Shown: positions 1-64,000 of the stretch, piece by piece
Numbering within the stretch: the stretch's first letter is position 1
Layout of the letters: every line of letters begins with the position of its first letter
NCBI GenBank assembly: GCA_951812525.1
Contig: OX638316.1
Coordinates: 3,652,506-3,716,505 of the forward strand
Origin: an uncultured Poribacteria bacterium
GTDB taxonomy: Bacteria > Poribacteria > WGA-4E > WGA-3G
DNA: 64,000 nt
Direction: 5' to 3'
Program-made: the position numbers and the translations under genes
Notes under the pieces: model-generated
What the model saw: the letters and a program-made list of their open reading frames with translations, nothing else
Told to the model about the DNA's origin: nothing
Databases searched by the model: none

Positions 1-1
1 A

Positions 2-91
2 TTGAAGGCACTGAAAACAGAGCACAAGGACATAACAGAAGTTTATCAACAGATGGTTCTCTGGCTAAGGAGTTATACAAAAAATCTATGA
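2..91 (+). CDS. C-terminal tail of an upstream gene (partial)
   Basis: The first 91 bases are open in one frame and end in TGA at 89-91, giving 29 residues (LKALKTEHKD followed by a mixed amphipathic stretch ending in YTKNL). The stop overlaps the ATG of the next gene in an ATGA arrangement, typical of translational coupling within an operon, so this is probably the true end of an upstream coding sequence and not chance. Too little remains to name the protein. Confidence 0.5.
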   Translation: MKALKTEHKDITEVYQQMVLWLRSYTKNL

Positions 92-1407
92 AACAGTTTA
101 TATGTCTACTCATTGCATTGTTTGTTATTTTACCAATGCAGACCCATCTCGCAAGTGCCGATGAATGGCATCAGTGGCGTGGCAAAGACCGCGAAGGCGT
201 TTGGAAGGAGACCGGTATCGTTGAAGCGTTTGAAGGCACTGAGATTCCGCTCCGTTGGCGTGTCCCTATCGGAAGCGGCTACAGCGGACCGAGTGTTGCG
301 GATGGACGTGTCTATGTCACTGATCGACTTACTAAACCGAAACAGGTCGAACGCGTTCACTGCTTTGACTGGGAGACAGGCGAATCCTTATGGTCATATA
401 CCTATGAATGTGTCTACAAGATTGATTACACGGCAGGACCCCGCGCGACTGTGACCGTACATGACGGACTCGCTTACGCCCTCGGCGCAATGGGACACCT
501 ACACTGTTTTGACGCTGTCACGGGTGAAATCGTATGGAAAAGAGACCTCAATGCCGAATATAATATTAATATGCCTATCTGGGGTATTGCCAGTGCACCT
601 ATTGTCGAGTCAGAAAACCTCATCGTTCAAATCGGCGGGAAGCCAAACGCTTGCATAGTCGCATTTGACCGGAAAACCGGCGAAGAAAAGTGGAAAGCAT
701 TGGACGACAACGCCTCTTATTCGGCACCAATCGTCATCACGCAATCCGGCAAACGTGTTCTCGTCTGTTGGACAGGTGCAAATATAGCGGGTCTTAACCC
801 ACAGACCGGTGAATCATATTGGCTTTATCCGTTTCTACCGGAAAGTTTTGAGATTGGTATTGCTACACCTGTTTTCGACCAAAACGAATTATTCATCACT
901 GATTTCCGTCTCGGATCTCTTCTTCTAAAGTTAGCACAAGATAAACAGGCAGTAGAACTCGGTTGGCATCGTAGGGGGAAGAACGAGCAGAATACCGATG
1001 CGCTTCAGACCACGATGGCAACGCCTGTCCGTTTTGGCGATTACATTTACGGTGTAGATAGCTACGGCGAACTTCGCTGTTTGGATGCGCGAAACGGCGA
1101 CCGAATTTGGGAAGACCTCTCCGCTGTACCGAAAGCACGCTGGAGCAATATCCATCTTATCAAACACCCAACAGCATCGGAAAATAGAGTCTGGATGTTC
1201 AACGAACGTGGTGAACTTCTTATAACAGATCTTTCTCCCGATGGGCTGAACATCATCAGCCGCGCGAAATTAATCGAACCGACACGCGATCAACTCAACC
1301 GCAGAGGTGGCGTTACATGGGCGCATCCCGCCTTTGCCTATAAACACGTCTTCGTCCGAAACGACAAAGAACTTGTTTGTGCCAACTTAGAAAAACCTAA
1401 AAAATAG
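88..1407 (+). CDS. Secreted PQQ-like beta-propeller repeat protein
   Basis: A 439-residue protein with a signal peptide (hydrophobic residues about 5-17, likely cleavage after LASA, residue 24), followed by W-H-Q-W-R-G at 27-32, the usual opening of exported PQQ-like propellers. Repeated blades with the G-x-x-x-W motif (for example TGESLW, TGEIVW, TGEEKW, NGDRIW) give a WD40/PQQ-like beta-propeller. Nothing shows that it binds PQQ or is a dehydrogenase; the family includes non-enzymatic scaffolds such as BamB. Its ATG overlaps the stop of the gene before it, and an M16 peptidase and a second propeller follow on the same strand. Likely periplasmic; exact role unknown. Confidence 0.85.
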   Translation: MKQFICLLIALFVILPMQTHLASADEWHQWRGKDREGVWKETGIVEAFEGTEIPLRWRVPIGSGYSGPSVADGRVYVTDRLTKPKQVERVHCFDWETGESLWSYTYECVYKIDYTAGPRATVTVHDGLAYALGAMGHLHCFDAVTGEIVWKRDLNAEYNINMPIWGIASAPIVESENLIVQIGGKPNACIVAFDRKTGEEKWKALDDNASYSAPIVITQSGKRVLVCWTGANIAGLNPQTGESYWLYPFLPESFEIGIATPVFDQNELFITDFRLGSLLLKLAQDKQAVELGWHRRGKNEQNTDALQTTMATPVRFGDYIYGVDSYGELRCLDARNGDRIWEDLSAVPKARWSNIHLIKHPTASENRVWMFNERGELLITDLSPDGLNIISRAKLIEPTRDQLNRRGGVTWAHPAFAYKHVFVRNDKELVCANLEKPKK

Positions 1408-1430
1408 AGTGAAACCATGGAGGCATAATA

Positions 1431-4424
1431 TTGGAAACCACTCGGATACCAGAAGTAGACTTACGTCCCGGCGAGCAACTGCACGGCTTTGAGGTGAAAG
1501 CCATCACACCCGTCGGCGAGTTACGGGCAGTGACCATCGAATTGGCGCATCAGCATACCGGTGCACGCCTGTTACATCTTTATACACACGATACTGAAAA
1601 CCTCTTCTCTATTAATTTTCCGACCCCGCCATCAGACGACACCGGCGTACCGCATATCCTTGAACATGCAGTCTTAGCAGGCTCCCAAAAATACCCCGTC
1701 AAAGAGCCGTTTTTTGAAATGATTAAGATGAGCATGGCAACATTTATCAACGCCATGACTGCTTCAGATCACACCTACTATCCAGTCGCCAGCAACGTCA
1801 AAAAGGATCTCTTTAACTTAGCGGAAGTCTACTTTGACGCCGTCTTCCATCCGCTTCTTACGGAAGAGACGTTTAAGCGTGAAGGACATCATCTCGCACC
1901 CGTCGATCCAGAGAATCCCACGGGCGACCTGAAGGTAACCGGCATCGTCTATAATGAGATGAAAGGTGTCTTTTCAGATCCTGAGTCGCGACTCTACCGA
2001 TCTATGACAAGCAGGCTACTCCCAGATACGCTGTATGCGCGTGAGTCTGGCGGCGATCCAGATGCCATTCCCGACCTTACCTACGAGCAGCTCAAAGGAT
2101 TCCACGAGACCTATTACCACCCAAGCAACGGTTACTTCTTCCTCTATGGCGATATTCCAACGCAGGACTATCTGACATTCCTTGCTGACAAGCTCGATGC
2201 CATTCCCAAGAACGAGGCGAGTGCATCCATGCGACCTCTCCGTTCGGAAGTTACGCACCAACAAAGGTGGGAAGCTCCACAAAGCGTGAAGGATACCTAT
2301 CCTGTTGGTGCTGATGAACCGCTCGAAGAAAAAACGTACCTCATGTTAAGTTGGCTCATCGGGGACGCAACCGATCCTGAAGACGTTATCCTATGCCGTC
2401 TTTTAAGCCTAATCTTGCTCGGAAATGAGGCTGCACCGCTCCGACAGGCGATTATTGATTCTAAACTCGGTGCCGACTTGGTTTACTCCGGTGCCAGTTC
2501 TATCGGACCCGCGGGCACATTTTATGTCGGACTCAAGGGTAGTGAAGCCGACCGCGCCGAGACGTTTACACAACTGGTTACCGACACGCTAACACAGATT
2601 GCGGATTCAGAAATTGACAGCGAGAAAATCGAAGCCGCATTCCAGCAAGCCACATACTACTTCCAAGAAGTCGCTCCGATGTTTCCACTTCGGATGCTCT
2701 ATCGTGTCATCGAAGCGTGGATATACGAGAAAAATTCGGACACCTTCTTAAAACTGGGAGACAGCCTCGCAACTGTTCGGCAGCGGTGGCAGGAGAACCC
2801 AGCGATTTTCAATGAACTGATTCGTGAGCGTCTGGTCGACAATCCACACCGTCTGTTGAGTGTGTTATCCCCAGATCAAGATATGCAGGCAAAAATTGAG
2901 GCTGAACTCGTAGAACGTATGAAAGCAACGCGGGCGCAATTAACGGATGAGCAGGTCCAACAGATTGCTGCGGATGCCGCTGAATTGGAACGCCTCAATG
3001 GACAACCCAACGCCCCCGAAGCGTTGGCAAAACTCCCGCAGCTGCAGGTTAGCGATTTGCCTGAGAAACCGAGGCATATCCCAACAGTCGTTGAAAAGGT
3101 CGCTGGACGTGATCTGCTCAAGAACGATGTCTTTGCCAACGGTGTAAACTATTTTGTGCTGAACTTTGACTTGCAAGGGTTGCCTGAGCATCTCTGGACG
3201 TATTTACCGAGGTATGCCGATGCCATTAGCAAACTCGGTGCTGCTGGCATGAACTACGCAGAGATCGCGCAGCGGACATCGGCAGTTACCGGTGGAATTG
3301 GGTGTTCACCCGGATTCACAACGCACGCATTGGATCCCAACCGATCTCTGTTGAACTTGAATTTCCATCTCAAAGCACTCGATGAAAAAATGGAATCCGC
3401 ATTGGATGTCCTGCATGACCTCGTTTTTGATGTGGATCCGCGGGATACGGAACGCCTTCGCGATGTTCTCGTCCAGGCTGTCGCCGAATACCGCACGGAG
3501 ATGATCCACGACGGCTCAGGCACGGCAATTCACCACGCTTCGCGCGGTCTGTCACCCCAAGCACACCTCGCCGAGATCGTTAGCGGACTTCCGCAACTCC
3601 GCAGTAGTGAAACGCTACTCAACGGTTTTGACGAACTTAATACCGACTTAATGGGTCATATAGAAGAGATTCGTGATTTCTTGCTGACTCGTGGGCGGGT
3701 AACCGCAAGTTTCACAGGTTCAGACACCACCTTTGAGCAGACACGCGCAAGATTGGGTGGGTGGCTCGACAAGATGCGGGATGAACCGATTACTGCAGTG
3801 CCGATAGCGTTTCAGCCGTATGATACGCCACCGAGAGAAGGCTTGGCGGGTCCGATTCAGATTGCGCATTGTGCACATGTGATACCTGCCCCGCACTATT
3901 CGCATCCGGATTCAACGCTACTCAGCATCGGCGCGCATATCCTGAGGCTGGATTACATCATGAGTGAAATCCGCTTTAAGGGCAATGCTTACGGTGCGTG
4001 GTTTAACTATAGTCCGTTGGATGGACATCTGTATCAAGCCTCGTATCGCGATCCACACGTCGCACGCACCCTCAACGTCTTCGCGCAGACTGTCGATTAC
4101 GTCAAACAGGTAGAATGGACGCAGACAGACATTGATCGGGCGATTATCGCCACCGCAAAAAATGGTGAAAAACCGATTCGTCCCAGTCAAGCGGCAAGCG
4201 ACGCACTCGGTCAACACCTTACTGGACAGACACGTGAGATGCGAGAAGAACGCTATGCGCAACTCCGTCGGGCAACCCCTGCCGAAGTAAAACGCGCGCT
4301 TCTCGAACTCTTAGAGGAGCACAGAGACAAAGCTGCAGTGTGTGCCGTTTCCAGCCGTGAAAAACTGGAAGCTGCTAACAGTGAACTGGCGCAACCACTT
4401 GTCATTGAGGACATTTTAGCCTAA
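1431..4424 (+). CDS. M16C metallopeptidase, presequence-protease (PreP/Cym1) type
   Basis: A 997-residue zinc peptidase of the pitrilysin/insulinase superfamily. The inverted zinc motif HILEH lies at residues 75-79, where Glu78 is the expected catalytic base, and the third ligand is expected at Glu176 in NEMKG. The length fits the PreP group, in which two homologous halves form a closed chamber that degrades short peptides. There is no signal peptide, so it is probably cytoplasmic. The start is TTG at 1431; a GGAGG site at 1419-1423 lies 7 bases upstream and supports it. It sits between two PQQ-like propellers with short gaps, so co-transcription is likely. The substrate cannot be told from sequence. 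Confidence 0.93.
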   Translation: METTRIPEVDLRPGEQLHGFEVKAITPVGELRAVTIELAHQHTGARLLHLYTHDTENLFSINFPTPPSDDTGVPHILEHAVLAGSQKYPVKEPFFEMIKMSMATFINAMTASDHTYYPVASNVKKDLFNLAEVYFDAVFHPLLTEETFKREGHHLAPVDPENPTGDLKVTGIVYNEMKGVFSDPESRLYRSMTSRLLPDTLYARESGGDPDAIPDLTYEQLKGFHETYYHPSNGYFFLYGDIPTQDYLTFLADKLDAIPKNEASASMRPLRSEVTHQQRWEAPQSVKDTYPVGADEPLEEKTYLMLSWLIGDATDPEDVILCRLLSLILLGNEAAPLRQAIIDSKLGADLVYSGASSIGPAGTFYVGLKGSEADRAETFTQLVTDTLTQIADSEIDSEKIEAAFQQATYYFQEVAPMFPLRMLYRVIEAWIYEKNSDTFLKLGDSLATVRQRWQENPAIFNELIRERLVDNPHRLLSVLSPDQDMQAKIEAELVERMKATRAQLTDEQVQQIAADAAELERLNGQPNAPEALAKLPQLQVSDLPEKPRHIPTVVEKVAGRDLLKNDVFANGVNYFVLNFDLQGLPEHLWTYLPRYADAISKLGAAGMNYAEIAQRTSAVTGGIGCSPGFTTHALDPNRSLLNLNFHLKALDEKMESALDVLHDLVFDVDPRDTERLRDVLVQAVAEYRTEMIHDGSGTAIHHASRGLSPQAHLAEIVSGLPQLRSSETLLNGFDELNTDLMGHIEEIRDFLLTRGRVTASFTGSDTTFEQTRARLGGWLDKMRDEPITAVPIAFQPYDTPPREGLAGPIQIAHCAHVIPAPHYSHPDSTLLSIGAHILRLDYIMSEIRFKGNAYGAWFNYSPLDGHLYQASYRDPHVARTLNVFAQTVDYVKQVEWTQTDIDRAIIATAKNGEKPIRPSQAASDALGQHLTGQTREMREERYAQLRRATPAEVKRALLELLEEHRDKAAVCAVSSREKLEAANSELAQPLVIEDILA

Positions 4425-4480
4425 ATCAACTTTGAAAGCCTATAACCTAAAACTGATAACCAAACACGAAAGGAATTAAA

Positions 4481-5815
4481 ATGGTAAGAAGAATCGCAAT
4501 TTTGACACTATGCTTATGTGTTTTGGTAACGATTGCAGCAAGTGCAGCACAGCCTGTCGACTTTGAGAAAAATTGGCATCACTGGCGCGGTCCGTATGCT
4601 ACCGGTGTCGCTGCAGATGCTAACCCACCAATCACATGGAGTGCAACCGAAAATATTCGCTGGAAAGTGGCGATTCCGGGCGTAGGACATGCCACACCAA
4701 TTATCTGGGGCGACAAAATTTTCATCCAGACCGCTATTGAGATAGAAAAAGGGAAAGCTGAAGCGTCGGATGATAGCAATCCATTCAGCGGTTTCTTTGG
4801 CGGGAGGAATGAAGGTCCAGCGTATAAATTCGACCTTCTCGCCATCAATCGGAGTGATGGCAGCGTTCTTTGGCATAAGACCCTTCGAGAAGTAGCACCT
4901 CACGAGGGAACGCACCGAGATGCAAACTTCGCCTCAAATTCGCCAGTTACTGATGGTGAATTTGTCTACGCCTATTTCGGTTCACGCGGACTCTACTGTG
5001 TAGATATGGACGGAAATGTCAAATGGGAAAAAGATGTTGGTACGATGTATAAGCGAAACACCTTCGGCGAAGGAAGTTCCCCTGTTCTCTATGACAATAC
5101 GCTCGTTATCGTTCAGGACCACGAGGGCGATTCCTTTATTACTGCTCTTGATAAACGCACAGGAGATGTCCTCTGGAAAACGAATCGCAACGAAGGGACG
5201 ACATGGTTCTCTCCTATCGTTGTTGAAAACGACGGGAAACCACAGATAGTTACTGCTGGAACAAATCGCGTTCGTAGTTATGATTTGGCGACTGGTAAAC
5301 TTTTGTGGGACGGTGGCGGCTTGACTCGCAATTCCATTCCTTCACCTGTTGCTGCAGGTGAGTTTGTCTATCTCATGAGTGGTTTTCGTGGCAACGCCTT
5401 GCAGGCAGTTTCCCTCGCATCAGCGGAAGGCGATATTAGTGGTTCAGATGCCATTGTCTGGGAATTCAATCGGGATACACCGTATGTGCCGTCGCCACTC
5501 CTCTCTGAGGGTATAATTTACTTCCTGAAAAGTAATGACGGTATACTGTCAGCTTTCAATACCGAAACTGGACAGGCACACTATGGACCCGTACGTCTAA
5601 AAGGTGTTTCTGGCGTTTATGCCTCCATCGTTGGTGCCGGAGATCGGCTTTACATCGCCGGACGGAACGGAGTCGTGAATGTTGTCCAACAGGGGCCCGA
5701 TTTTAAAATTTTGGCGGAAAACAGTCTTGACGACAGTTTCAACGCATCCCCAGCGATTGTGGGTAACGAATTATACCTTCGCGGTAGTGGACACCTCTAC
5801 TGCATAGCGGAATAA
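4481..5815 (+). CDS. Secreted PQQ-like beta-propeller repeat protein
   Basis: A 444-residue protein with a signal peptide (cleavage near SAA, residues 21-23) and the motif WHHWRGP soon after, as in the propeller at 88-1407. Blade motifs include DGSVLW, DGNVKW, TGDVLW and TGKLLW, and the C-terminus ends with a blade-closing GHLYCIAE segment. Alignment by eye shows the same architecture as the first propeller but low identity, so the two are paralogues and not a recent duplication. An AAAGGAATT site precedes the ATG. It closes the cluster: a strong intrinsic terminator follows 21 bases after the stop. Likely periplasmic; ligand and activity unknown. Confidence 0.87.
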   Translation: MVRRIAILTLCLCVLVTIAASAAQPVDFEKNWHHWRGPYATGVAADANPPITWSATENIRWKVAIPGVGHATPIIWGDKIFIQTAIEIEKGKAEASDDSNPFSGFFGGRNEGPAYKFDLLAINRSDGSVLWHKTLREVAPHEGTHRDANFASNSPVTDGEFVYAYFGSRGLYCVDMDGNVKWEKDVGTMYKRNTFGEGSSPVLYDNTLVIVQDHEGDSFITALDKRTGDVLWKTNRNEGTTWFSPIVVENDGKPQIVTAGTNRVRSYDLATGKLLWDGGGLTRNSIPSPVAAGEFVYLMSGFRGNALQAVSLASAEGDISGSDAIVWEFNRDTPYVPSPLLSEGIIYFLKSNDGILSAFNTETGQAHYGPVRLKGVSGVYASIVGAGDRLYIAGRNGVVNVVQQGPDFKILAENSLDDSFNASPAIVGNELYLRGSGHLYCIAE

Positions 5816-5836
5816 TCAATCAATATCTTCACCATA

Positions 5837-5863
5837 GGGCGGGACCTTGTCCTGCCCTTTTTT
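5837..5863 (+). terminator. Rho-independent terminator after the propeller/M16 cluster
   Basis: A 9-bp stem (GGGCGGGAC pairing with GTCCTGCCC, one G-U pair) with a CTT loop is followed by six T residues. It lies 21 bases downstream of the stop at 5815 and is in the correct orientation for the forward cluster. Confidence 0.9.
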
Positions 5864-5886
5864 CTTCCACGATCCAGACGACACTC

Positions 5887-5991
5887 TTGGAAATTCTATA
5901 ATCTTGTGAATCCTGATTCAGACAAATGGGCGTTGGGTTTCGCGGTCGCTCAACCCAACCTACGAGTTAACGACTCACTGCTGACCGCTAC
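5887..5991. repeat. Mosaic of three short interspersed repeat modules
   Basis: Three modules seen again elsewhere in the window lie side by side: an AATCCTGATTCAGACAAA type (also near 41450-41480, 59551-59590 and, diverged, 40461-40500); a palindromic GTTGGGTTnnnAACCCAAC type (also near 40407 and 46451-46520); and an ACTGCTGACCGCT type (also near 51711, 58033 and 59604). They sit between the terminator and the convergent SDR gene, outside coding sequence. Confidence 0.65.
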
Positions 5992-6738
5992 CTAATACGT
6001 CGCTCTTCCACCGCTCACATCGTAGCACTGTCCCGTCACAAAACTCGCCTCATCTGAAGCCAAGAAGTTCACGACAGCCGCAACTTCCTCTGGTTTCCCG
6101 ACGCGCCCCAATGGAATCTTACTCACCATATAGTCGATTGTCGATTGTGCCATGCCCTCCAGAATCGGCGTTTCAATAACCGCAGGGGACACCGCATTCA
6201 CACGGATGTTATAGTCCGTCACCTCTTTAGCGAGTGCCTTCGTGAGGGTAATAACACCCCCTTTGGACACCGAATACGGGATGAGCGTCGGATTGCCCTC
6301 TTTACCAGCAATTGAGGCGATATTCACAATCCTACCGTAATTCTGCGCAATCATCGGACTAATAACCGCTTTACAACACAGAAAAACGCCCGAGAGGTTT
6401 ACAGCTATCACGGCATCCCAATCTGCCTCTTCTAAGTCAGTTAGCGGAAGCGTTCGTCCCGCGATTCCGGCGTTGTTAACGAGGATATCAACGCGACCGA
6501 GCGTCGAGATCACGTTCTCAACAGCGGCATTAACATCCTTGGACTGTGTAACGTCGGCTTGAATGGGCAATGATCTACGCCCGATGCCTTCTATTTCCTG
6601 TGCCACAGATTTTGCGGCGTCTATGTTCAAATCCAGGATAGCAACATCTGCCCCGGCTTCCGCAAGCCTGATCGCAATGGCTTTTCCAATACCTTGTCCG
6701 GCACCTGTCACGATCGCAATTTTATTGTCTAAGTTCAT
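5992..6738 (-). CDS. SDR-family NAD(P)-dependent oxidoreductase (FabG-like)
   Basis: A 248-residue classical short-chain dehydrogenase. The Rossmann motif TGAGQGIG is at 11-18, NNAG at 88-91, and the catalytic Ser142, Tyr155 and Lys159 (Y-S-V-S-K) are present. The C-terminus has the usual ASFVTGQCYDVSGG segment. An acidic Asp at the end of beta-2 (ILDLN) suggests a preference for NAD over NADP. It is the last gene of a reverse operon and starts 3 bases after the stop of the AhpD-like gene. The substrate is unknown; FabG-type, gluconate-type and sugar-acid dehydrogenases cannot be separated by eye. Confidence 0.92.
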   Translation of the reverse strand: MNLDNKIAIVTGAGQGIGKAIAIRLAEAGADVAILDLNIDAAKSVAQEIEGIGRRSLPIQADVTQSKDVNAAVENVISTLGRVDILVNNAGIAGRTLPLTDLEEADWDAVIAVNLSGVFLCCKAVISPMIAQNYGRIVNIASIAGKEGNPTLIPYSVSKGGVITLTKALAKEVTDYNIRVNAVSPAVIETPILEGMAQSTIDYMVSKIPLGRVGKPEEVAAVVNFLASDEASFVTGQCYDVSGGRATY

Positions 6739-6741
6739 ATT

Positions 6742-7320
6742 TTAATTCTCACTTGCTAAATGCAAGCTTTCCCTCCTCTCTTCCAAAAACGCGTCTAATT
6801 CAATTCCGAATGCGTCGGCTATCCGATTGACATAACAGAAAAACCCAACGACCTCTACGATCACAAAAAGTGCTTCGTCAGTGAGTCCATAACTTCGGAG
6901 ATGTTCCAAATCTGCTGGTGTAACAGTAGCTGCCGACTTCGTTACCTTGACTGCGAATTCAAGCATGGCTTTCGTGGCTTCGTCAATATCAGCACTTCGG
7001 AAGTCCTTCGTAAACACTGCAATCTGTTCGTCTGTGAGTTGAACCCGCAACTCATCTGCGTGCGCAACTATTCAGTAATCGCATTCATTCACTTTCGAGA
7101 CAACGGTAGCGATCATCTCCCGTTGCATCCGACTCAGAGGGCAGTCCTCGTCGAACATGACCGCTAAGTAAAGTTCGACAAAAGCGCGCATACTCTTCGG
7201 ACGCACACTGAAAAGTTTGACGATATTGAAAATTTCACCTGCCCGCGCCTTGGCAGCATCGTATTCCTCTTTCACGATGCCGGTTGCGTCAGCCTCATCT
7301 ACAGTCTGTATCCATGCCAT
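6742..7320 (-). CDS. Probable selenoprotein: AhpD-like/carboxymuconolactone-decarboxylase family peroxidase-related protein (CxxU)
   Basis: Two open frames (7072-7320 and the frame ending at 6742) are the two halves of one 192-residue AhpD-like protein, in the same reading frame and separated only by TGA at 7074-7072. The family motif CxxCxxxH reads C80-D-Y-(TGA83)-I-V-A-H87, so the TGA falls exactly at the second redox cysteine. The half upstream matches the peroxidase-related subfamily N-terminus (MAWIQTVDEADATG, then LSRMQREMIATVVS); the half downstream continues without a gap to a normal C-terminus. A hairpin at SECIS distance follows the TGA (listed separately). Known AhpD enzymes use the CxxC pair for thiol-dependent peroxide reduction, and AhpD-like selenoproteins have been reported from marine metagenomes. 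The start ATG at 7320 has a GGAG site 7 bases upstream, inside the end of the preceding gene. A plain nonsense mutation is the main alternative. Confidence 0.8.
7035..7054 (-). promoter_or_regulatory. Candidate bacterial SECIS hairpin in the AhpD-like gene
   Basis: Directly downstream of the in-frame TGA (7074-7072, reverse strand) come 17 unpaired bases and then a perfect 7-bp stem: T-GAGTTG pairing with CAACTC-A, closing a 6-base loop CGGGTT. The loop begins 24 nt after the TGA and has G at its second position. Published bacterial SECIS rules ask for a loop about 16-37 nt after the UGA with a G among its first two bases, so both hold. The hairpin is inside coding sequence (codons for D-E-L-R-V-Q-L-T), as bacterial SECIS elements are. 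The structure was judged by eye; no energy was computed. Confidence 0.7.
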
Positions 7321-7322
7321 AT

Positions 7323-8552
7323 TTACGCTCCGATTACAACCCCGTATTCACCGACCACAGCACCTTTATGCCCCGTCTGGTAGTGCAAATGCCGTTCACC
7401 GACAATAGGTTGTGTGCTTTGCACCTCGACTGTGCCGCGCACTTTTCCCATCGCACCTTCATCCATATCTACACAGCAGAGTGGCTTAATTTGGCGATGC
7501 ACCTGCCGATGAATATCGCCCTGTTTATTACGGATAATAATGTTGACAAAGGCATCTGCCTCTCCAACGTTAAGAAATCTGAACCAGTCCCAAGCACCCG
7601 CTGCGACTTCTGGGAAAAAGAGCCGGATACCAACCTGCCCTCCCTCTACAGATGCGCCGGGCAGATCGATAATAGCAGTCCCACTTTGCATGTGGCGTTC
7701 GGCTACAACCGGCTGATTGCTGCTGACCTCTATAGAGGATTTCACTTTAATGTCATCTATATCCGGTGTCCAGCACTCAAAGGGTCTCAATGGACTGTGT
7801 CTTTTGGTCCATGTCGATTCGGCATTGTCATCTTTACGCGCAATCATGGTTACCTCTGCAGGCTCCCTTCCTACATTGACGATCACGACCCAATCTTCCC
7901 ATGCCGGTCCGACCTCCGGAAAAAAGAGGGTACGCGGAGCATCTGTGATCACTTGCCCAAATTGTCCAACACACGTCTTCCCGCCTTGATAGTGGAGATG
8001 GCGTTCACCGACAATGGGTTGTGAACTTTGCATCTCAACCGTGCCGCTGACATTCCCCATCACCTCTTCATTGAGATCCCAACAGCAGAGCGGATCAATG
8101 ACATGGTGACGTTGCCGCAGCACATCGCCGTTGCGGTTTCGAACGGTAATGTTAACGTGTGCATCCACTTCACCAACGTTTAGGACACGGAACCAATCGT
8201 GCGCACCTGAAACCAATTCTGGAAAGAAGAGGCGTTGTCCGACCGTCCCGTATTCTGGAGCTGCACCGACAAAATCGAGCACATTCGTGTCCTTGTGCAT
8301 GTGCCGTTCTGCCACAATGGGTTGGTCGGCACTGAACTGCATCGAGGAATTTTCTTTAATCTCCTCAACGTTTGGGGTCCAGCACTCGAAGGGATGTATC
8401 ATTTTCTCTTCTGACCAAGTGGGTTGTCCGTTTTCAGCATGTCGCGCGATCGCAGTCACACGCGTCGGTTCAGTCCCCACGTTGGTAACTTGGACCCAGT
8501 CTTGCCACTCTGGACCTACTTCTGGAAAATAGAGCGTTGTTGCACCTGCCAT
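7323..8552 (-). CDS. Four-repeat protein of unknown function with ERHxH motifs
   Basis: A 409-residue protein made of four tandem repeats of about 100 residues in an A-B-A-B order. Each repeat opens with L-[FY]-F-P-E-[VL] and an x-D-W strand, continues with N-V-G, has a Cys-rich turn (PFECW in A, PLCC in B), and closes with QP-[IV]-V-[AG]-ERH-[ML]. The QPIVAER segment recalls repeat domains of bacterial surface proteins annotated as DUF5719-like; this is a resemblance only. There is no signal peptide, so it may be cytoplasmic. The start is well placed behind GAGGGAGGAA. It is the first gene of the operon and ends 2 bases before the AhpD-like start, so a redox or metal-linked role is possible but unproven. 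Confidence 0.7.
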   Translation of the reverse strand: MAGATTLYFPEVGPEWQDWVQVTNVGTEPTRVTAIARHAENGQPTWSEEKMIHPFECWTPNVEEIKENSSMQFSADQPIVAERHMHKDTNVLDFVGAAPEYGTVGQRLFFPELVSGAHDWFRVLNVGEVDAHVNITVRNRNGDVLRQRHHVIDPLCCWDLNEEVMGNVSGTVEMQSSQPIVGERHLHYQGGKTCVGQFGQVITDAPRTLFFPEVGPAWEDWVVIVNVGREPAEVTMIARKDDNAESTWTKRHSPLRPFECWTPDIDDIKVKSSIEVSSNQPVVAERHMQSGTAIIDLPGASVEGGQVGIRLFFPEVAAGAWDWFRFLNVGEADAFVNIIIRNKQGDIHRQVHRQIKPLCCVDMDEGAMGKVRGTVEVQSTQPIVGERHLHYQTGHKGAVVGEYGVVIGA

Positions 8553-8742
8553 GGGTTCCTCCCTCTATAAAATAAAAAGCCGTATTAACTATGATAGGCA
8601 GTTGCAAAGCACACCTACCGAAAAACGTGAGCGTATGGTGAACATATCTGTTACTATTTTAACTTGAATATATTTATATTTTCCACTACAATTTGATCAA
8701 TACCATTTGGTTGGTGCATATATTGAGGAATTATCCGTTTTC

Positions 8743-8772
8743 TTGACCAAATGGCTTTTGCAATCCTAACAC
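8743..8772 (+). promoter_or_regulatory. Possible sigma-70 type promoter for the carbinolamine dehydratase gene
   Basis: TTGACC at 8743-8748 and TAACAC at 8767-8772 are 18 bases apart, about 20 bases before the ATG at 8792, where an AGGAGAAGG ribosome site is also present. The -10 match is weak. Confidence 0.35.
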
Positions 8773-8791
8773 ATCTTGAGGAGAAGGTTTA

Positions 8792-9079
8792 ATGGCAGCG
8801 AAAAAACTCTCAGACGCAGCAATTCAGGAAAACCTCGGACAACTCAACGGTTGGACCGTGGAGGACGGTAAACTACACAAGGAATACCAGTTTGATACCT
8901 TTGTGACAGCGTTCGGTTTTATGACGCAACTCGCTTTGGTTGCCGAATCAATGAATCATCATCCAGAATGGTTCAACGTCTATAACCGCGTAACAATCGA
9001 CCTAATGACCCACGATGCTGGTGGCATTAGCGAATTAGACTTTCAGTGGGCAAAGCAGGCAGATGCAATTAGCGGCTAA
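8792..9079 (+). CDS. Pterin-4a-carbinolamine dehydratase family protein
   Basis: A 95-residue protein matching the PCD/DCoH family over its full length. The signature with neighbouring histidines (ESMNHHPEW, residues about 51-59), a following Tyr (VYNRV) and the late H-D pair (MTHDAGG) is present. The known reaction is dehydration of 4a-hydroxytetrahydrobiopterin during aromatic amino-acid hydroxylation; many bacteria carry family members without a known hydroxylase, and none is visible in this window. It starts behind a good AGGAGAAGG site and is followed after 41 bases by a dehydrogenase gene. Cytoplasmic. Confidence 0.92.
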
Positions 9080-9120
9080 ACGAAGCTTCTGATATAGAAA
9101 AGTCCAGATAGGAGAGGCGT

Positions 9121-10068
9121 ATGGATAGAATAAAAGTCTTAATTGGCAGTCGGCAGGAACCCGATATTGAGGCGATGTTATCAGATATTCCATCAGGGGT
9201 GGAAGTTCACTTCCTCCCGCACGGCGACCCGTTGCGTGCACATATTGCCGATGTGGAAATCTTATTTGGACACATCGGTGAAGACGCAATATCTGAGGCG
9301 AATACGTTGCGTTGGGCACACCAACCCCATGCAGGCGTTGAGGGATTCATGTATCCCGCTTTCAAAGCTAGTGATGTGATGCTCACCAATTGTCGAGGTT
9401 TGTACGGCACACAGATCGCAGAACACGCCTTTGCGCTACTCTTATCCCTCACTCGTCAGATTCCCACACAATTGGAATTCATGAAGACGAAGCATTGGGA
9501 ACGCGTCCCGTGCGTTGAACTTGCAGGCATGACGATGGGTATTCTTGGGCTTGGCGGTATCGGAAGAGCGATTGCAACGCGCGCCCGCGCATTTGCATTT
9601 GAAGTCATCGCTGCCGATGTCGAGCCAATTAATAAACCCGATACCGTTTCAAAACTCTTCGGTTTAGACGAATTGGCGACATTCTTAGGACAGACGAACA
9701 TCCTTATGGTCTGTTGTCCAAGCACACCTGAAACGCATAAACTCCTATCGCACGCACAGTTCAATGAGATGCCAGACGGTGGGTACATTGTGAATGTGAG
9801 TCGCGGCAAAGTTGTTGATGAAGATGCACTCGTTGCCGCGCTTCGGAGTGGGAAGTTAGCTGGGGCAGGGTTAGATGTGACCTATACAGAGCCGTGTCCG
9901 CCGGAGAACCCGTTGTGGGAGCAGGAAAACGTGATTTTAACCTCACACAGTGCTGGTGCCTCGCAGCATATTCGTAGACGCGCCATGCAACTCTTTATCG
10001 ACAATCTGCATCGCTACGTAGCAGGTGAACCCTTAGTCAACGTCGTTGATAAACAGAAGGGATACTAA
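9121..10068 (+). CDS. D-2-hydroxyacid dehydrogenase (NAD-dependent)
   Basis: A 315-residue D-isomer-specific 2-hydroxyacid dehydrogenase. The nucleotide motif GLGGIG is at 143-148, and the catalytic Arg228 (VSRGK), Glu257 (YTEPC) and His276 (TSHSAG) are all present. It belongs to the group that includes glyoxylate/hydroxypyruvate reductases and phosphoglycerate dehydrogenase-like proteins; the substrate is not determined. A GGAGAGGCGT site precedes the ATG. A Gfo/Idh oxidoreductase follows after 25 bases, so the two probably act in the same sugar-acid route. Confidence 0.92.
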   Translation: MDRIKVLIGSRQEPDIEAMLSDIPSGVEVHFLPHGDPLRAHIADVEILFGHIGEDAISEANTLRWAHQPHAGVEGFMYPAFKASDVMLTNCRGLYGTQIAEHAFALLLSLTRQIPTQLEFMKTKHWERVPCVELAGMTMGILGLGGIGRAIATRARAFAFEVIAADVEPINKPDTVSKLFGLDELATFLGQTNILMVCCPSTPETHKLLSHAQFNEMPDGGYIVNVSRGKVVDEDALVAALRSGKLAGAGLDVTYTEPCPPENPLWEQENVILTSHSAGASQHIRRRAMQLFIDNLHRYVAGEPLVNVVDKQKGY

Positions 10069-10093
10069 AGCATAACACAGAAATGGAGAAAAA

Positions 10094-11167
10094 ATGAGTC
10101 AGAAAACATATCGCGCTGCAGCTATCGGACATACCGGTGCCGGTAACTTCGGACATGGACTCCACACCCCATATAAAAATATAGACAACGTTGAGTTTAT
10201 CGCTGTCTCCGATCCAGACGAGGCTGGCAGAGAAAAGGCGGCAGCAGAGGCAGGCGCGTTACGCAGCTACGCCGATTATCGGGATATGCTTGAAAAAGAG
10301 GATCTTAACATTGTGAGCGTCTGTCCGCGCTGGACATCGGAGCATCTTGATATGATAACTGCCTGTCTTGAGGCAGGATGCCACGTCTACACCGAGAAAC
10401 CGATGACGGCTACACTCGCAGACGGCGACATAATCGTTGAGACGGCGAGAGCACGTGGATTAAAAGTCGCTGTGGCGCATCAGGCAGTCTATCTCCCGGC
10501 GACGCACGCTATTAAGAAGATGCTTGATGCGGGAAAGATTGGCACGATCCAAGCCATCTATGCCAGCGGTAAGCAGGATCATCGCGGTGGCGGCGAGGAT
10601 ATGATTGTCCTTGGCACTCACATATTTAATATGATGCGCTTCTTCGTCGGTGATGTAGCATGGATGCAGTCCCACGTCACCACAGACGGTAAAGAGATTG
10701 CTTATGGCGACGACCACAAGCCGACAGAACCCGTGGGACCTGTTGCTGGCGATTGCATCAACAGTTACTTCTCTTTCAAAAGTGGTGTCTCTGGCTTCTT
10801 TGAGTCCCGGAGAGATCAGGCTGGCTCCGGCAGATACGGCATGGAAATCGTCGGTAGCGAAGGACTTTTCTCGCTCCGTGGTGATGTCGCGAACCGACTC
10901 ATGGTTTATCCCTATCCGGTACTCGTCCCCGCAAGTTCAGATCAGAAGTGGGAAGCAATTGATTTAGACGATACGCCGTTTTCCAGCGGCAATGAACTCG
11001 CCATTCGCGATCTGATTGATGCGATTGAGAACGACCGGAAACCCATTTCTGCTGCTGCAGACGCTCGCGCTGCACTGGAGATGATTCTCGGTGCTTACGA
11101 GTCGCAACTCTCTGGCGGACGCGTCCCCTTCCCAATTGCAAACCGCGAACATCCGCTGAGCAGATAA
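10094..11167 (+). CDS. Gfo/Idh/MocA family oxidoreductase
   Basis: A 357-residue protein with the N-terminal NAD(P)-binding Rossmann domain (AAIGHTGAGNFG, residues about 9-20), the EKPMT segment near residue 102 that carries the family's catalytic Lys, and the C-terminal alpha/beta sheet domain. Family members oxidise or reduce sugars and sugar derivatives such as inositols and hexose acids. The first glycine-rich loop (GHTGAG) deviates somewhat from the usual GxGxxG. It is close behind the D-2-hydroxyacid dehydrogenase, so joint expression is likely. The exact substrate cannot be stated. Confidence 0.92.
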   Translation: MSQKTYRAAAIGHTGAGNFGHGLHTPYKNIDNVEFIAVSDPDEAGREKAAAEAGALRSYADYRDMLEKEDLNIVSVCPRWTSEHLDMITACLEAGCHVYTEKPMTATLADGDIIVETARARGLKVAVAHQAVYLPATHAIKKMLDAGKIGTIQAIYASGKQDHRGGGEDMIVLGTHIFNMMRFFVGDVAWMQSHVTTDGKEIAYGDDHKPTEPVGPVAGDCINSYFSFKSGVSGFFESRRDQAGSGRYGMEIVGSEGLFSLRGDVANRLMVYPYPVLVPASSDQKWEAIDLDDTPFSSGNELAIRDLIDAIENDRKPISAAADARAALEMILGAYESQLSGGRVPFPIANREHPLSR

Positions 11168-11171
11168 TTCT

Positions 11172-11198
11172 GGTAGGCGAAGTTTATGAACTTCGCCG
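11172..11198. repeat. GGTAGGCGAGGTT-type palindromic repeat
   Basis: An inverted repeat (GGCGAAGTT and AACTTCGCC) just after the Gfo/Idh stop. Diverged copies of the same palindrome lie near 17042, 20552, 40253 and 57033-57100, always between genes. It could also act as a weak terminator hairpin. Confidence 0.6.
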
Positions 11199-11250
11199 AT
11201 CCTTCCTCTATGCCTCGTTGGCGAGGTCACCGTGCCTCGCCATCCTTTCT

Positions 11251-11967
11251 CTATCCGGGTATCATCTTCCGTACACCATTTTCATAACAGACCTGATAAT
11301 CGCTATCCGGCACATCCATCGCTCGAACGGCGAGTTCTCCGAACGTGACAAGCGGCTCTGAAAGCAATAGCAATTCATCAAGCGATTCGGTTGGTGTCTT
11401 TTCTGTTGTGTCTAACACAATCTTACGTCCTTTTTGTGCAAACAGAGACCTGTCAATCTCCTCGTCAAAAAGGCGTTTGAGGGTCGAAATATCGGATTTC
11501 TTGATAATCTGATAATCGTGCGGATCTGTCTCCATCCGTTCCGCAATCGCATCGTCGCTGGCAGTGAGGTGAATCATAACGACATCCGGCAACCGCGCCT
11601 CAATAACCTGTGTTTCATATCCACGTTGCGCATTGATATGATATTTCGTGTAATACGGACTATCGGGATCGTCCCCGTAGAAAGACGAGTAGATCAGCTC
11701 CTCAATATGCCAGCCTGCGATCATCGTGTTTGGATAATTTCTGATTACCTCGACGTGATATTGGAGTTGCATCCGTTGCATCCGCTCTTTCACGTCTTCT
11801 GGAAAGTTTACGTACGCCGCTCTCGATTCTTCACTTAATGATGAATCAGGAATAGTGAAATGGTCATCGACATGAACAATCAATTTCCGGTGCCTATAAT
11901 AGTCGGTCAGCAGATTGACTAACGTTGTTTTTCCAGCATATTCAATACCGACAAAAATACATCTCAT
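11251..11967 (-). CDS. P-loop nucleoside/nucleotide-kinase-like protein
   Basis: The protein begins MRCIFVGIEYAGKTT, with a Walker A motif (GIEYAGKTT) at the very N-terminus as in thymidylate kinases. The start at 11967 is preferred over an upstream in-frame codon because a GAGAGG site lies ahead of it and the fold starts there. It is 238 residues long. A later segment (ARLPDVVMIHLTASDDAIAERM) resembles the lid region of nucleotide and deoxynucleoside kinases. No canonical DRY/R motif of thymidylate kinase is obvious, so the substrate is open. It is transcribed alone and converges with the Gfo/Idh gene. Confidence 0.65.
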   Translation of the reverse strand: MRCIFVGIEYAGKTTLVNLLTDYYRHRKLIVHVDDHFTIPDSSLSEESRAAYVNFPEDVKERMQRMQLQYHVEVIRNYPNTMIAGWHIEELIYSSFYGDDPDSPYYTKYHINAQRGYETQVIEARLPDVVMIHLTASDDAIAERMETDPHDYQIIKKSDISTLKRLFDEEIDRSLFAQKGRKIVLDTTEKTPTESLDELLLLSEPLVTFGELAVRAMDVPDSDYQVCYENGVRKMIPG

Positions 11968-12078
11968 AGCAGAATACCTCTCTATCGAACTGTTGAATGG
12001 ACAACTTACCACACGCTGCCCTTATATCTATCACGAAAATAGAAAAAAGTCAAACCTCTTATGCTATTTCTGATCTGC

Positions 12079-12107
12079 TTGACATCAGGGCAATTACAAG
12101 GTATAAT
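12079..12107 (+). promoter_or_regulatory. Strong sigma-70 type promoter for the first toxin-antitoxin copy
   Basis: TTGACA at 12079-12084 and TATAAT at 12102-12107 are separated by exactly 17 bases; both hexamers are consensus. It lies 38 bases before the ATG at 12145. The second copy has TATAAT at 12732-12737 but no good -35 box, so the two copies may be expressed at different levels. Confidence 0.85.
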
Positions 12108-12144
12108 AATTTAACCTGAGAGACTTCAATGTACGGAGGGAGAC

Positions 12145-12447
12145 ATGGAAAAAATTCAGACCGTCAAAATCTACGATTCGGAATATGAAACTACCGATAC
12201 TGCCCACATCCAAAGAAACGGCAGCGGATGGATAGGATGGATACAGGAGCATCCGAAGGTAAAATGCGAGGAGCAGACCCAGAAAGCGTTACTGGAAACC
12301 CTCGAAGATACGCTTTATAAAACTTTAGAAGCCGACTGGGAGGCATGGGATAAGCAGTTAGAAGAAAACGCTAAAACTGGTAAGCTTGATAAACTTGCTG
12401 AAAAGGCTATGGAAGATTTGCGGACAGGTAGGTGCAAAGATTTATAA
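12145..12447 (+). CDS. HicB-like antitoxin, copy 1
   Basis: A 100-residue acidic protein. The first half (AHIQRNGSGWIGWI, then a strand and an amphipathic helix starting CEEQTQKALL) resembles the partial RNase-H fold of HicB-type antitoxins. The second half is helical and highly charged, ending in CKDL. It is clearly paralogous to the gene at 12771-13073 over its whole length. A RelE-like toxin reading frame begins inside its 3' end and continues downstream, the usual overlapping antitoxin-first order. It has a good GGAGGGAGAC ribosome site and a consensus promoter. Function as an antitoxin is inferred from fold resemblance and context. Confidence 0.65.
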   Translation: MEKIQTVKIYDSEYETTDTAHIQRNGSGWIGWIQEHPKVKCEEQTQKALLETLEDTLYKTLEADWEAWDKQLEENAKTGKLDKLAEKAMEDLRTGRCKDL

Positions 12448-12672
12448 AATAAATCAAGAGTTTTGGGCATGCTATTACAACCTTCCGCGGGAAGTTCAAC
12501 AACCGCTGACAAAAGTTTTGCTTTACTGAAGCGAGATCCGAAACACCCTTCTTTGAATCTTAAGAAAGTTGGAAGGAGGGGTTGGTCCGTACGAATTAGC
12601 AGAGATTGTCGTGCTTTAGCACGTGAAAAAGATGGGAGCCTTGTCTGGTTTTGGATTGGGAAACACGACTAA
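12395..12672 (+). pseudogene. RelE/ParE-like toxin, copy 1, broken by a frameshift
   Basis: Compared with the intact copy at 13021-13317, the same protein is readable here but in two frames. Frame one runs through AKIYKINQEFW to PLTK; the sequence then continues in the -1 frame as SFALLKRDPKHPSLNL to WFWIGKHD and stops at 12670-12672. The break is in the A run at 12511-12514, which has one A fewer than needed. Left in frame, translation ends at TGA 12527-12529. This fits a one-base deletion that kills the toxin; a -1 slip on AAA at this point could in principle restore it. No ATG opens the frame; TTG at 12395 is a possible start. Confidence 0.7.
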
Positions 12673-12770
12673 TACATTCAACGAATTCGATTCCTCTTCT
12701 GATATGTTTGAGAGTAAGATTTGATACAAGATATAATATCTTTACAAAAAATTAGAGGGAAAGGACACAC

Positions 12771-13073
12771 GTGGAAAAAAAACATACCGTCAAAATCCAA
12801 TATCTGGACCCCTTAGAAACCTATACTGCTCATATCCAAAGAAACGGCAGCGGTTGGGTAGGATGGATACCAGAGGTGCCCGAGGTTAAATGTGAAGAGA
12901 ACACGCGAAAAGAATTACTAAAATCTCTCGAACATAAACTTCATGCAGTTTTGGAAGCTGAGTGGGAAGCATGGTGTGAGCAGTTTGAGGAAGATGTAAA
13001 AGCTGGAAAACTAGATCGTCTTGGCGATAAGGCACTTGAGGATTTGCGGGCAGGCTGGTGCAAAGATCTATAA
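12771..13073 (+). CDS. HicB-like antitoxin, copy 2
   Basis: A 100-residue protein closely similar to copy 1 (shared AHIQRNGSGW, GWI, CEE, EAEWEAW-like helix and CKDL end). It starts at GTG 12771 behind AGAGGGAAAGGAC. Its last about 50 bases overlap the reading frame of the intact toxin, so the pair is translationally linked. The HicB-like half would bind the toxin. No DNA-binding domain is obvious, although the charged C-terminal helix could contribute. As with copy 1, the role is inferred. Confidence 0.68.
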   Translation: MEKKHTVKIQYLDPLETYTAHIQRNGSGWVGWIPEVPEVKCEENTRKELLKSLEHKLHAVLEAEWEAWCEQFEEDVKAGKLDRLGDKALEDLRAGWCKDL

Positions 13074-13317
13074 AACGACTCCGGCTTTCTGGAAACACTA
13101 TCAAGATCTTCCGCGTACGGTTCAACAACTAGCTTACAACAAGTTTGATCTACTAAAGCGAGATCCAAGACATCCATCCCTACATTTGAAGAGAGTGGGC
13201 ACACGTTGGGCAGCTCGAATCAATAGAGACTACCGTGCTTTAGCACGTGAAGAAGATGGTGTTTTGGTCTGGTTTTGGATCGGAAAACACGATGAGTACA
13301 TGCGACGAATCCAATAA
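13021..13317 (+). CDS. RelE/ParE-like toxin, copy 2 (intact)
   Basis: The core AFWKHYQDLP, then LLKRDPRHPS, RWAARINRDYRALA and VWFWIGKHDEY reads like the compact RelE/ParE superfamily: an N-terminal helix pair, then a beta sheet with conserved basic residues (R-I-N-R-D-Y-R) and a terminal [IV]-G-x-H-D. RelE members cut mRNA in the ribosome; ParE members poison gyrase; which applies is unknown. The frame overlaps the antitoxin and has no ATG or GTG; TTG at 13021 or 13036 are candidate starts, giving 98 or 93 residues. Pairing of a RelE-like toxin with a HicB-like antitoxin is less usual than RelE-RelB or HicA-HicB. Confidence 0.7.
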   Translation: MAIRHLRICGQAGAKIYKTTPAFWKHYQDLPRTVQQLAYNKFDLLKRDPRHPSLHLKRVGTRWAARINRDYRALAREEDGVLVWFWIGKHDEYMRRIQ

Positions 13318-13394
13318 TCGACTTTTCGTAGCCTATTGAAGATGCCTGTCAATTCTGGTGAACTTCTTTGGGGCGATAACTGTGGGAGAAAAAA

Positions 13395-13556
13395 ATGCTG
13401 CCAATTGAGCATAGGGCATATCATCTTTACCGTGAGGATGCTTATTACGAGTACTGCATGTTAGCAGATCAGACTGCTTCCTATGATTGTTGGGGCATCT
13501 GCATCATTGAGAGACGGAAGTTCGTGTCCAATACATTCAAGTCAATTGAATCTTAG
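13395..13556 (+). CDS. Small hypothetical protein (doubtful)
   Basis: A 53-codon frame from ATG 13395, with a GGGAGAA ribosome-site-like sequence 7 bases upstream, encoding MLPIEHRAYHLYREDAY followed by an aromatic and Cys-containing segment. No family is recognised. It lies between the toxin-antitoxin locus and a DUF4145 fragment that also seems to lack its N-terminus, so it may be a remnant of degraded accessory sequence. Confidence 0.25.
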   Translation: MLPIEHRAYHLYREDAYYEYCMLADQTASYDCWGICIIERRKFVSNTFKSIES

Positions 13557-13632
13557 TGTCGTTCCTGCTCTCCATTCGTCTTAACGTTCGTCCGTTCCAC
13601 GAGATGATGAAACACTTTCGCGGCTGATTAAC

Positions 13633-13998
13633 GTGTTTAATGATGCAAATATGCGGGCAGAAGTTGAAATATTACCTGAGTTAGCACGAGTAGATATTCG
13701 ATCCTGCTTGAATCGAATCCGCACTGTAACAGAACGAATTGTTTTTAACTACATTAATAACAACAATATTGATTGTCGAGGAAAAACCCTTGATACCGCG
13801 ATACGGGCACTGAAAGATCACAGTTCTTTTTCTAATAGGATGATCGGTTATTTACACACTATCCGTGTAATCGGGAATCTTGGTTCACATGCAACAGATG
13901 ATCCGCTTACGGATGTGGATGTTCGCATTCTTTCTTATGCCTTGGCATCTGTTGTTGAAGAATTTATGGAACAGAATGCACTTTCAGGTTTAACATGA
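13633..13998 (+). CDS. DUF4145-like domain protein, probably N-terminally truncated
   Basis: The 121 residues from GTG 13633 match the DUF4145 pattern: an N-terminal helix with ARVDIRSCLNRIRTVTERIV, the segment LDTAIRALKDH, and the signature HTIRVIGNLGSHA in the middle, followed by a helix. In-frame codons upstream remain open back to a stop at 13582-13584 (RDDETLSRLINVF) without a clear ATG or ribosome site, suggesting that the beginning is missing. DUF4145 domains often form the C-terminal part of restriction- or defence-linked proteins, which would fit an accessory patch next to the toxin-antitoxin genes. The function is unknown. Confidence 0.55.
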   Translation: MFNDANMRAEVEILPELARVDIRSCLNRIRTVTERIVFNYINNNNIDCRGKTLDTAIRALKDHSSFSNRMIGYLHTIRVIGNLGSHATDDPLTDVDVRILSYALASVVEEFMEQNALSGLT

Positions 13999-14075
13999 AC
14001 GAGGAAGCTCTTTGTATCGGATAATGGCATTGTAAAACATACTTTTTGTAATTTTTCACAGAAAATATTCACCAA

Positions 14076-15083
14076 ATGTTAACAATAGGCAATCTCAACA
14101 TCCAAAATTTCCCACTGCTACTTGCACCGATGGAAGATGTCAGCGATCCGCCGTTTCGCGCAGTCTGCAAAGAAAGCGGTGCGGATCTCATGTACACCGA
14201 ATTCATCTCCTCCGAGGCACTCATCCGAGATGCTGCTCCCAGTGTTGCCAAGTTAGACATCTTTGAAGCCGAAAGACCGATCGGTATCCAAATTTTTGGA
14301 CACGATATTGAAGCCATGCGTGCTTCTGTCGAAATTACCGAACGCGTCCAACCGGACATTATTGACATCAACTACGGGTGTCCTGTCAAGAAAGTCACGT
14401 GTAAAGGGGCTGGTGCCGGTATCCTACAAGACATCCCTAAAATGGTGAAGATGACCGCCGAAATGGTGAAAGCCACGAAGCTTCCTGTTACCGTCAAAAC
14501 CCGTCTCGGTTGGGATGATAAAACGAAATACATCGTTGAAGTCGCTGAACGGCTACAGGATGTCGGTATTCAAGCCATCGCTATTCACGGCAGGACCCGT
14601 CGGCAGATGTATAAAGGTAGTGCCGACTGGACGCTCATCGGTAGAATTAAGGATAATCCTCGCATGGCGATCCCCGTTTTCGGCAACGGCGATGTCGATA
14701 GCCCACAGAAGGCAGCCCACATGCGCCAACAATACGGCGTTGACGGTATTATGATTGGACGCGCAGCCATCGGCTACCCGTGGATCTTCAGCGAAATAAA
14801 ACACTATTTCGCAACGGGTGAATTCCTCCCACCGCCTTCAATAGACGAACGGATTGCTGTCTTCAGAAAACATCTCGATTTCTCCATAGAGTGGAAAGGG
14901 TTGAAGCTCGGTCTCATTGAGATGCGTCGGCACTACAGCAATTATTTCAAGGGCATCCCGCACGTCAAACCTTTCCGCAATCGTCTCGTCACATCTGATA
15001 GTTACGACGATGTTTTAGCAATTGTAGAGGAACTTCGTACCCATGCCTTGACGGTAGTACCATCTCTTGTTAGAAACAACTAA
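14076..15083 (+). CDS. dusB: tRNA-dihydrouridine synthase (DusB-type)
   Basis: A 335-residue flavoenzyme that reduces uridine to dihydrouridine in tRNA. The FMN-binding start APMEDVSDPPFR (residues 17-28), the active-site loop NYGCPVKKV with catalytic Cys102, the KTRLGWD segment and the HGRTR motif near residue 167 are all present. The C-terminal helical tRNA-binding domain is intact (EMRRHYSNYFKG). The DusB assignment, not DusA or DusC, follows from these loops but was judged by eye. It starts at ATG 14076 with only a weak ribosome site. In several bacteria dusB leads the fis operon; no fis-like gene follows here. Confidence 0.92.
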   Translation: MLTIGNLNIQNFPLLLAPMEDVSDPPFRAVCKESGADLMYTEFISSEALIRDAAPSVAKLDIFEAERPIGIQIFGHDIEAMRASVEITERVQPDIIDINYGCPVKKVTCKGAGAGILQDIPKMVKMTAEMVKATKLPVTVKTRLGWDDKTKYIVEVAERLQDVGIQAIAIHGRTRRQMYKGSADWTLIGRIKDNPRMAIPVFGNGDVDSPQKAAHMRQQYGVDGIMIGRAAIGYPWIFSEIKHYFATGEFLPPPSIDERIAVFRKHLDFSIEWKGLKLGLIEMRRHYSNYFKGIPHVKPFRNRLVTSDSYDDVLAIVEELRTHALTVVPSLVRNN

Positions 15084-15109
15084 GCATCGGTGCCCAACCA
15101 AAAAAATAC

Positions 15110-15138
15110 TTGACGTGAAAGCCAAATAATTTTATCAT
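15110..15138 (+). promoter_or_regulatory. Sigma-70 type promoter for dapF
   Basis: TTGACG at 15110-15115 and TATCAT at 15133-15138 are 17 bases apart, 40 bases before the dapF ATG. The position and spacing are ideal. Confidence 0.75.
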
Positions 15139-15178
15139 ACACCTAAGAAAACCGCATCTCCACAATAAAGGACATAAA

Positions 15179-16003
15179 ATGGATAAAATACCCTTTATGA
15201 AACTCAGTGGTGCAGGCAACGACTTCGTTATTATCAATAATTTCGCGGGAATCGTTGATAGCACCGATACAAATTTTGTCACAAAACTCTGCCAACGCCG
15301 CATGTCAGTCGGTGCTGACGGTGTTCTTCTCGTCGAAAAAGCAGACGATGTTGATTTTCGCATGCGCTACTTCAACGCCGATGGTGGCGAGGTGGAGACC
15401 TGTGGAAACGGCGCACGCTGTATCTCTAAATTTGCCTACCTGAACGGTATAGCCTCTGAACAGATGCGATTTCTGACGAACGCCGGGATTTATGAATCCG
15501 AGATAGTCGGTGAGAGCGTTAAGGTTCGTATGAGTGATCCTACAGACATTCGGATTGATGTCCCACTCCAATTAGATGATGGAATGCACACCGTCGGCTT
15601 CGCGAATAGTGGTGTTCCCCACGTCGTTTTCTTTGTGGAAGACTTGGAAGGCACGGATGTATTCGATCTCGGACAGCAGACGCGTTATCACGATGATTTT
15701 CAGCCTGCTGGTACGAACGCCAACTTTATCCGCGTCCAGTCGCCAGCATTAATCGACATCCGGACGTATGAACGCGGTGTTGAAGGTGAGACACTCGCCT
15801 GTGGCACTGGCTCGATTGCCTCAGCTATTGTCGCTGCTACGTTGGGTAAGGTGTCGTCACCCGTTGATATTAAAACAGCGAGTGGAGTGGTTTTGAAAAT
15901 CCATTTCGATGTAGAAGACGGAGAAGCTCGGAACGTCTATCTTGAAGGTGATGCCCGCGTTATCTATGTGGGTGAACTCACAACGGACGCTTGGAATTAT
16001 TAG
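15179..16003 (+). CDS. dapF: Diaminopimelate epimerase
   Basis: A 274-residue enzyme that converts LL- to meso-diaminopimelate, the last step before the peptidoglycan cross-linking residue and lysine. Both catalytic cysteines are present: Cys75 in ETCGNGARC and Cys208 in ACGTGS. The start MDKIPFMKLSGAGNDF is typical, and the AAAGGAC site upstream fits. It is followed 57 bases later by dapA on the same strand, forming a small lysine/peptidoglycan unit. Cytoplasmic. Confidence 0.97.
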   Translation: MDKIPFMKLSGAGNDFVIINNFAGIVDSTDTNFVTKLCQRRMSVGADGVLLVEKADDVDFRMRYFNADGGEVETCGNGARCISKFAYLNGIASEQMRFLTNAGIYESEIVGESVKVRMSDPTDIRIDVPLQLDDGMHTVGFANSGVPHVVFFVEDLEGTDVFDLGQQTRYHDDFQPAGTNANFIRVQSPALIDIRTYERGVEGETLACGTGSIASAIVAATLGKVSSPVDIKTASGVVLKIHFDVEDGEARNVYLEGDARVIYVGELTTDAWNY

Positions 16004-16060
16004 CGCGCATGTAGCCCCGCGTCATTGAGCGTGGTGCCTACAGACACAAGGAGGGTTTAC

Positions 16061-16936
16061 ATGTTTCAAGGCTCTTATGTTGCACTGGTCACACCATTTA
16101 AGGACGATGAATCGCTTGACGAAGCGAAACTCAAGGAACTGATTCAATTTCAGCTTGACGGCGGCACACACGGCATCGTCCCGTGTGGCACAACGGGTGA
16201 ATCCCCCGCACTGTCTGAGGCTGAACACGATAGGGTCATAGAACTCACGGTTGAGACTGTTAATGGACAGGTTCCTATTATCGCCGGTACCGGTTCCAAC
16301 TCAACTACGCGCACCTTACGCGCAACGGAGCATGCCAAAGCCGCCGGTGCCGATGCTGCCCTGATTGTCACGCCCTACTACAACAAACCGACCCAAGAAG
16401 GGCTATATGCCCACTACATGAAAGTTGCCGACACCGTAGACATCCCGATCGTTATCTATAACGTTCCGGGACGTTGCGGCACGGACATCCTCTCACCTAC
16501 CATCGCACGGCTTGCAGAGCACCCGAACATTGTCGCACTCAAAGAGGCAACCGGCGAGCTCAAACGCGCCAGTGAAGTCGTCGACTTATGTCCTGACGAT
16601 TTCGTTGTGCTTTCTGGTGATGATGTGAACACGCTGCCGATCTTGGCTGTGGGAGGGAAAGGTGTTATCTCGGTTGTGGCGAACATCGCACCCGCCGACG
16701 TTGCCGAGATGTGTAATGCTTTCCATGCCGGGAATCTTGATCTCGCCCGCAAGCTTCACTATAAATCCCTGTCGTTGGCAGTGGATCTCTTTATTGAGAC
16801 GAATCCGATTCCTGCGAAGACTGCACTCCAACTGATGGGCAAACTCAACGGAAAAGTGCGGTTGCCGCTCGCACCGATGGTTCCGTCGAACCTTGAGGCA
16901 TTACGGAATACGCTTTCGGAAGCAGGCTTGATTTAA
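16061..16936 (+). CDS. dapA: 4-hydroxy-tetrahydrodipicolinate synthase
   Basis: A 291-residue class I aldolase that condenses pyruvate with aspartate semialdehyde at the start of the diaminopimelate pathway. The GTTGE motif is at about 43-47, the catalytic Tyr133 in IYNVPGR, and the Schiff-base Lys161 in ALKEATG. The start at 16061 is chosen over an upstream in-frame codon because AAGGAGGG (16048-16055) lies just before it and MFQGSYVALVTPF is the normal N-terminus. It shares the dap unit with dapF. Confidence 0.96.
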   Translation: MFQGSYVALVTPFKDDESLDEAKLKELIQFQLDGGTHGIVPCGTTGESPALSEAEHDRVIELTVETVNGQVPIIAGTGSNSTTRTLRATEHAKAAGADAALIVTPYYNKPTQEGLYAHYMKVADTVDIPIVIYNVPGRCGTDILSPTIARLAEHPNIVALKEATGELKRASEVVDLCPDDFVVLSGDDVNTLPILAVGGKGVISVVANIAPADVAEMCNAFHAGNLDLARKLHYKSLSLAVDLFIETNPIPAKTALQLMGKLNGKVRLPLAPMVPSNLEALRNTLSEAGLI

Positions 16937-16955
16937 CCCTGCAAATAAGTCTTTG

Positions 16956-17008
16956 TATGCCTGAACTTGTTTGGGGTTATGTGTAGTCCCTGAGCAGGTT
17001 CAGGCATT
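16956..17008. repeat. ATGCCTGAACTTG-type inverted repeat
   Basis: ATGCCTGAACTTG (from 16957) is answered by CAGGTTCAGGCAT on the far side, about 20 bases apart, just after dapA. The same design (GATGCCC...GGGCATC) recurs inside the nested palindrome at 54505-54648. It could serve as a terminator-like hairpin, but there is no T run. Confidence 0.55.
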
Positions 17009-17041
17009 TATGGTTACACAAACGCAAATACACTCCCGCGA

Positions 17042-17066
17042 TAGGCGAGGTATCCTAACCTCGCCG
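17042..17066. repeat. GGCGAGGTnnnnACCTCGCC-type palindromic repeat
   Basis: AGGCGAGGTATCCTAACCTCGCC forms a near-perfect palindrome between the convergent dapA and ceramidase-like genes. It is a copy of the family also seen at 11172, 20552, 40253 and 57033. Confidence 0.65.
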
Positions 17067-17100
17067 AGTTTCTATCCACGGTATGTGATATATCTCAGTC

Positions 17101-18417
17101 CTACTTAAATCCTTCAGGCAATAGTCTATGAACCGTGTCAATCACCAACTGCTCAACACCGGGAGCAAATCGTGTCGGCGGACCGAAATAGAGCATCGCA
17201 CCGCCACCTTCATAGCCACCCTCGGCTAACACCCGCTCGGACGGAATATAGCACGGAAACGCGTTCGCATACCCGCCTACCCATAGCCGTTCAGCATCCA
17301 ACTCTCGTTTCAGACGCAGTGAATAATCGACGACCACCTCGCTCGCAAGGAAAACAACGGCAAGGTCATTACCAAATCTCCACGCCTGTACCGGATAGGA
17401 GAGTTCCGCCTGTATCGGCAGTCCTTTCTGCAAGCGTTCGAGGTGCTTCTGAGCGTGATAAGCATCGGAACCACCTGCCGCCACACGCGCTTCCCACTCT
17501 TCACGGGTCGGCAATGTATCAAACGGCAGATTAACCCTTTCAATCGCACCAGTCGGGACTTCTGAAAGTGGCTTTGCGTCTCTCTCCAGCATCCGTTGTA
17601 CCTCTTGTGAGAGTGCTTCTCCGTGTGCTTTCGCGAATGCGAGCCGAGTACTGAAAACCTCTGCTTCCCTATCTGGCATCGGCATCATCCGGGATTCAGG
17701 ATTCGCATCTGCCCCACATCCGATTGTGATTAAAGCTGTTACACCCGGAAGAGCGTTTTGGATGTCCGCTTGGGCAAAACCCGCCCAGTCGCCACAGATA
17801 TGGTTGTCTGTACCAGCCAACGTCGTGCAATGGCAGGCGTAGCTTGCCCACACGGCACGCAAAGTACCGTCTACACCCCTGACTTGTATGCAGGGCAACG
17901 AGTGATCCACCGGTCCACCCTCAGTTCGCCGATTTTTTGCGAAGCCGACTTCACCGATGCTCCACGTCAACTGCGATGGCTCGCGGTTTGCGAGTGCTTG
18001 CAGCGCAACGTCTTCCATCCAGTCGGTCAGTTCGGCGGTGTACCGGTCGATCTTTTCTTGATGCTCTGGGGGTATATCTGTACTAAATAGAAAGGGTGCC
18101 GCATTTGTTAGACAGGGCGCGCTGTGCGTATGTGAGAAACACGCGACAAAATGGGCACGGGAGATTCCTGTTTTCTCCCTGATTCGGCGCGATACTTCTT
18201 CGGTAAGTTCATCGGGTAAACCGCAATTTTCGACTGTCACTAAGACAACAGGATCATCGGTGTCGCTGCCGATAGCGAGTGCCTTCGCCCATATCGGTTG
18301 AATGATACCGTCAGATTCTGTGCGACGGCTACCGTAACCGCTCAGCCGAATCGGATAGTCTGGCGTAATATCTACTTCAGCAACGCCAATCTGGATAGCA
18401 CTATTTTTTTCTGCCAT
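17101..18417 (-). CDS. Neutral/alkaline non-lysosomal ceramidase N-terminal domain protein
   Basis: A 438-residue protein starting with QIGVAEVDITPDYPIRLSGYGSR, the hallmark opening of the neutral ceramidase N-terminal domain. Further matches are the HTHSAP segment (residues about 95-100), the CHCTTL motif and the GCGADANP segment with metal-binding character. The C-terminal Ig-like domain of true ceramidases is absent and there is no signal peptide, so it probably belongs to the shorter bacterial members that are not proven to cleave ceramide. The gene is followed by its own stop near 17101 and lies downstream of a beta-barrel protein gene in the same direction. Confidence 0.88.
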   Translation of the reverse strand: MAEKNSAIQIGVAEVDITPDYPIRLSGYGSRRTESDGIIQPIWAKALAIGSDTDDPVVLVTVENCGLPDELTEEVSRRIREKTGISRAHFVACFSHTHSAPCLTNAAPFLFSTDIPPEHQEKIDRYTAELTDWMEDVALQALANREPSQLTWSIGEVGFAKNRRTEGGPVDHSLPCIQVRGVDGTLRAVWASYACHCTTLAGTDNHICGDWAGFAQADIQNALPGVTALITIGCGADANPESRMMPMPDREAEVFSTRLAFAKAHGEALSQEVQRMLERDAKPLSEVPTGAIERVNLPFDTLPTREEWEARVAAGGSDAYHAQKHLERLQKGLPIQAELSYPVQAWRFGNDLAVVFLASEVVVDYSLRLKRELDAERLWVGGYANAFPCYIPSERVLAEGGYEGGGAMLYFGPPTRFAPGVEQLVIDTVHRLLPEGFK

Positions 18418-18436
18418 ATCGCGTTAACTCCTTGAA

Positions 18437-19600
18437 TTAGAATCGTAAGGTGAATGCAAATAGATGTCTGTATGAATCGAAGCTGAAACTTCCTAACCTG
18501 ACGGTGTATTCCAAATATGTAGTGCCAAGCCTTAACCCGACACCGCTTGAAAAGTGCAGAACCGAGTTTGCACGTCCTGCACCCATTCGGAGTGCTACTG
18601 CTATTGGTGATGCGTCGCCCCACGTTTTGTGTAATTCAGTTCCGACAGCAAAGCCGAGTCCATTTTGTTCGCTGTCCCGCCAGAGGTCTGCCCCGATCGC
18701 AATCCATTCCAAAGGTTCATAGGCGACACCAATACCGAGTCGAAAAGGGAGCGGCGTAACCAAGTTTGCTCGTAGAAGGTTTTCAAAGAGAACACCTACC
18801 CGTAGCGGTGGGTATGCACGATCCGCGTCAAACCATACTTCGCGTTGAAACCCGATATCTAACTCCAATCTGTTGGAAGTCCTATCAAATGTTGACTGGT
18901 CCTCGTGAACAATTTCCCGAATCCGGTCTCCGAACTGCACCTCTTCAACAATCGCCGCAATCAGTTGATCCGGTTCGTGTGCATCTACGTCAGGTCCGTG
19001 CCTGGCTGCGAGATTCAGGGTAGACACAACCGCGCCGATTTTCACATCCTGTGCCACCCATTTTAAGCGAGTACCCACGACAGATTCGCCGACCTTACGA
19101 CTCAGTCCTAACACCCAACTATCTTCACGGAACAGTGAATAATCTGTGTTTAGATCTGTTTCAGCGGAGAACCTTCGAGCGGTAATGTCGTATTCGGCAC
19201 GCGTAGGATGGAAGGTAAAATTCGCAAAGTTGGTTAATCGCGCCGTGTATCCAGCACTAACACCCCATGTGCCAAACGCCTGCGAATAGTAGACCGAGGG
19301 ATATAAATCTATATTGGCTTCAGCGACAAACTGTTCTCTGTTCTGTTTCGGCAGTTCTGTCCAGTGGAGATTCTCGGAAGTAATAGCAAGCGCAATGTTG
19401 TGGTGTTTAACCGACGCAAGCGATGCAGGATTCCCAAATATCCCCGCGTCATCTGCTGACGTTGCGATACGGGTGCCACCCATGCCAGCAATACGGAGCA
19501 TTTCGTTTGCCGTGCTGGGTGCAGGGATAGCAACGGCTAAGATGCAAAGTACTAGGATGGTAGTAAAGTAGTAACTTCGCACGCTACTGTGAATCCACAC
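18437..19600 (-). CDS. Outer-membrane beta-barrel protein (PorV/FadL-like)
   Basis: A 387-residue protein with a signal peptide (TTILVLCILAVAIPAPSTA, cleavage near STANEM) followed by GMGGTRIATSADDAGIFGNPA, the opening seen in PorV and OMPP1/FadL-like barrels. Alternating amphipathic strands run through the chain, and it ends in F (LFAFTLRF), the terminal aromatic expected for insertion by BAM. The start at GTG 19600 overlaps the ABC ATPase gene by 17 bases; a GTG at 19582 is an alternative. It sits between an ABC ATPase and a ceramidase-like gene. Its cargo is unknown. Confidence 0.78.
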   Translation of the reverse strand: MWIHSSVRSYYFTTILVLCILAVAIPAPSTANEMLRIAGMGGTRIATSADDAGIFGNPASLASVKHHNIALAITSENLHWTELPKQNREQFVAEANIDLYPSVYYSQAFGTWGVSAGYTARLTNFANFTFHPTRAEYDITARRFSAETDLNTDYSLFREDSWVLGLSRKVGESVVGTRLKWVAQDVKIGAVVSTLNLAARHGPDVDAHEPDQLIAAIVEEVQFGDRIREIVHEDQSTFDRTSNRLELDIGFQREVWFDADRAYPPLRVGVLFENLLRANLVTPLPFRLGIGVAYEPLEWIAIGADLWRDSEQNGLGFAVGTELHKTWGDASPIAVALRMGAGRANSVLHFSSGVGLRLGTTYLEYTVRLGSFSFDSYRHLFAFTLRF

Positions 19601-20507
19601 TCATCACCTCAGCGAATATGTCCTCTAACGAATGTTTCACCTCACGTAACTGGCGAAGTTGGACCCCGGTATCATAGGCGAGCTTAAAGAAAAATTTTGT
19701 ATCCTCTTGCCTTCCGTTTTCGGATGTAACTCGGAGGTGGTTGTCGGGACGTAGTTCAATCTGATAATTGTGCCTTTCCAGTGCAGTGATGTAAGTGTCC
19801 GCTTCACCTACGATCTTCAAATCGTAGGCTTGCCCTTTGTTCTTTTTCAGTGCCTCTATTTGTCCATGCGCAACAACGCTCCCGTGTGAGAGTGCGATAA
19901 TCTCCTTACATGCAAACTCTACATCGGGCAGTAGATGCGAGGACAAAATAACATTGATGCCTTTATCCATTGCGATGTCTTTAACAAGTTCAAGCATCTC
20001 CTGTCTACCAGTGGTGTCCATTCCGTTTGTCGGTTCGTCGAGCAGTAGCAACTTTGGATCGTGGACCAGTGCTTGTGCTAACTTCACACGCTGTTTCATG
20101 CCGGTTGAGTATTCATTCACTGTTCGGTAGCGTTCTTCATCTAAGCCGACGTAATAGAGGACTTCGTGTGCCCGTTGCATAGCATCACGTTTCGGCATCC
20201 CACAGAGTTCACCTGCGTAAGAAACGAGTTGGACGGCAGACATTCCCAGAATTAAGCATTCATCTTCCGGCATGTATCCAACTTGGCTCCGTATTGCAAA
20301 AGGTTCCTTTTCCACGTCCATGCTAAATACTGTAGCACTGCCTTGGCTCGGTTTGACAAAGCCGAGTAGTGTCTTAATCAGCGTGCTTTTCCCGGCACCG
20401 TTAGGTCCGAGTAACCCGACTGCTCCACCTTGCACCTCCAGCGAGAGATTGTCCAGTGCAACGGTCGCGCCATAAAAAAGAGATACATTCTTAATTTCAA
20501 TTAGCAT
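19584..20507 (-). CDS. ABC transporter ATP-binding protein
   Basis: A 307-residue nucleotide-binding subunit. Walker A is GPNGAGKST (about 34-42), the signature is the diverged YSTGMKQRV, Walker B is LLLLDEPTNG, and the H-loop is SSHLLPD. A C-terminal extension of about 80 residues (DLKIVGEADTY onward) resembles the one found in ABC-2 type exporters such as DrrA/NatA-like proteins. No permease gene is next to it: alr lies upstream and a beta-barrel gene downstream. It must therefore partner with a membrane subunit encoded elsewhere, or act alone. Confidence 0.93.
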   Translation of the reverse strand: MLIEIKNVSLFYGATVALDNLSLEVQGGAVGLLGPNGAGKSTLIKTLLGFVKPSQGSATVFSMDVEKEPFAIRSQVGYMPEDECLILGMSAVQLVSYAGELCGMPKRDAMQRAHEVLYYVGLDEERYRTVNEYSTGMKQRVKLAQALVHDPKLLLLDEPTNGMDTTGRQEMLELVKDIAMDKGINVILSSHLLPDVEFACKEIIALSHGSVVAHGQIEALKKNKGQAYDLKIVGEADTYITALERHNYQIELRPDNHLRVTSENGRQEDTKFFFKLAYDTGVQLRQLREVKHSLEDIFAEVMSVDSQ

Positions 20508-20551
20508 TTTTCAACTGCTGTAAATAACAAGGGCAAGAATGTATCGCCCTC

Positions 20552-20576
20552 GGTAGGCGAGGTTTCCAACCTCGCT
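20552..20576. repeat. GGTAGGCGAGGTT-type palindromic repeat
   Basis: The copy reads GGTAGGCGAGGTTTCC-AACCTCGCT and lies in the 105-base gap between alr and the ABC ATPase gene. Confidence 0.65.
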
Positions 20577-20612
20577 GGGTTCCTCACCCGTTTTAAAAAC
20601 AGACACAGGTCA

Positions 20613-21689
20613 TTAACAAAAAGTCCGTTTCACACGCGGTCCTATCTGCGTCAAGATTTCGTAGGAGATCGTTCCAGCGCGGTCCGCAATTTCATCAACC
20701 GTGATTTCTTCCTCTGCCTGCTTGCCGATCAGCACGACTTCATCACCAACCGATACGTTGGCTGCGTCCCTCAGATCCACCACGCTCACGTCCATACAAA
20801 CCCGTCCAATAATCGGACACCGTACACCACTAATTAACACCTGACCGACACCAGAAAGGGCGCGCCGATAGCCGTCGCCGTAACCTATCTGTACCATGGC
20901 GACACGTGTCTGACGTGATGCTTTGTACGTCAATCCGTAGCTTACGCCTTCCCCTTCTGAAATAACACCCATCCAACCGATCCGCGTCTTCCACGTAAGA
21001 GCTGGTTCTAACACAATCGGTTTTTCGGATGCTGGGTAGACACCATACAGACTCAACCCCGGACGGACAGCATCGAATTGCGATGCCGAAACAGCAAGAG
21101 ATGCAGCACTGTTCGCAGCATGAAGTATCTTTATATTTTTGCCTGTGAACAGAGATAAAAAACGTTCTAACTGAACAGAGACAAAACTTTTATCCGCTTC
21201 GTCCGCAGTCGCAAGGTGTGTAAACGCTCCTTCAATCTCAAGCCGCTCCAACGTTTTGAGCCTGTTCAGAAACGAAACCGCTTCCGTCCAACGAACACCG
21301 CTCCGGTTCATTCCTGTATTGATGTTGACGTGGATATTTACAGGTTTTGTCGTGATGGCGTTTAATTGACTCGCGAATTCCCAATCCGCTACCGTTGGTG
21401 TCAACCCGTGTTCAACGATTTGTGCCGCTTCCTCGGGTAGAGAACTAAAGAGAATCAGAATTGGCTTGTGAATACCACCCTGACGAAGTGTAACACCTTC
21501 TTCAACCGTCGCAACTGCGAACATATCAGCAATTGGGTGCAACGTTTCTGTAACACGGAGCATCCCGTGCCCATAAGCATCCGCTTTCACAACAGCAATT
21601 AGTTGTTTGCCGGAATATGCCTTGATCGCTTCAGCGTTCCGCCGAATTGCCCCCAGATTAATCTCTGTGTGTGTTCGAAAGTAGTGCAT
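20613..21689 (-). CDS. alr: Alanine racemase
   Basis: A PLP-dependent enzyme that makes D-alanine for peptidoglycan. The PLP-binding Lys35 is in AVVKADAYGHG, and the catalytic Tyr lies in the VSYGLTYKA region near residue 250. The start at ATG 21689 (358 residues, MHYFRTHTEINLGAIRRN) is preferred to the in-frame TTG at 21722, because the latter overlaps the -10 box of a clear promoter. It is followed by a repeat and an ABC ATPase gene. Together with dapF, dapA and the LD-carboxypeptidase at 42779 it shows peptidoglycan metabolism. Cytoplasmic. Confidence 0.95.
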   Translation of the reverse strand: MHYFRTHTEINLGAIRRNAEAIKAYSGKQLIAVVKADAYGHGMLRVTETLHPIADMFAVATVEEGVTLRQGGIHKPILILFSSLPEEAAQIVEHGLTPTVADWEFASQLNAITTKPVNIHVNINTGMNRSGVRWTEAVSFLNRLKTLERLEIEGAFTHLATADEADKSFVSVQLERFLSLFTGKNIKILHAANSAASLAVSASQFDAVRPGLSLYGVYPASEKPIVLEPALTWKTRIGWMGVISEGEGVSYGLTYKASRQTRVAMVQIGYGDGYRRALSGVGQVLISGVRCPIIGRVCMDVSVVDLRDAANVSVGDEVVLIGKQAEEEITVDEIADRAGTISYEILTQIGPRVKRTFC

Positions 21690-21721
21690 GTCGTCTTCAG
21701 TCCTGTTGTGCCAACAGAGCA

Positions 21722-21751
21722 ATTATACCACAGTCCGGGCTAATTTCCCAA
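21722..21751 (-). promoter_or_regulatory. Sigma-70 type promoter for alr
   Basis: On the reverse strand TTGGGA (21751-21746) and a consensus TATAAT (21727-21722) are 18 bases apart, with an extended GTGG before the -10. Transcription would begin near 21715, about 26 bases before the ATG at 21689. This decides the start of alr. Confidence 0.7.
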
Positions 21752-21769
21752 TTGTTTCACGCTTCTTCT

Positions 21770-21802
21770 TGTAGGAGCGATCTCCCGATGGCGACTTTCT
21801 AA
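21770..21802. repeat. TGTAGGAGSGATYTCC-type repeat
   Basis: The copy reads TGTAGGAGCGATCTCC followed by CGATGGCGACTTTCT. Related copies are at 22604, 29455, 51679, 57925 and 61969. It sits between alr and potC. Confidence 0.65.
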
Positions 21803-22591
21803 CTATCGTGCATTTTGCTTTCCAGAAGCAGCCGTATTCCCCTGAAACCAGAGAAAAAGCAAGATAAACACGATCGAATTCGCCAACAACATCGTCGAAA
21901 TGGCGTTAATTTCTGGAGTAATACCGAACTTCAGGAGTGAATAGATATGGACAGACAGGGTTGTGTAGCCAACGCCAGCCGTAAAGAAGGTGATGACAAA
22001 ATCATCTATGGAAAGCGTGAAAGCGAGCAATGCACCGCCTATAATCCCAGGTGCAATGAGAGGGAGCGTTATCCGCCAAAATGTCTGCCATTCATTCGCA
22101 CCAAGATCGCGTGCTGCCTCTTCCAAGGTATGATCGTAGCCTTGTAAACGCGCACGAACGACAATCGTGACGTATGCGATATTGAAAACTCCGTGCGCAA
22201 TAATCACAGTGATTAAGCCGAGTGGGATACTGGCTTGCACGTAAAACGTCAGTAGTGCAATTGCCAACACGATGTCAGGAATAATGATCGGAAGGTAAAG
22301 GCTTCGGACGAGGGCAGTTCGGAAACGGAACCGATGTCGTTCTATAGCCAGTGCAGCAGTTGTGCCGATAACAGTTGCGATGCAGGTTGAGATGCCAGCG
22401 ACGATCAGACTATTTCGGACAGCGCGCCATAACGCCGCATTCTCAAACAACTTCGCATACCAACTTAAGGTAAACCCCTGCCAGACGGAGATCTGTTCAC
22501 CGCTGTTGAACGAGAACACGACAACCGCCAAGATCGGAACATATAGGAACAGATAAACCAAACCTATGTTAGTTTCAAGAACCCGTTTCAT
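21803..22591 (-). CDS. potC: Spermidine/putrescine ABC transporter permease PotC
   Basis: A 262-residue inner-membrane permease with about six hydrophobic segments and the ABC permease loop EAARDLGANEWQTFWRITLPLIAPGI. The start is ATG 22591 (MKRVLETNIG), behind an AGAAGAGAG site. An in-frame ATG at 22621 is rejected because the ten residues it would add are encoded by a TGTAGGAG-type intergenic repeat. It pairs with PotB, 71 bases upstream. The ATPase (PotA) and binding protein (PotD) genes are not in the neighbourhood. Polyamine specificity is inferred from the PotC type only. Confidence 0.9.
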   Translation of the reverse strand: MKRVLETNIGLVYLFLYVPILAVVVFSFNSGEQISVWQGFTLSWYAKLFENAALWRAVRNSLIVAGISTCIATVIGTTAALAIERHRFRFRTALVRSLYLPIIIPDIVLAIALLTFYVQASIPLGLITVIIAHGVFNIAYVTIVVRARLQGYDHTLEEAARDLGANEWQTFWRITLPLIAPGIIGGALLAFTLSIDDFVITFFTAGVGYTTLSVHIYSLLKFGITPEINAISTMLLANSIVFILLFLWFQGNTAASGKQNAR

Positions 22592-22603
22592 TACACTCTC
22601 TTC

Positions 22604-22645
22604 TGTAGGAGGGATTTCCAAATCCCGACTAATAACTTATAACCC
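22604..22645. repeat. TGTAGGAGSGATYTCC-type repeat between potB and potC
   Basis: The copy reads TGTAGGAGGGATTTCC, then AAATCCCGACT and ACTTATAACCC. It contains a hairpin (GGGATTTCC with AAATCCC) and supplies a misleading upstream start codon for potC. Confidence 0.7.
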
Positions 22646-22662
22646 TGTAGAAGCGACTTTCA

Positions 22663-23514
22663 CTATGATGTCTCTGATTCTTCACTACCTTGCAAAGCCC
22701 TAAAATACAGCACAGTTCCAACAAGCACAATTCCCATCAACATAAACGAAAGCGCAGAGCCAAACGGCCAATCCCGCGCCGTTTTGAATTGTCGCTCAAT
22801 CACATTGCCGATATAACTCACCTTTCCACCACCGAGTAAGTCAGGTGTCAGGAACGCACCCACAGTCGGAATAAAAACCAGCATTGATCCTGCGAGAATA
22901 CCGGGCAGGCTGAGTGGAATAGTTACGTGCCAAAACGCACGCCGTGGCGATGCCCCAAGATCTTGTGCAGCTTCTAATAACGACATATCTAATTGCTCCA
23001 GAGCTGCATACAACGGGAGTATCATAAACGGTAGGTAGCCGTAAACGAGTCCGATTTGCACCGCCAACGGCGTATTCAGCAGTTCCAGTGGACCCCAATC
23101 AGGAAAGACAGTACCCAAGAGACTGTTCAGAAGTCCTTCTGTGCGCAAAATCAGGATCCATGCGTATGTGCGGATGAGGAAGTTCGTCCAGAAAGGGACA
23201 ACGACGAGGAGTAGTAAAATGCTGCGGTGTTTCGGTCTATAGCGTGCCAGATAGTAAGCGAACGGATACCCAAGCAGCAGGCAAACAGCAGTACAAACTA
23301 ACGCTGTGGATACCGAACGCCAGAGGATACCGAGATACAATCCGTCAAACAGACGTTGATAGTTTTCGAGGGTAAAGTCCCACCGTACGCCACCGTACGT
23401 CCCGCGCTCTATAAAACTGTAAATAAATACGGAAACAAGCGGAAGCAGAAAGAAACAAAAAAGCCAAAAAACAACGGGAAAGAGGAGGATAAGGAGATGA
23501 TAATTACGACGCAT
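22663..23514 (-). CDS. potB: Spermidine/putrescine ABC transporter permease PotB
   Basis: A 283-residue inner-membrane permease. Hydrophobic segments begin at residues about 7-31, and the conserved cytoplasmic loop reads EAAQDLGASPRRAFWHVTIPLSLPGI. The gene starts only 6 bases after the stop of the PIN-like nuclease gene, and its ribosome site (GGAAAG) lies inside that gene. It is therefore probably transcribed with the ATPase/PIN pair. Normally potA precedes potB; here it does not, so the order looks broken by an insertion or rearrangement. Confidence 0.9.
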   Translation of the reverse strand: MRRNYHLLILLFPVVFWLFCFFLLPLVSVFIYSFIERGTYGGVRWDFTLENYQRLFDGLYLGILWRSVSTALVCTAVCLLLGYPFAYYLARYRPKHRSILLLLVVVPFWTNFLIRTYAWILILRTEGLLNSLLGTVFPDWGPLELLNTPLAVQIGLVYGYLPFMILPLYAALEQLDMSLLEAAQDLGASPRRAFWHVTIPLSLPGILAGSMLVFIPTVGAFLTPDLLGGGKVSYIGNVIERQFKTARDWPFGSALSFMLMGIVLVGTVLYFRALQGSEESETS

Positions 23515-23520
23515 TAGTTG

Positions 23521-24054
23521 TTATCTTTCCGCACGTCTTTCATACAAATCGCGAATATACGCCTCACAAATAAATTCAACTTCCAATCCGTTCTTGACAA
23601 GGGCTTCGCGGAGTCCATACCACTGGCTATCAACTGCTTGCAAAAGGACCGCCTTCTGTTGATGAACATTCTCGTACACGACTGCTACAGCGATGAATTT
23701 TCGATCATCTGGATCAAAATCACTTAGGGCATTGTCTGCAGGAAATTCTTCAAAGTCTGTTTCATTCTCGTCTGATGGGGTGATATGGACTGTTATGCAG
23801 ATGTTTGGGTTCCCAAGATTTTGCAGTAACCGTTTTACAAACAGATCGCCAATTCCTTTTTTTGTGTTTGGGTTTGCATTGCGCTCATACTCTTCAAGAA
23901 TTCGCCATTCATTATCAATAACCACCTTTTCATCATGAGAGCGGATCTGCTGAAGTCGATCTTGACAACGTTCTCTACAATCCTCACGGTCATCGTCATC
24001 CGCATCGTTTGCGGTCACGATGACATTCGTATCCACGATAACTGCGTCCATCAA
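23521..24054 (-). CDS. PIN-like nuclease domain protein, partner of the AAA ATPase
   Basis: A 177-residue protein. The N-terminus AVIVDTNVIVTAND carries the first acidic residue of a PIN active site; DNEWRILEEYERN may supply the second; and DFDPDDRKFIAVAVVYEN fits the third acidic cluster. The C-terminus has the VDSQWYGLREALVKNGLEVEF segment typical of PIN-like proteins. PIN domains are Mg-dependent ribonucleases, and many are toxins. Its ATG overlaps the ATPase stop by 4 bases, so the two are translationally coupled. Assignment is by motif only. Confidence 0.7.
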   Translation of the reverse strand: MMDAVIVDTNVIVTANDADDDDREDCRERCQDRLQQIRSHDEKVVIDNEWRILEEYERNANPNTKKGIGDLFVKRLLQNLGNPNICITVHITPSDENETDFEEFPADNALSDFDPDDRKFIAVAVVYENVHQQKAVLLQAVDSQWYGLREALVKNGLEVEFICEAYIRDLYERRAER

Positions 24055-25367
24055 CCCTCCGCTCTCTTTTGACGTTCTCTCTGTGCCTTTGTCATGGCAA
24101 ACAGGTCTCCCATCTCGTCACCAAAAAAGTTTTCTGGCCAGTTTGCTATATTGCCGAATTCATCTATTTTTAATCGTTCAATGTTGGAAACGCCATTATC
24201 GTTACGGCAAAAATAGAGAGCGGTTTTATCAACGCTAATCTTTTCTTCCGCGATACGTCGTTGTAAACGATTTAACAGATGTTCGCTGTGGCTTTCCACC
24301 AAAATCTGTAGATTCCGTTCGGTGATAACTTCTATTAGGAGATCCGCGAGTTGAGATTGTACCTTCGGATGGAGGTGCATACCCGGTTGTTCCAGGATCA
24401 ATGTAGATCCCTTTGGAGCATAGTAACAATGGACTAATACTGGTAGAAATTGGGATAATCCATACCCCATGTCTGCTAGTGTTACCTGGGCACTATCAGG
24501 ACATTTTTGAATGAGAACATCAAAGTCTCGATCAGTTTGTCGATTAGTCCGTTTGATCAAGAAGGAATAGGCAAGATCCATCTCTCGTAGCCATGCTGAT
24601 ATCCGTTCTTCAATAGGAACATTTTTTCCTGCATAGGGTGTTGTTTGTTGATCTACCCGCGCGTTAAGTAATGACGCTATCATATCTTCGCCATTTTGTC
24701 CTACACTGTCAGGGTCTATTCCTTCCCAGTGATAAGAGCGTTGCGGTTGGACACGGGTAGCACCGAGCGGATAAACATTATCAAATAAATTTTCAAACGC
24801 AAAGGAAAGCGGCCATAAAAGTGAATGCCGTTCCTTTGTTGAGTACCCATAACAGTTCGGTTTCGTTATTATTGTGTTCATATGCCTATTTCCATAGTAA
24901 ACTTTTCCATTTTTCCATCTAATGTTCTCAAGTGCCCCAGAACCAACAGTGTAAGAGAAACGATCAATGAACAAATCACCGACATTTCCGCGGATAGCGG
25001 TGTCAAAAGTGAAACTGTCAATATCCAACGGAGCAAGTTCATAATGCTGCCTGTATTGGTCAGGCTGTTGCAAGGTGGTGATGGTTAATGGTTTTTGAAG
25101 TTGACATCCAAACTCCAACTCAAGCAATTCTTCCTCTTTATGTCCATGAATCACTTCTTGGAAATCGCCAAGATTGACCAGAGAATTTTCGTCACCGAGG
25201 AAAATAACTTCATTTCTTCCAACAGTCTGCTTGAGCAATAGTAGCATCTGCAATAAACTGCTCTTTCCAGAACTGTTCGTCCCAAAAAATCCAGTCAACG
25301 GTGCAAGTTTCACCTCACCACTATCTTGCCACGATTTGAAGTTTTTCATTCGTATATGTGTTATCAT
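24051..25367 (-). CDS. AAA family ATPase (RecF/OLD-like, DUF3696-type)
   Basis: A 438-residue SMC-like/ABC-type ATPase. The start at ATG 25367 (MITHIRMKNFKSWQDSGEV) is chosen over a codon 51 bases upstream because GGAGG lies 7 bases before it and the fold begins there. Walker A is GTNSSGKSS (29-37), the signature region is LADMGYGLSQFLPV, Walker B is TLILEQPGMHLHP, and the switch His is in VESHSEHLLNRL. The C-terminal part matches the DUF3696 pattern. No TOPRIM domain is seen, so nuclease activity would come from the PIN-like partner. Similar ATPase-nuclease pairs act in phage defence, but a role here is inferred. Confidence 0.85.
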   Translation of the reverse strand: MITHIRMKNFKSWQDSGEVKLAPLTGFFGTNSSGKSSLLQMLLLLKQTVGRNEVIFLGDENSLVNLGDFQEVIHGHKEEELLELEFGCQLQKPLTITTLQQPDQYRQHYELAPLDIDSFTFDTAIRGNVGDLFIDRFSYTVGSGALENIRWKNGKVYYGNRHMNTIITKPNCYGYSTKERHSLLWPLSFAFENLFDNVYPLGATRVQPQRSYHWEGIDPDSVGQNGEDMIASLLNARVDQQTTPYAGKNVPIEERISAWLREMDLAYSFLIKRTNRQTDRDFDVLIQKCPDSAQVTLADMGYGLSQFLPVLVHCYYAPKGSTLILEQPGMHLHPKVQSQLADLLIEVITERNLQILVESHSEHLLNRLQRRIAEEKISVDKTALYFCRNDNGVSNIERLKIDEFGNIANWPENFFGDEMGDLFAMTKAQRERQKRAEG

Positions 25368-25591
25368 TTCCCTGCCTCCAGTTAACCTTATTATACGCTT
25401 TCTCACACGAAAACGCAACGAAAACCTAAATTGCAGCGTAGGTGCCTATTCACAAATATGGAATCTCTTAGTCACGATTTCCATCGAATTTTTGTTTGAT
25501 TACAAACGTGAAATAAGATAAACTACTTTCCATATCTCACCATGATATACGCAATTAAAAAACGATACAGCATTCATAAAGGAGACACACC

Positions 25592-25855
25592 TTGGAAAAA
25601 ATTCGTGAACTGATTTCCCTTTTAGAGTCGGGGATTGAGGACTACGACGCTCAGATGAAAGTTTTACAGACAGAGCGGTTAAAATACATTCGGCTCTCTA
25701 TAACCGACGGGTTCGGTACAGAGGAAGGCGACTCCAAACAGTCGTGGCTCCTTCACCTCAAGCAGCTTGAAGATTCCCTCAGCCTCCGCCGGAACACCAT
25801 TCGACAGGCAATTCGAGAAGCCGCAGACGCTATCCAGAAGGAGGAGAACGCATAA
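25592..25855 (+). CDS. Small coiled-coil protein coupled to the TPR/VCBS protein
   Basis: An 87-residue, highly charged helical protein with heptad-like patterns (MEKIRELISLLESGIEDY, and LKQLEDSLSLRRNTIRQAIREAADAIQKEE), broken by a central TDGFGTEEGDS loop. No signal peptide. It starts at TTG 25592 behind AAAGGAGACAC and its stop overlaps the next ATG (TAATG), so the two proteins are made together. No family is recognised. The coupling suggests that it assists or regulates the large exported protein that follows. Confidence 0.65.
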   Translation: MEKIRELISLLESGIEDYDAQMKVLQTERLKYIRLSITDGFGTEEGDSKQSWLLHLKQLEDSLSLRRNTIRQAIREAADAIQKEENA

Positions 25856-28800
25856 TGTCAAGAAGATTCACATCTCCCAATACCGGAAAATACTTGCCGT
25901 GTGTGCTATTACTAACATGCCTTTTTACCGTCTGGACGGTAGGTGCACAAGAGATGAACACGGCACAGATTGTCGAGGAGGCGATCCGGTATCAGAATCT
26001 CGGATTGGCATACCTTGAAGAGTCACAGCCTTCAAAGGCGGTTGAGGCGTTTACAAACCTCGTCGAGTTGCTCCCCAACGAGGCGATCGGCTATGGGAAC
26101 CTCGCAGTCGCACACCTACGACTCCAGCAAGCAGATACCGCCGAAGAATGGGTAAAACGCGGGATAGCCGCCGCACCGGCGGACAGTCAGTTACACTTTA
26201 TCTTATCCGAGGTCTACCAATTACAGGGACAGAGCGACTTAGCAGTAGAAGCGATGAAAGAAGCCGTCCGATTGGCACCCGACGAATTAGAGTTCCGCTA
26301 CAAATTGGTCCGCCACTATCTCGGACAACGCAACATTCCTGAAGCACAGAAAGAGGCGGTTCGACATCTCCAAGAACTTCACGCCAGGTCACCCGTAAAT
26401 ATTGTGGTGCTGTTGAAACTAACACAGGGATTGTTGGCACAAGAACAATTAGAGACAGCTGAGAACCTCAGTCAGGAATTAAGGCACCTTTTAGGCGATA
26501 CAGACCCAGAAAAACTCGAGTACCTCATACAAGGAATAGTCGCAATAAAGCAGGGAGACCTGAAACTCGCTTCACGAAATATCCGGATTTTCGAGAACTT
26601 ACAACGCGCCAGTCCGCGCTATCAGCAAGGCATTGGCGAATTGGTAACCAATATCCTTGGGCATCCCATAGAGACATTTGACCCAAATTTCAGAGCACGC
26701 GTCGTTGCCAAACAGAGTCCACCGATTGAGGTGGAATTTGTCAATGTTACCGAACAGCTTGGGCTTGCAGATGTCGAGAGTATGCCTATCGATGCCGTGA
26801 ATATTTCTCTCATTGACTACGATGGCGACGGAAACCTCGACCTGTATATAACACCCGCGGGAGTTCTCTTTCGGAATACCGGTGGGCAGTTTACATCTGT
26901 TCGACAGTTTCAGATAGAAGAGCAGGACGTTTTAAGTCCGCACACCGTAGCGTTTGTCGATTTGGATAAAGATGGAACACAAGATTTCCTATTGCAAACC
27001 CTCAGCCGAATAGGACTTTTTCGCATAGATGCCTCCGGAAGTTGGGGCGGATCTACCCTCGTCGAATATGAGCAAGCGAGAACAGAAATGGGTGTCCTTC
27101 ATCCTGTCGATTATGACCACGATGGCGATCTGGATCTCTTTATAGACGGTGGTACGATGTATAGGAATAATGGTGATGAAACTTTCACCGATGTCGGAGA
27201 TCAGACCTTTGTAGTGACCGATGCGGATGGTGTGAACCCCAAACGCGGTATTCCTACTGAAACACTGTCCGCCGATTTTGATGATGATGGAGACATAGAC
27301 CTTTTCGTTATACATAGCGAGACCGGAGGCACCCTCTACGACAATCTCCGCCAAGGGCGACTCCGTGCCGTTTCGAGTGAAATCGGGATTCCACAGGATG
27401 TCCGTTATACCGCAGCTGCCGCTGGTGATTATGACAACGACGAAGACGTTGACCTATTCTTAGCTACAGCAGACCACACCCACCTCTATCGGAATAATGG
27501 AGACGGGAGTTTTGTCAACGCATTCAGTTCACAGGCAGGTGTCCAAGGTCTACCACCTACTCTATTGAAAAATATAGACTACGACAACGACGGATTCGTT
27601 GATGTATGGGTCGGTGGCGAGGAGGGTATGTTTCTGTTTCGGAATGACGGCACTGGTGAGTTTACTGAACCTTACCCTTTCATAGACCCAACGACACTAA
27701 CAGGTGAGCCACTTCTCAGGAATGCAATCGCTGGGGCGGTCGGTGATTACGACAACGACGGCGACCTTGACCTCTTTTTCATCAACAGCGATGGGCAACT
27801 GCGCGCACTGCAAAACAACGGCGGGAATCAAAACAACTGGATACAGGTCCGGTTAGAGGGCATTACTGCTGGAAATAATAAGGTCAATAGAGACGGGATC
27901 GGATCAAAGTTGGAGGTAAAAGTCGGCGATCTCTACCAATTGCGGTATGTCTCCCAACAGGTGTCCCATTTCGGATTAGGCGCGTTTGATGAGGCAGATG
28001 TCGTCCGTGTCGTCTGGACAAACGGTGTTCCGCAAAACGTTATCACACCGCAGGCGAGGCAGCAAATCTTGGAGAAACAGGTGCTAAAAGGCTCCTGCCC
28101 CTTCCTATACGTCTACAACGGGGAACAGTATGAATTCGTGACCGATCTGCTCTGGCGCGCCCCGTTAGGGCTTGTCACCTCAATGGGGTTCGTTGCCCCT
28201 GACGAAACAAGGGACTTTGTGAAAATATCCGCGGAGCAGATGCAACCGAAGTCTGGCAAGTATTCTATTCAGATTACCGAGGAGTTGTGGGAGACCGCCT
28301 ATTTTGATGAGGTGAAACTGATAGCAGTCGATCATCCTGTAGGTACCGACATCTTTGTGGATGAACAGTATATCCCGCCGCCGTTTGCCGAATTCAAAGT
28401 CTACGGTGTTGCAGAGAAACTGCGTCCGAAGTCGGCAACTGATCATCACGGTAGAGATGTCTCCGATGCCTTAAAAGCGTTTGATTACCACTACGCCGTC
28501 GAACACGCACCCGGTACCTATCAAGGCGTTGTCGAACCACATGCCATTGTTCTTGACCTTGGCGATGTCCCTAAGGACACGCCCGTAACACTCTTCCTCA
28601 CAGGATGGATTTTCCCGACCGATACGAGTATCAATATCGCGCTATCACAAAACCCAGCGATTAATCCCAGTTTCCCTTCAGTTGCTGTGAAGGACGAAAC
28701 GGGTGAATGGAAAACTGTTATTGACATGATCGGGATACCCGCAGGAAAAAATAAGACGATTACTGTAGATCTGACCGGCAAATTCCTATCGGATGATCGG

Positions 28801-29370
28801 CGTGTTCGGATCGAAACTGATATGCAGATTTACTGGGATATGGCGTTTTTCACGGTTGGATCACAGTCGGTACCGATGGAGATGACAACGCTGAACCCGG
28901 ATAGTGCGGATCTACACTACCGCGGCTTCTCTGAGATGTATCGTCCGAACCCGCATGCCCCGCACCTATTTGACTATCAAAAGGTGACGACCGAGGCACA
29001 GTGGCGCGACCTTGCCGGATACTACACCCGCTTCGGCGATGTTAACGCTCTATTGCAGGAAGTTGACGACATGTACGTTATCCTCAATGCAGGCGACGAA
29101 ATCACAGTTGAATTTGATGCTGCGCGCTTGCCCGATTTGAAATCGGGGTGGGTGCGCGACTTTATCCTTTACAGCGACGGGTGGGACAAGGATGGTGACA
29201 TCAATACGCTCACATCACAGACAGTCGAGCCGCTACCTTTTCACGGGATGTCCGCCTATCCCTATCCGAAAACTGAAAACTATCCAGACGACGCAGCGCA
29301 TCGACAGTATCAGCGTGAATACAACACGCGACACGTAGAACACCGACTGCCGCCGTTAGGAAGCAAATAA
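25855..29370 (+). CDS. Giant secreted TPR and FG-GAP/VCBS repeat protein with ASPIC/UnbV domain
   Basis: A 1171-residue protein. A signal peptide (cleavage near VGAQ, residue about 32) is followed by TPR-like repeats at about 40-160, then from about 290 to 640 a series of Ca-binding VCBS repeats (DYDGDGNLDLY, DLDKDGTQDF, DYDHDGDLDLF, DFDDDGDIDLF, DYDNDGDLDLFF). An ASPIC/UnbV-like segment follows (GSKLEVKVGDLYQLR, then VVWTNG). About 450 further residues (from KGSCPFLYVYNGEQYEF) form an unnamed C-terminal region. The architecture suggests an extracellular or periplasmic seven-bladed integrin-like propeller with an adhesion or substrate-binding role. Function not determined. Confidence 0.88.
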   Translation: MSRRFTSPNTGKYLPCVLLLTCLFTVWTVGAQEMNTAQIVEEAIRYQNLGLAYLEESQPSKAVEAFTNLVELLPNEAIGYGNLAVAHLRLQQADTAEEWVKRGIAAAPADSQLHFILSEVYQLQGQSDLAVEAMKEAVRLAPDELEFRYKLVRHYLGQRNIPEAQKEAVRHLQELHARSPVNIVVLLKLTQGLLAQEQLETAENLSQELRHLLGDTDPEKLEYLIQGIVAIKQGDLKLASRNIRIFENLQRASPRYQQGIGELVTNILGHPIETFDPNFRARVVAKQSPPIEVEFVNVTEQLGLADVESMPIDAVNISLIDYDGDGNLDLYITPAGVLFRNTGGQFTSVRQFQIEEQDVLSPHTVAFVDLDKDGTQDFLLQTLSRIGLFRIDASGSWGGSTLVEYEQARTEMGVLHPVDYDHDGDLDLFIDGGTMYRNNGDETFTDVGDQTFVVTDADGVNPKRGIPTETLSADFDDDGDIDLFVIHSETGGTLYDNLRQGRLRAVSSEIGIPQDVRYTAAAAGDYDNDEDVDLFLATADHTHLYRNNGDGSFVNAFSSQAGVQGLPPTLLKNIDYDNDGFVDVWVGGEEGMFLFRNDGTGEFTEPYPFIDPTTLTGEPLLRNAIAGAVGDYDNDGDLDLFFINSDGQLRALQNNGGNQNNWIQVRLEGITAGNNKVNRDGIGSKLEVKVGDLYQLRYVSQQVSHFGLGAFDEADVVRVVWTNGVPQNVITPQARQQILEKQVLKGSCPFLYVYNGEQYEFVTDLLWRAPLGLVTSMGFVAPDETRDFVKISAEQMQPKSGKYSIQITEELWETAYFDEVKLIAVDHPVGTDIFVDEQYIPPPFAEFKVYGVAEKLRPKSATDHHGRDVSDALKAFDYHYAVEHAPGTYQGVVEPHAIVLDLGDVPKDTPVTLFLTGWIFPTDTSINIALSQNPAINPSFPSVAVKDETGEWKTVIDMIGIPAGKNKTITVDLTGKFLSDDRRVRIETDMQIYWDMAFFTVGSQSVPMEMTTLNPDSADLHYRGFSEMYRPNPHAPHLFDYQKVTTEAQWRDLAGYYTRFGDVNALLQEVDDMYVILNAGDEITVEFDAARLPDLKSGWVRDFILYSDGWDKDGDINTLTSQTVEPLPFHGMSAYPYPKTENYPDDAAHRQYQREYNTRHVEHRLPPLGSK

Positions 29371-29454
29371 CGTGAGTTTAAGAGGGTTAAGAGGGTATGT
29401 GCCGTAAACTGTTAGTTTGCGATGCCTCTGCGGTTCAGCCGCACTCAGTATCCC

Positions 29455-29488
29455 TGTAGGAGCGATCTCCTGATCGCGACTTTCTAAT
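29455..29488. repeat. TGTAGGAGSGATYTCC-type repeat
   Basis: TGTAGGAGCGATCTCC is followed by TGATCGCGACTTTCTA, between the convergent TPR/VCBS and MFS genes. Just before it, at about 29401-29445, is another short repeat with GCAAACTG-type sequence (also near 47900). Confidence 0.65.
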
Positions 29489-29523
29489 TAAGAGTTTGTG
29501 CTATAATAGTCCAGAAGTGGCAA

Positions 29524-30708
29524 TCATGAGGTACTCACCACTTCTGTCTCAATTTTGCGTAGGGGGATGTACAGACAAAGCGTCGCGATTACTAAAATGC
29601 CTGCCAGAACTACGTACGGGTAAGTGCCTTTTTCGTAAAGCCAGCCACCGAGAATCGGTCCCAAGATACGTCCTAAGCTTAAAAAGGCATCCATGATACC
29701 GATAGCGGTGCCTTGACCGATCTGGGTCTCCTTAGAAATCCACGACGAATTAGAGGGACGGATGAGTTGGTTACCGATACCGGTGATGGTGAGACACACC
29801 GTGATCGTTACAAAAGAGAACGCCTTGGGCAAGAGTGCCAGACCGAGGGCGTTAAAAAATAGTCCCACAAGGATAATTCGCCGTTCTCCGAACCTATTGA
29901 TTAATCTACCAAGTAAAGCCCCCTGTATTGGAACAACAACCGCACCCATGACCATAAACATCCAACCCATTTCTCTTTGTCTGTAGTCCCAACCCGCTTC
30001 AATGAAAAGTGGAAACGTCGCCTCTAATCCAGCAATACTGAAGGCTGTAAAAAATGCGACAAGAAAAAGGGAGTTAAATGGTGACTTCAGGGTCGTCCAA
30101 CGGAATATTTGGCGTGGTGAGATCCATGCGTGCTGCTCTTCATTCTGTTTCCCAATATCGGCTTTCTGTAGTGATTCCGGTAGGAGCACAAGCGCGAAGA
30201 GACAGGTTAGAAGAGAAAGACCGCCCGCGACAAAAAACGGTGTATCGTGTCTGCCCATGACCCCGCCAATTGCCGGTCCAAGGATAAACCCGAGTCCCAT
30301 CGCAGCACCCATCAGTCCCATGCCTCTGCCGCGCTCTTCAGAGGTCGTTACATCGGCAATAGAAGCCATGACACTCGGCAGCACTGCTGCTGAGGCAATA
30401 CCTGCAGCACTGCGGGCGATGAAAAGCCATTCGTAATCTTTTGCCAATCCGAACCAAATCAAGGCGACAGCATTCCCAAGCAACCCAAGCAGAATTGCCG
30501 GTTTTCTGCCGTATCTATCCGATAACCTGCCCCAGATCGGTGCAAATATCAACTGCATCCCAGAATAAATGGATAGTAATATGGCGATTTGCGTGGGAGT
30601 TGCGCCGATATCTTTGGCGTAATAAGCGAGATTTGGAATGATGATGCCAAACCCAAGCATCACGAAAAATAGGGTTAAAAACAGGAGAAGTATTCTTGAT
30701 TTTTCCAT
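29524..30708 (-). CDS. MFS multidrug-type efflux transporter
   Basis: A 394-residue integral membrane protein with about twelve hydrophobic segments. Motif A of the major facilitator family appears after TM2 (GRLSDRYGRKP), and a weaker second copy after TM8 (GRLINRFGERR). The TM5 region carries the proton-antiporter motif C-like GFILGPAIGGV. These place it among drug:proton antiporters of the TetA/MdtG kind. The substrate is unknown. It is transcribed alone in reverse, and converges with the TPR/VCBS gene. Confidence 0.92.
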   Translation of the reverse strand: MEKSRILLLFLTLFFVMLGFGIIIPNLAYYAKDIGATPTQIAILLSIYSGMQLIFAPIWGRLSDRYGRKPAILLGLLGNAVALIWFGLAKDYEWLFIARSAAGIASAAVLPSVMASIADVTTSEERGRGMGLMGAAMGLGFILGPAIGGVMGRHDTPFFVAGGLSLLTCLFALVLLPESLQKADIGKQNEEQHAWISPRQIFRWTTLKSPFNSLFLVAFFTAFSIAGLEATFPLFIEAGWDYRQREMGWMFMVMGAVVVPIQGALLGRLINRFGERRIILVGLFFNALGLALLPKAFSFVTITVCLTITGIGNQLIRPSNSSWISKETQIGQGTAIGIMDAFLSLGRILGPILGGWLYEKGTYPYVVLAGILVIATLCLYIPLRKIETEVVSTS

Positions 30709-31155
30709 CTAATTGGGCGAGAAAATCCGCTATAAAGCCTTATACCTTTCAATGCTAACAGATTGTGTTACAGACGTGATCCGTGAGCGATACTATGATA
30801 GAATAAATATTGGAGCATTCAGTTCTTGTCTAGGAGAGGTTCCCAAATTGTGCTATCAAAGCACTATTTGTCTTCGCTTTACATTTCCCGACTTTTAACT
30901 TATAACGTATAACCCAAAACTGAATAACTCTGTATAATATCGTTTATTATAGCAAGTCTGAGAAGCACATGTCAACTTAAATGCGGAGCGTTCTGTTCCT
31001 AACACCGTCGGGTTTTTGAATAAAAAAGCCCTGCTTTTTGGAAAATTTAGTCTGGAAAATTTGGCATATTTTTGCTATAATACAATCGGATTCATAATTG
31101 ATTCATAATTAACAGACCTCTCAACAATTGCAATCATAAAAAAATTGGAGGAAGG
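30709..31155. other. Intergenic region with repeats and the dnaE promoter
   Basis: A 447-base divergent gap between the MFS gene and dnaE. It holds an AACAGATTGTGTTACAGAC-like repeat (about 30748), a CAAATTGTGCTATCAAAGC repeat running into TCTTCGCTTTACATT (30844-30893; a copy is at 59367-59406), AACTTATAAC-type tails (30895-30915), and TATAAT boxes at 30932 and 31076. No gene was seen in it. Confidence 0.6.
31053..31081 (+). promoter_or_regulatory. Probable dnaE promoter
   Basis: TGGAAA (31053-31058) and consensus TATAAT (31076-31081) are 17 bases apart, with TTGC before the -10 resembling an extended -10. The start codon is 75 bases downstream. The -35 match is weak. Confidence 0.5.
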
Positions 31156-34100
31156 ATGGCAGCCGAATTCGTTCATCTACATAATCATAGCGAGTATAGC
31201 ATGCTTGATGGTGCCTGTCGTATCGCCGATATGGTGGATTGGGCAGTCGAAAATAGTGCACCCGCTGTCGCTCTCACTGACCATGGAAACATGTTCGGGG
31301 CATGGGAGTTATATGGCAAGGCAGATAAAGCAGGCGTCAACCCGATCGTCGGGTGTGAGGTATATGTCGCACCTGGTGACCGGAAGACCCGCGGCAAGCA
31401 ACAGGGGGGTCCTTACCATCTCACGCTCCTCGCAAAAGACGCAACCGGTTACCAAAATCTCCTAAAATTGGTATCACTTGGATATACAGAAGGGTTCTAC
31501 AGTAAACCGCGCATTGACATGGAAATCCTGCGCGAATACCGTGATGGAATTATTGCGCTAACGGGGTGCATTCAAGGACAGGTCCCACAGCTTCTCTGTT
31601 CCAATAGGCGGGAAGAAGGCATTCAAAACTTCAAAACGCTCATGGAAATAATGGGAGAACGGAATCTTTACGTTGAAGTACAAAATCACTATATCGACAA
31701 GGAACTTGAGGCATATCCGATAATGGTGGAGCTGGCGAAAGAGTTCAATCTTCCGCTTGTGGGTACAAACGATTGTCACTACCTCCGCAAATCTGACCAT
31801 AGCATGCACGATGTCCTCCTCTGCATCCAGACGAAGAAAACTGTCAACGACCAAGATCGACTCCGGTTTGACAACCACTTCTACTTTAAAAGTGCTGACG
31901 AGATGCGGGAGGCATTAAAGAATTATCCGCCGGAAGCCATTGCCAATACACTTGAAATTTCCAATCGATGTAGCCTTAAACTCGATTATGGCAAGAGTGT
32001 GATGCCCGAATACGAAGTTCCTGAAGGACATACAAACGACAGCTATCTCAAAGAATTGTGCTATCAAGGCTTGCGCGAAAAATATAACGGTGAACTCTCT
32101 GAACCCATCCGACAGAGGCTGGATTACGAGTTGGATATTATTAGTAAGACCGACTACTCCGGGTACTTCCTCATTGTCTGGGATTACGTTCAATACGCCC
32201 ACAAACAGGGCTATCCACTCTCCGCACGCGGCTCCGCTGCTAGTAGTCTTGTGCTGTATGCACTCGACGTGATTACCTTCAATCCGATGGATTACGACTG
32301 TCTCTTTGAACGGTTTCTGAGTCTTGAACGTGTCAGCCCACCCGACATTGATATCGACTTCGCTGATCGTGCCCGTGAACACGTCATCGACTATCTCGTC
32401 CAAAAATACGGGGTAGATTCCGTCGGCAAAGTTGCTACCTTTGCGACACTCGGCGCAAAAGCCGCTATCACGGATGTTGGACGTGCACTTGAGATGCCGC
32501 TCGAAAATGTCAAGGAGTTAACACAACGAATCCCAAGCATGCCAGGCATCACGATTGATGATGCTTTGGAGCAGGTTCCCGAATTTCAAGCACTCGCCGA
32601 ACGTCCTGAAAATAAAGAACTCATGGATCTCAGTAAAGCCGTTGAGGGTATGAAACGACACGTCTCATGCCACGCTTCTGCGATTGTCGTCTCAAACGGT
32701 CCGCTAACCAACTATGTCCCACTCTTCAAAGATAGACACGATCAGGTCGCAACACAGTTTGAAGGTAAAATCGTTGAAGATGTCGGGATCGTTAAGTTTG
32801 ATTCCCTCGGCTTACGGAGTCTTACCGAGACCTACGACTGCCTTCAGATGATTAAGGCGAACCACGGTAAGGACATCAAGTTAGAGGGTATTCCCTTTGA
32901 CGATAAACAGACCTATGCCCTGCTCAGTAAAGGCTTGATTAACGGCTTGTTCCAATTGGAAGCCTCTCCAGGTATGTATCGGGTTGTTACCCAACTCAGA
33001 CCAGATAACTTTGAGGAATTCTCCGCGATTCCAGCGCTCTATCGTCCCGGTCCGCTGGAAAGCGGTTTTATGCAACAGTTTATAGATCGAAAAAACGGGT
33101 TGCAGAAGGTGGAATATATCCATGAATCGCTTGAAGGTGTACTCAAAAACACCTACGGGGTCTGTGTTTATCAGGAGCAGGTGATGCAGATTGCTCGCGA
33201 TATGGCGGGCTTTAGCTTGGGTGAAGCCGATATCCTCCGCTCCGCTATGGGAAAGAAAGACGAGGCGTTGCTCAAAGCACAGCGCGAGAAATTCATTGAA
33301 GGCGCAGCGAAAAACGGCATCGTTAAGAAGGAAGCAGAAGATATATTTGGCCTGCTTGAACCCTTTGCACGCTATGCATTCAACAAGTCGCACACTGTCG
33401 CCTACTCGATGTTGGCTTACCGTATGGCGTATCTGAAAACACACTATCCCCACGAGTTCATGGCGGCAATGATGACTGGCGAGTCTGGCGACTCAGCGAA
33501 AGTTACGCGTTACCGTACCGAATGTAAGAGACTTGCTGACTTCCTGGATGTAGAAATCAATCTTTTACCGCCGGATGTCAATAGCAGCAGTCGAGAATTC
33601 ACCGTAGATGACAACGATATCTGCTTTGGACTTGTTGCCGTGAAAGGTGTGGGTGATGCTGCGATAGGCGCAGTCGTGGAGGCACGAGAGCAGGGAGGTT
33701 CGTTCACATCCTTACAGGACTTCTGCGAACGCGTGGATACCAAACAGGTCACGAAGCGCGCTGTTGAAAGTTTAATTATGAGCGGTGCTTTTGATTCGCT
33801 TCAGGGACATCGCGCACAACACATGGCAAACTTAGACAGTATCATGAAAGTCGCACAAAGTGCACAGGCAGAACGCGATCGCGGACAGATGAGTCTCTTC
33901 GGCGAGGCGGAGGAGGCACCACCGATAACTGTGACGCTCACCGATACTCCAGAAATCGACCCGTTAGAACGGCTCAAGCAGGAAAAAGAACAGCTCGGTT
34001 TCTACGTCTCTGGACACCCGCTCGAAGAATATAGCGACATCATTGAGTACTACACAACCGCAAGCACGCAAACGCTCCTCACACACCCAATTGATACCGA

Positions 34101-34677
34101 GGTTTTCGTCGCAGGCATGATAACGGAGGTTAAAAATCTCACCACGAAGAAAGGGGATCCCATGGCAGTTATTGGGTTCGAGGACCTCGAAGGCTCCGTG
34201 GAGGCGGTTGTTTTCCCTGATGCATATAAAACTGCTGGTGATCTCTTTGAAGGTAGAGTTGTTTGGATCCGCGGGAAAGTCAACCAGAATGGTAGGAATC
34301 GGAGGTCTGATGACGAGAGCCAAAGGGAGCAACGTCAGATACAAGCTGAAGCCATCGTTGATATTGAGTCCGTCCGTGATAGACAGACCTCTGCACTTGA
34401 GGTGACAATTACTGAAGCAGATCTTGAGAACACTGAAAAACTCGAACAACTCCAGAAGATTGCCAGTGCCAATAGAGGGCAAAATGATCTGATTTTACGC
34501 CTCATGAGTCCCCGCTACGGTGAGGTTATCGCCCAATGTGGTAGGAAATACAATGTAGCGTATAAACCGCAAGTTATCGAACAGGTGGAGAAATTATTTG
34601 GTGCGAATTGTATCAAACCCAGCAATCGCACAATACGTGGGAGTAAGAGTCGCACCGCATACTCGGAGTTTGTGTAA
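31156..34677 (+). CDS. dnaE: DNA polymerase III subunit alpha
   Basis: A 1173-residue replicative polymerase of the C family, DnaE1 length. The N-terminal PHP domain begins HLHNHSEYSMLDG (7-19). The palm has the catalytic PDIDIDFAD at 396-404. The fingers and beta-binding region follow, with a helix-hairpin-helix segment around VAVKGVGDAAIGAVV. An OB-fold near residue 970 reads VFVAGMITEV, and the C-terminus contains a tau-binding-like tail. An AATTGGAGGAAGG site precedes the ATG. It is a single-copy housekeeping gene expected in the chromosome. Confidence 0.97.
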   Translation: MAAEFVHLHNHSEYSMLDGACRIADMVDWAVENSAPAVALTDHGNMFGAWELYGKADKAGVNPIVGCEVYVAPGDRKTRGKQQGGPYHLTLLAKDATGYQNLLKLVSLGYTEGFYSKPRIDMEILREYRDGIIALTGCIQGQVPQLLCSNRREEGIQNFKTLMEIMGERNLYVEVQNHYIDKELEAYPIMVELAKEFNLPLVGTNDCHYLRKSDHSMHDVLLCIQTKKTVNDQDRLRFDNHFYFKSADEMREALKNYPPEAIANTLEISNRCSLKLDYGKSVMPEYEVPEGHTNDSYLKELCYQGLREKYNGELSEPIRQRLDYELDIISKTDYSGYFLIVWDYVQYAHKQGYPLSARGSAASSLVLYALDVITFNPMDYDCLFERFLSLERVSPPDIDIDFADRAREHVIDYLVQKYGVDSVGKVATFATLGAKAAITDVGRALEMPLENVKELTQRIPSMPGITIDDALEQVPEFQALAERPENKELMDLSKAVEGMKRHVSCHASAIVVSNGPLTNYVPLFKDRHDQVATQFEGKIVEDVGIVKFDSLGLRSLTETYDCLQMIKANHGKDIKLEGIPFDDKQTYALLSKGLINGLFQLEASPGMYRVVTQLRPDNFEEFSAIPALYRPGPLESGFMQQFIDRKNGLQKVEYIHESLEGVLKNTYGVCVYQEQVMQIARDMAGFSLGEADILRSAMGKKDEALLKAQREKFIEGAAKNGIVKKEAEDIFGLLEPFARYAFNKSHTVAYSMLAYRMAYLKTHYPHEFMAAMMTGESGDSAKVTRYRTECKRLADFLDVEINLLPPDVNSSSREFTVDDNDICFGLVAVKGVGDAAIGAVVEAREQGGSFTSLQDFCERVDTKQVTKRAVESLIMSGAFDSLQGHRAQHMANLDSIMKVAQSAQAERDRGQMSLFGEAEEAPPITVTLTDTPEIDPLERLKQEKEQLGFYVSGHPLEEYSDIIEYYTTASTQTLLTHPIDTEVFVAGMITEVKNLTTKKGDPMAVIGFEDLEGSVEAVVFPDAYKTAGDLFEGRVVWIRGKVNQNGRNRRSDDESQREQRQIQAEAIVDIESVRDRQTSALEVTITEADLENTEKLEQLQKIASANRGQNDLILRLMSPRYGEVIAQCGRKYNVAYKPQVIEQVEKLFGANCIKPSNRTIRGSKSRTAYSEFV

Positions 34678-34740
34678 TTTCCAGTTGATGCGTTTTGCGG
34701 ACGCACTTATCCAATTGTTGCAGGAGGAGATTCATTCACT

Positions 34741-35562
34741 ATGCAATATCGCACACTCGGTAAAACCGGACTCAGCGTATCGGAGATCGGTTACGGCGGC
34801 GGCAGGGTCCGTCCAGAACACGATGAAGCCACGCTCGTCAGTATGCTCCATTACGCCATGGACTGTGGACTCAACTACCTTGACACCGCGCCAGACTACG
34901 GCGGCGGCTACAGCGAGACAATTATCGGTAAAGCGATCGCGGGACGGCGAGAATCCTGCATCGTTGCGACCAAGACGGAGGAATACGATCCGGATGGTAT
35001 CGCTACTGATGTGGAAGGAAGCCTGCAACGACTCGGTACCGACTACATTGATGTCCTACAGTTTCACGGCGGTTGGTTCTATGCCGACGATATCGACATA
35101 ATTCTGAACAAAGGTGGATTAGAGGCGTACCTAAAACTGAAAGCGGACGGGAAAGTACGCTTTATCGGGTTTTCTGCAGACGGTCCCTCCGGTGGTACGG
35201 AGCAATTAATTGCTACCGGCGAGTTCGACATGATGCAGACCCACTACAACCTGATGTATCAGAGCACCTGTGACGCGTTCGGCAGACGCGGCATCATCCC
35301 GGATGCAGTCGCACAAGAGATGGGGATTGTGCTGATGCGTTCTACCACCAGCAACGCCTACCAGAATCTCATGAAGCACTGCTTCCCGAACGAGATGGCG
35401 GATGTCGATGTAGACAGTTTTCTCCTCAACTACTCTATTTCAAACCCACTAGTGAATGTCGCGCTGATGAGCCTACAGAGCACTAACGATGTGGACTGGA
35501 CAAACGCCGTATCCGACAATGTCAATGCTCGATTAGATCTGCAAGCGATTTATGGAAGATAG
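34741..35562 (+). CDS. Aldo/keto reductase
   Basis: A 273-residue TIM-barrel oxidoreductase. Asp and Tyr are in YLDTAPDYGGGYSE, Lys in VATKTEE and His in LQFHGG, so the catalytic tetrad is complete. It is shorter than the 320-residue average and ends soon after the last barrel strand, so the usual C-terminal loop that holds NADPH is partly missing. A second aldo/keto reductase is at 51829. Substrate unknown. A GGAGGAG site precedes the ATG. Confidence 0.9.
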   Translation: MQYRTLGKTGLSVSEIGYGGGRVRPEHDEATLVSMLHYAMDCGLNYLDTAPDYGGGYSETIIGKAIAGRRESCIVATKTEEYDPDGIATDVEGSLQRLGTDYIDVLQFHGGWFYADDIDIILNKGGLEAYLKLKADGKVRFIGFSADGPSGGTEQLIATGEFDMMQTHYNLMYQSTCDAFGRRGIIPDAVAQEMGIVLMRSTTSNAYQNLMKHCFPNEMADVDVDSFLLNYSISNPLVNVALMSLQSTNDVDWTNAVSDNVNARLDLQAIYGR

Positions 35563-35640
35563 AAGGTATAAGTGTTTACAAATCTTACCGCGCACTTAGT
35601 AATATGCTCTGTTTATTCATTAGTGTGAATATGGATCAGA

Positions 35641-35877
35641 ATGGATTTTGAAATTGTTGGCGAGATTACACAAATTGAAACGATCGCCCGCGGTAAAGGT
35701 GTCCGGAACCGTGCACGGTTGCAACGGCAGTATGGTCAAGGCAGATGGCGTAAGTTAAAGGGAGTAGCATACGTTCGCCTACTTGATGGATCCGTGCGTT
35801 TTGCTGAGATTCACTGGTACCAAGCACAAGGTATTGGCAAAAGAGAATTCAAACTTAAACTCCCGTTTCTTGATTAA
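35641..35877 (+). CDS. Small conserved hypothetical protein, first of a pair
   Basis: A 78-residue basic protein with a beta-rich pattern: EIVGEITQIETIARGKG, then RLQRQYGQGRWRKLKG and RFAEIHWYQAQGIGKREFKLK. Proteins of this appearance are, from memory, common in cyanobacteria and other phyla, without an assigned function. It ends 2 bases before the next gene, which is also small, so the two are probably co-expressed, as toxin-antitoxin pairs often are. No toxin or antitoxin fold is evident. Its own ribosome site is weak. Confidence 0.6.
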   Translation: MDFEIVGEITQIETIARGKGVRNRARLQRQYGQGRWRKLKGVAYVRLLDGSVRFAEIHWYQAQGIGKREFKLKLPFLD

Positions 35878-35879
35878 TC

Positions 35880-36122
35880 ATGGACATAAAAGAAAACCAA
35901 ATACCCCAATTCGGATTATGCCTTAATAATGACGGATACGCTGCTTCTCTTGAAACTGGCAAGTTGTATCGCTTGATTCCTGATGACGAAGTTAGTACTC
36001 AGGGCTATTTGCGAGTTATAGATGAAAGTGGAGAAGAATACGCTTATGCGGCTGACCGTTTTTACTTAATTCATTTGCCTGCTGCTGTTGAACAGGCATT
36101 GCTGTCTGCATCGCAGGGATAG
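35880..36122 (+). CDS. Small conserved hypothetical protein, second of a pair
   Basis: An 80-residue acidic protein: FGLCLNNDGYAASLETGKLY, then RLIPDDEVSTQGYLRVIDESGEEYAYAAD and a final helix (VEQALLSAS). The beta-rich core with RVIDESGEEY resembles a group of short proteins often found beside partners like the one just upstream. The opposite charge of the two proteins (basic and acidic) would allow them to bind each other. The function is unknown. Confidence 0.6.
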   Translation: MDIKENQIPQFGLCLNNDGYAASLETGKLYRLIPDDEVSTQGYLRVIDESGEEYAYAADRFYLIHLPAAVEQALLSASQG

Positions 36123-36149
36123 ACATAGTTGCTGTGTTTAGCAATACAC

Positions 36150-36521
36150 CTACGGTTTTCGCGGCGGTCTCTCATCCACCGATGCCTCCTCCTTACCCAA
36201 CACCTCTACGAGTCTATATTCGTGTGAACTCGCATCCGCCCACTCATGACTGTACTCGTGAAGGCTAACTTTCAGCGTCCAGATAAACCCAGGTTCATAG
36301 TCAAATCCGCGTATACTGTCGTAGAAGAAAAACCACCGTTGAGCTTCCTCGTTGAACTCAAGATAGCAATCATTCCCGGAAAAACTTGGACATTCTGTTC
36401 TATAGGGTCCAATTGTCAGGATCTCTGTATTCGCAGCGCACCGTGAAATCCACGAACCGGCACAGGGATTCTTGAATTCTGCGTCGGGACCACATCCGAT
36501 GGAGAGGAGGAGCAGGGGCAA
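36150..36521 (-). CDS. DUF4377-like lipoprotein
   Basis: A 123-residue protein whose second half has the DUF4377 look: a Trp-Phe-Phe-Phe-Tyr-Asp stretch, GFDYEPGFIWTLKVSLHEY, then DASSHEYRLVEVLGKE. Residues PLLLLSIGC give a lipobox-like end of a signal peptide, with Cys at about 10 as the lipidated residue. The start is unclear: TTG 36521 leaves a very short leader, and in-frame residues upstream (ILLEIKQLLPIIL) complete a normal signal sequence but begin without ATG, GTG or TTG. It lies just downstream of the LamG gene in the same direction. Likely anchored in a membrane; role unknown. Confidence 0.6.
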   Translation of the reverse strand: MPLLLLSIGCGPDAEFKNPCAGSWISRCAANTEILTIGPYRTECPSFSGNDCYLEFNEEAQRWFFFYDSIRGFDYEPGFIWTLKVSLHEYSHEWADASSHEYRLVEVLGKEEASVDERPPRKP

Positions 36522-36582
36522 TATGATTGGGAGTAATTGTTTTATTTCGAGTAGTATCTTTCTGTCCTCTAATCGCCCGTTA

Positions 36583-37386
36583 TTAATGATAGGTTTTCAA
36601 TCTACCTGAAACCTCTTTAATCTCACCCCACCGAATAGTCAATTTACCTTGTGACGCTACATCCCGAGCAATCTTCAGAGACGCTATCAAGCCTTCCGCT
36701 GCGGCTGTTTTGACATCCTCTGGTTCAATCGCTGTGTTGCCGATGTACACTTCATCAATCAGCCCTTTGAACGGCGGACGACCAATAATCACCGGAATTT
36801 GTGGCGTTCCTGGGTCGATGTCTAACGGTACCTCTTTGTCAAGTTCTCCGTCGATATACGCGCGTCGAACCTTCTTGTCATACGTAAAAGCGACGTGATG
36901 CCATGAACCGTCAACGATGAGTCCGTCGCTATTGAAATTTCCTCGGTCCTGTAAGGCTGGTGTACCGAAGGCACAATGCAATCGTCCGTTGTTTTGATGT
37001 ACGAACATTGCGTAGTTCCGATTAGGCCAGGCATCCTTACCGACAATCATTCGCCAACCTGTGGCGATGTCTTCGACGTTGACCCATGCCATAAGCGTAA
37101 ACGTCGGAGTTGTAAATACATCATCGTGTGGAATTTCAATTTTGTCCGCACCGCTGAAGGAAAGTGCTTTTCCAAATTTACCATCAACGACTTTAGGTTT
37201 TCCAACGACTTGCCCGTCATGTCCATTCTCTGAAGCGTCTTTGACTCCTTTGTTGATGTCTTCGTCAAAAAGCCAGATACCCAAGATTGTATCTTCATCA
37301 ATTTTTGTGTTGCCTGAAACAGTAAACCCTAAGCAGAGAATTACACTCATTAACGCGATTGTAACTCGAGAAAATTGCTTAGCCAT
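36583..37386 (-). CDS. Secreted LamG/concanavalin-like domain protein with WG-K tag
   Basis: A 267-residue protein with a signal peptide (cleavage near TVSGN, residue about 26), a LamG/laminin-G-like jelly roll at about 35-220 (ILGIWLFDED, then SWHHVAFTYD, RAYIDGEL and GLIDEVYIG), and a C-terminal tail containing GKLTIRWGEIK. The LamG fold usually binds glycans or mediates adhesion. The tail is shared with the proteins at 40569, 46530 and 47197, which differ in their main domains. It starts behind AAAGGAGAAAG. Confidence 0.82.
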   Translation of the reverse strand: MAKQFSRVTIALMSVILCLGFTVSGNTKIDEDTILGIWLFDEDINKGVKDASENGHDGQVVGKPKVVDGKFGKALSFSGADKIEIPHDDVFTTPTFTLMAWVNVEDIATGWRMIVGKDAWPNRNYAMFVHQNNGRLHCAFGTPALQDRGNFNSDGLIVDGSWHHVAFTYDKKVRRAYIDGELDKEVPLDIDPGTPQIPVIIGRPPFKGLIDEVYIGNTAIEPEDVKTAAAEGLIASLKIARDVASQGKLTIRWGEIKEVSGRLKTYH

Positions 37387-37453
37387 TTTCTTTCTCCTTT
37401 GTTGCTGGGTCTAAGAACTGTGTGAAGAAATAGGTGGGATAATTAATGATAAA

Positions 37454-37472
37454 GTGCGGTTGGGAAACCGCA
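37454..37472. repeat. GTGCGGTTnnnAACCGCAC-type palindromic repeat
   Basis: GTGCGGTTGGGAAACCGCAC is a near-perfect inverted repeat just before the acnA stop side. Other copies are at 40310-40328 and 59445-59463. Confidence 0.65.
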
Positions 37473-37495
37473 CCTACCTTGGTTAGAAAAGTTAA

Positions 37496-40168
37496 CTAAG
37501 TAGACAAGAAATTCCGAATAACGTAATCCAGAATCCCACCGTGTTTGTAGTATTCTACCTCCACAGGTGAATCGATTCTAACTAACAGTTCCGTCGTCTC
37601 CGTCTCACCGTTTGCCCGAACAATCTTCATCGTTGCCATCTGCCCGGGTTCGAGATTGTCCGCAAATCCTGTGATACTGATAATCTCACTACCATCAAGA
37701 TTGAGCGTCTGAACGTTTTCGCCGTCTTTGAACTGCAGCGGCAGGACGCCCATCCCGATGAGATTGCTCCGGTGGATCCGTTCATAACTCTCCACGACAA
37801 CAGCCCTGACCCCTAAAAGCTTAGGTCCCTTCGCTGCCCAGTCGCGCGAGCTACCCATACCGTAGTCCTGTCCGGCAAAGATAACAGTCGGGACACCGTT
37901 TTCTTGATACTGGAGTGCGGCGTCATAGATAGTTGTCTGCGTGCCTTCTGGATACCGAAGCGTGACCCCACCTTCAACGTCCGGTGTCATCAGATTCCGA
38001 ACGCGACGGTTCGCAAACGTGCCGCGACTCATGATATGATCATTACCACGTCTGGAACCGTAAGTATTGAAATCGCGGGTCTCAACACCGCGTTCCTGTA
38101 GGTATTCCCCTGCTGGACTCGCTGCAGCGATTGCGCCTGCCGGAGAGATGTGGTCGGTCGTAACAGAATCTCCGAAGATACCGAGGATACGCGCATCTAC
38201 GACGTCAGAGATAGGCGCAGGTTCGTGTGAAAAGCCTTCAAAGAATGGTGGATGCTGTACATAAGTACTCCGCTCGTTCCACGGATAGAGCACACCCGTC
38301 GCACCGGCGAGTTCTTCCCATTCGGGTGCCTGATTGCCGATTGTTTCGTACATCTCTCGGAACGTCTGTCGGTCAACCGCTGCACCGATCATCTCAGCGA
38401 TTTCCTGTCGCGTGGGCCATATATCCTTCAGGTAGACAGCCTCACCTGCATCGTTGTGACCAATAGGCTCTGTAGAAAAGTCAATGTCAATCCGTCCGGC
38501 AAGTCCGTAAGCCACGACAAGCGGGGGCGACATGAGGAAGTTGGCTTTTATCTCTGGGTGTACACGCGCTTCAAAGTTTCGGTTGCCGCTCAAAACGCTG
38601 GCAGTGACAAGATTCTCCGCATCAATTGCCTCTTGAACGACATCATTGAGAGGTCCACTGTTCCCAATACAGGTCGTGCAACCGTAGCCTACGACGTTAT
38701 AGCCAAGTGCTTCTAGGTAAGGCAGCAAGCCGGTGTTTTGTAGGTATTCAGTGACAACACGTGAACCGGGAGCTAAGCTGGTTTTGACGTAATCCCGGAC
38801 ACTCAGCCCCTTTTCAACCGCCTTCTTAGCAAGCAGTCCTGCCCCAATCATAACGGATGGATTACTCGTATTCGTGCAGCTTGTAATCGCAGAGATAACG
38901 ATGGATCCGTGCGTGATGTCATTACTATCGCTATCCGCTTCCTGCACACCAAATCCGTCGTCCGCTACGGGACGCGAGAGCAATTCAGTAAACGTCTCTT
39001 TGACATCCGACAAAGCAATCCGATCTTGTGGACGTTTCGGTCCAGCGATACTCGGCTCGATGTCAGCAAGATTGATTTCAAGAACATCGGAGTACTCGAC
39101 ATCACCAAGACGTGGAATCCCGAATATGCCTTGTGCTTTGAGATAGGATTCTACCAAGTCTACATGTGCTTCATCGCGTCCAGTGAGATGGAGGTACCGC
39201 ATCGTCTCTGCGTCTGGGGGGAAGAATCCGATGGTCGCACCGTATTCAGGACACATGTTGGAGAGCGTCGCCCGGTCAGGTAGGGAAAGTGCTTCCACAC
39301 CTTCACCAAAGAACTCGACGAATTTATCAACGACTGCAGCGGCTCTAAGGGTTTGCGTCACAGTCAACACAAGGTCTGTTGCGGTTACACCCTCTCGGAG
39401 TTCACCTGTGAGGTGTACACCGAGTACTTCAGGCGTTAGGATATAAACAGGCTGCCCTAACATCGCTGCTTCTGCTTCAATACCACCGACACCCCAACCG
39501 ACAATGCCTAAGCCATTAATCATGGTGGTATGTGAATCGGTGCCGACAACGGTATCGGGGTAGGCGAGGGAATCTTCACTCATAACCACTTTCGCAAGGT
39601 ATTCCAGGTTCACCTGATGCACAATACCGATGGAAGGTGGGATAATGTTGAACTTTTCAAACGCCTGCTGCCCCCATTTCATGAATTCGTAGCGTTCTTT
39701 GTTACGTTCAAATTCCCGTTGGGTATTGAACTGAAATGCACTTTCTGAACCGTAGGCATCGACTTGGATAGAGTGGTCGATAACTAAATCGACAGGGACG
39801 AGAGGTTCTATCATACGCGCATCGCCGCCGAGTGCTGCAACAGCGGAACGCATTGCTGCAATATCGACAACCAACGGAACACCTGTGAAATCCTGTGCTA
39901 CGACGCGTGCCGGTTTAAACGGAATCTCCTCGGCTTTTGGGGAACGTGCGTCCCAATTCGCCAGATTCGTGACATCGTCTTCAGTGATTTGGTGTCCGTC
40001 ATAATTTCGCAATAATGACTCAAGTAGGATACGGAGGCTGACGGGCAACTTTGCGATTGAACCGACACCGGCTTCCGCTAAGGCAGGAAGCGAATAATAG
40101 GTGCACTCCTGTCCTCCGCTTTCGAGAGTTCGGCGTGTATTAAAAAGATTGTGAGCAGGGGTGGGCAT
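37496..40168 (-). CDS. acnA: Aconitate hydratase (AcnA type)
   Basis: An 890-residue citrate-cycle enzyme that interconverts citrate and isocitrate. The [4Fe-4S] cysteines are present: one in SCTNTSNPS near residue 428, and two in GCTTCIG near 494-497. The substrate-binding segment [11 protein letters not shown] lies in the swivelling C-terminal domain. Length fits the AcnA/IRP group. It is transcribed alone in reverse. Some AcnA proteins also bind RNA when the cluster is lost; nothing here tests that. Cytoplasmic. Confidence 0.97.
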
Positions 40169-40568
40169 CTGCTGACTCCTTTATTGTGTAGAAACTTTTC
40201 TAATATTTTACCACAAGTCAGTACTGTATTTCAATTTTTCCCTTAAAATCAGTAGTCGAGGTTTTTAACCTCGCTCCTTAAAAATAGATAGGTCTCCTTA
40301 AAATAGTAAGTGCGGTTTAGAACCGCACCGTATGTAGCGATTTATTATCACTGTAGGTGCGGTTTGTAGCCACCCCGTACATAATTTTTGCTGAAAGACT
40401 TCATCGTAGGTTGGGTTGAAACGCAGATGAAAACCAATACCTTATCACCTTGGATACATAGAAGAATCCAATATCAGCGTAATCTGTGTAATCCGCGATT
40501 CAGACAATTAACACCTACACTACCGAAATAAATTATTAATCTTCCTAAAACCTATCCAACGTACGCTA
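40169..40568. other. Intergenic region filled with short repeats
   Basis: Within 400 bases: a GTCGAGGTTTTTAACCTCGC copy (40253-40276), a GTGCGGTT palindrome (40310-40328) and half-copy (40352-40366), a GTAGGTTGGGTTGAAAC copy (about 40407), and an AATCCGCGATTCAGACAA copy (about 40480). No gene or promoter was recognised. Confidence 0.6.
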
Positions 40569-41330
40569 TTACTTTACCTCTGAACCTTTAAGGTCTCCCC
40601 AGCGCGTCGCAAGTTTGCCCTGCGGTTCCACCGGCAAAAACGTTTCAACACCATCGAGTATCAGGTCAATCTCGTCTTCATCTAAAGCACGAGTGAAGAC
40701 CGCCACATCATCCATAGCACCCGCAAATGTCTCACCACCTGAACCACCAAGACGGTATGTTACATTATTCCCTCGCGTCTCTTGGAAGTCTGTCTCAGCG
40801 ACTTTTTCGCCATTCGCATAAATCCTGAATTTCTCGCCGTCACCTAAAACGAGTACATGTGTCCACTGATCTTCTTCAACAACCCCTGGATCGGTTTGAC
40901 ACAGCACCGTCCACCCAGCGACCTGTCCGCGCCAAGAGAGGAGTCCTTGGTCTTTGTTAACAAAGAAAGTGTTGTGTCCAGAAGCAGTGGGCAAGCTCCG
41001 CCAAATATGTTCCCATGTGCTACCCTCGAAGTTGGGATTAATCCAAACAGAGATTGTAAATGGGTCTGCTTTAAAAATGTCTCCGTGGAGGGAATCGGAG
41101 GCCAGCAGCTCGACGTATGCTGCCGGATCAAGTTCAATAGCATCTCCGAATTTGCCCTTGATCCATTTAGATCCGCCCTCAATCTCGCCATCGTTTCCAT
41201 TTCCAGATGCGTCCTCTGCGTTACCGTCAAATGGGTAATAAGCCACCAAATCTGGATCTTCACCCGCAATGCCTAAAGTCGTGTTCATCAGCAGAAAGGT
41301 GACTACCAAAACTAACATAAAGACTTTCAT
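40569..41330 (-). CDS. Secreted LamG-domain protein with WG-K tag
   Basis: A 253-residue protein. The start at ATG 41330 (MKVFMLVLVVTFLLMN) is preferred over an in-frame codon 48 bases upstream because AAGGAG lies 9 bases before it and a signal peptide starts there. A LamG jelly roll follows (LVAYYPFDGNAED, then QWTHVLVLGDG, FRIYANGEKV and GAMDDVAVFTRAL). The C-terminus ends with GKLATRWGDLK plus four residues, the same tag as at 36583. Likely secreted or surface-bound glycan-binding protein. Confidence 0.82.
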   Translation of the reverse strand: MKVFMLVLVVTFLLMNTTLGIAGEDPDLVAYYPFDGNAEDASGNGNDGEIEGGSKWIKGKFGDAIELDPAAYVELLASDSLHGDIFKADPFTISVWINPNFEGSTWEHIWRSLPTASGHNTFFVNKDQGLLSWRGQVAGWTVLCQTDPGVVEEDQWTHVLVLGDGEKFRIYANGEKVAETDFQETRGNNVTYRLGGSGGETFAGAMDDVAVFTRALDEDEIDLILDGVETFLPVEPQGKLATRWGDLKGSEVK

Positions 41331-41449
41331 CGGAATCGCTCCTTTTTCGTCGTGTATTATTGATTGGAGATTGTTCAAGTTAGACTACATATTACCACGT
41401 CTGAGAGGGGAAAGCAAGCCGTAAAATAGGGGCTAATAATCCTGAAAAT

Positions 41450-41480
41450 CCTATAATCTTGTAAATCCTGATTCAGACAA
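41450..41480. repeat. AATCCTGATTCAGACAAA-type repeat
   Basis: A copy of the repeat also found at 5887-5927 and 59551-59590 (CTATAATCTTGTAAATCC, then TGATTCAGACAAA), lying between the LamG and glycosyltransferase genes. Confidence 0.6.
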
Positions 41481-41494
41481 AAAGACGCTACACA

Positions 41495-42685
41495 TTATCC
41501 CACAATCTTAGCATAAACCCCATGCAGCTTCTCACCAATGCTCCGCCAATCGTAATCCTGCTCCACGCGAGCACGTCCATTTTCACCCATCCGACGACGA
41601 AGCTCCGAATCCGTGAGTAGTCGTATAACCGCATCCGCAAAGACAGTCGGATCATCAGCAATAAAAATCTCCTCGCCATCTTTGAGATCTAATCCCTCAG
41701 CACCGACAGTCGTAGAGACAATCGCTTTCCCCATCGCCAACGCCTCAAGGATCTTCAGACGCGTGCCACTCCCGATACGCAACGGCACCACAAAGACCGT
41801 CGCTTCAGCGAAGTAGGGCTTGATTTCCGGTACGCGTCCTGTGACAACAACCCCTTGCCGTTCTGCCAACTTTTGCACACGCGCCGACGGATTCCCACCA
41901 ACAATCGAGAACGCCACATCGGAAACCTTCTCCTGAATCCGCGGCAACACCTCATCCGCAAAGAAGCCGACAGCATCCTCATTCGGATACCAATCCATAC
42001 TCCCGATATAGATAAGGTGTGCTGAGGCTTCGGTGGAGTAATCCGGAAGGTAATGCGTAATGTCTACACCGTTCGGAATGATCTCGATAGCGTCTTCCAC
42101 ACAGTGCTGTTGGAAGACAGCAGCATCAATATCAGAGGTACACGTAACAGCGTCGAACTTCGGACTGAGCACCCGTTCATAACGTTGAAATGCAAGCTGC
42201 TGCGTCCAATACACGAATTTATAGAATGGATTGGTGGTTTCACTACAGAGTCTCTGCCAGATTGCAGAATCGACATTTTGCTGTGAAAGCACGCTCGGAA
42301 GGTCTGTCTCTGTCTGGAACTGTGCCGTGTGGAACATCTCATAGTGGACGAGATCGAAGGTTTGCGCCGTGATCAACTCCCTGAATTTCTGTCGGTATGC
42401 AGGCACGTCATAACGGGCAACGGTGATGGGTTGTCTATTGAAAAACGCCTTAAGTAGTGTGCCAAACGATACACGCGGGAGCGTCGGCGCGTTCGGGACG
42501 AGGTGAACCTGAATCCCTAACCGTTGAAGTTCCGCTACGCCTTCTGCATCCGTTGCCTGTGTCTCCAAGGCGAGTAGCGTTACGTCGTTCTTCTCAGCAA
42601 TCTGTTTGAGAAGGTTAAAAACCCGAATGCGTCCGCCGTCGGTGAGTGGAAACGGCACGGTAGGGGATAGGAAAAGGATTTTCAT
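41495..42685 (-). CDS. Glycosyltransferase family 4 protein
   Basis: A 396-residue GT-B fold transferase. The N-terminal Rossmann domain starts MKILFLSPTVPFPLTDGGRIR, with the acceptor-side loop; the C-terminal domain holds the donor site GSGTRLKILEALAMGKAIVSTTVGAEGL (E-x7-E motif). The closest known type appears to be the sugar transferases found in exopolysaccharide clusters (TIGR03087-like), although no other polysaccharide gene is next to it. It is likely cytoplasmic or peripheral membrane, and the sugar is unknown. Confidence 0.92.
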   Translation of the reverse strand: MKILFLSPTVPFPLTDGGRIRVFNLLKQIAEKNDVTLLALETQATDAEGVAELQRLGIQVHLVPNAPTLPRVSFGTLLKAFFNRQPITVARYDVPAYRQKFRELITAQTFDLVHYEMFHTAQFQTETDLPSVLSQQNVDSAIWQRLCSETTNPFYKFVYWTQQLAFQRYERVLSPKFDAVTCTSDIDAAVFQQHCVEDAIEIIPNGVDITHYLPDYSTEASAHLIYIGSMDWYPNEDAVGFFADEVLPRIQEKVSDVAFSIVGGNPSARVQKLAERQGVVVTGRVPEIKPYFAEATVFVVPLRIGSGTRLKILEALAMGKAIVSTTVGAEGLDLKDGEEIFIADDPTVFADAVIRLLTDSELRRRMGENGRARVEQDYDWRSIGEKLHGVYAKIVG

Positions 42686-42778
42686 CTTTTAATTCTGTCC
42701 CCTGATAAGGGGGTATAGGGGGTTAAAAGAAGTGATGATTGTCTGTAGTGTACAAGTACTTGTAAAATCTACTATAAT

Positions 42779-43831
42779 TCAAGCATCCACAACAGCCGCC
42801 TCGTCGATGGCGATTTCCTGTTTGGCAGAATCAATGCGGACCTTCATGCCAATAGGGATGACAAACATCGGATCGGTATGACCGAAGTCCATATTCGTGA
42901 CAATCGGCATATCGTTCAAGCCGTGCTCCTCGCGAACGGCTTTACAGAGCGCATCATCGTATTTGTGGAAGGTCTGAGGATCAACGCCACCACCCGGTCT
43001 TCCGAGCAGGATACCACTAAGTCCCTCAAGTATACCCATCGCGCCAAGACATCTCACAAACTCTGTGAGGATCAAAGGCGGTGGTCCCCCTTCAGAGGTC
43101 TCCATGAAGAGCACAGCACCTTGAAGATCACCAGCAGCGGTGAAATAGTCAGTACCGCGAAGCCAATCTAATACCTCAACGCAACCGCCAAAAAGTTGAC
43201 CTTCAACTATCCCTGCGTCCTGATGAAATCGCCAACCGGTACACGGATTCAATTTTCGACGGATTGACTGGTTTTCAGGTTCCTCCCACGGCAGATATTC
43301 AACCGTCCAACCCGTGCGGTTCGGTTCAATGACGCCGAGCGGTTCCGTAGAAAAGAGCGTGCGACGGACAGAATCTACCATATACGGAAACATTCCGCCA
43401 TTTTCGGCAAATCCAGCCATAAACGAAGGACCGTAGAATGAAAGGATACCCGCCTTAAAGCAGGCAGCGTGCGATATAGTTGTATCCGAATAGCCCATGA
43501 ACACTTTCGGGTTATTTCGTATCAGATCCAAATCGACATACGGCAGCGTGCGGATCGAATCTTCACCCCCGATCGTTGAGATAATCCCGTCGATTGTCTC
43601 ATCAGCAAAGGCAGCCATCAAATCGTCGGCACGCGCTTTCGGATTTTTGGCAAGCCAGTCCGGATCGCGCAAGGCATGTTCCGTTTCGATAACCGTTACG
43701 TCGAATTCATCTTCAAATTGCTGTTTACCAATCTGGTGGCGGTGTGGCAGAGTGCCGGGACCACCCCAAGAGAGCGAAATCGCAGCGATACGGCTCCCGG
43801 GACGTAACATTTTCGGCTTTGTTTTAATCAT
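42779..43831 (-). CDS. LD-carboxypeptidase / MccF-like S66 peptidase
   Basis: A 350-residue serine peptidase of family S66. The nucleophile Ser is in MGYSDTT, the Glu in FMETSEGG and the His in DFGHTDP, so the Ser-Glu-His triad is present. Members cleave the L,D bond of murein tetrapeptides during recycling or detoxify microcin C-like compounds (MccF); length and motifs slightly favour the MccF type. The start at 43831 overlaps the stop of the upstream gene (ATGATTAA), so the two genes are coupled. No signal peptide; cytoplasmic. Confidence 0.9.
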   Translation of the reverse strand: MIKTKPKMLRPGSRIAAISLSWGGPGTLPHRHQIGKQQFEDEFDVTVIETEHALRDPDWLAKNPKARADDLMAAFADETIDGIISTIGGEDSIRTLPYVDLDLIRNNPKVFMGYSDTTISHAACFKAGILSFYGPSFMAGFAENGGMFPYMVDSVRRTLFSTEPLGVIEPNRTGWTVEYLPWEEPENQSIRRKLNPCTGWRFHQDAGIVEGQLFGGCVEVLDWLRGTDYFTAAGDLQGAVLFMETSEGGPPPLILTEFVRCLGAMGILEGLSGILLGRPGGGVDPQTFHKYDDALCKAVREEHGLNDMPIVTNMDFGHTDPMFVIPIGMKVRIDSAKQEIAIDEAAVVDA

Positions 43832-44897
43832 TGGGAATCCCGACTTTGTCTTTGAGTCTGTCGATGAGTACAAGCAAGCGTTCTTTGGCTATCTGGCGTG
43901 AGCTAAGGGTCGGCGGAGGTGGCAGGAAAAGCGTACCACGTTCTCTTTGCACCCAACCTTTTGTGTTGTCATCGATCTTAACGCGAAGCCATTTACTGTC
44001 AAGGTTCAGATAAACTTTCAACCGATCGGTCCCACTTAAGATGTCATATTTTAGTGGGGGACTGTTTATCGTCCAACTCTCACCGTCTTTCGCTACCGAT
44101 ACCTGTGCCCGTCGTGATAGCGGTAGGTTTTCCTTCACGAATGCTTGAATTAATTCCGCCGGTAACTTGCCTGCCGAAAGGGAAGACGCGAATGCTGAGT
44201 CTGTCTCAAACAGGAAGGTAAGAATTGTAAACTTTGATAGTTGATAGACGTGCAGTTTCCCTTCCGTACTCTCAAATCTGTAAGACTGTTTATGTTTATT
44301 ATCTGTAATAATCCACTGTCTGTTTTTCTTTTTAAGCGAGACTTCCAAATCTGTAGAAAGCGTGATTTTGTTAGCATCAAGTGCTTCTTTTAGATCTGGC
44401 AGGTAGACGCCAACGTTGTTTTCTGTTCTCACGACTGTATAGGCACCACCCGTAGCATCTCTGAGCAACCACTCCTCGCCAGTTAGAAGGACTTCAATAG
44501 GAGAGGCACTCGGACGGATCCGAATGTCTTTTGTTAGATCGGAAAACATCTTTTGCCAATCAGTCGCCGTTTTCAGGGAGGTGTCCAAATCTTTTGCTTT
44601 CAACGTTGCGCGATGTCCCAACGACGCATTGAACAGGAGTTCACGCGCTAATTTTCCGCTATTCAAATTGCTAATGTATTGCGGATCGAGACTAAACCGA
44701 TACACATCTTTGGTGTACACGATCGGTTTTGAATCGACTGTCGGTCTTCCGCGGAGTGCTGTACGGGTGTGAATTTGGAGTTTCGGGGACTCTGTCTGTT
44801 CAACTGTCGGTGCTTGGAGGAGATAGATACTGATGCCGAAACCGATTACGAGGATAAAGATGATCAGGAATATCAGACTTTTCAAAAGCGCTTTCAT
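43824..44897 (-). CDS. Membrane-anchored protein of unknown function with internal repeats
   Basis: A 357-residue protein with one N-terminal transmembrane segment (LKSLIFLIIFILVIGFGISIY, residues about 5-25) and a large extracytoplasmic part. Internal repeats contain a [LS]-x-[SA]-G-K-L-x-x-E-L helix followed by a beta hairpin (LNSGKLARELL, SLSAGKLPAELI), and there is a short SH3-like stretch near the C-terminus (WLRVKIDDNTKGWV). It overlaps the LD-carboxypeptidase gene downstream, so a link with the cell wall is plausible. No family name can be given. Confidence 0.6.
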   Translation of the reverse strand: MKALLKSLIFLIIFILVIGFGISIYLLQAPTVEQTESPKLQIHTRTALRGRPTVDSKPIVYTKDVYRFSLDPQYISNLNSGKLARELLFNASLGHRATLKAKDLDTSLKTATDWQKMFSDLTKDIRIRPSASPIEVLLTGEEWLLRDATGGAYTVVRTENNVGVYLPDLKEALDANKITLSTDLEVSLKKKNRQWIITDNKHKQSYRFESTEGKLHVYQLSKFTILTFLFETDSAFASSLSAGKLPAELIQAFVKENLPLSRRAQVSVAKDGESWTINSPPLKYDILSGTDRLKVYLNLDSKWLRVKIDDNTKGWVQRERGTLFLPPPPTLSSRQIAKERLLVLIDRLKDKVGIPND

Positions 44898-45157
44898 ATT
44901 TTCGTCCTATTGCTGAAAGGAATGTGTAAGCTTTGTTTCGTTAAACAGATATTGAGGATAAACCCACCCGGCAGGTCTGTTTCCTAACTGCGCCGGTCAC
45001 AAGGTCTAAGTGATTCTAAAATCTACACATGTTAAACAGATATTATAAGAAATCGGTTGACATTTAGTTGTCGAAAGTCCACAATTAACTTCAGAATATC
45101 TTATTGTTTTGTTTATTGTCTATTGTCCATTTATTATTGACCGTGAGTTCAAAATCT

Positions 45158-46456
45158 ATGCAAGACTTAAATCCTATAGCAATTGAACTAAACGAACAGA
45201 TTCATACCTCCGCTCCTTCAGTTTTCAGACTACTCTCTGAGTTAGGGAAACGTATCTACTTACCGAAGGGTATCTTGAGCCAGACAGCGGAAGCGAGTAC
45301 AAAAGCACATCGTTTCAATGCCACGCGTGCGATCGCCTCGGAAGATGGCGACATGATGCATCTCGCCGTTTCACGGGAACTGGTGCCTGAACTCACACTT
45401 GAGGGGGTCTACGGGTACGCACCCGTCCTCGGACAACCTGAATTACGAGATGCATGGAAAACCCATCTTTTGAAAGAAAATCCTTCGTTCGCTGAGGCAA
45501 CGCTGAGTTTACCAATTGTGACGAGTGGTATGACGCACGGGTTTAGTTTAATTGCTGAACTTTTTGTGGATAGCGGAGACACGCTTGTGCTCCCCGATAT
45601 GATCTGGGGAAATTATCGACTCATCTTCCAGACGAAGGCGAGTGCAGCTATTCAAACCTATCCATTCTTCAACGCTGCGAACGGCTTTAATACGCGCGAG
45701 TTTCGAGAGACGCTTACCAACGCCACCGGTGAAAAGTTACTGGTTCTCCTGAATTTTCCACATAATCCCACCGGCTACGCGATTAATCGAGTAGAAGCGC
45801 AACAGATTGTCGATGCAATTGTGGCGCGTGCCGACACCGACTGTCACATCCTTGTTATGATTGACGATGCTTATGCAGGGTTGTGGTATGACGCATCAGT
45901 GATGCACGAATCGCTTTTCGGACTGTTGGCCGGGTGCCATCCGAATGTGGTGCCTGTCAAGATAGACGGTGCCACGAAAGAGGAATACGCGTGGGGTTTG
46001 CGGGTGGCTTTTATTACCTTTGGACTTGAAGAGGCGACAATGCAGCCACTCGAACAGAAACTCAGTGGGCTGATCCGAGCGGATACCTCCGGTGCATCAC
46101 AGGTCTCCCAGACGCTTATCCTTGAAGCAATGAAAGCACACGGTTATGCTGAACAGAAACAGCGGAACTATGAAATCCTCAAGGAACGTGCATTGAAGGT
46201 AAAAGAAGTTGCGTCCGATTCTCGGTATGCGAAATTGTGGAAGATGTACCCAAGCCACGCAGGTTATTTCGCATGCCTCGACCTAAAATCTGCGAACGCT
46301 GAGTTGGTCCGACAGCATCTACTTGACCAACACGGTATCGGCACAATCGCACTCGGCGAAACAGGGCTGCGGGTGGCTTATTCATGCCTTGAAAAATTCG
46401 ATATTGAAACGGTTTTCGCTGTAATCGCGCAAGTGGTTCAAGAGTGTAGCGCGTAG
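45158..46456 (+). CDS. Pyridoxal-phosphate-dependent aminotransferase class I/II
   Basis: About 432 residues from ATG 45158 (MQDLNPIAIELNEQI). An in-frame codon 54 bases upstream is unlikely, because the residues it adds (MFCLLSIVHLLLTVSS) look like noise from AT-rich sequence. The fold type I features are present: YGYAPVLGQPELR, NFPHNPTGY, IDDAYAGLWY, and the PLP Lys in KIDGATKEEYAWGLR. The C-terminal RVAYSCL segment supplies the substrate Arg. The substrate is unknown. Confidence 0.9.
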   Translation: MQDLNPIAIELNEQIHTSAPSVFRLLSELGKRIYLPKGILSQTAEASTKAHRFNATRAIASEDGDMMHLAVSRELVPELTLEGVYGYAPVLGQPELRDAWKTHLLKENPSFAEATLSLPIVTSGMTHGFSLIAELFVDSGDTLVLPDMIWGNYRLIFQTKASAAIQTYPFFNAANGFNTREFRETLTNATGEKLLVLLNFPHNPTGYAINRVEAQQIVDAIVARADTDCHILVMIDDAYAGLWYDASVMHESLFGLLAGCHPNVVPVKIDGATKEEYAWGLRVAFITFGLEEATMQPLEQKLSGLIRADTSGASQVSQTLILEAMKAHGYAEQKQRNYEILKERALKVKEVASDSRYAKLWKMYPSHAGYFACLDLKSANAELVRQHLLDQHGIGTIALGETGLRVAYSCLEKFDIETVFAVIAQVVQECSA

Positions 46457-46529
46457 GTTGGATTGAACACAGTGAAACCCAACGCTTCATAGCATTCGTG
46501 TAGTTACGGCGTTGGGCTTCACGCACTGT

Positions 46530-47141
46530 TTATCGGTCCACTTTCAAAGCACCCCATGTCGTCGTGGCTTTTCCACCCGGTTCGACAGGCGTCGTCGGCA
46601 GCGATCCAACAGTTTTTCGGAAATAGACATCGTCCTCAACATCGTTCGGACCCGCCCAGACCCAGTAGGCAGTTGAGTCAGGATCTTTCAAAATCTGACG
46701 CATCGTGTCTGCACCAAATCCCCAGATACCGCCACCGAATTGATCTAGCTGTGTCGCGTTATCCCACCCACTATCGTCAAAATCGGGTTGTTCCCATCCA
46801 TCGTCTCGGTCGGCGATCGGTGCTCCAGCATCTGCCTTCCAAGTATCATCAGAGGGGATATAGGTGTCGTCATCAAGGATAACATCAAACAGCGCACCAC
46901 CACGTCCAGCGTCACCCGGTTCGGCATCGTGAACGTAGACAGCGATGACGGCGTATCCGTCCGGCATATCAAATTCGGTGACGCTGGCTTCCTGCCAATT
47001 ACTGCCTTCTGCCACCTCTTCACCGTTGACGAAGCCTACCCAAGAGTTGTCTCCGTTGATACGAAGTGTTGCAGCCCAGAGGGTTGGGGCAACTAAGGTT
47101 AAAACTAATACGGAAATTGTTGCAATACTAAATTTTTTCAT
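46530..47141 (-). CDS. Secreted jelly-roll protein with WG-K tag, copy B
   Basis: A 203-residue protein starting at ATG 47141 (MKKFSIATISVLVLTLV) behind AGGAG; the in-frame extension upstream to 47348 overlaps the gene before it and is rejected. Signal peptide cleaved near LWAA. The body (INGDNSWVGFVNGEEV, IAVYVHDAEPGDAGRGG, GWEQPDFDDSGW, WVWAGPNDVEDDVYFRK) resembles a galactose-binding-like or rhamnosidase N-terminal beta sandwich. It ends in GGKATTTWGALKVDR. It is a paralogue of the gene directly upstream. Confidence 0.78.
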   Translation of the reverse strand: MKKFSIATISVLVLTLVAPTLWAATLRINGDNSWVGFVNGEEVAEGSNWQEASVTEFDMPDGYAVIAVYVHDAEPGDAGRGGALFDVILDDDTYIPSDDTWKADAGAPIADRDDGWEQPDFDDSGWDNATQLDQFGGGIWGFGADTMRQILKDPDSTAYWVWAGPNDVEDDVYFRKTVGSLPTTPVEPGGKATTTWGALKVDR

Positions 47142-47196
47142 GTTCTTCTCCTGATAGCGGATCAAAAACCGCTGGTATAGCCATCGCACGCGGAAA

Positions 47197-47829
47197 TTAC
47201 TTGATTTCTCTCTTAATACGTGCCCATGTGGTGGCAAGTTTATCTTCAGGCTCAACAGAGAGTGAACCGATAGTGTATCGGAAATAGATGTCGTCTTCGA
47301 CATCGTTGGGACCGCACCACACCCAATGCGCTTCACAATCCGGGTCATTGAGAATTGCGCGCATTATTGCGGCACCGAATCCCCATATACCTGCCCCGAA
47401 TTGTTCATAAATTTCGAGTTGATCTTCCCAATCACTGTCGTCGAAGTTAACCTCCATCCAATCATCTTTACGATCGCCGATTGGGTCCCCTGTGTCACAC
47501 CGCCAACCCTCTTCACCTGTTCCGATGTAATCGGGTTTATCGTTGAGGATAATATCGGCGAGAAAACCGCCTCTACCCGCAGCACCGGGTTCAGCATCGT
47601 GGACATAGATAGCAATCTGTGCAAAACCTTTGTCCAGGTCAAATTCGGTAACAGTCGGCTGTTGCCAATTGCCGTGCGCGGCGACCTCTTCACCATTAAT
47701 GAACGCAACCCAAGAGTTATCACCACTGATACGCAGTGTGCCTTTTGTTGGCGCAGCATTGACCGTTTGCAGCAGCATCCCACTCAGGAAAAGCGTAAGT
47801 GTCAAATAGAAAATTACCTTGGTTTTCAT
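47197..47829 (-). CDS. Secreted jelly-roll protein with WG-K tag, copy A
   Basis: A 210-residue protein with a signal peptide (cleavage near VNAAP), a beta-sandwich body (ISGDNSWVAFINGEEV, IAIYVHDAEPGAAGRGG, WVWCGPNDVEDDIYFR), and the C-terminal tag DKLATTWARIK. It is a tandem paralogue of 46530-47141, with many identical stretches but clear divergence. Two additional cysteines in copy A (WRCDTG, WVWCG) are not in copy B. GGAGG lies 5 bases before the ATG. The sugar-binding role is inferred from the fold resemblance only. Confidence 0.78.
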   Translation of the reverse strand: MKTKVIFYLTLTLFLSGMLLQTVNAAPTKGTLRISGDNSWVAFINGEEVAAHGNWQQPTVTEFDLDKGFAQIAIYVHDAEPGAAGRGGFLADIILNDKPDYIGTGEEGWRCDTGDPIGDRKDDWMEVNFDDSDWEDQLEIYEQFGAGIWGFGAAIMRAILNDPDCEAHWVWCGPNDVEDDIYFRYTIGSLSVEPEDKLATTWARIKREIK

Positions 47830-48061
47830 AAATACCTCCGTAAATGCACGATTAGAACGTGCTTAATTATAACGTAAGTTCGATACAAAGGACCTGTACC
47901 GCAAACTGTTAGTTTGCGGGGTCTGGACACAATCTAACAGATTGTGCTACAAAGAATTTGCGCCTTAGGCATCTTATAAACTAAAGCTTTGATTGTTACC
48001 GTTGCAATTAAATATTTTATGTGCTCCCTTCAAGTATATGTTACAGCATATAACATGCCGA

Positions 48062-48967
48062 TTATTTTGTCTGTGTGTTTGATTCAAGTGCTAACCGTCC
48101 AGTGAGATCCGCCACGAACTGATAAGCGACGCGTCCGGAACGTCCACTTGAAGATGCCTCCCACTCCAATGCTGCACGATATAACGCATCTGTCGGAACA
48201 GAAAGCCCGTGTTTCTCCGCATAATGAGAAACAATCTGTAAGTAAGTGTCTTGTGAAATCCGTTGGAAAGAGAGGCGTAGCCCAAATCGATCGCTTAAGG
48301 AGACCTTCTCTTCTGTCGCTTCGCGCGGGTATAATTCATCTTCCTCATTCTGTGGATACCGGTTATCGCGAACCTGTCGAGGCATCAGGTGTCGGCGATT
48401 TGAGGTAGCATAAATGAGGACGTTGTCTGGGCAATCAGAGATTCCACCTTCTAACATCGCTTTCAACTCGCGATACTCCGGTTCATCTTCGTTAAAGGCG
48501 AGGTCGTCGCAGAAAAGGATGTAGCGTTCCGGACGCTCCCATAGTACCTCGGCAATCTCCTGTAGATGTACAAGTCCCTCTTTACTGACACCAATCAACC
48601 GAAGCCCATCATCAGCATAGCGCGCCAGCATACCCTTCACAAGTGAAGATTTACCAGTGCCACGATCACCCCATAATAGGACGTGATTAGCAGGTAAACC
48701 CTGTAGGAACTGCCGTGTATTCCTATCGAGTTCCGTAGACTGTCGCTCTATCCCGATCAAATCCGATAAACCTACCAAATTTGGATGTTTGACGGGAATT
48801 AGATACCCTGATCCATTCTGTGCGCGCCATCGAAAAGCAATATAGTCGTCAAGTGCTACATTCGGCAATTGCCCTTGGAGCGCACCTAAGTGAGTTAGCA
48901 GCGTGTCCGCTTTCTCAAGCAGTTGTATGAAAAGTTCTTCCTGATTCCGCGTTTTTTCAGACATCAT
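48062..48967 (-). CDS. AAA+ ATPase, DUF815 family
   Basis: A 301-residue protein with the full DUF815 pattern: LIGIERQ at about 92, Walker A in LLWGDRGTGKSS near 115-126, Walker B ILFCDDLAF near 173, the sensor-1 segment IYATSNRRHLMP, and DRFGLRLSF. DUF815 proteins are predicted AAA+ chaperone-like ATPases of unknown substrate. It is not linked to the neighbouring HAD gene by overlap (19-base gap). Cytoplasmic. Confidence 0.93.
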   Translation of the reverse strand: MMSEKTRNQEELFIQLLEKADTLLTHLGALQGQLPNVALDDYIAFRWRAQNGSGYLIPVKHPNLVGLSDLIGIERQSTELDRNTRQFLQGLPANHVLLWGDRGTGKSSLVKGMLARYADDGLRLIGVSKEGLVHLQEIAEVLWERPERYILFCDDLAFNEDEPEYRELKAMLEGGISDCPDNVLIYATSNRRHLMPRQVRDNRYPQNEEDELYPREATEEKVSLSDRFGLRLSFQRISQDTYLQIVSHYAEKHGLSVPTDALYRAALEWEASSSGRSGRVAYQFVADLTGRLALESNTQTK

Positions 48968-48986
48968 TTAACACCGCACGTCCCCT

Positions 48987-49667
48987 TCAAGACGCTCTCA
49001 ATCTTTTTACCGGCTCTAAATCCAATAATCCGAGGACATCTTCGAGAATGGCATAAACATCATAATCCTCGAAAGCTGCGCGTGGCGTAACACCCGACAG
49101 CGCAGCAATAAACGCAATACCAGCACGCCGCGCCGTTTCAGCGTCAGTCTTGCTGTCTCCCACGTAGATGCAATGTTCGGGAGCAGAATTCGTTTGGGCA
49201 ACCGCCAGGAATAAGCCTTCAGGATTCGGTTTATACGGAGCGTCCCCACCACCGACGATAGCATCAAACGCTTCTAACAGACCTTCTCGCGCAAGAATCG
49301 GTTGGATGTAACGGCGACGTTTCTGAGAGACGATAGCCAATTGAATATCCAGTTCCCGCAACGCCTTCACCGTTTCTGGCACACCCGGATAGAACTCCGC
49401 TAACGCAACCATTGTCTCATCAGCACGTTGATAAAACAGTCGCGTAAATTCCTCGACATCCTTGTTATGCGCTTCTCCTGCTAATGTCGGCAGTATGTCC
49501 GGTAGCGATAAACCAATGGTCTGCCGAATCTCGGCATCGGAAGCGAGCGGTAAACCCAGTTGGTCAAACGCGAAATTGACACCGTCAATAGTTCCACCCG
49601 CAGAATCTACCAACGTATAGTCAAAGTCGAATATGATCGTCTGGACAGGCAGCTTCAATTCACTCAA
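48987..49667 (-). CDS. HAD-superfamily phosphatase (phosphoglycolate phosphatase-like)
   Basis: A 226-residue HAD IA enzyme. Motif I is FDFDYTLVDS at about 13-22; motif II gives the Ser/Thr near VSQKRRR; motif III gives the Lys in YKPNPEG; motif IV is YVGDSKTDAETARRAG. The helical cap domain lies between motifs I and II, as in phosphoglycolate phosphatase and pyrophosphatase PpaX. Its start overlaps the stop of the Ldh-type gene by 4 bases (49664-49667), so the pair is coupled. The substrate is not resolved. Confidence 0.9.
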   Translation of the reverse strand: MSELKLPVQTIIFDFDYTLVDSAGGTIDGVNFAFDQLGLPLASDAEIRQTIGLSLPDILPTLAGEAHNKDVEEFTRLFYQRADETMVALAEFYPGVPETVKALRELDIQLAIVSQKRRRYIQPILAREGLLEAFDAIVGGGDAPYKPNPEGLFLAVAQTNSAPEHCIYVGDSKTDAETARRAGIAFIAALSGVTPRAAFEDYDVYAILEDVLGLLDLEPVKRLRAS

Positions 49668-50716
49668 TACTCAAGTTCGGATATCCCGACCTCCGCTGCT
49701 GTCTCTTGAATCTGTCGCCAGGTTTCGTCATCAATAGGAATACCTTCGCTCAGGCGACGTTCCGTTTGGCGTGCCTCGATTTCACCGGGTGTCAAAATCT
49801 CGTCGAATCCGGGGGCGGTTGGCGAGGCTTTCACATGCGAAACGAGTCCCTCAACGTGTTCGTAAAAATCGTCAAGCGATGTGAAATTAGCAATATCCAA
49901 CGCAATCATCAGCACACCGTTCTGGAGACGCGTGTTTCCAGAACCGCTACAGCCTGCTCCGGACAACGCGCCCCCCAAAATGTCAATCATCAGACCGAGG
50001 GCGTACCCTTTGTGCCCAACAATCCCGCCGAGCGGCAACAAAGTACCCGGTGGAGATTCCATCAAGTCCTGTGGGTTCGTCGTCGGTTCACCCTCACTAT
50101 TCGTAATCCAGCCGAGTGGCACAGATTCCCCTCGATTAATCGCAACGCGAATCTTGCCCTGTGCGACAACGCTGCTCGTAATGTCAAGCAGCATAGGGTG
50201 TCCCTCGCGTGTGGGTGTCGCAATTGCGATCGGATTTGTGGCGAGTCGTCCATCTCTGCCACCGAACGGGGCGACGTAAAGCGCAGTACCACCAGCGTTC
50301 ACCATCGTGATACCGACCATACCTGCTTCCGCTGCCATCAACGGATAACTTCCGATACGTCCGATATGGTTACAGTTGTAAACACTGATTGCACTGATTG
50401 TGCTTGACTTTGCTTTCTCGATCGCCAGCGACATCGCCTTCTGTGCGATGACATGCCCGAACCCCCAATTTCCATTGATGAGGGCATGCGAAGGCGATTC
50501 ACGTTCAATCTCCAGCGGTGCACCGGGTTGAATTAACCCGGAGTCGATGAGACCAATATACTGTGGGATACGGAGAACGCCGTGAGAATCATGTCCGGCT
50601 AGGTTGGAAGCGACGAGGAGTTCTCCGATAATCGCTGCCTCGTCGCTTGGAACACCTCCGGCTTCAAAAATGTCAGTTGTGATTTTCTGTAATTGGTTCT
50701 GCGTGAAATTTGGCAT
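49664..50716 (-). CDS. Malate/L-lactate (Ldh/YlbC-type) dehydrogenase family protein
   Basis: A 350-residue NAD(P)-dependent 2-hydroxyacid dehydrogenase of the Ldh family, unrelated in fold to Rossmann lactate dehydrogenase. Present are DSHGVLRIPQY near residue 40-50, NCNHIGRIGSY near residue 118, and MVNAGGTALYVAPFGGRDGRLATNP, with conserved His and Arg residues. Family members oxidise L-malate, ureidoglycolate, 2,3-diketogulonate or sulfolactate. It is co-translated with the phosphatase downstream. The substrate is unknown. Confidence 0.92.
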   Translation of the reverse strand: MPNFTQNQLQKITTDIFEAGGVPSDEAAIIGELLVASNLAGHDSHGVLRIPQYIGLIDSGLIQPGAPLEIERESPSHALINGNWGFGHVIAQKAMSLAIEKAKSSTISAISVYNCNHIGRIGSYPLMAAEAGMVGITMVNAGGTALYVAPFGGRDGRLATNPIAIATPTREGHPMLLDITSSVVAQGKIRVAINRGESVPLGWITNSEGEPTTNPQDLMESPPGTLLPLGGIVGHKGYALGLMIDILGGALSGAGCSGSGNTRLQNGVLMIALDIANFTSLDDFYEHVEGLVSHVKASPTAPGFDEILTPGEIEARQTERRLSEGIPIDDETWRQIQETAAEVGISELEY

Positions 50717-50766
50717 ATACTTTCCGGCTTTCTAGGCAGTGTATAGGAAGGTCGTGCTGGTCCCGC

Positions 50767-51555
50767 TTACGATGCTATGTCAAACAACGATGGGAAGTGA
50801 CGATACGGGTCGGCAGGTTCACGGAAGAGAATCTTTTGACGCTCTGTTAACTCGATGCCCTCCGGTTGTGCGACACGATCCCCTTTCCATGCGATGTGTG
50901 AGACACAATACTTATACAACAGAGACCGGCGTTCATGCTTCCCATTCCACGCCGCTGTGCCGTGCGTCAGTGCCTCGGTGAATAGGATCGCTGAACCTGC
51001 AGGAGCATTCGGAATAATGACAGCAGGGGAATCTTCAGGTGCCTTGGCTATCTGTCGTGGCAGCTTAAAATTGCCCTTGTGACTGCCGGGGATACAGCAA
51101 AACCCACCGTGTTCGGGTCCGGTGTCAGCGAGATTAAATGTCACAACAACGAATCCATTAAGAATTTGATTATCCCGGAAAGGATAATACTCCCCGGGGT
51201 TCGCTTTAGCTGTTGGAGAGGTAGCACCGTAGTCGGCATGCAGAGCACCGCGCCGCATTCCTTCCCGCATATACATCCCATAAATTCGATCCAGCCGGAA
51301 ACAGTCACCTAAGCGAAATTGAAGTATCGGCATAATCTTGGGATGGTCAAGTAAATCGCAAAACAGTTTTCCCCACTGCAGAAAACCGGGACCGGCAGGT
51401 GCGCTTCCAAATCGTTGGACCTTTCCGGGAGTGGGGAGTTGTTGATCGTCAATGTGTTGGTTGAGTGTTGCAACCTCTTCTGGGCTTAATACATTTTCGA
51501 TAACAAGGTAGCCTTGCACGTCAAAGAGGTACTGTTCCAACTGTAAATCACTCAT
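50767..51555 (-). CDS. Phytanoyl-CoA dioxygenase (PhyH) family protein
   Basis: A 262-residue Fe(II)/2-oxoglutarate-dependent oxygenase. The iron triad is present: His and Asp in ALHADYGA, and the distal His in LTHGTAAW, with Arg in KHERRSLLY expected to hold 2-oxoglutarate. The PhyH family hydroxylates a wide range of substrates, so the CoA name should not be taken literally. A second member is at 59817. The start is behind GAGGGTAGGC. Cytoplasmic. Confidence 0.9.
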   Translation of the reverse strand: MSDLQLEQYLFDVQGYLVIENVLSPEEVATLNQHIDDQQLPTPGKVQRFGSAPAGPGFLQWGKLFCDLLDHPKIMPILQFRLGDCFRLDRIYGMYMREGMRRGALHADYGATSPTAKANPGEYYPFRDNQILNGFVVVTFNLADTGPEHGGFCCIPGSHKGNFKLPRQIAKAPEDSPAVIIPNAPAGSAILFTEALTHGTAAWNGKHERRSLLYKYCVSHIAWKGDRVAQPEGIELTERQKILFREPADPYRHFPSLFDIAS

Positions 51556-51678
51556 TGCCTACCCTCCTGTTATCCACAGGTTTCAAGCTTAATTGTGAGA
51601 TCGTTTCGATAAAACCTAATAATAAATTTAGCACATTTGAAGGGGTAGTGTCAAACAAATTATCATTTGACCCTCATC

Positions 51679-51703
51679 TGTAGGAGCGATTTTCCATGGC
51701 GAC
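51679..51703. repeat. TGTAGGAGCGATTTTCC-type repeat
   Basis: A short copy of the TGTAGGAG family between the dioxygenase and aldo/keto reductase genes; an ACTGCTGACCGCTGAT-type copy follows at about 51715-51740. Confidence 0.55.
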
Positions 51704-51749
51704 CTCTTCCTTGACTGCTGACCGCTGATAGCTGACCGCCATTTTGACA

Positions 51750-51778
51750 TTGACTTGACGCAAAATCTACTGTAAACT
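51750..51778 (+). promoter_or_regulatory. Probable promoter for the aldo/keto reductase
   Basis: TTGACT at 51750-51755 and TAAACT at 51773-51778 are 17 bases apart, 50 bases before the ATG. An overlapping TTGACG at 51755 makes the -35 choice ambiguous. Confidence 0.5.
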
Positions 51779-51828
51779 CTGTTCTATCATCCTTATCAAC
51801 TTTGCTGAATTAACAAAAGGAGGGAGCC

Positions 51829-52815
51829 ATGGAAAAACGAATACTCGGTCGAACAGGACTTGAAGTGAGTGTTTTAGGAATGGGTGGACTCTTTGTTTCG
51901 ACAGCTGGCGGCAGAAACCGTGCTGACGGACGTAACGCTATCCGACGCGCGCTGGAACTCGGTGTCAACTATGTCGATACCGCACCGAACTATGCCGACA
52001 GTGAAGAGGTCGTTGGAGAAGCCTTGGATGGTGTGCCACAACCGCACATTCTTTCTACGAAAATCGGTGGAAGACCGCAACCCTTTGATCCAAAAGATAA
52101 ACAACTTTTGCGTCAGTCAGTTGAAGAGAGTCTGCGCTTGCTGAAAAGGGACGTGATCGATGTTTTGATGGTGCATGAACCTGATCGTCCCGGACAATAC
52201 GATTGGTGGACGAGCCTTGATACATTTGATGGACCCGTCTGTGAGTTGTTAGCAGAACTCAAAGAGGAGGGAATTGTCCGTTTCACCGGATTAGGCGGTA
52301 CAACCGCACATCAACTGCCAAAAATCATGGCAACAGGTGTCTACGATGTCGTGCTGGCGGCACAAAACTATAGCCTGCTATGGCGTGAAGCCGCGATCTC
52401 TATTTTCCCAGAAGCGAAACGACAGAATATGGGCATTGTCATCGGTGCTCCCTTACAACAGGGAGCGTTGTCACGCCGACACGTTGAAATAGAGACAGGG
52501 GCATGGTGGCTTAGCCGTCCGCGTCAGGAACAGTTTAAAGCACTCTACCAATTTTTGGATGAAGTGGAACTTTCGCTGCCAGAGGCAGGTATCCGTACGG
52601 TTATATCCAATCCCGATATTTCTACCGTGTTGGTGGGAGCGAGGTCAGTAGAGGAGGTAGAACAGAATGTGCGTTCTGTTGAAGCAGGTCCGTTGCCTTC
52701 GGATGTGTTAGAACGGCTTCAGGAGATAGCAGATATGGTGCCGTTCCGACCCTTTGAGGAACCGCATAGTTTGGCATTCGGTAGGAAATACAGCGGTCCA
52801 GGGTACGCACGGTGA
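51829..52815 (+). CDS. Aldo/keto reductase (L-fucose/D-arabinose dehydrogenase-like)
   Basis: A 328-residue reductase. The catalytic tetrad is Asp and Tyr in YVDTAPNYADSE, Lys in LSTKIGG and His in LMVHEPD. The length and GARSVEEVEQNV C-terminal NADP-binding segment are complete. The LG-x-G-G-L-F start and the loops resemble galactose/fucose dehydrogenase-type members, which would fit the fuconate-dehydratase-like gene at 54879. This is an inference. It is behind AGGAGGGAGCC and its own promoter. Confidence 0.88.
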   Translation: MEKRILGRTGLEVSVLGMGGLFVSTAGGRNRADGRNAIRRALELGVNYVDTAPNYADSEEVVGEALDGVPQPHILSTKIGGRPQPFDPKDKQLLRQSVEESLRLLKRDVIDVLMVHEPDRPGQYDWWTSLDTFDGPVCELLAELKEEGIVRFTGLGGTTAHQLPKIMATGVYDVVLAAQNYSLLWREAAISIFPEAKRQNMGIVIGAPLQQGALSRRHVEIETGAWWLSRPRQEQFKALYQFLDEVELSLPEAGIRTVISNPDISTVLVGARSVEEVEQNVRSVEAGPLPSDVLERLQEIADMVPFRPFEEPHSLAFGRKYSGPGYAR

Positions 52816-52830
52816 GATGCAAAAAAGAGA

Positions 52831-52851
52831 GGCGCGCTCAGAAAGCGCGCC
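52831..52851 (-). terminator. GC-rich hairpin terminator between convergent genes
   Basis: GGCGCGCT pairs with AGCGCGCC around a 5-base loop. An A run on the forward strand (52821-52826) becomes a T run after the hairpin for the reverse gene at 52877; it may serve both convergent genes. A similar hairpin is at 58108. Confidence 0.75.
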
Positions 52852-52876
52852 CACAAGAAAAAACAACTGAGAGGTA

Positions 52877-53647
52877 CTATTGGTTGATGTAATCTGAGCG
52901 TAACTCAAATGTATGCAGTATCCAGCTGTCTGCTTGGACATCAAGTTCATCTTCAATAGCCATTATTTCTTCCAGTGCCTCATAAGCCTCGACATCTTCT
53001 TGGGCGGCAAATTCCAACGCAACGAGCCGATGTGGAGATTCACCGTTGTAGTTGTCGTAAGAGGATACGGCTTTTATCTGAGGTGGTCCGACCAATGCTT
53101 CAGAAATAGAAGCGACCCATTCCAGATATGCGTCTTTTCCACCCAGCGGATAGTTAACAAAAATAACGCCTTTAATTGGCCAATCGTCTGCCTCGGTTTT
53201 CGCGTAGTCAGAACGCTCAATAAATGTGTGTGCGCTCACTTGTGTCGCATGGTTAGGAAGGTCTTCAAAGACGCCAGCTATCTCTGGACGATTCATGTAA
53301 GCCATCGCATCAACGAAACTGTTAAATTCAAACTGAACAAACCGATTTGGGCTTATATCCGCTTCAACATTGTCGTATGACCTGATCCGATTAACCTCTG
53401 CAGGAGCTGTCAATGTTGGCGCAACGGATGCGATCCACGTAAGATAAATATCTTTTTCACCCTCTGGATAATCGACTAACCAGACTAAACTCACTGGAGC
53501 CGCCATCATGTCAGTCATAGTCTCATCCATGGTGGCATCTGCTATCGGCATGTTATCCATTGCTGTTCTTTGTGCTCTGTCGCAACCGGCGAAGGCAACA
53601 AGCGCGATGAGAATTATCAAGGATAGGTTTACTAATCTCAAAATCAT
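52877..53647 (-). CDS. Lipoprotein with two tandem dimeric alpha-beta-barrel-like domains
   Basis: A 256-residue protein with lipobox LVAFAGC, Cys at about 22, followed by a Met/Asp-rich linker. Two homologous halves follow: one begins LVWLVDYPEGEKDIYLTWI and has IRSYDN and FVQFEF; the other begins VIFVNYPLGGKDAYLEWV and has VSSYDN and LVALEF. The pattern is like ABM/EthD-type dimeric alpha-beta barrels joined into one chain. Such domains bind small ligands or haem; no ligand residues are identified. Likely anchored in a membrane facing the periplasm. Confidence 0.75.
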   Translation of the reverse strand: MILRLVNLSLIILIALVAFAGCDRAQRTAMDNMPIADATMDETMTDMMAAPVSLVWLVDYPEGEKDIYLTWIASVAPTLTAPAEVNRIRSYDNVEADISPNRFVQFEFNSFVDAMAYMNRPEIAGVFEDLPNHATQVSAHTFIERSDYAKTEADDWPIKGVIFVNYPLGGKDAYLEWVASISEALVGPPQIKAVSSYDNYNGESPHRLVALEFAAQEDVEAYEALEEIMAIEDELDVQADSWILHTFELRSDYINQ

Positions 53648-53785
53648 TATAAATCTCCTTTCGTAAAAAAATGAATAGGACTTATGAAAAAATCGTCCTG
53701 TACGTCCTATTTATTACGTTTAAGTGCTTTTCTAAGCATAGCACATTGTCTTGTAGAATGCAATTTTTTATAGTGCGGGGAGCCG

Positions 53786-54328
53786 TCACGGCTTCCAAAT
53801 CGCTTCCGGAGCGTTCGCGCGAAAATTCACTGTGCGAGCAAGAACAAACAGGAGATCTGAAAGCCTGTTTAAGCTCCGGATTATTTCTGTATTCATATCT
53901 GTCTCGTGTGAGAGTCGAACGACACACCGTTCACTTCGGCGGCATACGACCCGCGCGATATGTAAAATAGCACCAGCGGGACATCCGCCGGGTAGTATAA
54001 AGTTCTTTAGAGGTGGAGGTTCCTCAGAAAGCGCGTCTATCGCGGTCTCCATCTCTGTCGTGAAGTCCCCTGATATTCGCATTTCTGAGGCTTTTGCGTG
54101 TGTTGCTGGTGTTGCCAAATCCGTCCCAACTGCAAAAAGGTGATTTTGGACCCGTGCCATTAGATCGGAAAGGTCGGGGTCGTCAATCAGCGTCTGCGCA
54201 TAACCGATGTAAGCGTTCAGTTCGTCGACAGTGCCGATTGCCTCAAATTGTAGCGCATCTTTCCCTAACCGTGTTCCACCGTACAGCGCGGTTTCTCCAA
54301 AATCACCAAATTTCGTATAGATTTTCAT
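53786..54328 (-). CDS. Cob(I)yrinic acid a,c-diamide adenosyltransferase (PduO-type)
   Basis: A 180-residue ATP:cob(I)alamin adenosyltransferase. The N-terminal ATP-binding segment IYTKFGDFGETALYGG and the GTVDELNAYIG motif, plus the C-terminal ARVVCRRSERCVVRL and RSLNRLSDLLFVLAR, are typical. It makes adenosylcobalamin for B12-dependent enzymes such as diol dehydratase or methylmalonyl-CoA mutase; none is in this window. A -10 box TATAAT at 54342-54337 lies only 8 bases from the ATG, so the mRNA may be leaderless. Confidence 0.94.
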   Translation of the reverse strand: MKIYTKFGDFGETALYGGTRLGKDALQFEAIGTVDELNAYIGYAQTLIDDPDLSDLMARVQNHLFAVGTDLATPATHAKASEMRISGDFTTEMETAIDALSEEPPPLKNFILPGGCPAGAILHIARVVCRRSERCVVRLSHETDMNTEIIRSLNRLSDLLFVLARTVNFRANAPEAIWKP

Positions 54329-54504
54329 ATCTATATATTATACCAAACGTTGCGACTAAAACTTCATATCGGGTTATCAATAATAGTATAATTAACAGGA
54401 ATTAGTCGCAACAAATATTATTATACCATCTGGACCTGCATAAAACGAATTATTTATACAAAGAATGAACTATATAACGCAAGTTGCTACCTTTGTAGCA
54501 CAAT

Positions 54505-54648
54505 CTGTATGAAGATTAAGAATTTAATTCGGTAATTTTTTCGGATGCCCCAACTTGTTGGGGACGCGAGTCAGCAAAACATTCCCGAACAAGTTCGGGC
54601 ATCCAGGTGTTCAGATATTACCGAAATATTTATTGAAACTTCATACAG
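54505..54648. repeat. Nested palindromic MITE-like element
   Basis: The 32-base arms 54505-54536 and 54617-54648 are inverted copies, matching at about 25 of 32 positions, with perfect ends (CTGTATGAAG and TCGGTAAT). Inside are two hairpins, CCCCAACTTGTTGGGG (from about 54548) and CCCGAACAAGTTCGGG (from about 54584), in mutually inverted GGATGCCC contexts. The whole has a palindrome-in-palindrome layout, without coding potential. A further inverted pair, TTGCGACTAA at about 54350 and TTAGTCGCAA at about 54400, lies just outside. It occupies most of a 550-base non-coding gap; the remainder is AT-rich without a recognised gene. Confidence 0.65.
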
Positions 54649-54878
54649 TTTGCGGCACGAAAACGCTGTGAATAATGAACCAGCTAGTGTGATTGACAAT
54701 AAACTCGAAATCCCCCATAATGGGTGCAACAATGCGTGTGTTAAGAACGAAGTTTTTACGTTAAACCCCGAATTATCCCGTGGCAAATGTCTTTCTTTCT
54801 CGCTTGCTTTCTGTTGAATCAGGATACATTGCGATTTCGGATATTATATACATTGTGAAAAAAGGAATCAAGCCAAAT

Positions 54879-56213
54879 ATGCAAATTTCAGGTAAAATTG
54901 CGAAGGTTAACGTCGTCGATTTACGGGTGCCTACATCGGATACGCTCCTCGGCTCCGATCCATTCCACAAAAAGCCAAACTATTCTGCAGTCTTAACAAC
55001 ACTGGAGACAGACACAGGACATATCGGTATCTCAGTCGCTTTCACTGCTGGTGCTGGAAACGACTGGATCGCTTACGGAGTCAAGGACCTGGCGCAACTC
55101 GTTGTAGGCATGGACGTAGCGACCTTTGTTGCCGATCCGGGAGAATTCCACAGACTTCTCGTTGACCACCACCAATTACGATGGCTCGCAGACGGAGTCA
55201 ATCGGATGGCAATCGGGAGTATTGTCAACGCTATGTGGGATGTCTGGGCGAAACTGGTCGATAAACCGCTCTGGAAACTCCTTGTCGATTTGCCGCCTGA
55301 TAAAATTGTGCAGTCTATTGACTGGCGATATCTGCGTGATGCCCTAACACCTGATGAAGCAGCGGAGATTCTCAGCACGCACTGGAACAGTCGTGACGGG
55401 CGTGAAGGGGCACTCCGTGAGCAGGGCCCCAAGGTGTATTCCACCGCAGGCTGGCTCGGTTTAACGGACGAACAGATTATCGATACGGTGAATCAGGTAA
55501 AAGCAGCTGGGCTTGACTGTTTCAAGATGAAGGTCGGACAGGATCTGGACTTTGATAAAAAACGACTCGCCTTCATTCGCGAGGCAATCGGTCAAGACGC
55601 ACGCTTAATGTTGGACGCAAATCAGATCTGGGGGGTCGATGAGGCAATCGCCTATATGGAAGAGTTGGCGGTGTTCGAGCCGACATGGATTGAGGAACCC
55701 ACAGCACGCGACGATGTCCTCGGTTTTGTGAAAATCTCACGTGCTTTAGAGAAATACGGCATCGGTGTCGCCACGGGTGAACAGGTCCCGTCGCCTGTTA
55801 TCTTCAAGCAGTTGATCACCAGTGGTGCGATCCAATACTGTCAAATTGATGCGACTCGGTTAGGCGGTGCCAACGATGTATTGGCGGTTATCTTAATGGC
55901 AGCGAAGTATAATATCCCTGTCTGTCCACACGGTGGCGGCATCGGTTTATGCAATATGATCCAACACTACGCTATTTGGGATCAGGTCTGTGTTGCCGCA
56001 CATTCAGAGACGCAGGTCGTTGAATACCTCAATTTCCTCCAAGAAGAAGTTTTCTTACATCCGATCCAAGTGGAAAACGGTGCCTATGTTACCCCAACCA
56101 CTCCGGGCTGGGGACTGGAGATGTACCCCGACTTCATCGAGAAACACATCTATCCGACAGGCACAGTCTGGCAAGGCAGAGAGGCATCAGGCGGGATAAC
56201 GTTCTTGGCGTAA
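54879..56213 (+). CDS. Enolase-superfamily sugar-acid dehydratase, L-fuconate dehydratase-like
   Basis: A 444-residue protein from ATG 54879 (MQISGKIAKVNVVDLRVPTS); the in-frame extension upstream to 54780 is AT-rich noise and a GGAA site precedes 54879. The catalytic Lys pair is in CFKMKVG (near residue 220); metal ligands are Asp in MLDANQIWG, Glu in WIEEPTARDD, and Glu in ATGEQVPS; the general-base His is in CPHGGGIGL. Length and the opening TSDTLLGSDPFHKKPNYS match L-fuconate dehydratases, which remove water to give 2-keto-3-deoxy-L-fuconate. The exact sugar acid is inferred. Confidence 0.88.
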   Translation: MQISGKIAKVNVVDLRVPTSDTLLGSDPFHKKPNYSAVLTTLETDTGHIGISVAFTAGAGNDWIAYGVKDLAQLVVGMDVATFVADPGEFHRLLVDHHQLRWLADGVNRMAIGSIVNAMWDVWAKLVDKPLWKLLVDLPPDKIVQSIDWRYLRDALTPDEAAEILSTHWNSRDGREGALREQGPKVYSTAGWLGLTDEQIIDTVNQVKAAGLDCFKMKVGQDLDFDKKRLAFIREAIGQDARLMLDANQIWGVDEAIAYMEELAVFEPTWIEEPTARDDVLGFVKISRALEKYGIGVATGEQVPSPVIFKQLITSGAIQYCQIDATRLGGANDVLAVILMAAKYNIPVCPHGGGIGLCNMIQHYAIWDQVCVAAHSETQVVEYLNFLQEEVFLHPIQVENGAYVTPTTPGWGLEMYPDFIEKHIYPTGTVWQGREASGGITFLA

Positions 56214-56245
56214 ATGTCTAAGCATTCTACCTATAAACACGCTTT

Positions 56246-56920
56246 TCAATCGTCATCTGTGTTTTCTTGAAAGCGTCTCAGGGCAGCCAAAGCCTTCGCG
56301 AGTTCCGCTTCGGCATTTTCAGCTCGCGCTTCCGCTTCTGTGATTCGTTCTTTAGGTGGTGAAATCCACACCGAACGGCTCGGATCGTAGAGACTTAGAT
56401 TCCCATCACGCTCACCTAAGTCCAGACCCAACACAACGGATGGCAAACGTCCATCTACAAATTCTATCGCTTCATACACACCATCTACCAGACGATACCC
56501 TTGAAAATGAGGTTGTACTTCGGCGTAGGGATCATAGATGTAATATTCGGGAACACCAAGGACAGAGGCGTAAAGTTCCTTTTTATCTGTTATATCCTTA
56601 TGATATGTGCTTGGACTCGCGGCTTCTAACACAAAATCTGGTGTTTTCCCTTCCTCCCAAGTCCGATAGGTGCGTCGCTCTTTCTTACTGACCCCGAAGA
56701 CGACAAACACATCCGGTGCCACGGATTTGTAGATGTTTCCTTCTTCATAATATATTAGCAGATCCCCTGAGACATATACATCGTTAACATTCTTGAAATG
56801 GTCTTCGAGCATAAGAATAAAATCCACAATTAGTCTTCGATGTCGATCGGTTTCTGCCATAGGTTTACCATCTGATTCGGGATAGACGACTGTCGGTGCT
56901 GCACTTATCTGTTTCTGCAT
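56246..56920 (-). CDS. Uma2 family (DUF820) predicted endonuclease
   Basis: A 224-residue protein. The restriction-endonuclease-like core is recognised: VAPDVFVVFGV (Asp), DFVLEAASPST (Glu), then KKELYASVLGVPEYYIYDP. The C-terminus carries a charged coiled coil (RITEAEARAENAEAELAKALAALRR). Uma2 proteins are abundant in cyanobacteria and a few other phyla, and are thought to be nucleases of uncertain role; many are linked to mobile elements. It is transcribed in reverse, alone. The N-terminus starts MQKQISAAP behind a GGAGGC site. Confidence 0.9.
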   Translation of the reverse strand: MQKQISAAPTVVYPESDGKPMAETDRHRRLIVDFILMLEDHFKNVNDVYVSGDLLIYYEEGNIYKSVAPDVFVVFGVSKKERRTYRTWEEGKTPDFVLEAASPSTYHKDITDKKELYASVLGVPEYYIYDPYAEVQPHFQGYRLVDGVYEAIEFVDGRLPSVVLGLDLGERDGNLSLYDPSRSVWISPPKERITEAEARAENAEAELAKALAALRRFQENTDDD

Positions 56921-57032
56921 TGTACTGCCTCCGCTTTTTAATGATGTGGTTTATAGTGTATTCTATCACAAAAACTGAGGAATATCAAGTTTGAGTTAGC
57001 AGACAATAGGGCCGTTTGGTTTTCCTTATTTA

Positions 57033-57100
57033 CGGTAGGCGAGGTATTCAACCTCGCCGGTCCTTCCGCTCCTGCTGGCGCGGTTTCTTAACCTCGCCAG
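57033..57100. repeat. Two GGTAGGCGAGGT-type palindromic copies in tandem
   Basis: Copy one (57033-57060) is GGTAGGCGAGGTATTC with AACCTCGCC; copy two (about 57077-57100) is GGCGCGGTTTCTTAACCTCGCC, diverged. They lie between the Uma2 and aldolase genes. Confidence 0.65.
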
Positions 57101-57121
57101 TTCATGTTAAAGTCAAATCTG

Positions 57122-57877
57122 TTACGACTTCGCGCCCGCTGCAGTTTCTTTAAAAGCTGCCGCACCCGACGTAATCCATCCACCCACCCCTGTCATCAAA
57201 AATCGCACACCTGCCTTGACATACTTTTCAACGGTGGCATCCGTCGTCAAGGTGCCAGCTGTCCGACCCGCTGCTTGGATGCGAGCAAGTGCTGAATCTA
57301 TTGTATTCTGGACATCTGGATGGGTCAGGTTCCCAATAAGTCCCATAGAAGTCGCTAAATCTGAAGGCGCAACAAAAAACACGTCAATATGGTCAACGGT
57401 GAGAATCTCGTCAAGATTATTAACAGCAACGATGTCTTCAATCAGAACGATGACAAGTGTTTGTGAGTTAGCCACTTCAAAATAGTTGTCTACCCCATAG
57501 CCTTGACGGCTGGTGTACATGCCGCGGTGTCCGATCGGTGCGAACTTCGTACCGTCCACAACGTTTTGTGCCTCTGCTTTCGTGTTAACATGCGGGACAC
57601 AGATTCCCATTGAACCGCAATCCAATGTGCGATAGATGAGTCCTTGATCGTTGCGATTGACACGCGTGATGGAGGTCATACCCCAGAGATCGCATGCGCG
57701 CGTCAGGTCGCCAAGTAGTGCTGCGTCAACGTTCCCGTGCTCGCCTTCCAGCCATACGCCGTCGAATCCGTTCGGACCGAAAGTGTCTATGTCATCGGAG
57801 CTTGTTAATCCTGAAATAACGTAGGCGAGGTCTCCATCTGCCAACTTCTGTTTAACTCGATTCGGTCTAATTTCCAT
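57122..57877 (-). CDS. HpcH/HpaI aldolase family protein
   Basis: A 251-residue class II, metal-dependent aldolase of the TIM-barrel type. The loop GFDGVWLEGEHGNVD (near 36-50) carries the conserved E-H; GICVPHVNTKAEAQ (near 90-104) is the second-metal and substrate region; a Glu metal ligand is expected near VLIEDIVAV, and an Asp at IDVFFVAPSDLA. Members cleave 2-keto-3-deoxy acids into pyruvate and an aldehyde. Together with the fuconate-dehydratase-like gene 900 bases away it could act on 2-keto-3-deoxy-fuconate or a related acid; inferred. Confidence 0.9.
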   Translation of the reverse strand: MEIRPNRVKQKLADGDLAYVISGLTSSDDIDTFGPNGFDGVWLEGEHGNVDAALLGDLTRACDLWGMTSITRVNRNDQGLIYRTLDCGSMGICVPHVNTKAEAQNVVDGTKFAPIGHRGMYTSRQGYGVDNYFEVANSQTLVIVLIEDIVAVNNLDEILTVDHIDVFFVAPSDLATSMGLIGNLTHPDVQNTIDSALARIQAAGRTAGTLTTDATVEKYVKAGVRFLMTGVGGWITSGAAAFKETAAGAKS

Positions 57878-58186
57878 AAATTTCTCCTATGAGATTATTA
57901 CTTTAGACGCCCACTGAATTCTACTGTAGGAGGGATCTCCTGATCCCGACTCTTAACTTATAACTTATAACTTATAACCAACAAGCCCTGGTAGGCGAAG
58001 GTCCCAACAAATTATGTTACTAAAGCGACGCTTGCTGACAACTGACTGCTGACAGCCGACAACCGTAAATAACCCTATCAAGAATCCCGAAAATTGTCCA
58101 TAAAAAAGCAAAGCGCGCACTCAAAAAGCGCGCACTTTGCATTCAGGACTGAAACAGAGAAAATCGCTGTTGTCTACTTCGTAATA
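57878..58186. other. Intergenic region with repeats and a terminator
   Basis: A TGTAGGAGGGATCTCC copy (57925-57980, with three ACTTATAA tails), a GGTAGGCGAAGGTCCCAA half-copy (about 57989), an ACAAATTATGTTACTAAAG element and an ACTGACTGCTGACAGC element (about 58033) occupy most of the 309 bases. The terminator at 58102-58140 closes the reverse gene. No gene was seen. Confidence 0.55.
58102..58140 (-). terminator. Rho-independent terminator of the 58187-58612 gene
   Basis: On the reverse strand GCAAAGTGCGCGC and GCGCGCTTTGC form a stem around TTTTTGAGT, followed by a run of six T (58107-58102). It lies 46 bases beyond the stop. Confidence 0.75.
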
Positions 58187-58612
58187 TTAACTGGAGCGCA
58201 GCAGGTGAACACCCATTGCACCATTCAACAACGGGATCGTCGCATCAAAAATAATCCATATTAACGAGCGCGTTCCATGACCTACAGCGGTAAAGTCTTG
58301 CCCGATGTCACTGATACCGAACCAGTTCCAGAAGAAGATTATGGCTACGAACAGAAATCCGAAGAATTGCGTATTCGCCGCTATAAACTCTTGAATACTT
58401 GCGTCCTCACCGGCGCGACTCATACGGATGTAGCCGAATATCAACCCCAAGATTATCGAAATCGCAGAGAGCGGGTTAATATAGTTCCACGTAGAGCTAT
58501 ACGGACTATCTTCGGTAGAAGTGTGGTAAATTGGCTCAAGTACTGTCTGGATGGCGATTATCGCCGCGGTGACGATAAGTACAACGCCTATAATTCGCTT
58601 GAGGGTTTCCAT
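58187..58612 (-). CDS. Small membrane protein, unknown function
   Basis: A 141-residue protein with four hydrophobic segments: IIGVVLIVTAAIIAIQTVL near 7-25, YINPLSAISIILGLIFGYI near 44-62, FFGFLFVAIIFFWNWFGI near 84-101, and SLIWIIFDATIPLLNGAMGV near 116-136. No family is recognised. A GAGGAAATTCTC site lies before the ATG. It has its own terminator and no close neighbour on the same strand. Confidence 0.65.
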   Translation of the reverse strand: METLKRIIGVVLIVTAAIIAIQTVLEPIYHTSTEDSPYSSTWNYINPLSAISIILGLIFGYIRMSRAGEDASIQEFIAANTQFFGFLFVAIIFFWNWFGISDIGQDFTAVGHGTRSLIWIIFDATIPLLNGAMGVHLLRSS

Positions 58613-58780
58613 GAGAATTTCCTCCTCTGCCCTTACTGGGGAGAGTAAATCCTATCCCAAGAAACGAAATTGGGTATAGCATTGTAATAGATGCAGTCTG
58701 TGATCCTTTCACATTTTGGTAACGTAACAGAAAGTAAACATCACGTATTGACCATATTAAAAAAAATAACCCGATGCCGA

Positions 58781-59146
58781 TTAACAACTTCTAATCTGAC
58801 ATCGAGTCCTTCTTTTAGATTTAACGCCTACCTCAATTATTTGAGGTTTACCATCTTCGACAGATAGGGGTGCAGCATTCACTCGCAGTTGGTTATCATA
58901 GACACCTACTGCAGCACGTTCCCCGAAACCGTTGCGGATATCTGAGTGTCCCGCATACCCCGTTCTTGTATAACAATCTGGCGGATAATGTCCGAGCACA
59001 AACCAGCAGATAACAGCAATGCAGATTGCCAGTTGGTGATAGATACTGGTCGGTGTCAATTCGTTGTTGATCAGACGCAAAAGTGCCAACGCATCCGAGC
59101 CAACAGAACCTTGCGATGCGAAGTGAACACAGTGTGGGGTATTCAT
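58781..59146 (-). CDS. Small hypothetical protein (doubtful)
   Basis: From ATG 59146 (MNTPHCVHFASQGSVG) a 121-residue frame contains one hydrophobic segment (HQLAICIAVICWFVLGH). A GGAGG site lies 8 bases upstream, which favours translation, but no family or domain is seen, the composition is irregular, and Cys and Arg near the end look non-native. The neighbouring gap shows no other gene. Confidence 0.3.
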   Translation of the reverse strand: MNTPHCVHFASQGSVGSDALALLRLINNELTPTSIYHQLAICIAVICWFVLGHYPPDCYTRTGYAGHSDIRNGFGERAAVGVYDNQLRVNAAPLSVEDGKPQIIEVGVKSKRRTRCQIRSC

Positions 59147-59161
59147 GATTGGGACCTCCAT

Positions 59162-59816
59162 ATAAGGTTATGCCCCAAAAAGAAAATTATCACGTGTTAC
59201 AGAAAGATTCGCCAGATTGCGCATATTATACACTCTGTGAGATATATAGTCAAAGTTTTTTTGGAAAAGTATAAGGTTTATCTATCGTAAATTATCAAGA
59301 TATATAAACATCTCAGTGTACTGTAGCCATGAGAAAGTATTCCCATTCACCACTGGTGAGGTATCCAAATTATGCTACTAAGCATAATTTGTCTTAGTTT
59401 TACATTCCTCGCTGTTATCTCATAGAAAGACTGAAAATAGGTAAGTGCGGTTTTCAACCGCACCATTTTTCATTAGGAAATTGGTAGCGGAAGATTTCTA
59501 GTTTGTAGTAGGGCAATTCATTGCCCGTCCAGTTGAGGAGAGGTTCAATACTCCTGAAAATCCTTGAATCCAGTAAATCCTGATTTTGACAACCAACCAC
59601 CAATCGCCAACCGCTGACCGCTATTAACTAAATCTTGACGCTTTCAATACAATGTGCTATTCTTAATACTAACGTCCCTTGCGAACCTGCCCTATTTCGT
59701 ACCGTTGGACACAGGAATCTGCCCTATTTTGTGCAGTGCTTCTTAGCATATCGCAATGAATCCCGCTATTATGATTGGCACAGAATTTGCTAAAAATCAA
59801 ACAAAAGGAGTTATCA
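59162..59816. other. Intergenic repeat island before the second dioxygenase
   Basis: In 655 bases: an AAATTATGCTACTAAGC element running into TCTTAGTTTTACATT (59367-59406), a GTGCGGTT palindrome (59445-59463), a GGGCAATTCATTGCCC palindrome (about 59514), an AATCCAGTAAATCCTGATTT element (about 59566-59585), and an ACCGCTGACCGCT element (about 59609). A promoter follows at 59635-59663. No gene was recognised. Confidence 0.6.
59635..59663 (+). promoter_or_regulatory. Probable promoter upstream of the second dioxygenase
   Basis: TTGACG at 59635-59640 and TATTCT at 59658-59663 are 17 bases apart. The gene's ATG is about 150 bases downstream, so a long leader is implied. A second, weaker TATTAT is at 59767-59772. 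Confidence 0.6.
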
Positions 59817-60713
59817 ATGGAAACCGAAGAAAAATATCGTGTCGCACCACCCGGCTTTACCTCGGAACAGTGGAAAACCTTCAACGAAGACGGCATTATC
59901 TTCATTGAAGATGCCATCTCCGATGAAGAAATCGAGACCTATATTGACGCAATAGACCGTGTTGCCGCTGCCAACCCTAAGTATACCCCAGGCGGCTACA
60001 TCGGCATGCAAAACATCGTCGAACGCGATCTCGTTTTTGCAGACTTAATCGATCATGAACGGCATGTTGGTTATGCGTATGACCTTTTCGGCGAACTCCT
60101 CAAACTCCATATAAGCCAGTTTTTCCTGAGACCTCTTGGCGGCAAACAATACAACCAATGGCATCCAGACGGCGCGCGCGCACTACCCTACGGCGTGTTT
60201 TCACCCGAACTGCCGTTGCAAATCAAGGTAGGATATTGGTTAACCGATCTGCCGAGACCGAAGATGGGCAACCTCGTCGTGCTCCCGGGAAGTCATCGTC
60301 ACCAGTACATGGAAGGCTACGACACACATGAGAGTGTTCCCGGCGAGATGATTGTCTGCCCGCGTAAAGGGACAATGACGGTGATGCACTCCAGCATCTG
60401 GCATCGTGTAGAGCCGAACGAAAGCGATGTAGTCCGCTACAATATCTTCGTCGCCTATTGCCCGTCGTGGTTAACACCCGCTGATCGGTTCCATTCTTCA
60501 CCGGAATGGTTAGAGACACTCAACCGCGAACAGCGGATCATCATGCGCAGCTACAGTAGTGCCTATCACAACGCCAAACCGCCACCGTCTGAATTTCCAC
60601 TCTTCCTTGAACGCGACACAGGCACTGACACAGATGAAGGTGCATATCTTGAGCACGTCCAGTTGAACCGCCGTAAACGACTAACAATGCCTGAAAGGCT
60701 TGCGGCTTTGTGA
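59817..60713 (+). CDS. Phytanoyl-CoA dioxygenase (PhyH) family protein
   Basis: A 298-residue Fe(II)/2-oxoglutarate oxygenase. The iron ligands are His and Asp in QWHPDGAR and the distal His in SIWHRVEPN, with Arg in VRYNIFVAY expected to bind 2-oxoglutarate. The start at ATG 59817 (METEEKYRVAPPGFTSEQW) follows AAAGGAG by 6 bases; an upstream in-frame codon is not supported. It differs clearly from the copy at 50767. The substrate is unknown; PhyH paralogues are numerous in Poribacteria-type genomes. Cytoplasmic. Confidence 0.9.
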   Translation: METEEKYRVAPPGFTSEQWKTFNEDGIIFIEDAISDEEIETYIDAIDRVAAANPKYTPGGYIGMQNIVERDLVFADLIDHERHVGYAYDLFGELLKLHISQFFLRPLGGKQYNQWHPDGARALPYGVFSPELPLQIKVGYWLTDLPRPKMGNLVVLPGSHRHQYMEGYDTHESVPGEMIVCPRKGTMTVMHSSIWHRVEPNESDVVRYNIFVAYCPSWLTPADRFHSSPEWLETLNREQRIIMRSYSSAYHNAKPPPSEFPLFLERDTGTDTDEGAYLEHVQLNRRKRLTMPERLAAL

Positions 60714-60820
60714 AAAAGTGGCATTTTTAACGGTTAGTTGGCAGTAAACCATCTATAAATACATCGAAAACCGGTTTTGGACAACGGACAAAACCGATCA
60801 GAGAGCGAATTGTTAAAAAT

Positions 60821-61951
60821 ATGAAGACCCTATTCCTCAAAGACATGCGGTATCGTCAAGCGAGAGTTGTGCTAACAGCACTCGGTATCACCGTGCTGAT
60901 TTCACTCATTTTGTTGTTAGGCGGTATCATGAACGGCATGCGCATCCAAGCGCGTCAATACGTCGAATCGACGGGGGTAGACCTCTGGATTTCCGCCGAA
61001 GGTTCCGGTGGTGCCTTTATCGGCTTCTCCCTCGTTGTTGAGGAATACATGGCGTTCCTGAATGCAGGGCAAGGCTTAGTCCCGAATTCCGCATCACCCC
61101 TCGTTTTCGCACAAGCGCGTCCGAACGTCCGTGGAAAATCTACCAAAGCGATTGTTGTCGGTTATAAATTGGGACAACTCGGCGGACCCAAGCGAGCCAT
61201 CGAAGGGAGAATGTTCACACCCAGTAACTTTAAAGACTATAGACCCGAAGATCCAGTCCCTTATGAGGTGGTCGTCGATGAAAAAATGGGGTTGGAGATC
61301 GGCGAGCAGATTACACTCGGCGATGAAAAAGTCCGGGTCGTCGGTAAAACGAGCAGTTTGATGTTCGTTTTGGACACGCCGCTCCTCTTTATGGATGTCC
61401 GTATCGCCCAGAAACTCTTACTCGGCAACACACCACACGTCAATATGATGGTCGCTAAAGTCAACGAGAATTTCCCTGTTCCAGAGGTAGCAACCCAGTA
61501 CGATGAGTATGAAACCATTGAAACGCGCACCCTACAACAGACGGTCGGCAACATCATTGAATACTATGTCGATGAACCGATGAAGGCGGTGCAGTTCTTA
61601 CGGGTAATGCTCTGGTTAGCAGCAGGTATCTTGGTCGGTATGATTACTTATGTGACAATGCTTGAAAAGACGCAGGAAATCGGAGTGTTGAAAGCAATCG
61701 GTGCTGCAAACATGTATGTCATGTCGCTCCTGCTAAAACAGGTTGCGCTGATGTCTGCTGTCGGTGTGATGCTTGGACTCGTCCTGTCTTACGTTTTTGC
61801 AGTAGCGGCACCGATTTTCGTTGCGATCAATTTCGTCGAATCGATCATCGTAGCGTCTATTAGTTTTATTGTGTGTTGCGGCAGCGGTTATCTGGCGGCG
61901 CGCAAGGCAATCACAGTGGATCCAATGATTGCATTCCGCGGCGAAATCTAA
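60821..61951 (+). CDS. ABC transporter permease (DevC/FtsX type)
   Basis: A 376-residue protein with one N-terminal transmembrane segment (VVLTALGITVLISLILLLG, residues about 16-34), a large periplasmic MacB-type domain, and three C-terminal segments with the FtsX motif EKTQEIGVLKAIGA. The start LFLKDMRYRQARV matches DevC proteins. With the ATPase at 62044 it forms an exporter of the MacB/DevCA kind. No adaptor (DevB-like) gene is in the window. A TGTAGGAG repeat separates it from the ATPase gene. Confidence 0.9.
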   Translation: MKTLFLKDMRYRQARVVLTALGITVLISLILLLGGIMNGMRIQARQYVESTGVDLWISAEGSGGAFIGFSLVVEEYMAFLNAGQGLVPNSASPLVFAQARPNVRGKSTKAIVVGYKLGQLGGPKRAIEGRMFTPSNFKDYRPEDPVPYEVVVDEKMGLEIGEQITLGDEKVRVVGKTSSLMFVLDTPLLFMDVRIAQKLLLGNTPHVNMMVAKVNENFPVPEVATQYDEYETIETRTLQQTVGNIIEYYVDEPMKAVQFLRVMLWLAAGILVGMITYVTMLEKTQEIGVLKAIGAANMYVMSLLLKQVALMSAVGVMLGLVLSYVFAVAAPIFVAINFVESIIVASISFIVCCGSGYLAARKAITVDPMIAFRGEI

Positions 61952-61968
61952 AGATGATAGTACGCTCT

Positions 61969-62017
61969 TGTAGGAGGGATCTCCGGATCCCGAATCTTAA
62001 CTTATAACCCAAAACCC
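61969..62017. repeat. TGTAGGAGGGATCTCC-type repeat within the exporter operon
   Basis: The copy is followed by GGATCCCGAATCTTAAC and the ACTTATAACCCAAAACC tail, directly between the permease and ATPase genes. Confidence 0.7.
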
Positions 62018-62043
62018 AAAACCCTAAAAGGTAAAAACACAAC

Positions 62044-62718
62044 ATGGCAGCAATAGTAGAAGGGAACGGCTTAACCAAACACTTCGGCACAGGAGACGCA
62101 ACGGTCGTCGCTATCGATTCGGTTGACATTGCTATCGAAGAACGTGAACTCGTGATGATTATGGGTGACAGCGGTTGCGGGAAGACTACGCTTATCAGTC
62201 TCCTCGGCTGTATTTTAACACCTGATGCCGGTCAGATACGTATTGACGGTGAACAGATTGACCCTGAAGCACAAGATATGAGTGTGATTCGCCGCGAGAA
62301 GATCGGGTTCGTGTTTCAGCTGTTCCATCTACTCCCCTATCTCACTGCCCTCGAAAACGTCATAGTAGCGATGGATCTTGCCCAGACGAAAACCGACGAA
62401 GCAGAAAGTCGGGCAACCGAACTCCTCACACAGGTCGGTTTAAGTGAACGACTTCACCACCGTCCCGCCCAACTTTCCGGCGGTGAAAAACAGCGTGTCT
62501 CTTTTGCACGGGCACTCGCCAACCGGCCAAAGGTCATCTTTGCCGATGAACCGACTGCCAACTTAGACAGTCGCCAAAGCGATAATCTCATGAGCCTGAT
62601 TCAAGAACTACGTCAGGAATACCAAACAACCGTCGCGATTGTAACGCATCACGAAGGGTTAAGGAAAAACGCCGATCGTATTATTCAGATGAAAGATGGA
62701 AGGATTATACCTGCGTGA
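62044..62718 (+). CDS. ABC transporter ATP-binding protein (MacB/LolD/DevA type)
   Basis: A 224-residue ATPase: Walker [10 protein letters not shown] (39-47), Q-loop in [19 protein letters not shown], signature LSGGEKQR, Walker [15 protein letters not shown]-loop VTHHEG. The [14 protein letters not shown] stretch is typical of the lipoprotein-release and MacB-like subfamily. It pairs with the upstream permease. Its TGA overlaps the start of the following outer-membrane protein (GTGA), so these are in one operon. Confidence 0.95.
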
Positions 62719-64000
62719 ACGTGAACAACATTTTCTCAACTGCTGAAATCAGAAAATATCTCTGGATATTCTCAACAATTGCAATTTTATCTTTTGTTCT
62801 CGCCCGACCACTCTCTGCTCAAGATGAACCGCAATCTGGTGATGCAGAAGAAGATAGAGGTTTATCCGCCATGGGGCAATCCGATTTCCTAACAAGCGGA
62901 TTATACGGTGGCGGTTTAACCTTTATTGATGGTGATGCTTATCTCCAGCTGCAACTCCAACCCGATATACCGATCGGAAATGTCGGTATCGGGTTAGATC
63001 TGGTTGTACTGTATAATCCGTTCGGACAGGATACAGAACCTCGATTCCTAGCTGAAGATGGTGAATCGTGGGACAATCCGAGCACATGGTTGAGACTCAT
63101 CCGTTACGTTCGTTACGGTCGACCCTATGATCCGTTCTACTTTCGCTTCGGCGAGTTAGACTATCTGACAATTGGACACGGTTCAATCATGTCCGGCTAT
63201 TCTAACTATGACCGCCGAGGATTACGTCTGAATCTTAGAAATTCTGAAAATCGTTACGGTGTCGAAACGATGCTCAATGATGTCGGCAATCCTACAATTT
63301 TCGGAGGACGCGGATTCTGGCGTCCATTCCTACGGGAAGAAAATAACAACTTGTTCACTCGGTTTGAACTCGGGGCAACCTATCTCGCCGACATCAACCC
63401 GAATCTGCAGGAGGAAGGCGAGGAACCTCTTGAGGGCATAGGCGTGGACGTAGGTTTTCCAATTATTGAGAGAAGCTCATTCCGACTTGATTTGTACAAT
63501 GATTTTACTATCATTAATACTTTATCCGAGGAGCCTGAGGATGCGGTCGAAGAACCCTTAGAGACTGAACCTATCGAACAAGAATCCATGAGGCGATTGG
63601 AAAGTGCACCGGTAGGAGAAAACCTCGATGCAATAAAACAGGTGTGGGGCAACGCTGTCGGGGTTGGATTCACTTTTACGAAGGCAATCTTCAAAGTTGA
63701 ATATCGCATCATTGGGGATGGATATACGCCTTCTATCTTTGATTATACGTATGAATCATCAAAATTATTAGTGCCGGAGCCTGAAATGCCGCAATTTTTG
63801 GGATTGGAGACGGATACCGAATTACTATCGCCAGAACCTGACACAGTGCAATTTTTGGGAATGGACTTAAGCACCCAATATACGCGCGGTTTCTTCTCAC
63901 AACTTATCTTGCAGCCACTGCCACAAATTCAACTCTTAGGCGTGCTTGAAGACTATGAAAACAGCGCACCCAAACTTTATTTGGGAATTACAGAATCTGG
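62715..64000 (+). CDS. Outer-membrane beta-barrel-like protein (partial, runs off the window)
   Basis: A frame from GTG 62715 (overlapping the ATPase stop by 4 bases; GTG 62721 is an alternative) runs without a stop to the window end, over 420 residues. A signal peptide (IFSTIAILSFVLARPLSA) is followed by an acidic linker and alternating strands with aromatic ends (YLQLQLQ, IGLDLVVLYNPF, LIRYVRYGRPYDPFYFRFG, GLRLNLRN). The distribution suits a large barrel. It would be the outer-membrane partner of the exporter, although no TolC-like helical region is visible. A proline/Glu-rich internal stretch (EEPEDAVEEPLETEP) looks like a loop. Confidence 0.65.
   Translation, partial: MNVNNIFSTAEIRKYLWIFSTIAILSFVLARPLSAQDEPQSGDAEEDRGLSAMGQSDFLTSGLYGGGLTFIDGDAYLQLQLQPDIPIGNVGIGLDLVVLYNPFGQDTEPRFLAEDGESWDNPSTWLRLIRYVRYGRPYDPFYFRFGELDYLTIGHGSIMSGYSNYDRRGLRLNLRNSENRYGVETMLNDVGNPTIFGGRGFWRPFLREENNNLFTRFELGATYLADINPNLQEEGEEPLEGIGVDVGFPIIERSSFRLDLYNDFTIINTLSEEPEDAVEEPLETEPIEQESMRRLESAPVGENLDAIKQVWGNAVGVGFTFTKAIFKVEYRIIGDGYTPSIFDYTYESSKLLVPEPEMPQFLGLETDTELLSPEPDTVQFLGMDLSTQYTRGFFSQLILQPLPQIQLLGVLEDYENSAPKLYLGITES

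Follow-up and report, generated by a model that had tools for sequence, protein, structure and literature searches.

An AhpD-like gene of Poribacteria with an in-frame UGA that is almost certainly decoded as selenocysteine

AhpD-like selenoproteins with a CxxU redox motif were described from the Sargasso Sea in 2005 (27 sequences; PMC1088965) and, as "AhpD-like 1", from the GOS data in 2008 (299 sequences; PMC2398784), which bears out the statement of a first-pass annotation of the present DNA that such proteins occur in marine metagenomes. The family also appears, as "AhpD-like protein, TIGR01926, CxxU", among the selenoproteins tabulated in a 2026 review (PMC13188914). PA0269 of P. aeruginosa is a weak peroxidase, the proton relay of which is formed by Glu36, Cys48, Tyr50, Cys51 and His55; in M. 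tuberculosis AhpD, the corresponding residues are Glu118, Cys130, His132, Cys133 and His137 (PMC3141380). SelA and SelB are frequent in sponge symbiont bins (PMC5649159), and none of the papers searched combines Poribacteria with selenoprotein. The CxxU AhpD-like family is already known, and there is good support for regarding the Poribacterial protein described here as an additional member.

The gene lies in a 64,000-nucleotide stretch of DNA from a sponge-associated Poribacterium (hereafter, the window), and the features of the locus are listed in Table 1. The minus-strand reading frame extends from the ATG at 7320 to the TAA at 6744-6742 and is split by an in-frame TGA at codon 83 (7074-7072), as had been noted earlier. 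Translation through this codon yields a protein featuring the motif C80-D-Y-U83-I-V-A-H87. Standard annotation would split or truncate a gene of this type, as the plain ORF list indeed does. The flanking genes are intact and closely packed, in agreement with the first description of the locus. Both neighbours are kept in 35 of 43 loci, as assessed by a motif check; in L051, L052 and L055-L060, they were not detected next to the gene. The protein encoded upstream contains repeats of the type FFPEVG..W.DW...NVG and is found directly upstream of the selenoprotein gene in most relatives. No DNA match was found in a plasmid collection.

Table 1. Positions of the features of the AhpD-like locus within the window.
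Feature	Position	Strand	Remarks
AhpD-like selenoprotein gene (TIGR01926, peroxidase-related), predicted	6742..7320	-	192 aa with Sec at 83
UGA codon, almost certainly decoded as Sec83, at the second CxxC position	7072..7074	-	TGA in homologues, Cys in PDB relatives
Bacterial SECIS-type hairpin, GAGTTG-CGGGTT-CAACTC	7036..7053	-	6-bp stem, 6-nt loop, covariation
Upstream 409-aa repeat protein, no Pfam match	7323..8552	-	2 nt before selenoprotein start
Downstream short-chain dehydrogenase (SDR; PF13561, 236 bits)	5992..6738	-	3 nt after selenoprotein stop

The codon at the Sec position is TGA in 50 and TGC or TGT in 5 of 55 distinct homologous stretches. TGA-bearing homologues reach down to about 33% identity, feature only one such TGA per gene, and include L092 and L095 from Planctomycetota. 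The Cys forms are L066, L126 and L127, which are Poribacterial (29-35% identity) and are taken as paralogues, and L093 and L094, which are from Nitrospinota. The TGA corresponds to the second Cys of the motif, as proposed, since Cys is found at this position both in these distant homologues and in the PDB relatives 2pfx, 3c1l and 2oyo. A survey of 85 genomes of the phylum revealed 49 near full-length matches with an in-frame TGA and one full-length match without a stop, a Cys paralogue in G030:C127. The named genomes carrying close homologues (74-94% identity) are all Candidatus Poribacteria. Many of these bins derive from marine sponges. The predicted selenoprotein trait is widespread in Poribacteria, and the recurrence of the TGA in dozens of separate assemblies makes a raw-read error very unlikely. 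Comparison of the window gene with eight homologues gave dN/dS values of 0.04-0.15 before and 0.08-0.25 after the TGA. The latter range argues that the downstream half is kept as protein-coding sequence, and the ratios indicate that purifying selection is acting on both halves of the gene.

The gene has been lost in some relatives. In L068, L069, L070 and L096, the flanking sequence is intact and only the gene ends are left, and the deletion end points differ. The scars are located at ~1006 in L068, ~1000 in L069, ~1010 (minus strand) in L070 and ~3040 in L096. L060 (G044:C1:3747719-3748219) is a degenerate copy with a broken end, in which a CAG codon (Gln) of the relatives is replaced by an additional in-frame TAG. 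This substitution alters a base of the SECIS stem; the partner base is changed too, and the stem is preserved. As four loci are deleted and one is degenerate, the gene is dispensable in some species. No Cys form was seen at the Sec position among the Poribacterial orthologs of the phylum, in which the gene appears to have been deleted instead. Loss of Sec decoding in the gene-less species was considered and rejected, because SelB is still encoded in genomes of the same genus that lack the gene or bear its scars (G002, G003, G005, G016, G017, G019, G022 and G025); three of the four scarred loci lie in G017, G003 and G005, all of which retain SelB.

Counted from the UGA, positions 22-27 of the SECIS-type hairpin pair with positions 34-39, and the loop, CG[G/T]GNN, has G as its second base and is separated from the UGA by 24 nt. 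Published criteria for bacterial SECIS elements are a loop of 3-9 nt with G in the first two positions, a stem of 4-16 bp, a distance of 16-37 nt from the UGA and an MFE <= -7.5 (PMC13188914). The window hairpin, with a 6-nt loop (CGGGTT), a 6-bp stem, a 24-nt distance and -9.3 kcal/mol when the hairpin is imposed, lies within these ranges. Left unconstrained, an isolated 48-nt stretch has another structure as its MFE fold (-11.2 vs -9.3 kcal/mol for the SECIS hairpin). It is covariation that carries the argument for the hairpin, since chance alone lets about 13% of synonymous shuffles of a single sequence fit a generic SECIS model. An Rfam search over the locus returned nothing relevant.

Among 31 distinct sequences, 100% of cells are paired, compared with 90.3 ± 1.2% in shuffles, and the proportion falls to 17-45% when the hairpin is slid by 1-3 columns. 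Changes on both sides of the stem involve 21 cells, compared with 4.5 ± 2.6 in shuffles, and RNAalifold recovers the same helix unaided. Pair counts and pair-type counts do not exceed those of shuffles in this set, as just two pairs vary in it. With the addition of further Poribacteria and of Planctomycetota, the set grows to 39 distinct sequences, all of which are fully paired across the six stem positions, and the loop is always CG[G/T]G. Compensatory changes occur in this larger set at three pairs, namely 24-37 (G-C, A-U, C-G, G-U and U-G), 25-36 (U-A, C-G and U-G) and 27-34 (G-C, A-U and C-G, the A-U pair coming from the degenerate copy L060). The check for a bacterial SECIS element suggested by the first-pass annotation is answered by this covarying hairpin. 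At the codon level, Glu90 GAG occurs with Leu95 CTC and GAA with Phe95 TTC; the combination GAG-TTC, which forms a G-U pair, exists, while GAA-CTC never does. As codons 90 and 95 covary, a silent change of the Glu codon is tracked by a Leu/Phe change. Codons TTG91, CGG92 and CAA94 are invariant in 29 of 29 genes despite the availability of synonyms, while most adjacent codons vary synonymously.

Hairpins of the GAGTTG/GACCTC type, in which 24 nt separate the UGA and the loop, are found in the branch of the window gene and in the two Planctomycetota. The more distant Poribacterial homologues L061-L065 carry a hairpin of the form ACGC[A/G]GA-GTT-[T/C]CTGCGT. The position of the SECIS differs between branches of one family, the spacing between UGA and loop being just 17 nt in L061-L065. 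We tentatively suggest that the same Sec codon may be served by two unrelated SECIS hairpins, either because the SECIS was relocated while Sec persisted, or because Cys changed to Sec twice at this site.

The source genome of the window consists of one contig of 5.06 Mb, with an estimated completeness of 96%. The Sec machinery, on which the first-pass annotation made its reading depend, is all encoded in this genome. Profile searches identified SelA at C1:879379-880476 (514.7 bits). The tRNA-Sec gene maps to C1:2709224-2709313 (78.1 bits vs a gathering score of 47), was called tRNA-SeC with anticodon tca by ARAGORN, and is directly adjoined by the gene for SelB (336 bits). SelD (358.5 bits) features a single in-frame TGA of its own in the context Cys-Ala-Gly-Sec. 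The selD gene (L020, G000:C1:3914052-3914975) is itself a selenoprotein gene with a SECIS-like hairpin, GCTCC-AGG-GGAGC, the loop of which lies 17 nt 3' of the TGA and has G in second position. With selD and the AhpD-like gene each carrying such a TGA, this organism has two or more genes for selenoproteins, which provide the Poribacterial Sec machinery with concrete clients. RF2 (prfB) is encoded as well (507 bits), and TGA ends 12 of the 56 long ORFs of the window in a mechanical count. These two observations indicate a standard code, as anticipated from the use of TGA as a normal stop by other genes. A scan of the window, judged by eye, revealed no further convincing candidate for a TGA-interrupted gene. 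In the region 13585-14082 (plus strand), a 121-aa ORF (13633-13998) ends in TGA and is followed by about 28 more open in-frame codons; this TGA resembles an ordinary stop.

The 192-aa protein belongs to TIGR01926, "peroxidase-related enzyme", as a full-length match with a score of 145.6 bits (cut-off 81.8) over residues 2-173, and also matches PF02627. The active-site residues E68, C80, Y82, C/U83 and H87 are invariant in 20 sequences, Cys forms included. The structure predicted for the protein (pLDDT 92) has 2prr as its best PDB match (TM 0.87). According to this model, the product would adopt an all-helical AhpD-like fold, in which Sec83 is placed near the conserved Cys80, Glu68, Tyr82 and His87. 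The ribosome would read UGA83 as Sec with the aid of the downstream SECIS hairpin, SelB and tRNA-Sec. Sec83 would then attack and reduce an electrophile, such as a peroxide, with Cys80 resolving the selenenyl-sulfide bond that results. By analogy, this assignment of an attacking Sec83 and a resolving Cys80 is the most likely mechanism, because the residue spacing matches the relay of PA0269 and M. tuberculosis AhpD; peroxidase activity is suggested on the same comparative grounds. Sec may, as the first-pass annotation proposed, enhance the reduction of peroxides.

A TGA within a gene may also be a real stop or a sequencing error, in which case the locus would be a pseudogene or encode an 82-aa truncated protein. 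Other genes of the window end normally in TGA and RF2 is encoded, as this explanation expects; however, 50 distinct homologues from separate assemblies share the TGA, selection is purifying 3' of it, and the hairpin covaries. Moreover, the genuine losses in the phylum look unlike the window gene, being internal deletions or involving an extra TAG. We consider a stop or pseudogene extremely improbable, and the conservation of the TGA in practice refutes a pseudogene and makes a sequencing error very unlikely. An in-frame TGA within a conserved gene is also the expected outcome of a recoded genome in which UGA is read as Trp or Gly, or of read-through by a near-cognate tRNA. Yet many genes end in TGA in this RF2-encoding genome, there is a single such TGA per gene, it aligns with Cys rather than with Trp or Gly in relatives, and both the Sec machinery and a SECIS are present. 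Reading of UGA83 by such means has a negligible probability, and a recoded genome was rejected on account of RF2 and the normal use of UGA as a stop. Judging from sequence comparison, the internal UGA of 6742-7320 is almost certainly decoded as selenocysteine, and we are highly confident that the gene encodes an AhpD-like selenoprotein of TIGR01926 in which Sec would be inserted at UGA83 through the SECIS, SelB and tRNA-Sec. The selenoprotein interpretation of the first-pass annotation is upheld by the combined finding of the Sec machinery, Cys homologues and a covarying SECIS hairpin.

The selenoprotein may have a task other than peroxide reduction, acting, for instance, as a thiol-disulfide adaptor or as a reductive dehalogenase comparable to the debrominase Bmp8, which shares the fold. 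Bmp8 (6ohi) matches the model with a TM of about 0.8 and the family profile at 1.4e-6. Of the five closest relatives of known structure, four are named in no more specific terms than, for example, 'peroxidase-related' or 'putative antioxidant defense' protein. Bmp8 is merely 18-19% identical, however, and the closest proteins by both sequence and fold are the peroxidase-related AhpD-like proteins 2prr, 2pfx, 3c1l and 6k40. The neighbouring genes offer no hint. We regard a task other than peroxide reduction as rather unlikely.

Compared with known systems, the predicted selenoprotein resembles the Cys forms 2prr, 2pfx, 3c1l, 2oyo and 6k40 in fold (TM 0.80-0.87), active site and sequence (about 30% identity), but these have Cys at the Sec position and no UGA. 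M. tuberculosis AhpD and PA0269 feature a Glu-Cys-(His/Tyr)-Cys-His proton relay with spacing identical to that of E68-C80-Y82-U83-H87. Both contain Cys, not Sec, and the similarity is limited to the two-helix core; the fold of M. tuberculosis AhpD resembles the predicted model only distantly. Among selenoprotein families, NF041238 (alkylhydroperoxidase-related (seleno)protein AhpD_rel_CFYUT; hypothetical protein 1, Sargasso Sea) has a related AhpD domain and a CxxU motif and gives 77.1 bits. The window protein is not a member of this family, as it scores far below the cut-off of 175 bits and is about half as long. With the published AhpD-like selenoprotein family (TIGR01926 / COG2128), it shares the NCBIfam family, the CxxU motif and a downstream SECIS-type hairpin, the likeness being drawn from these features. 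Whereas the published members are marine metagenome reads, the Poribacterial gene could be followed across a phylum, and a selenoprotein family known from metagenomes is now placed in a one-contig genome with full Sec machinery.
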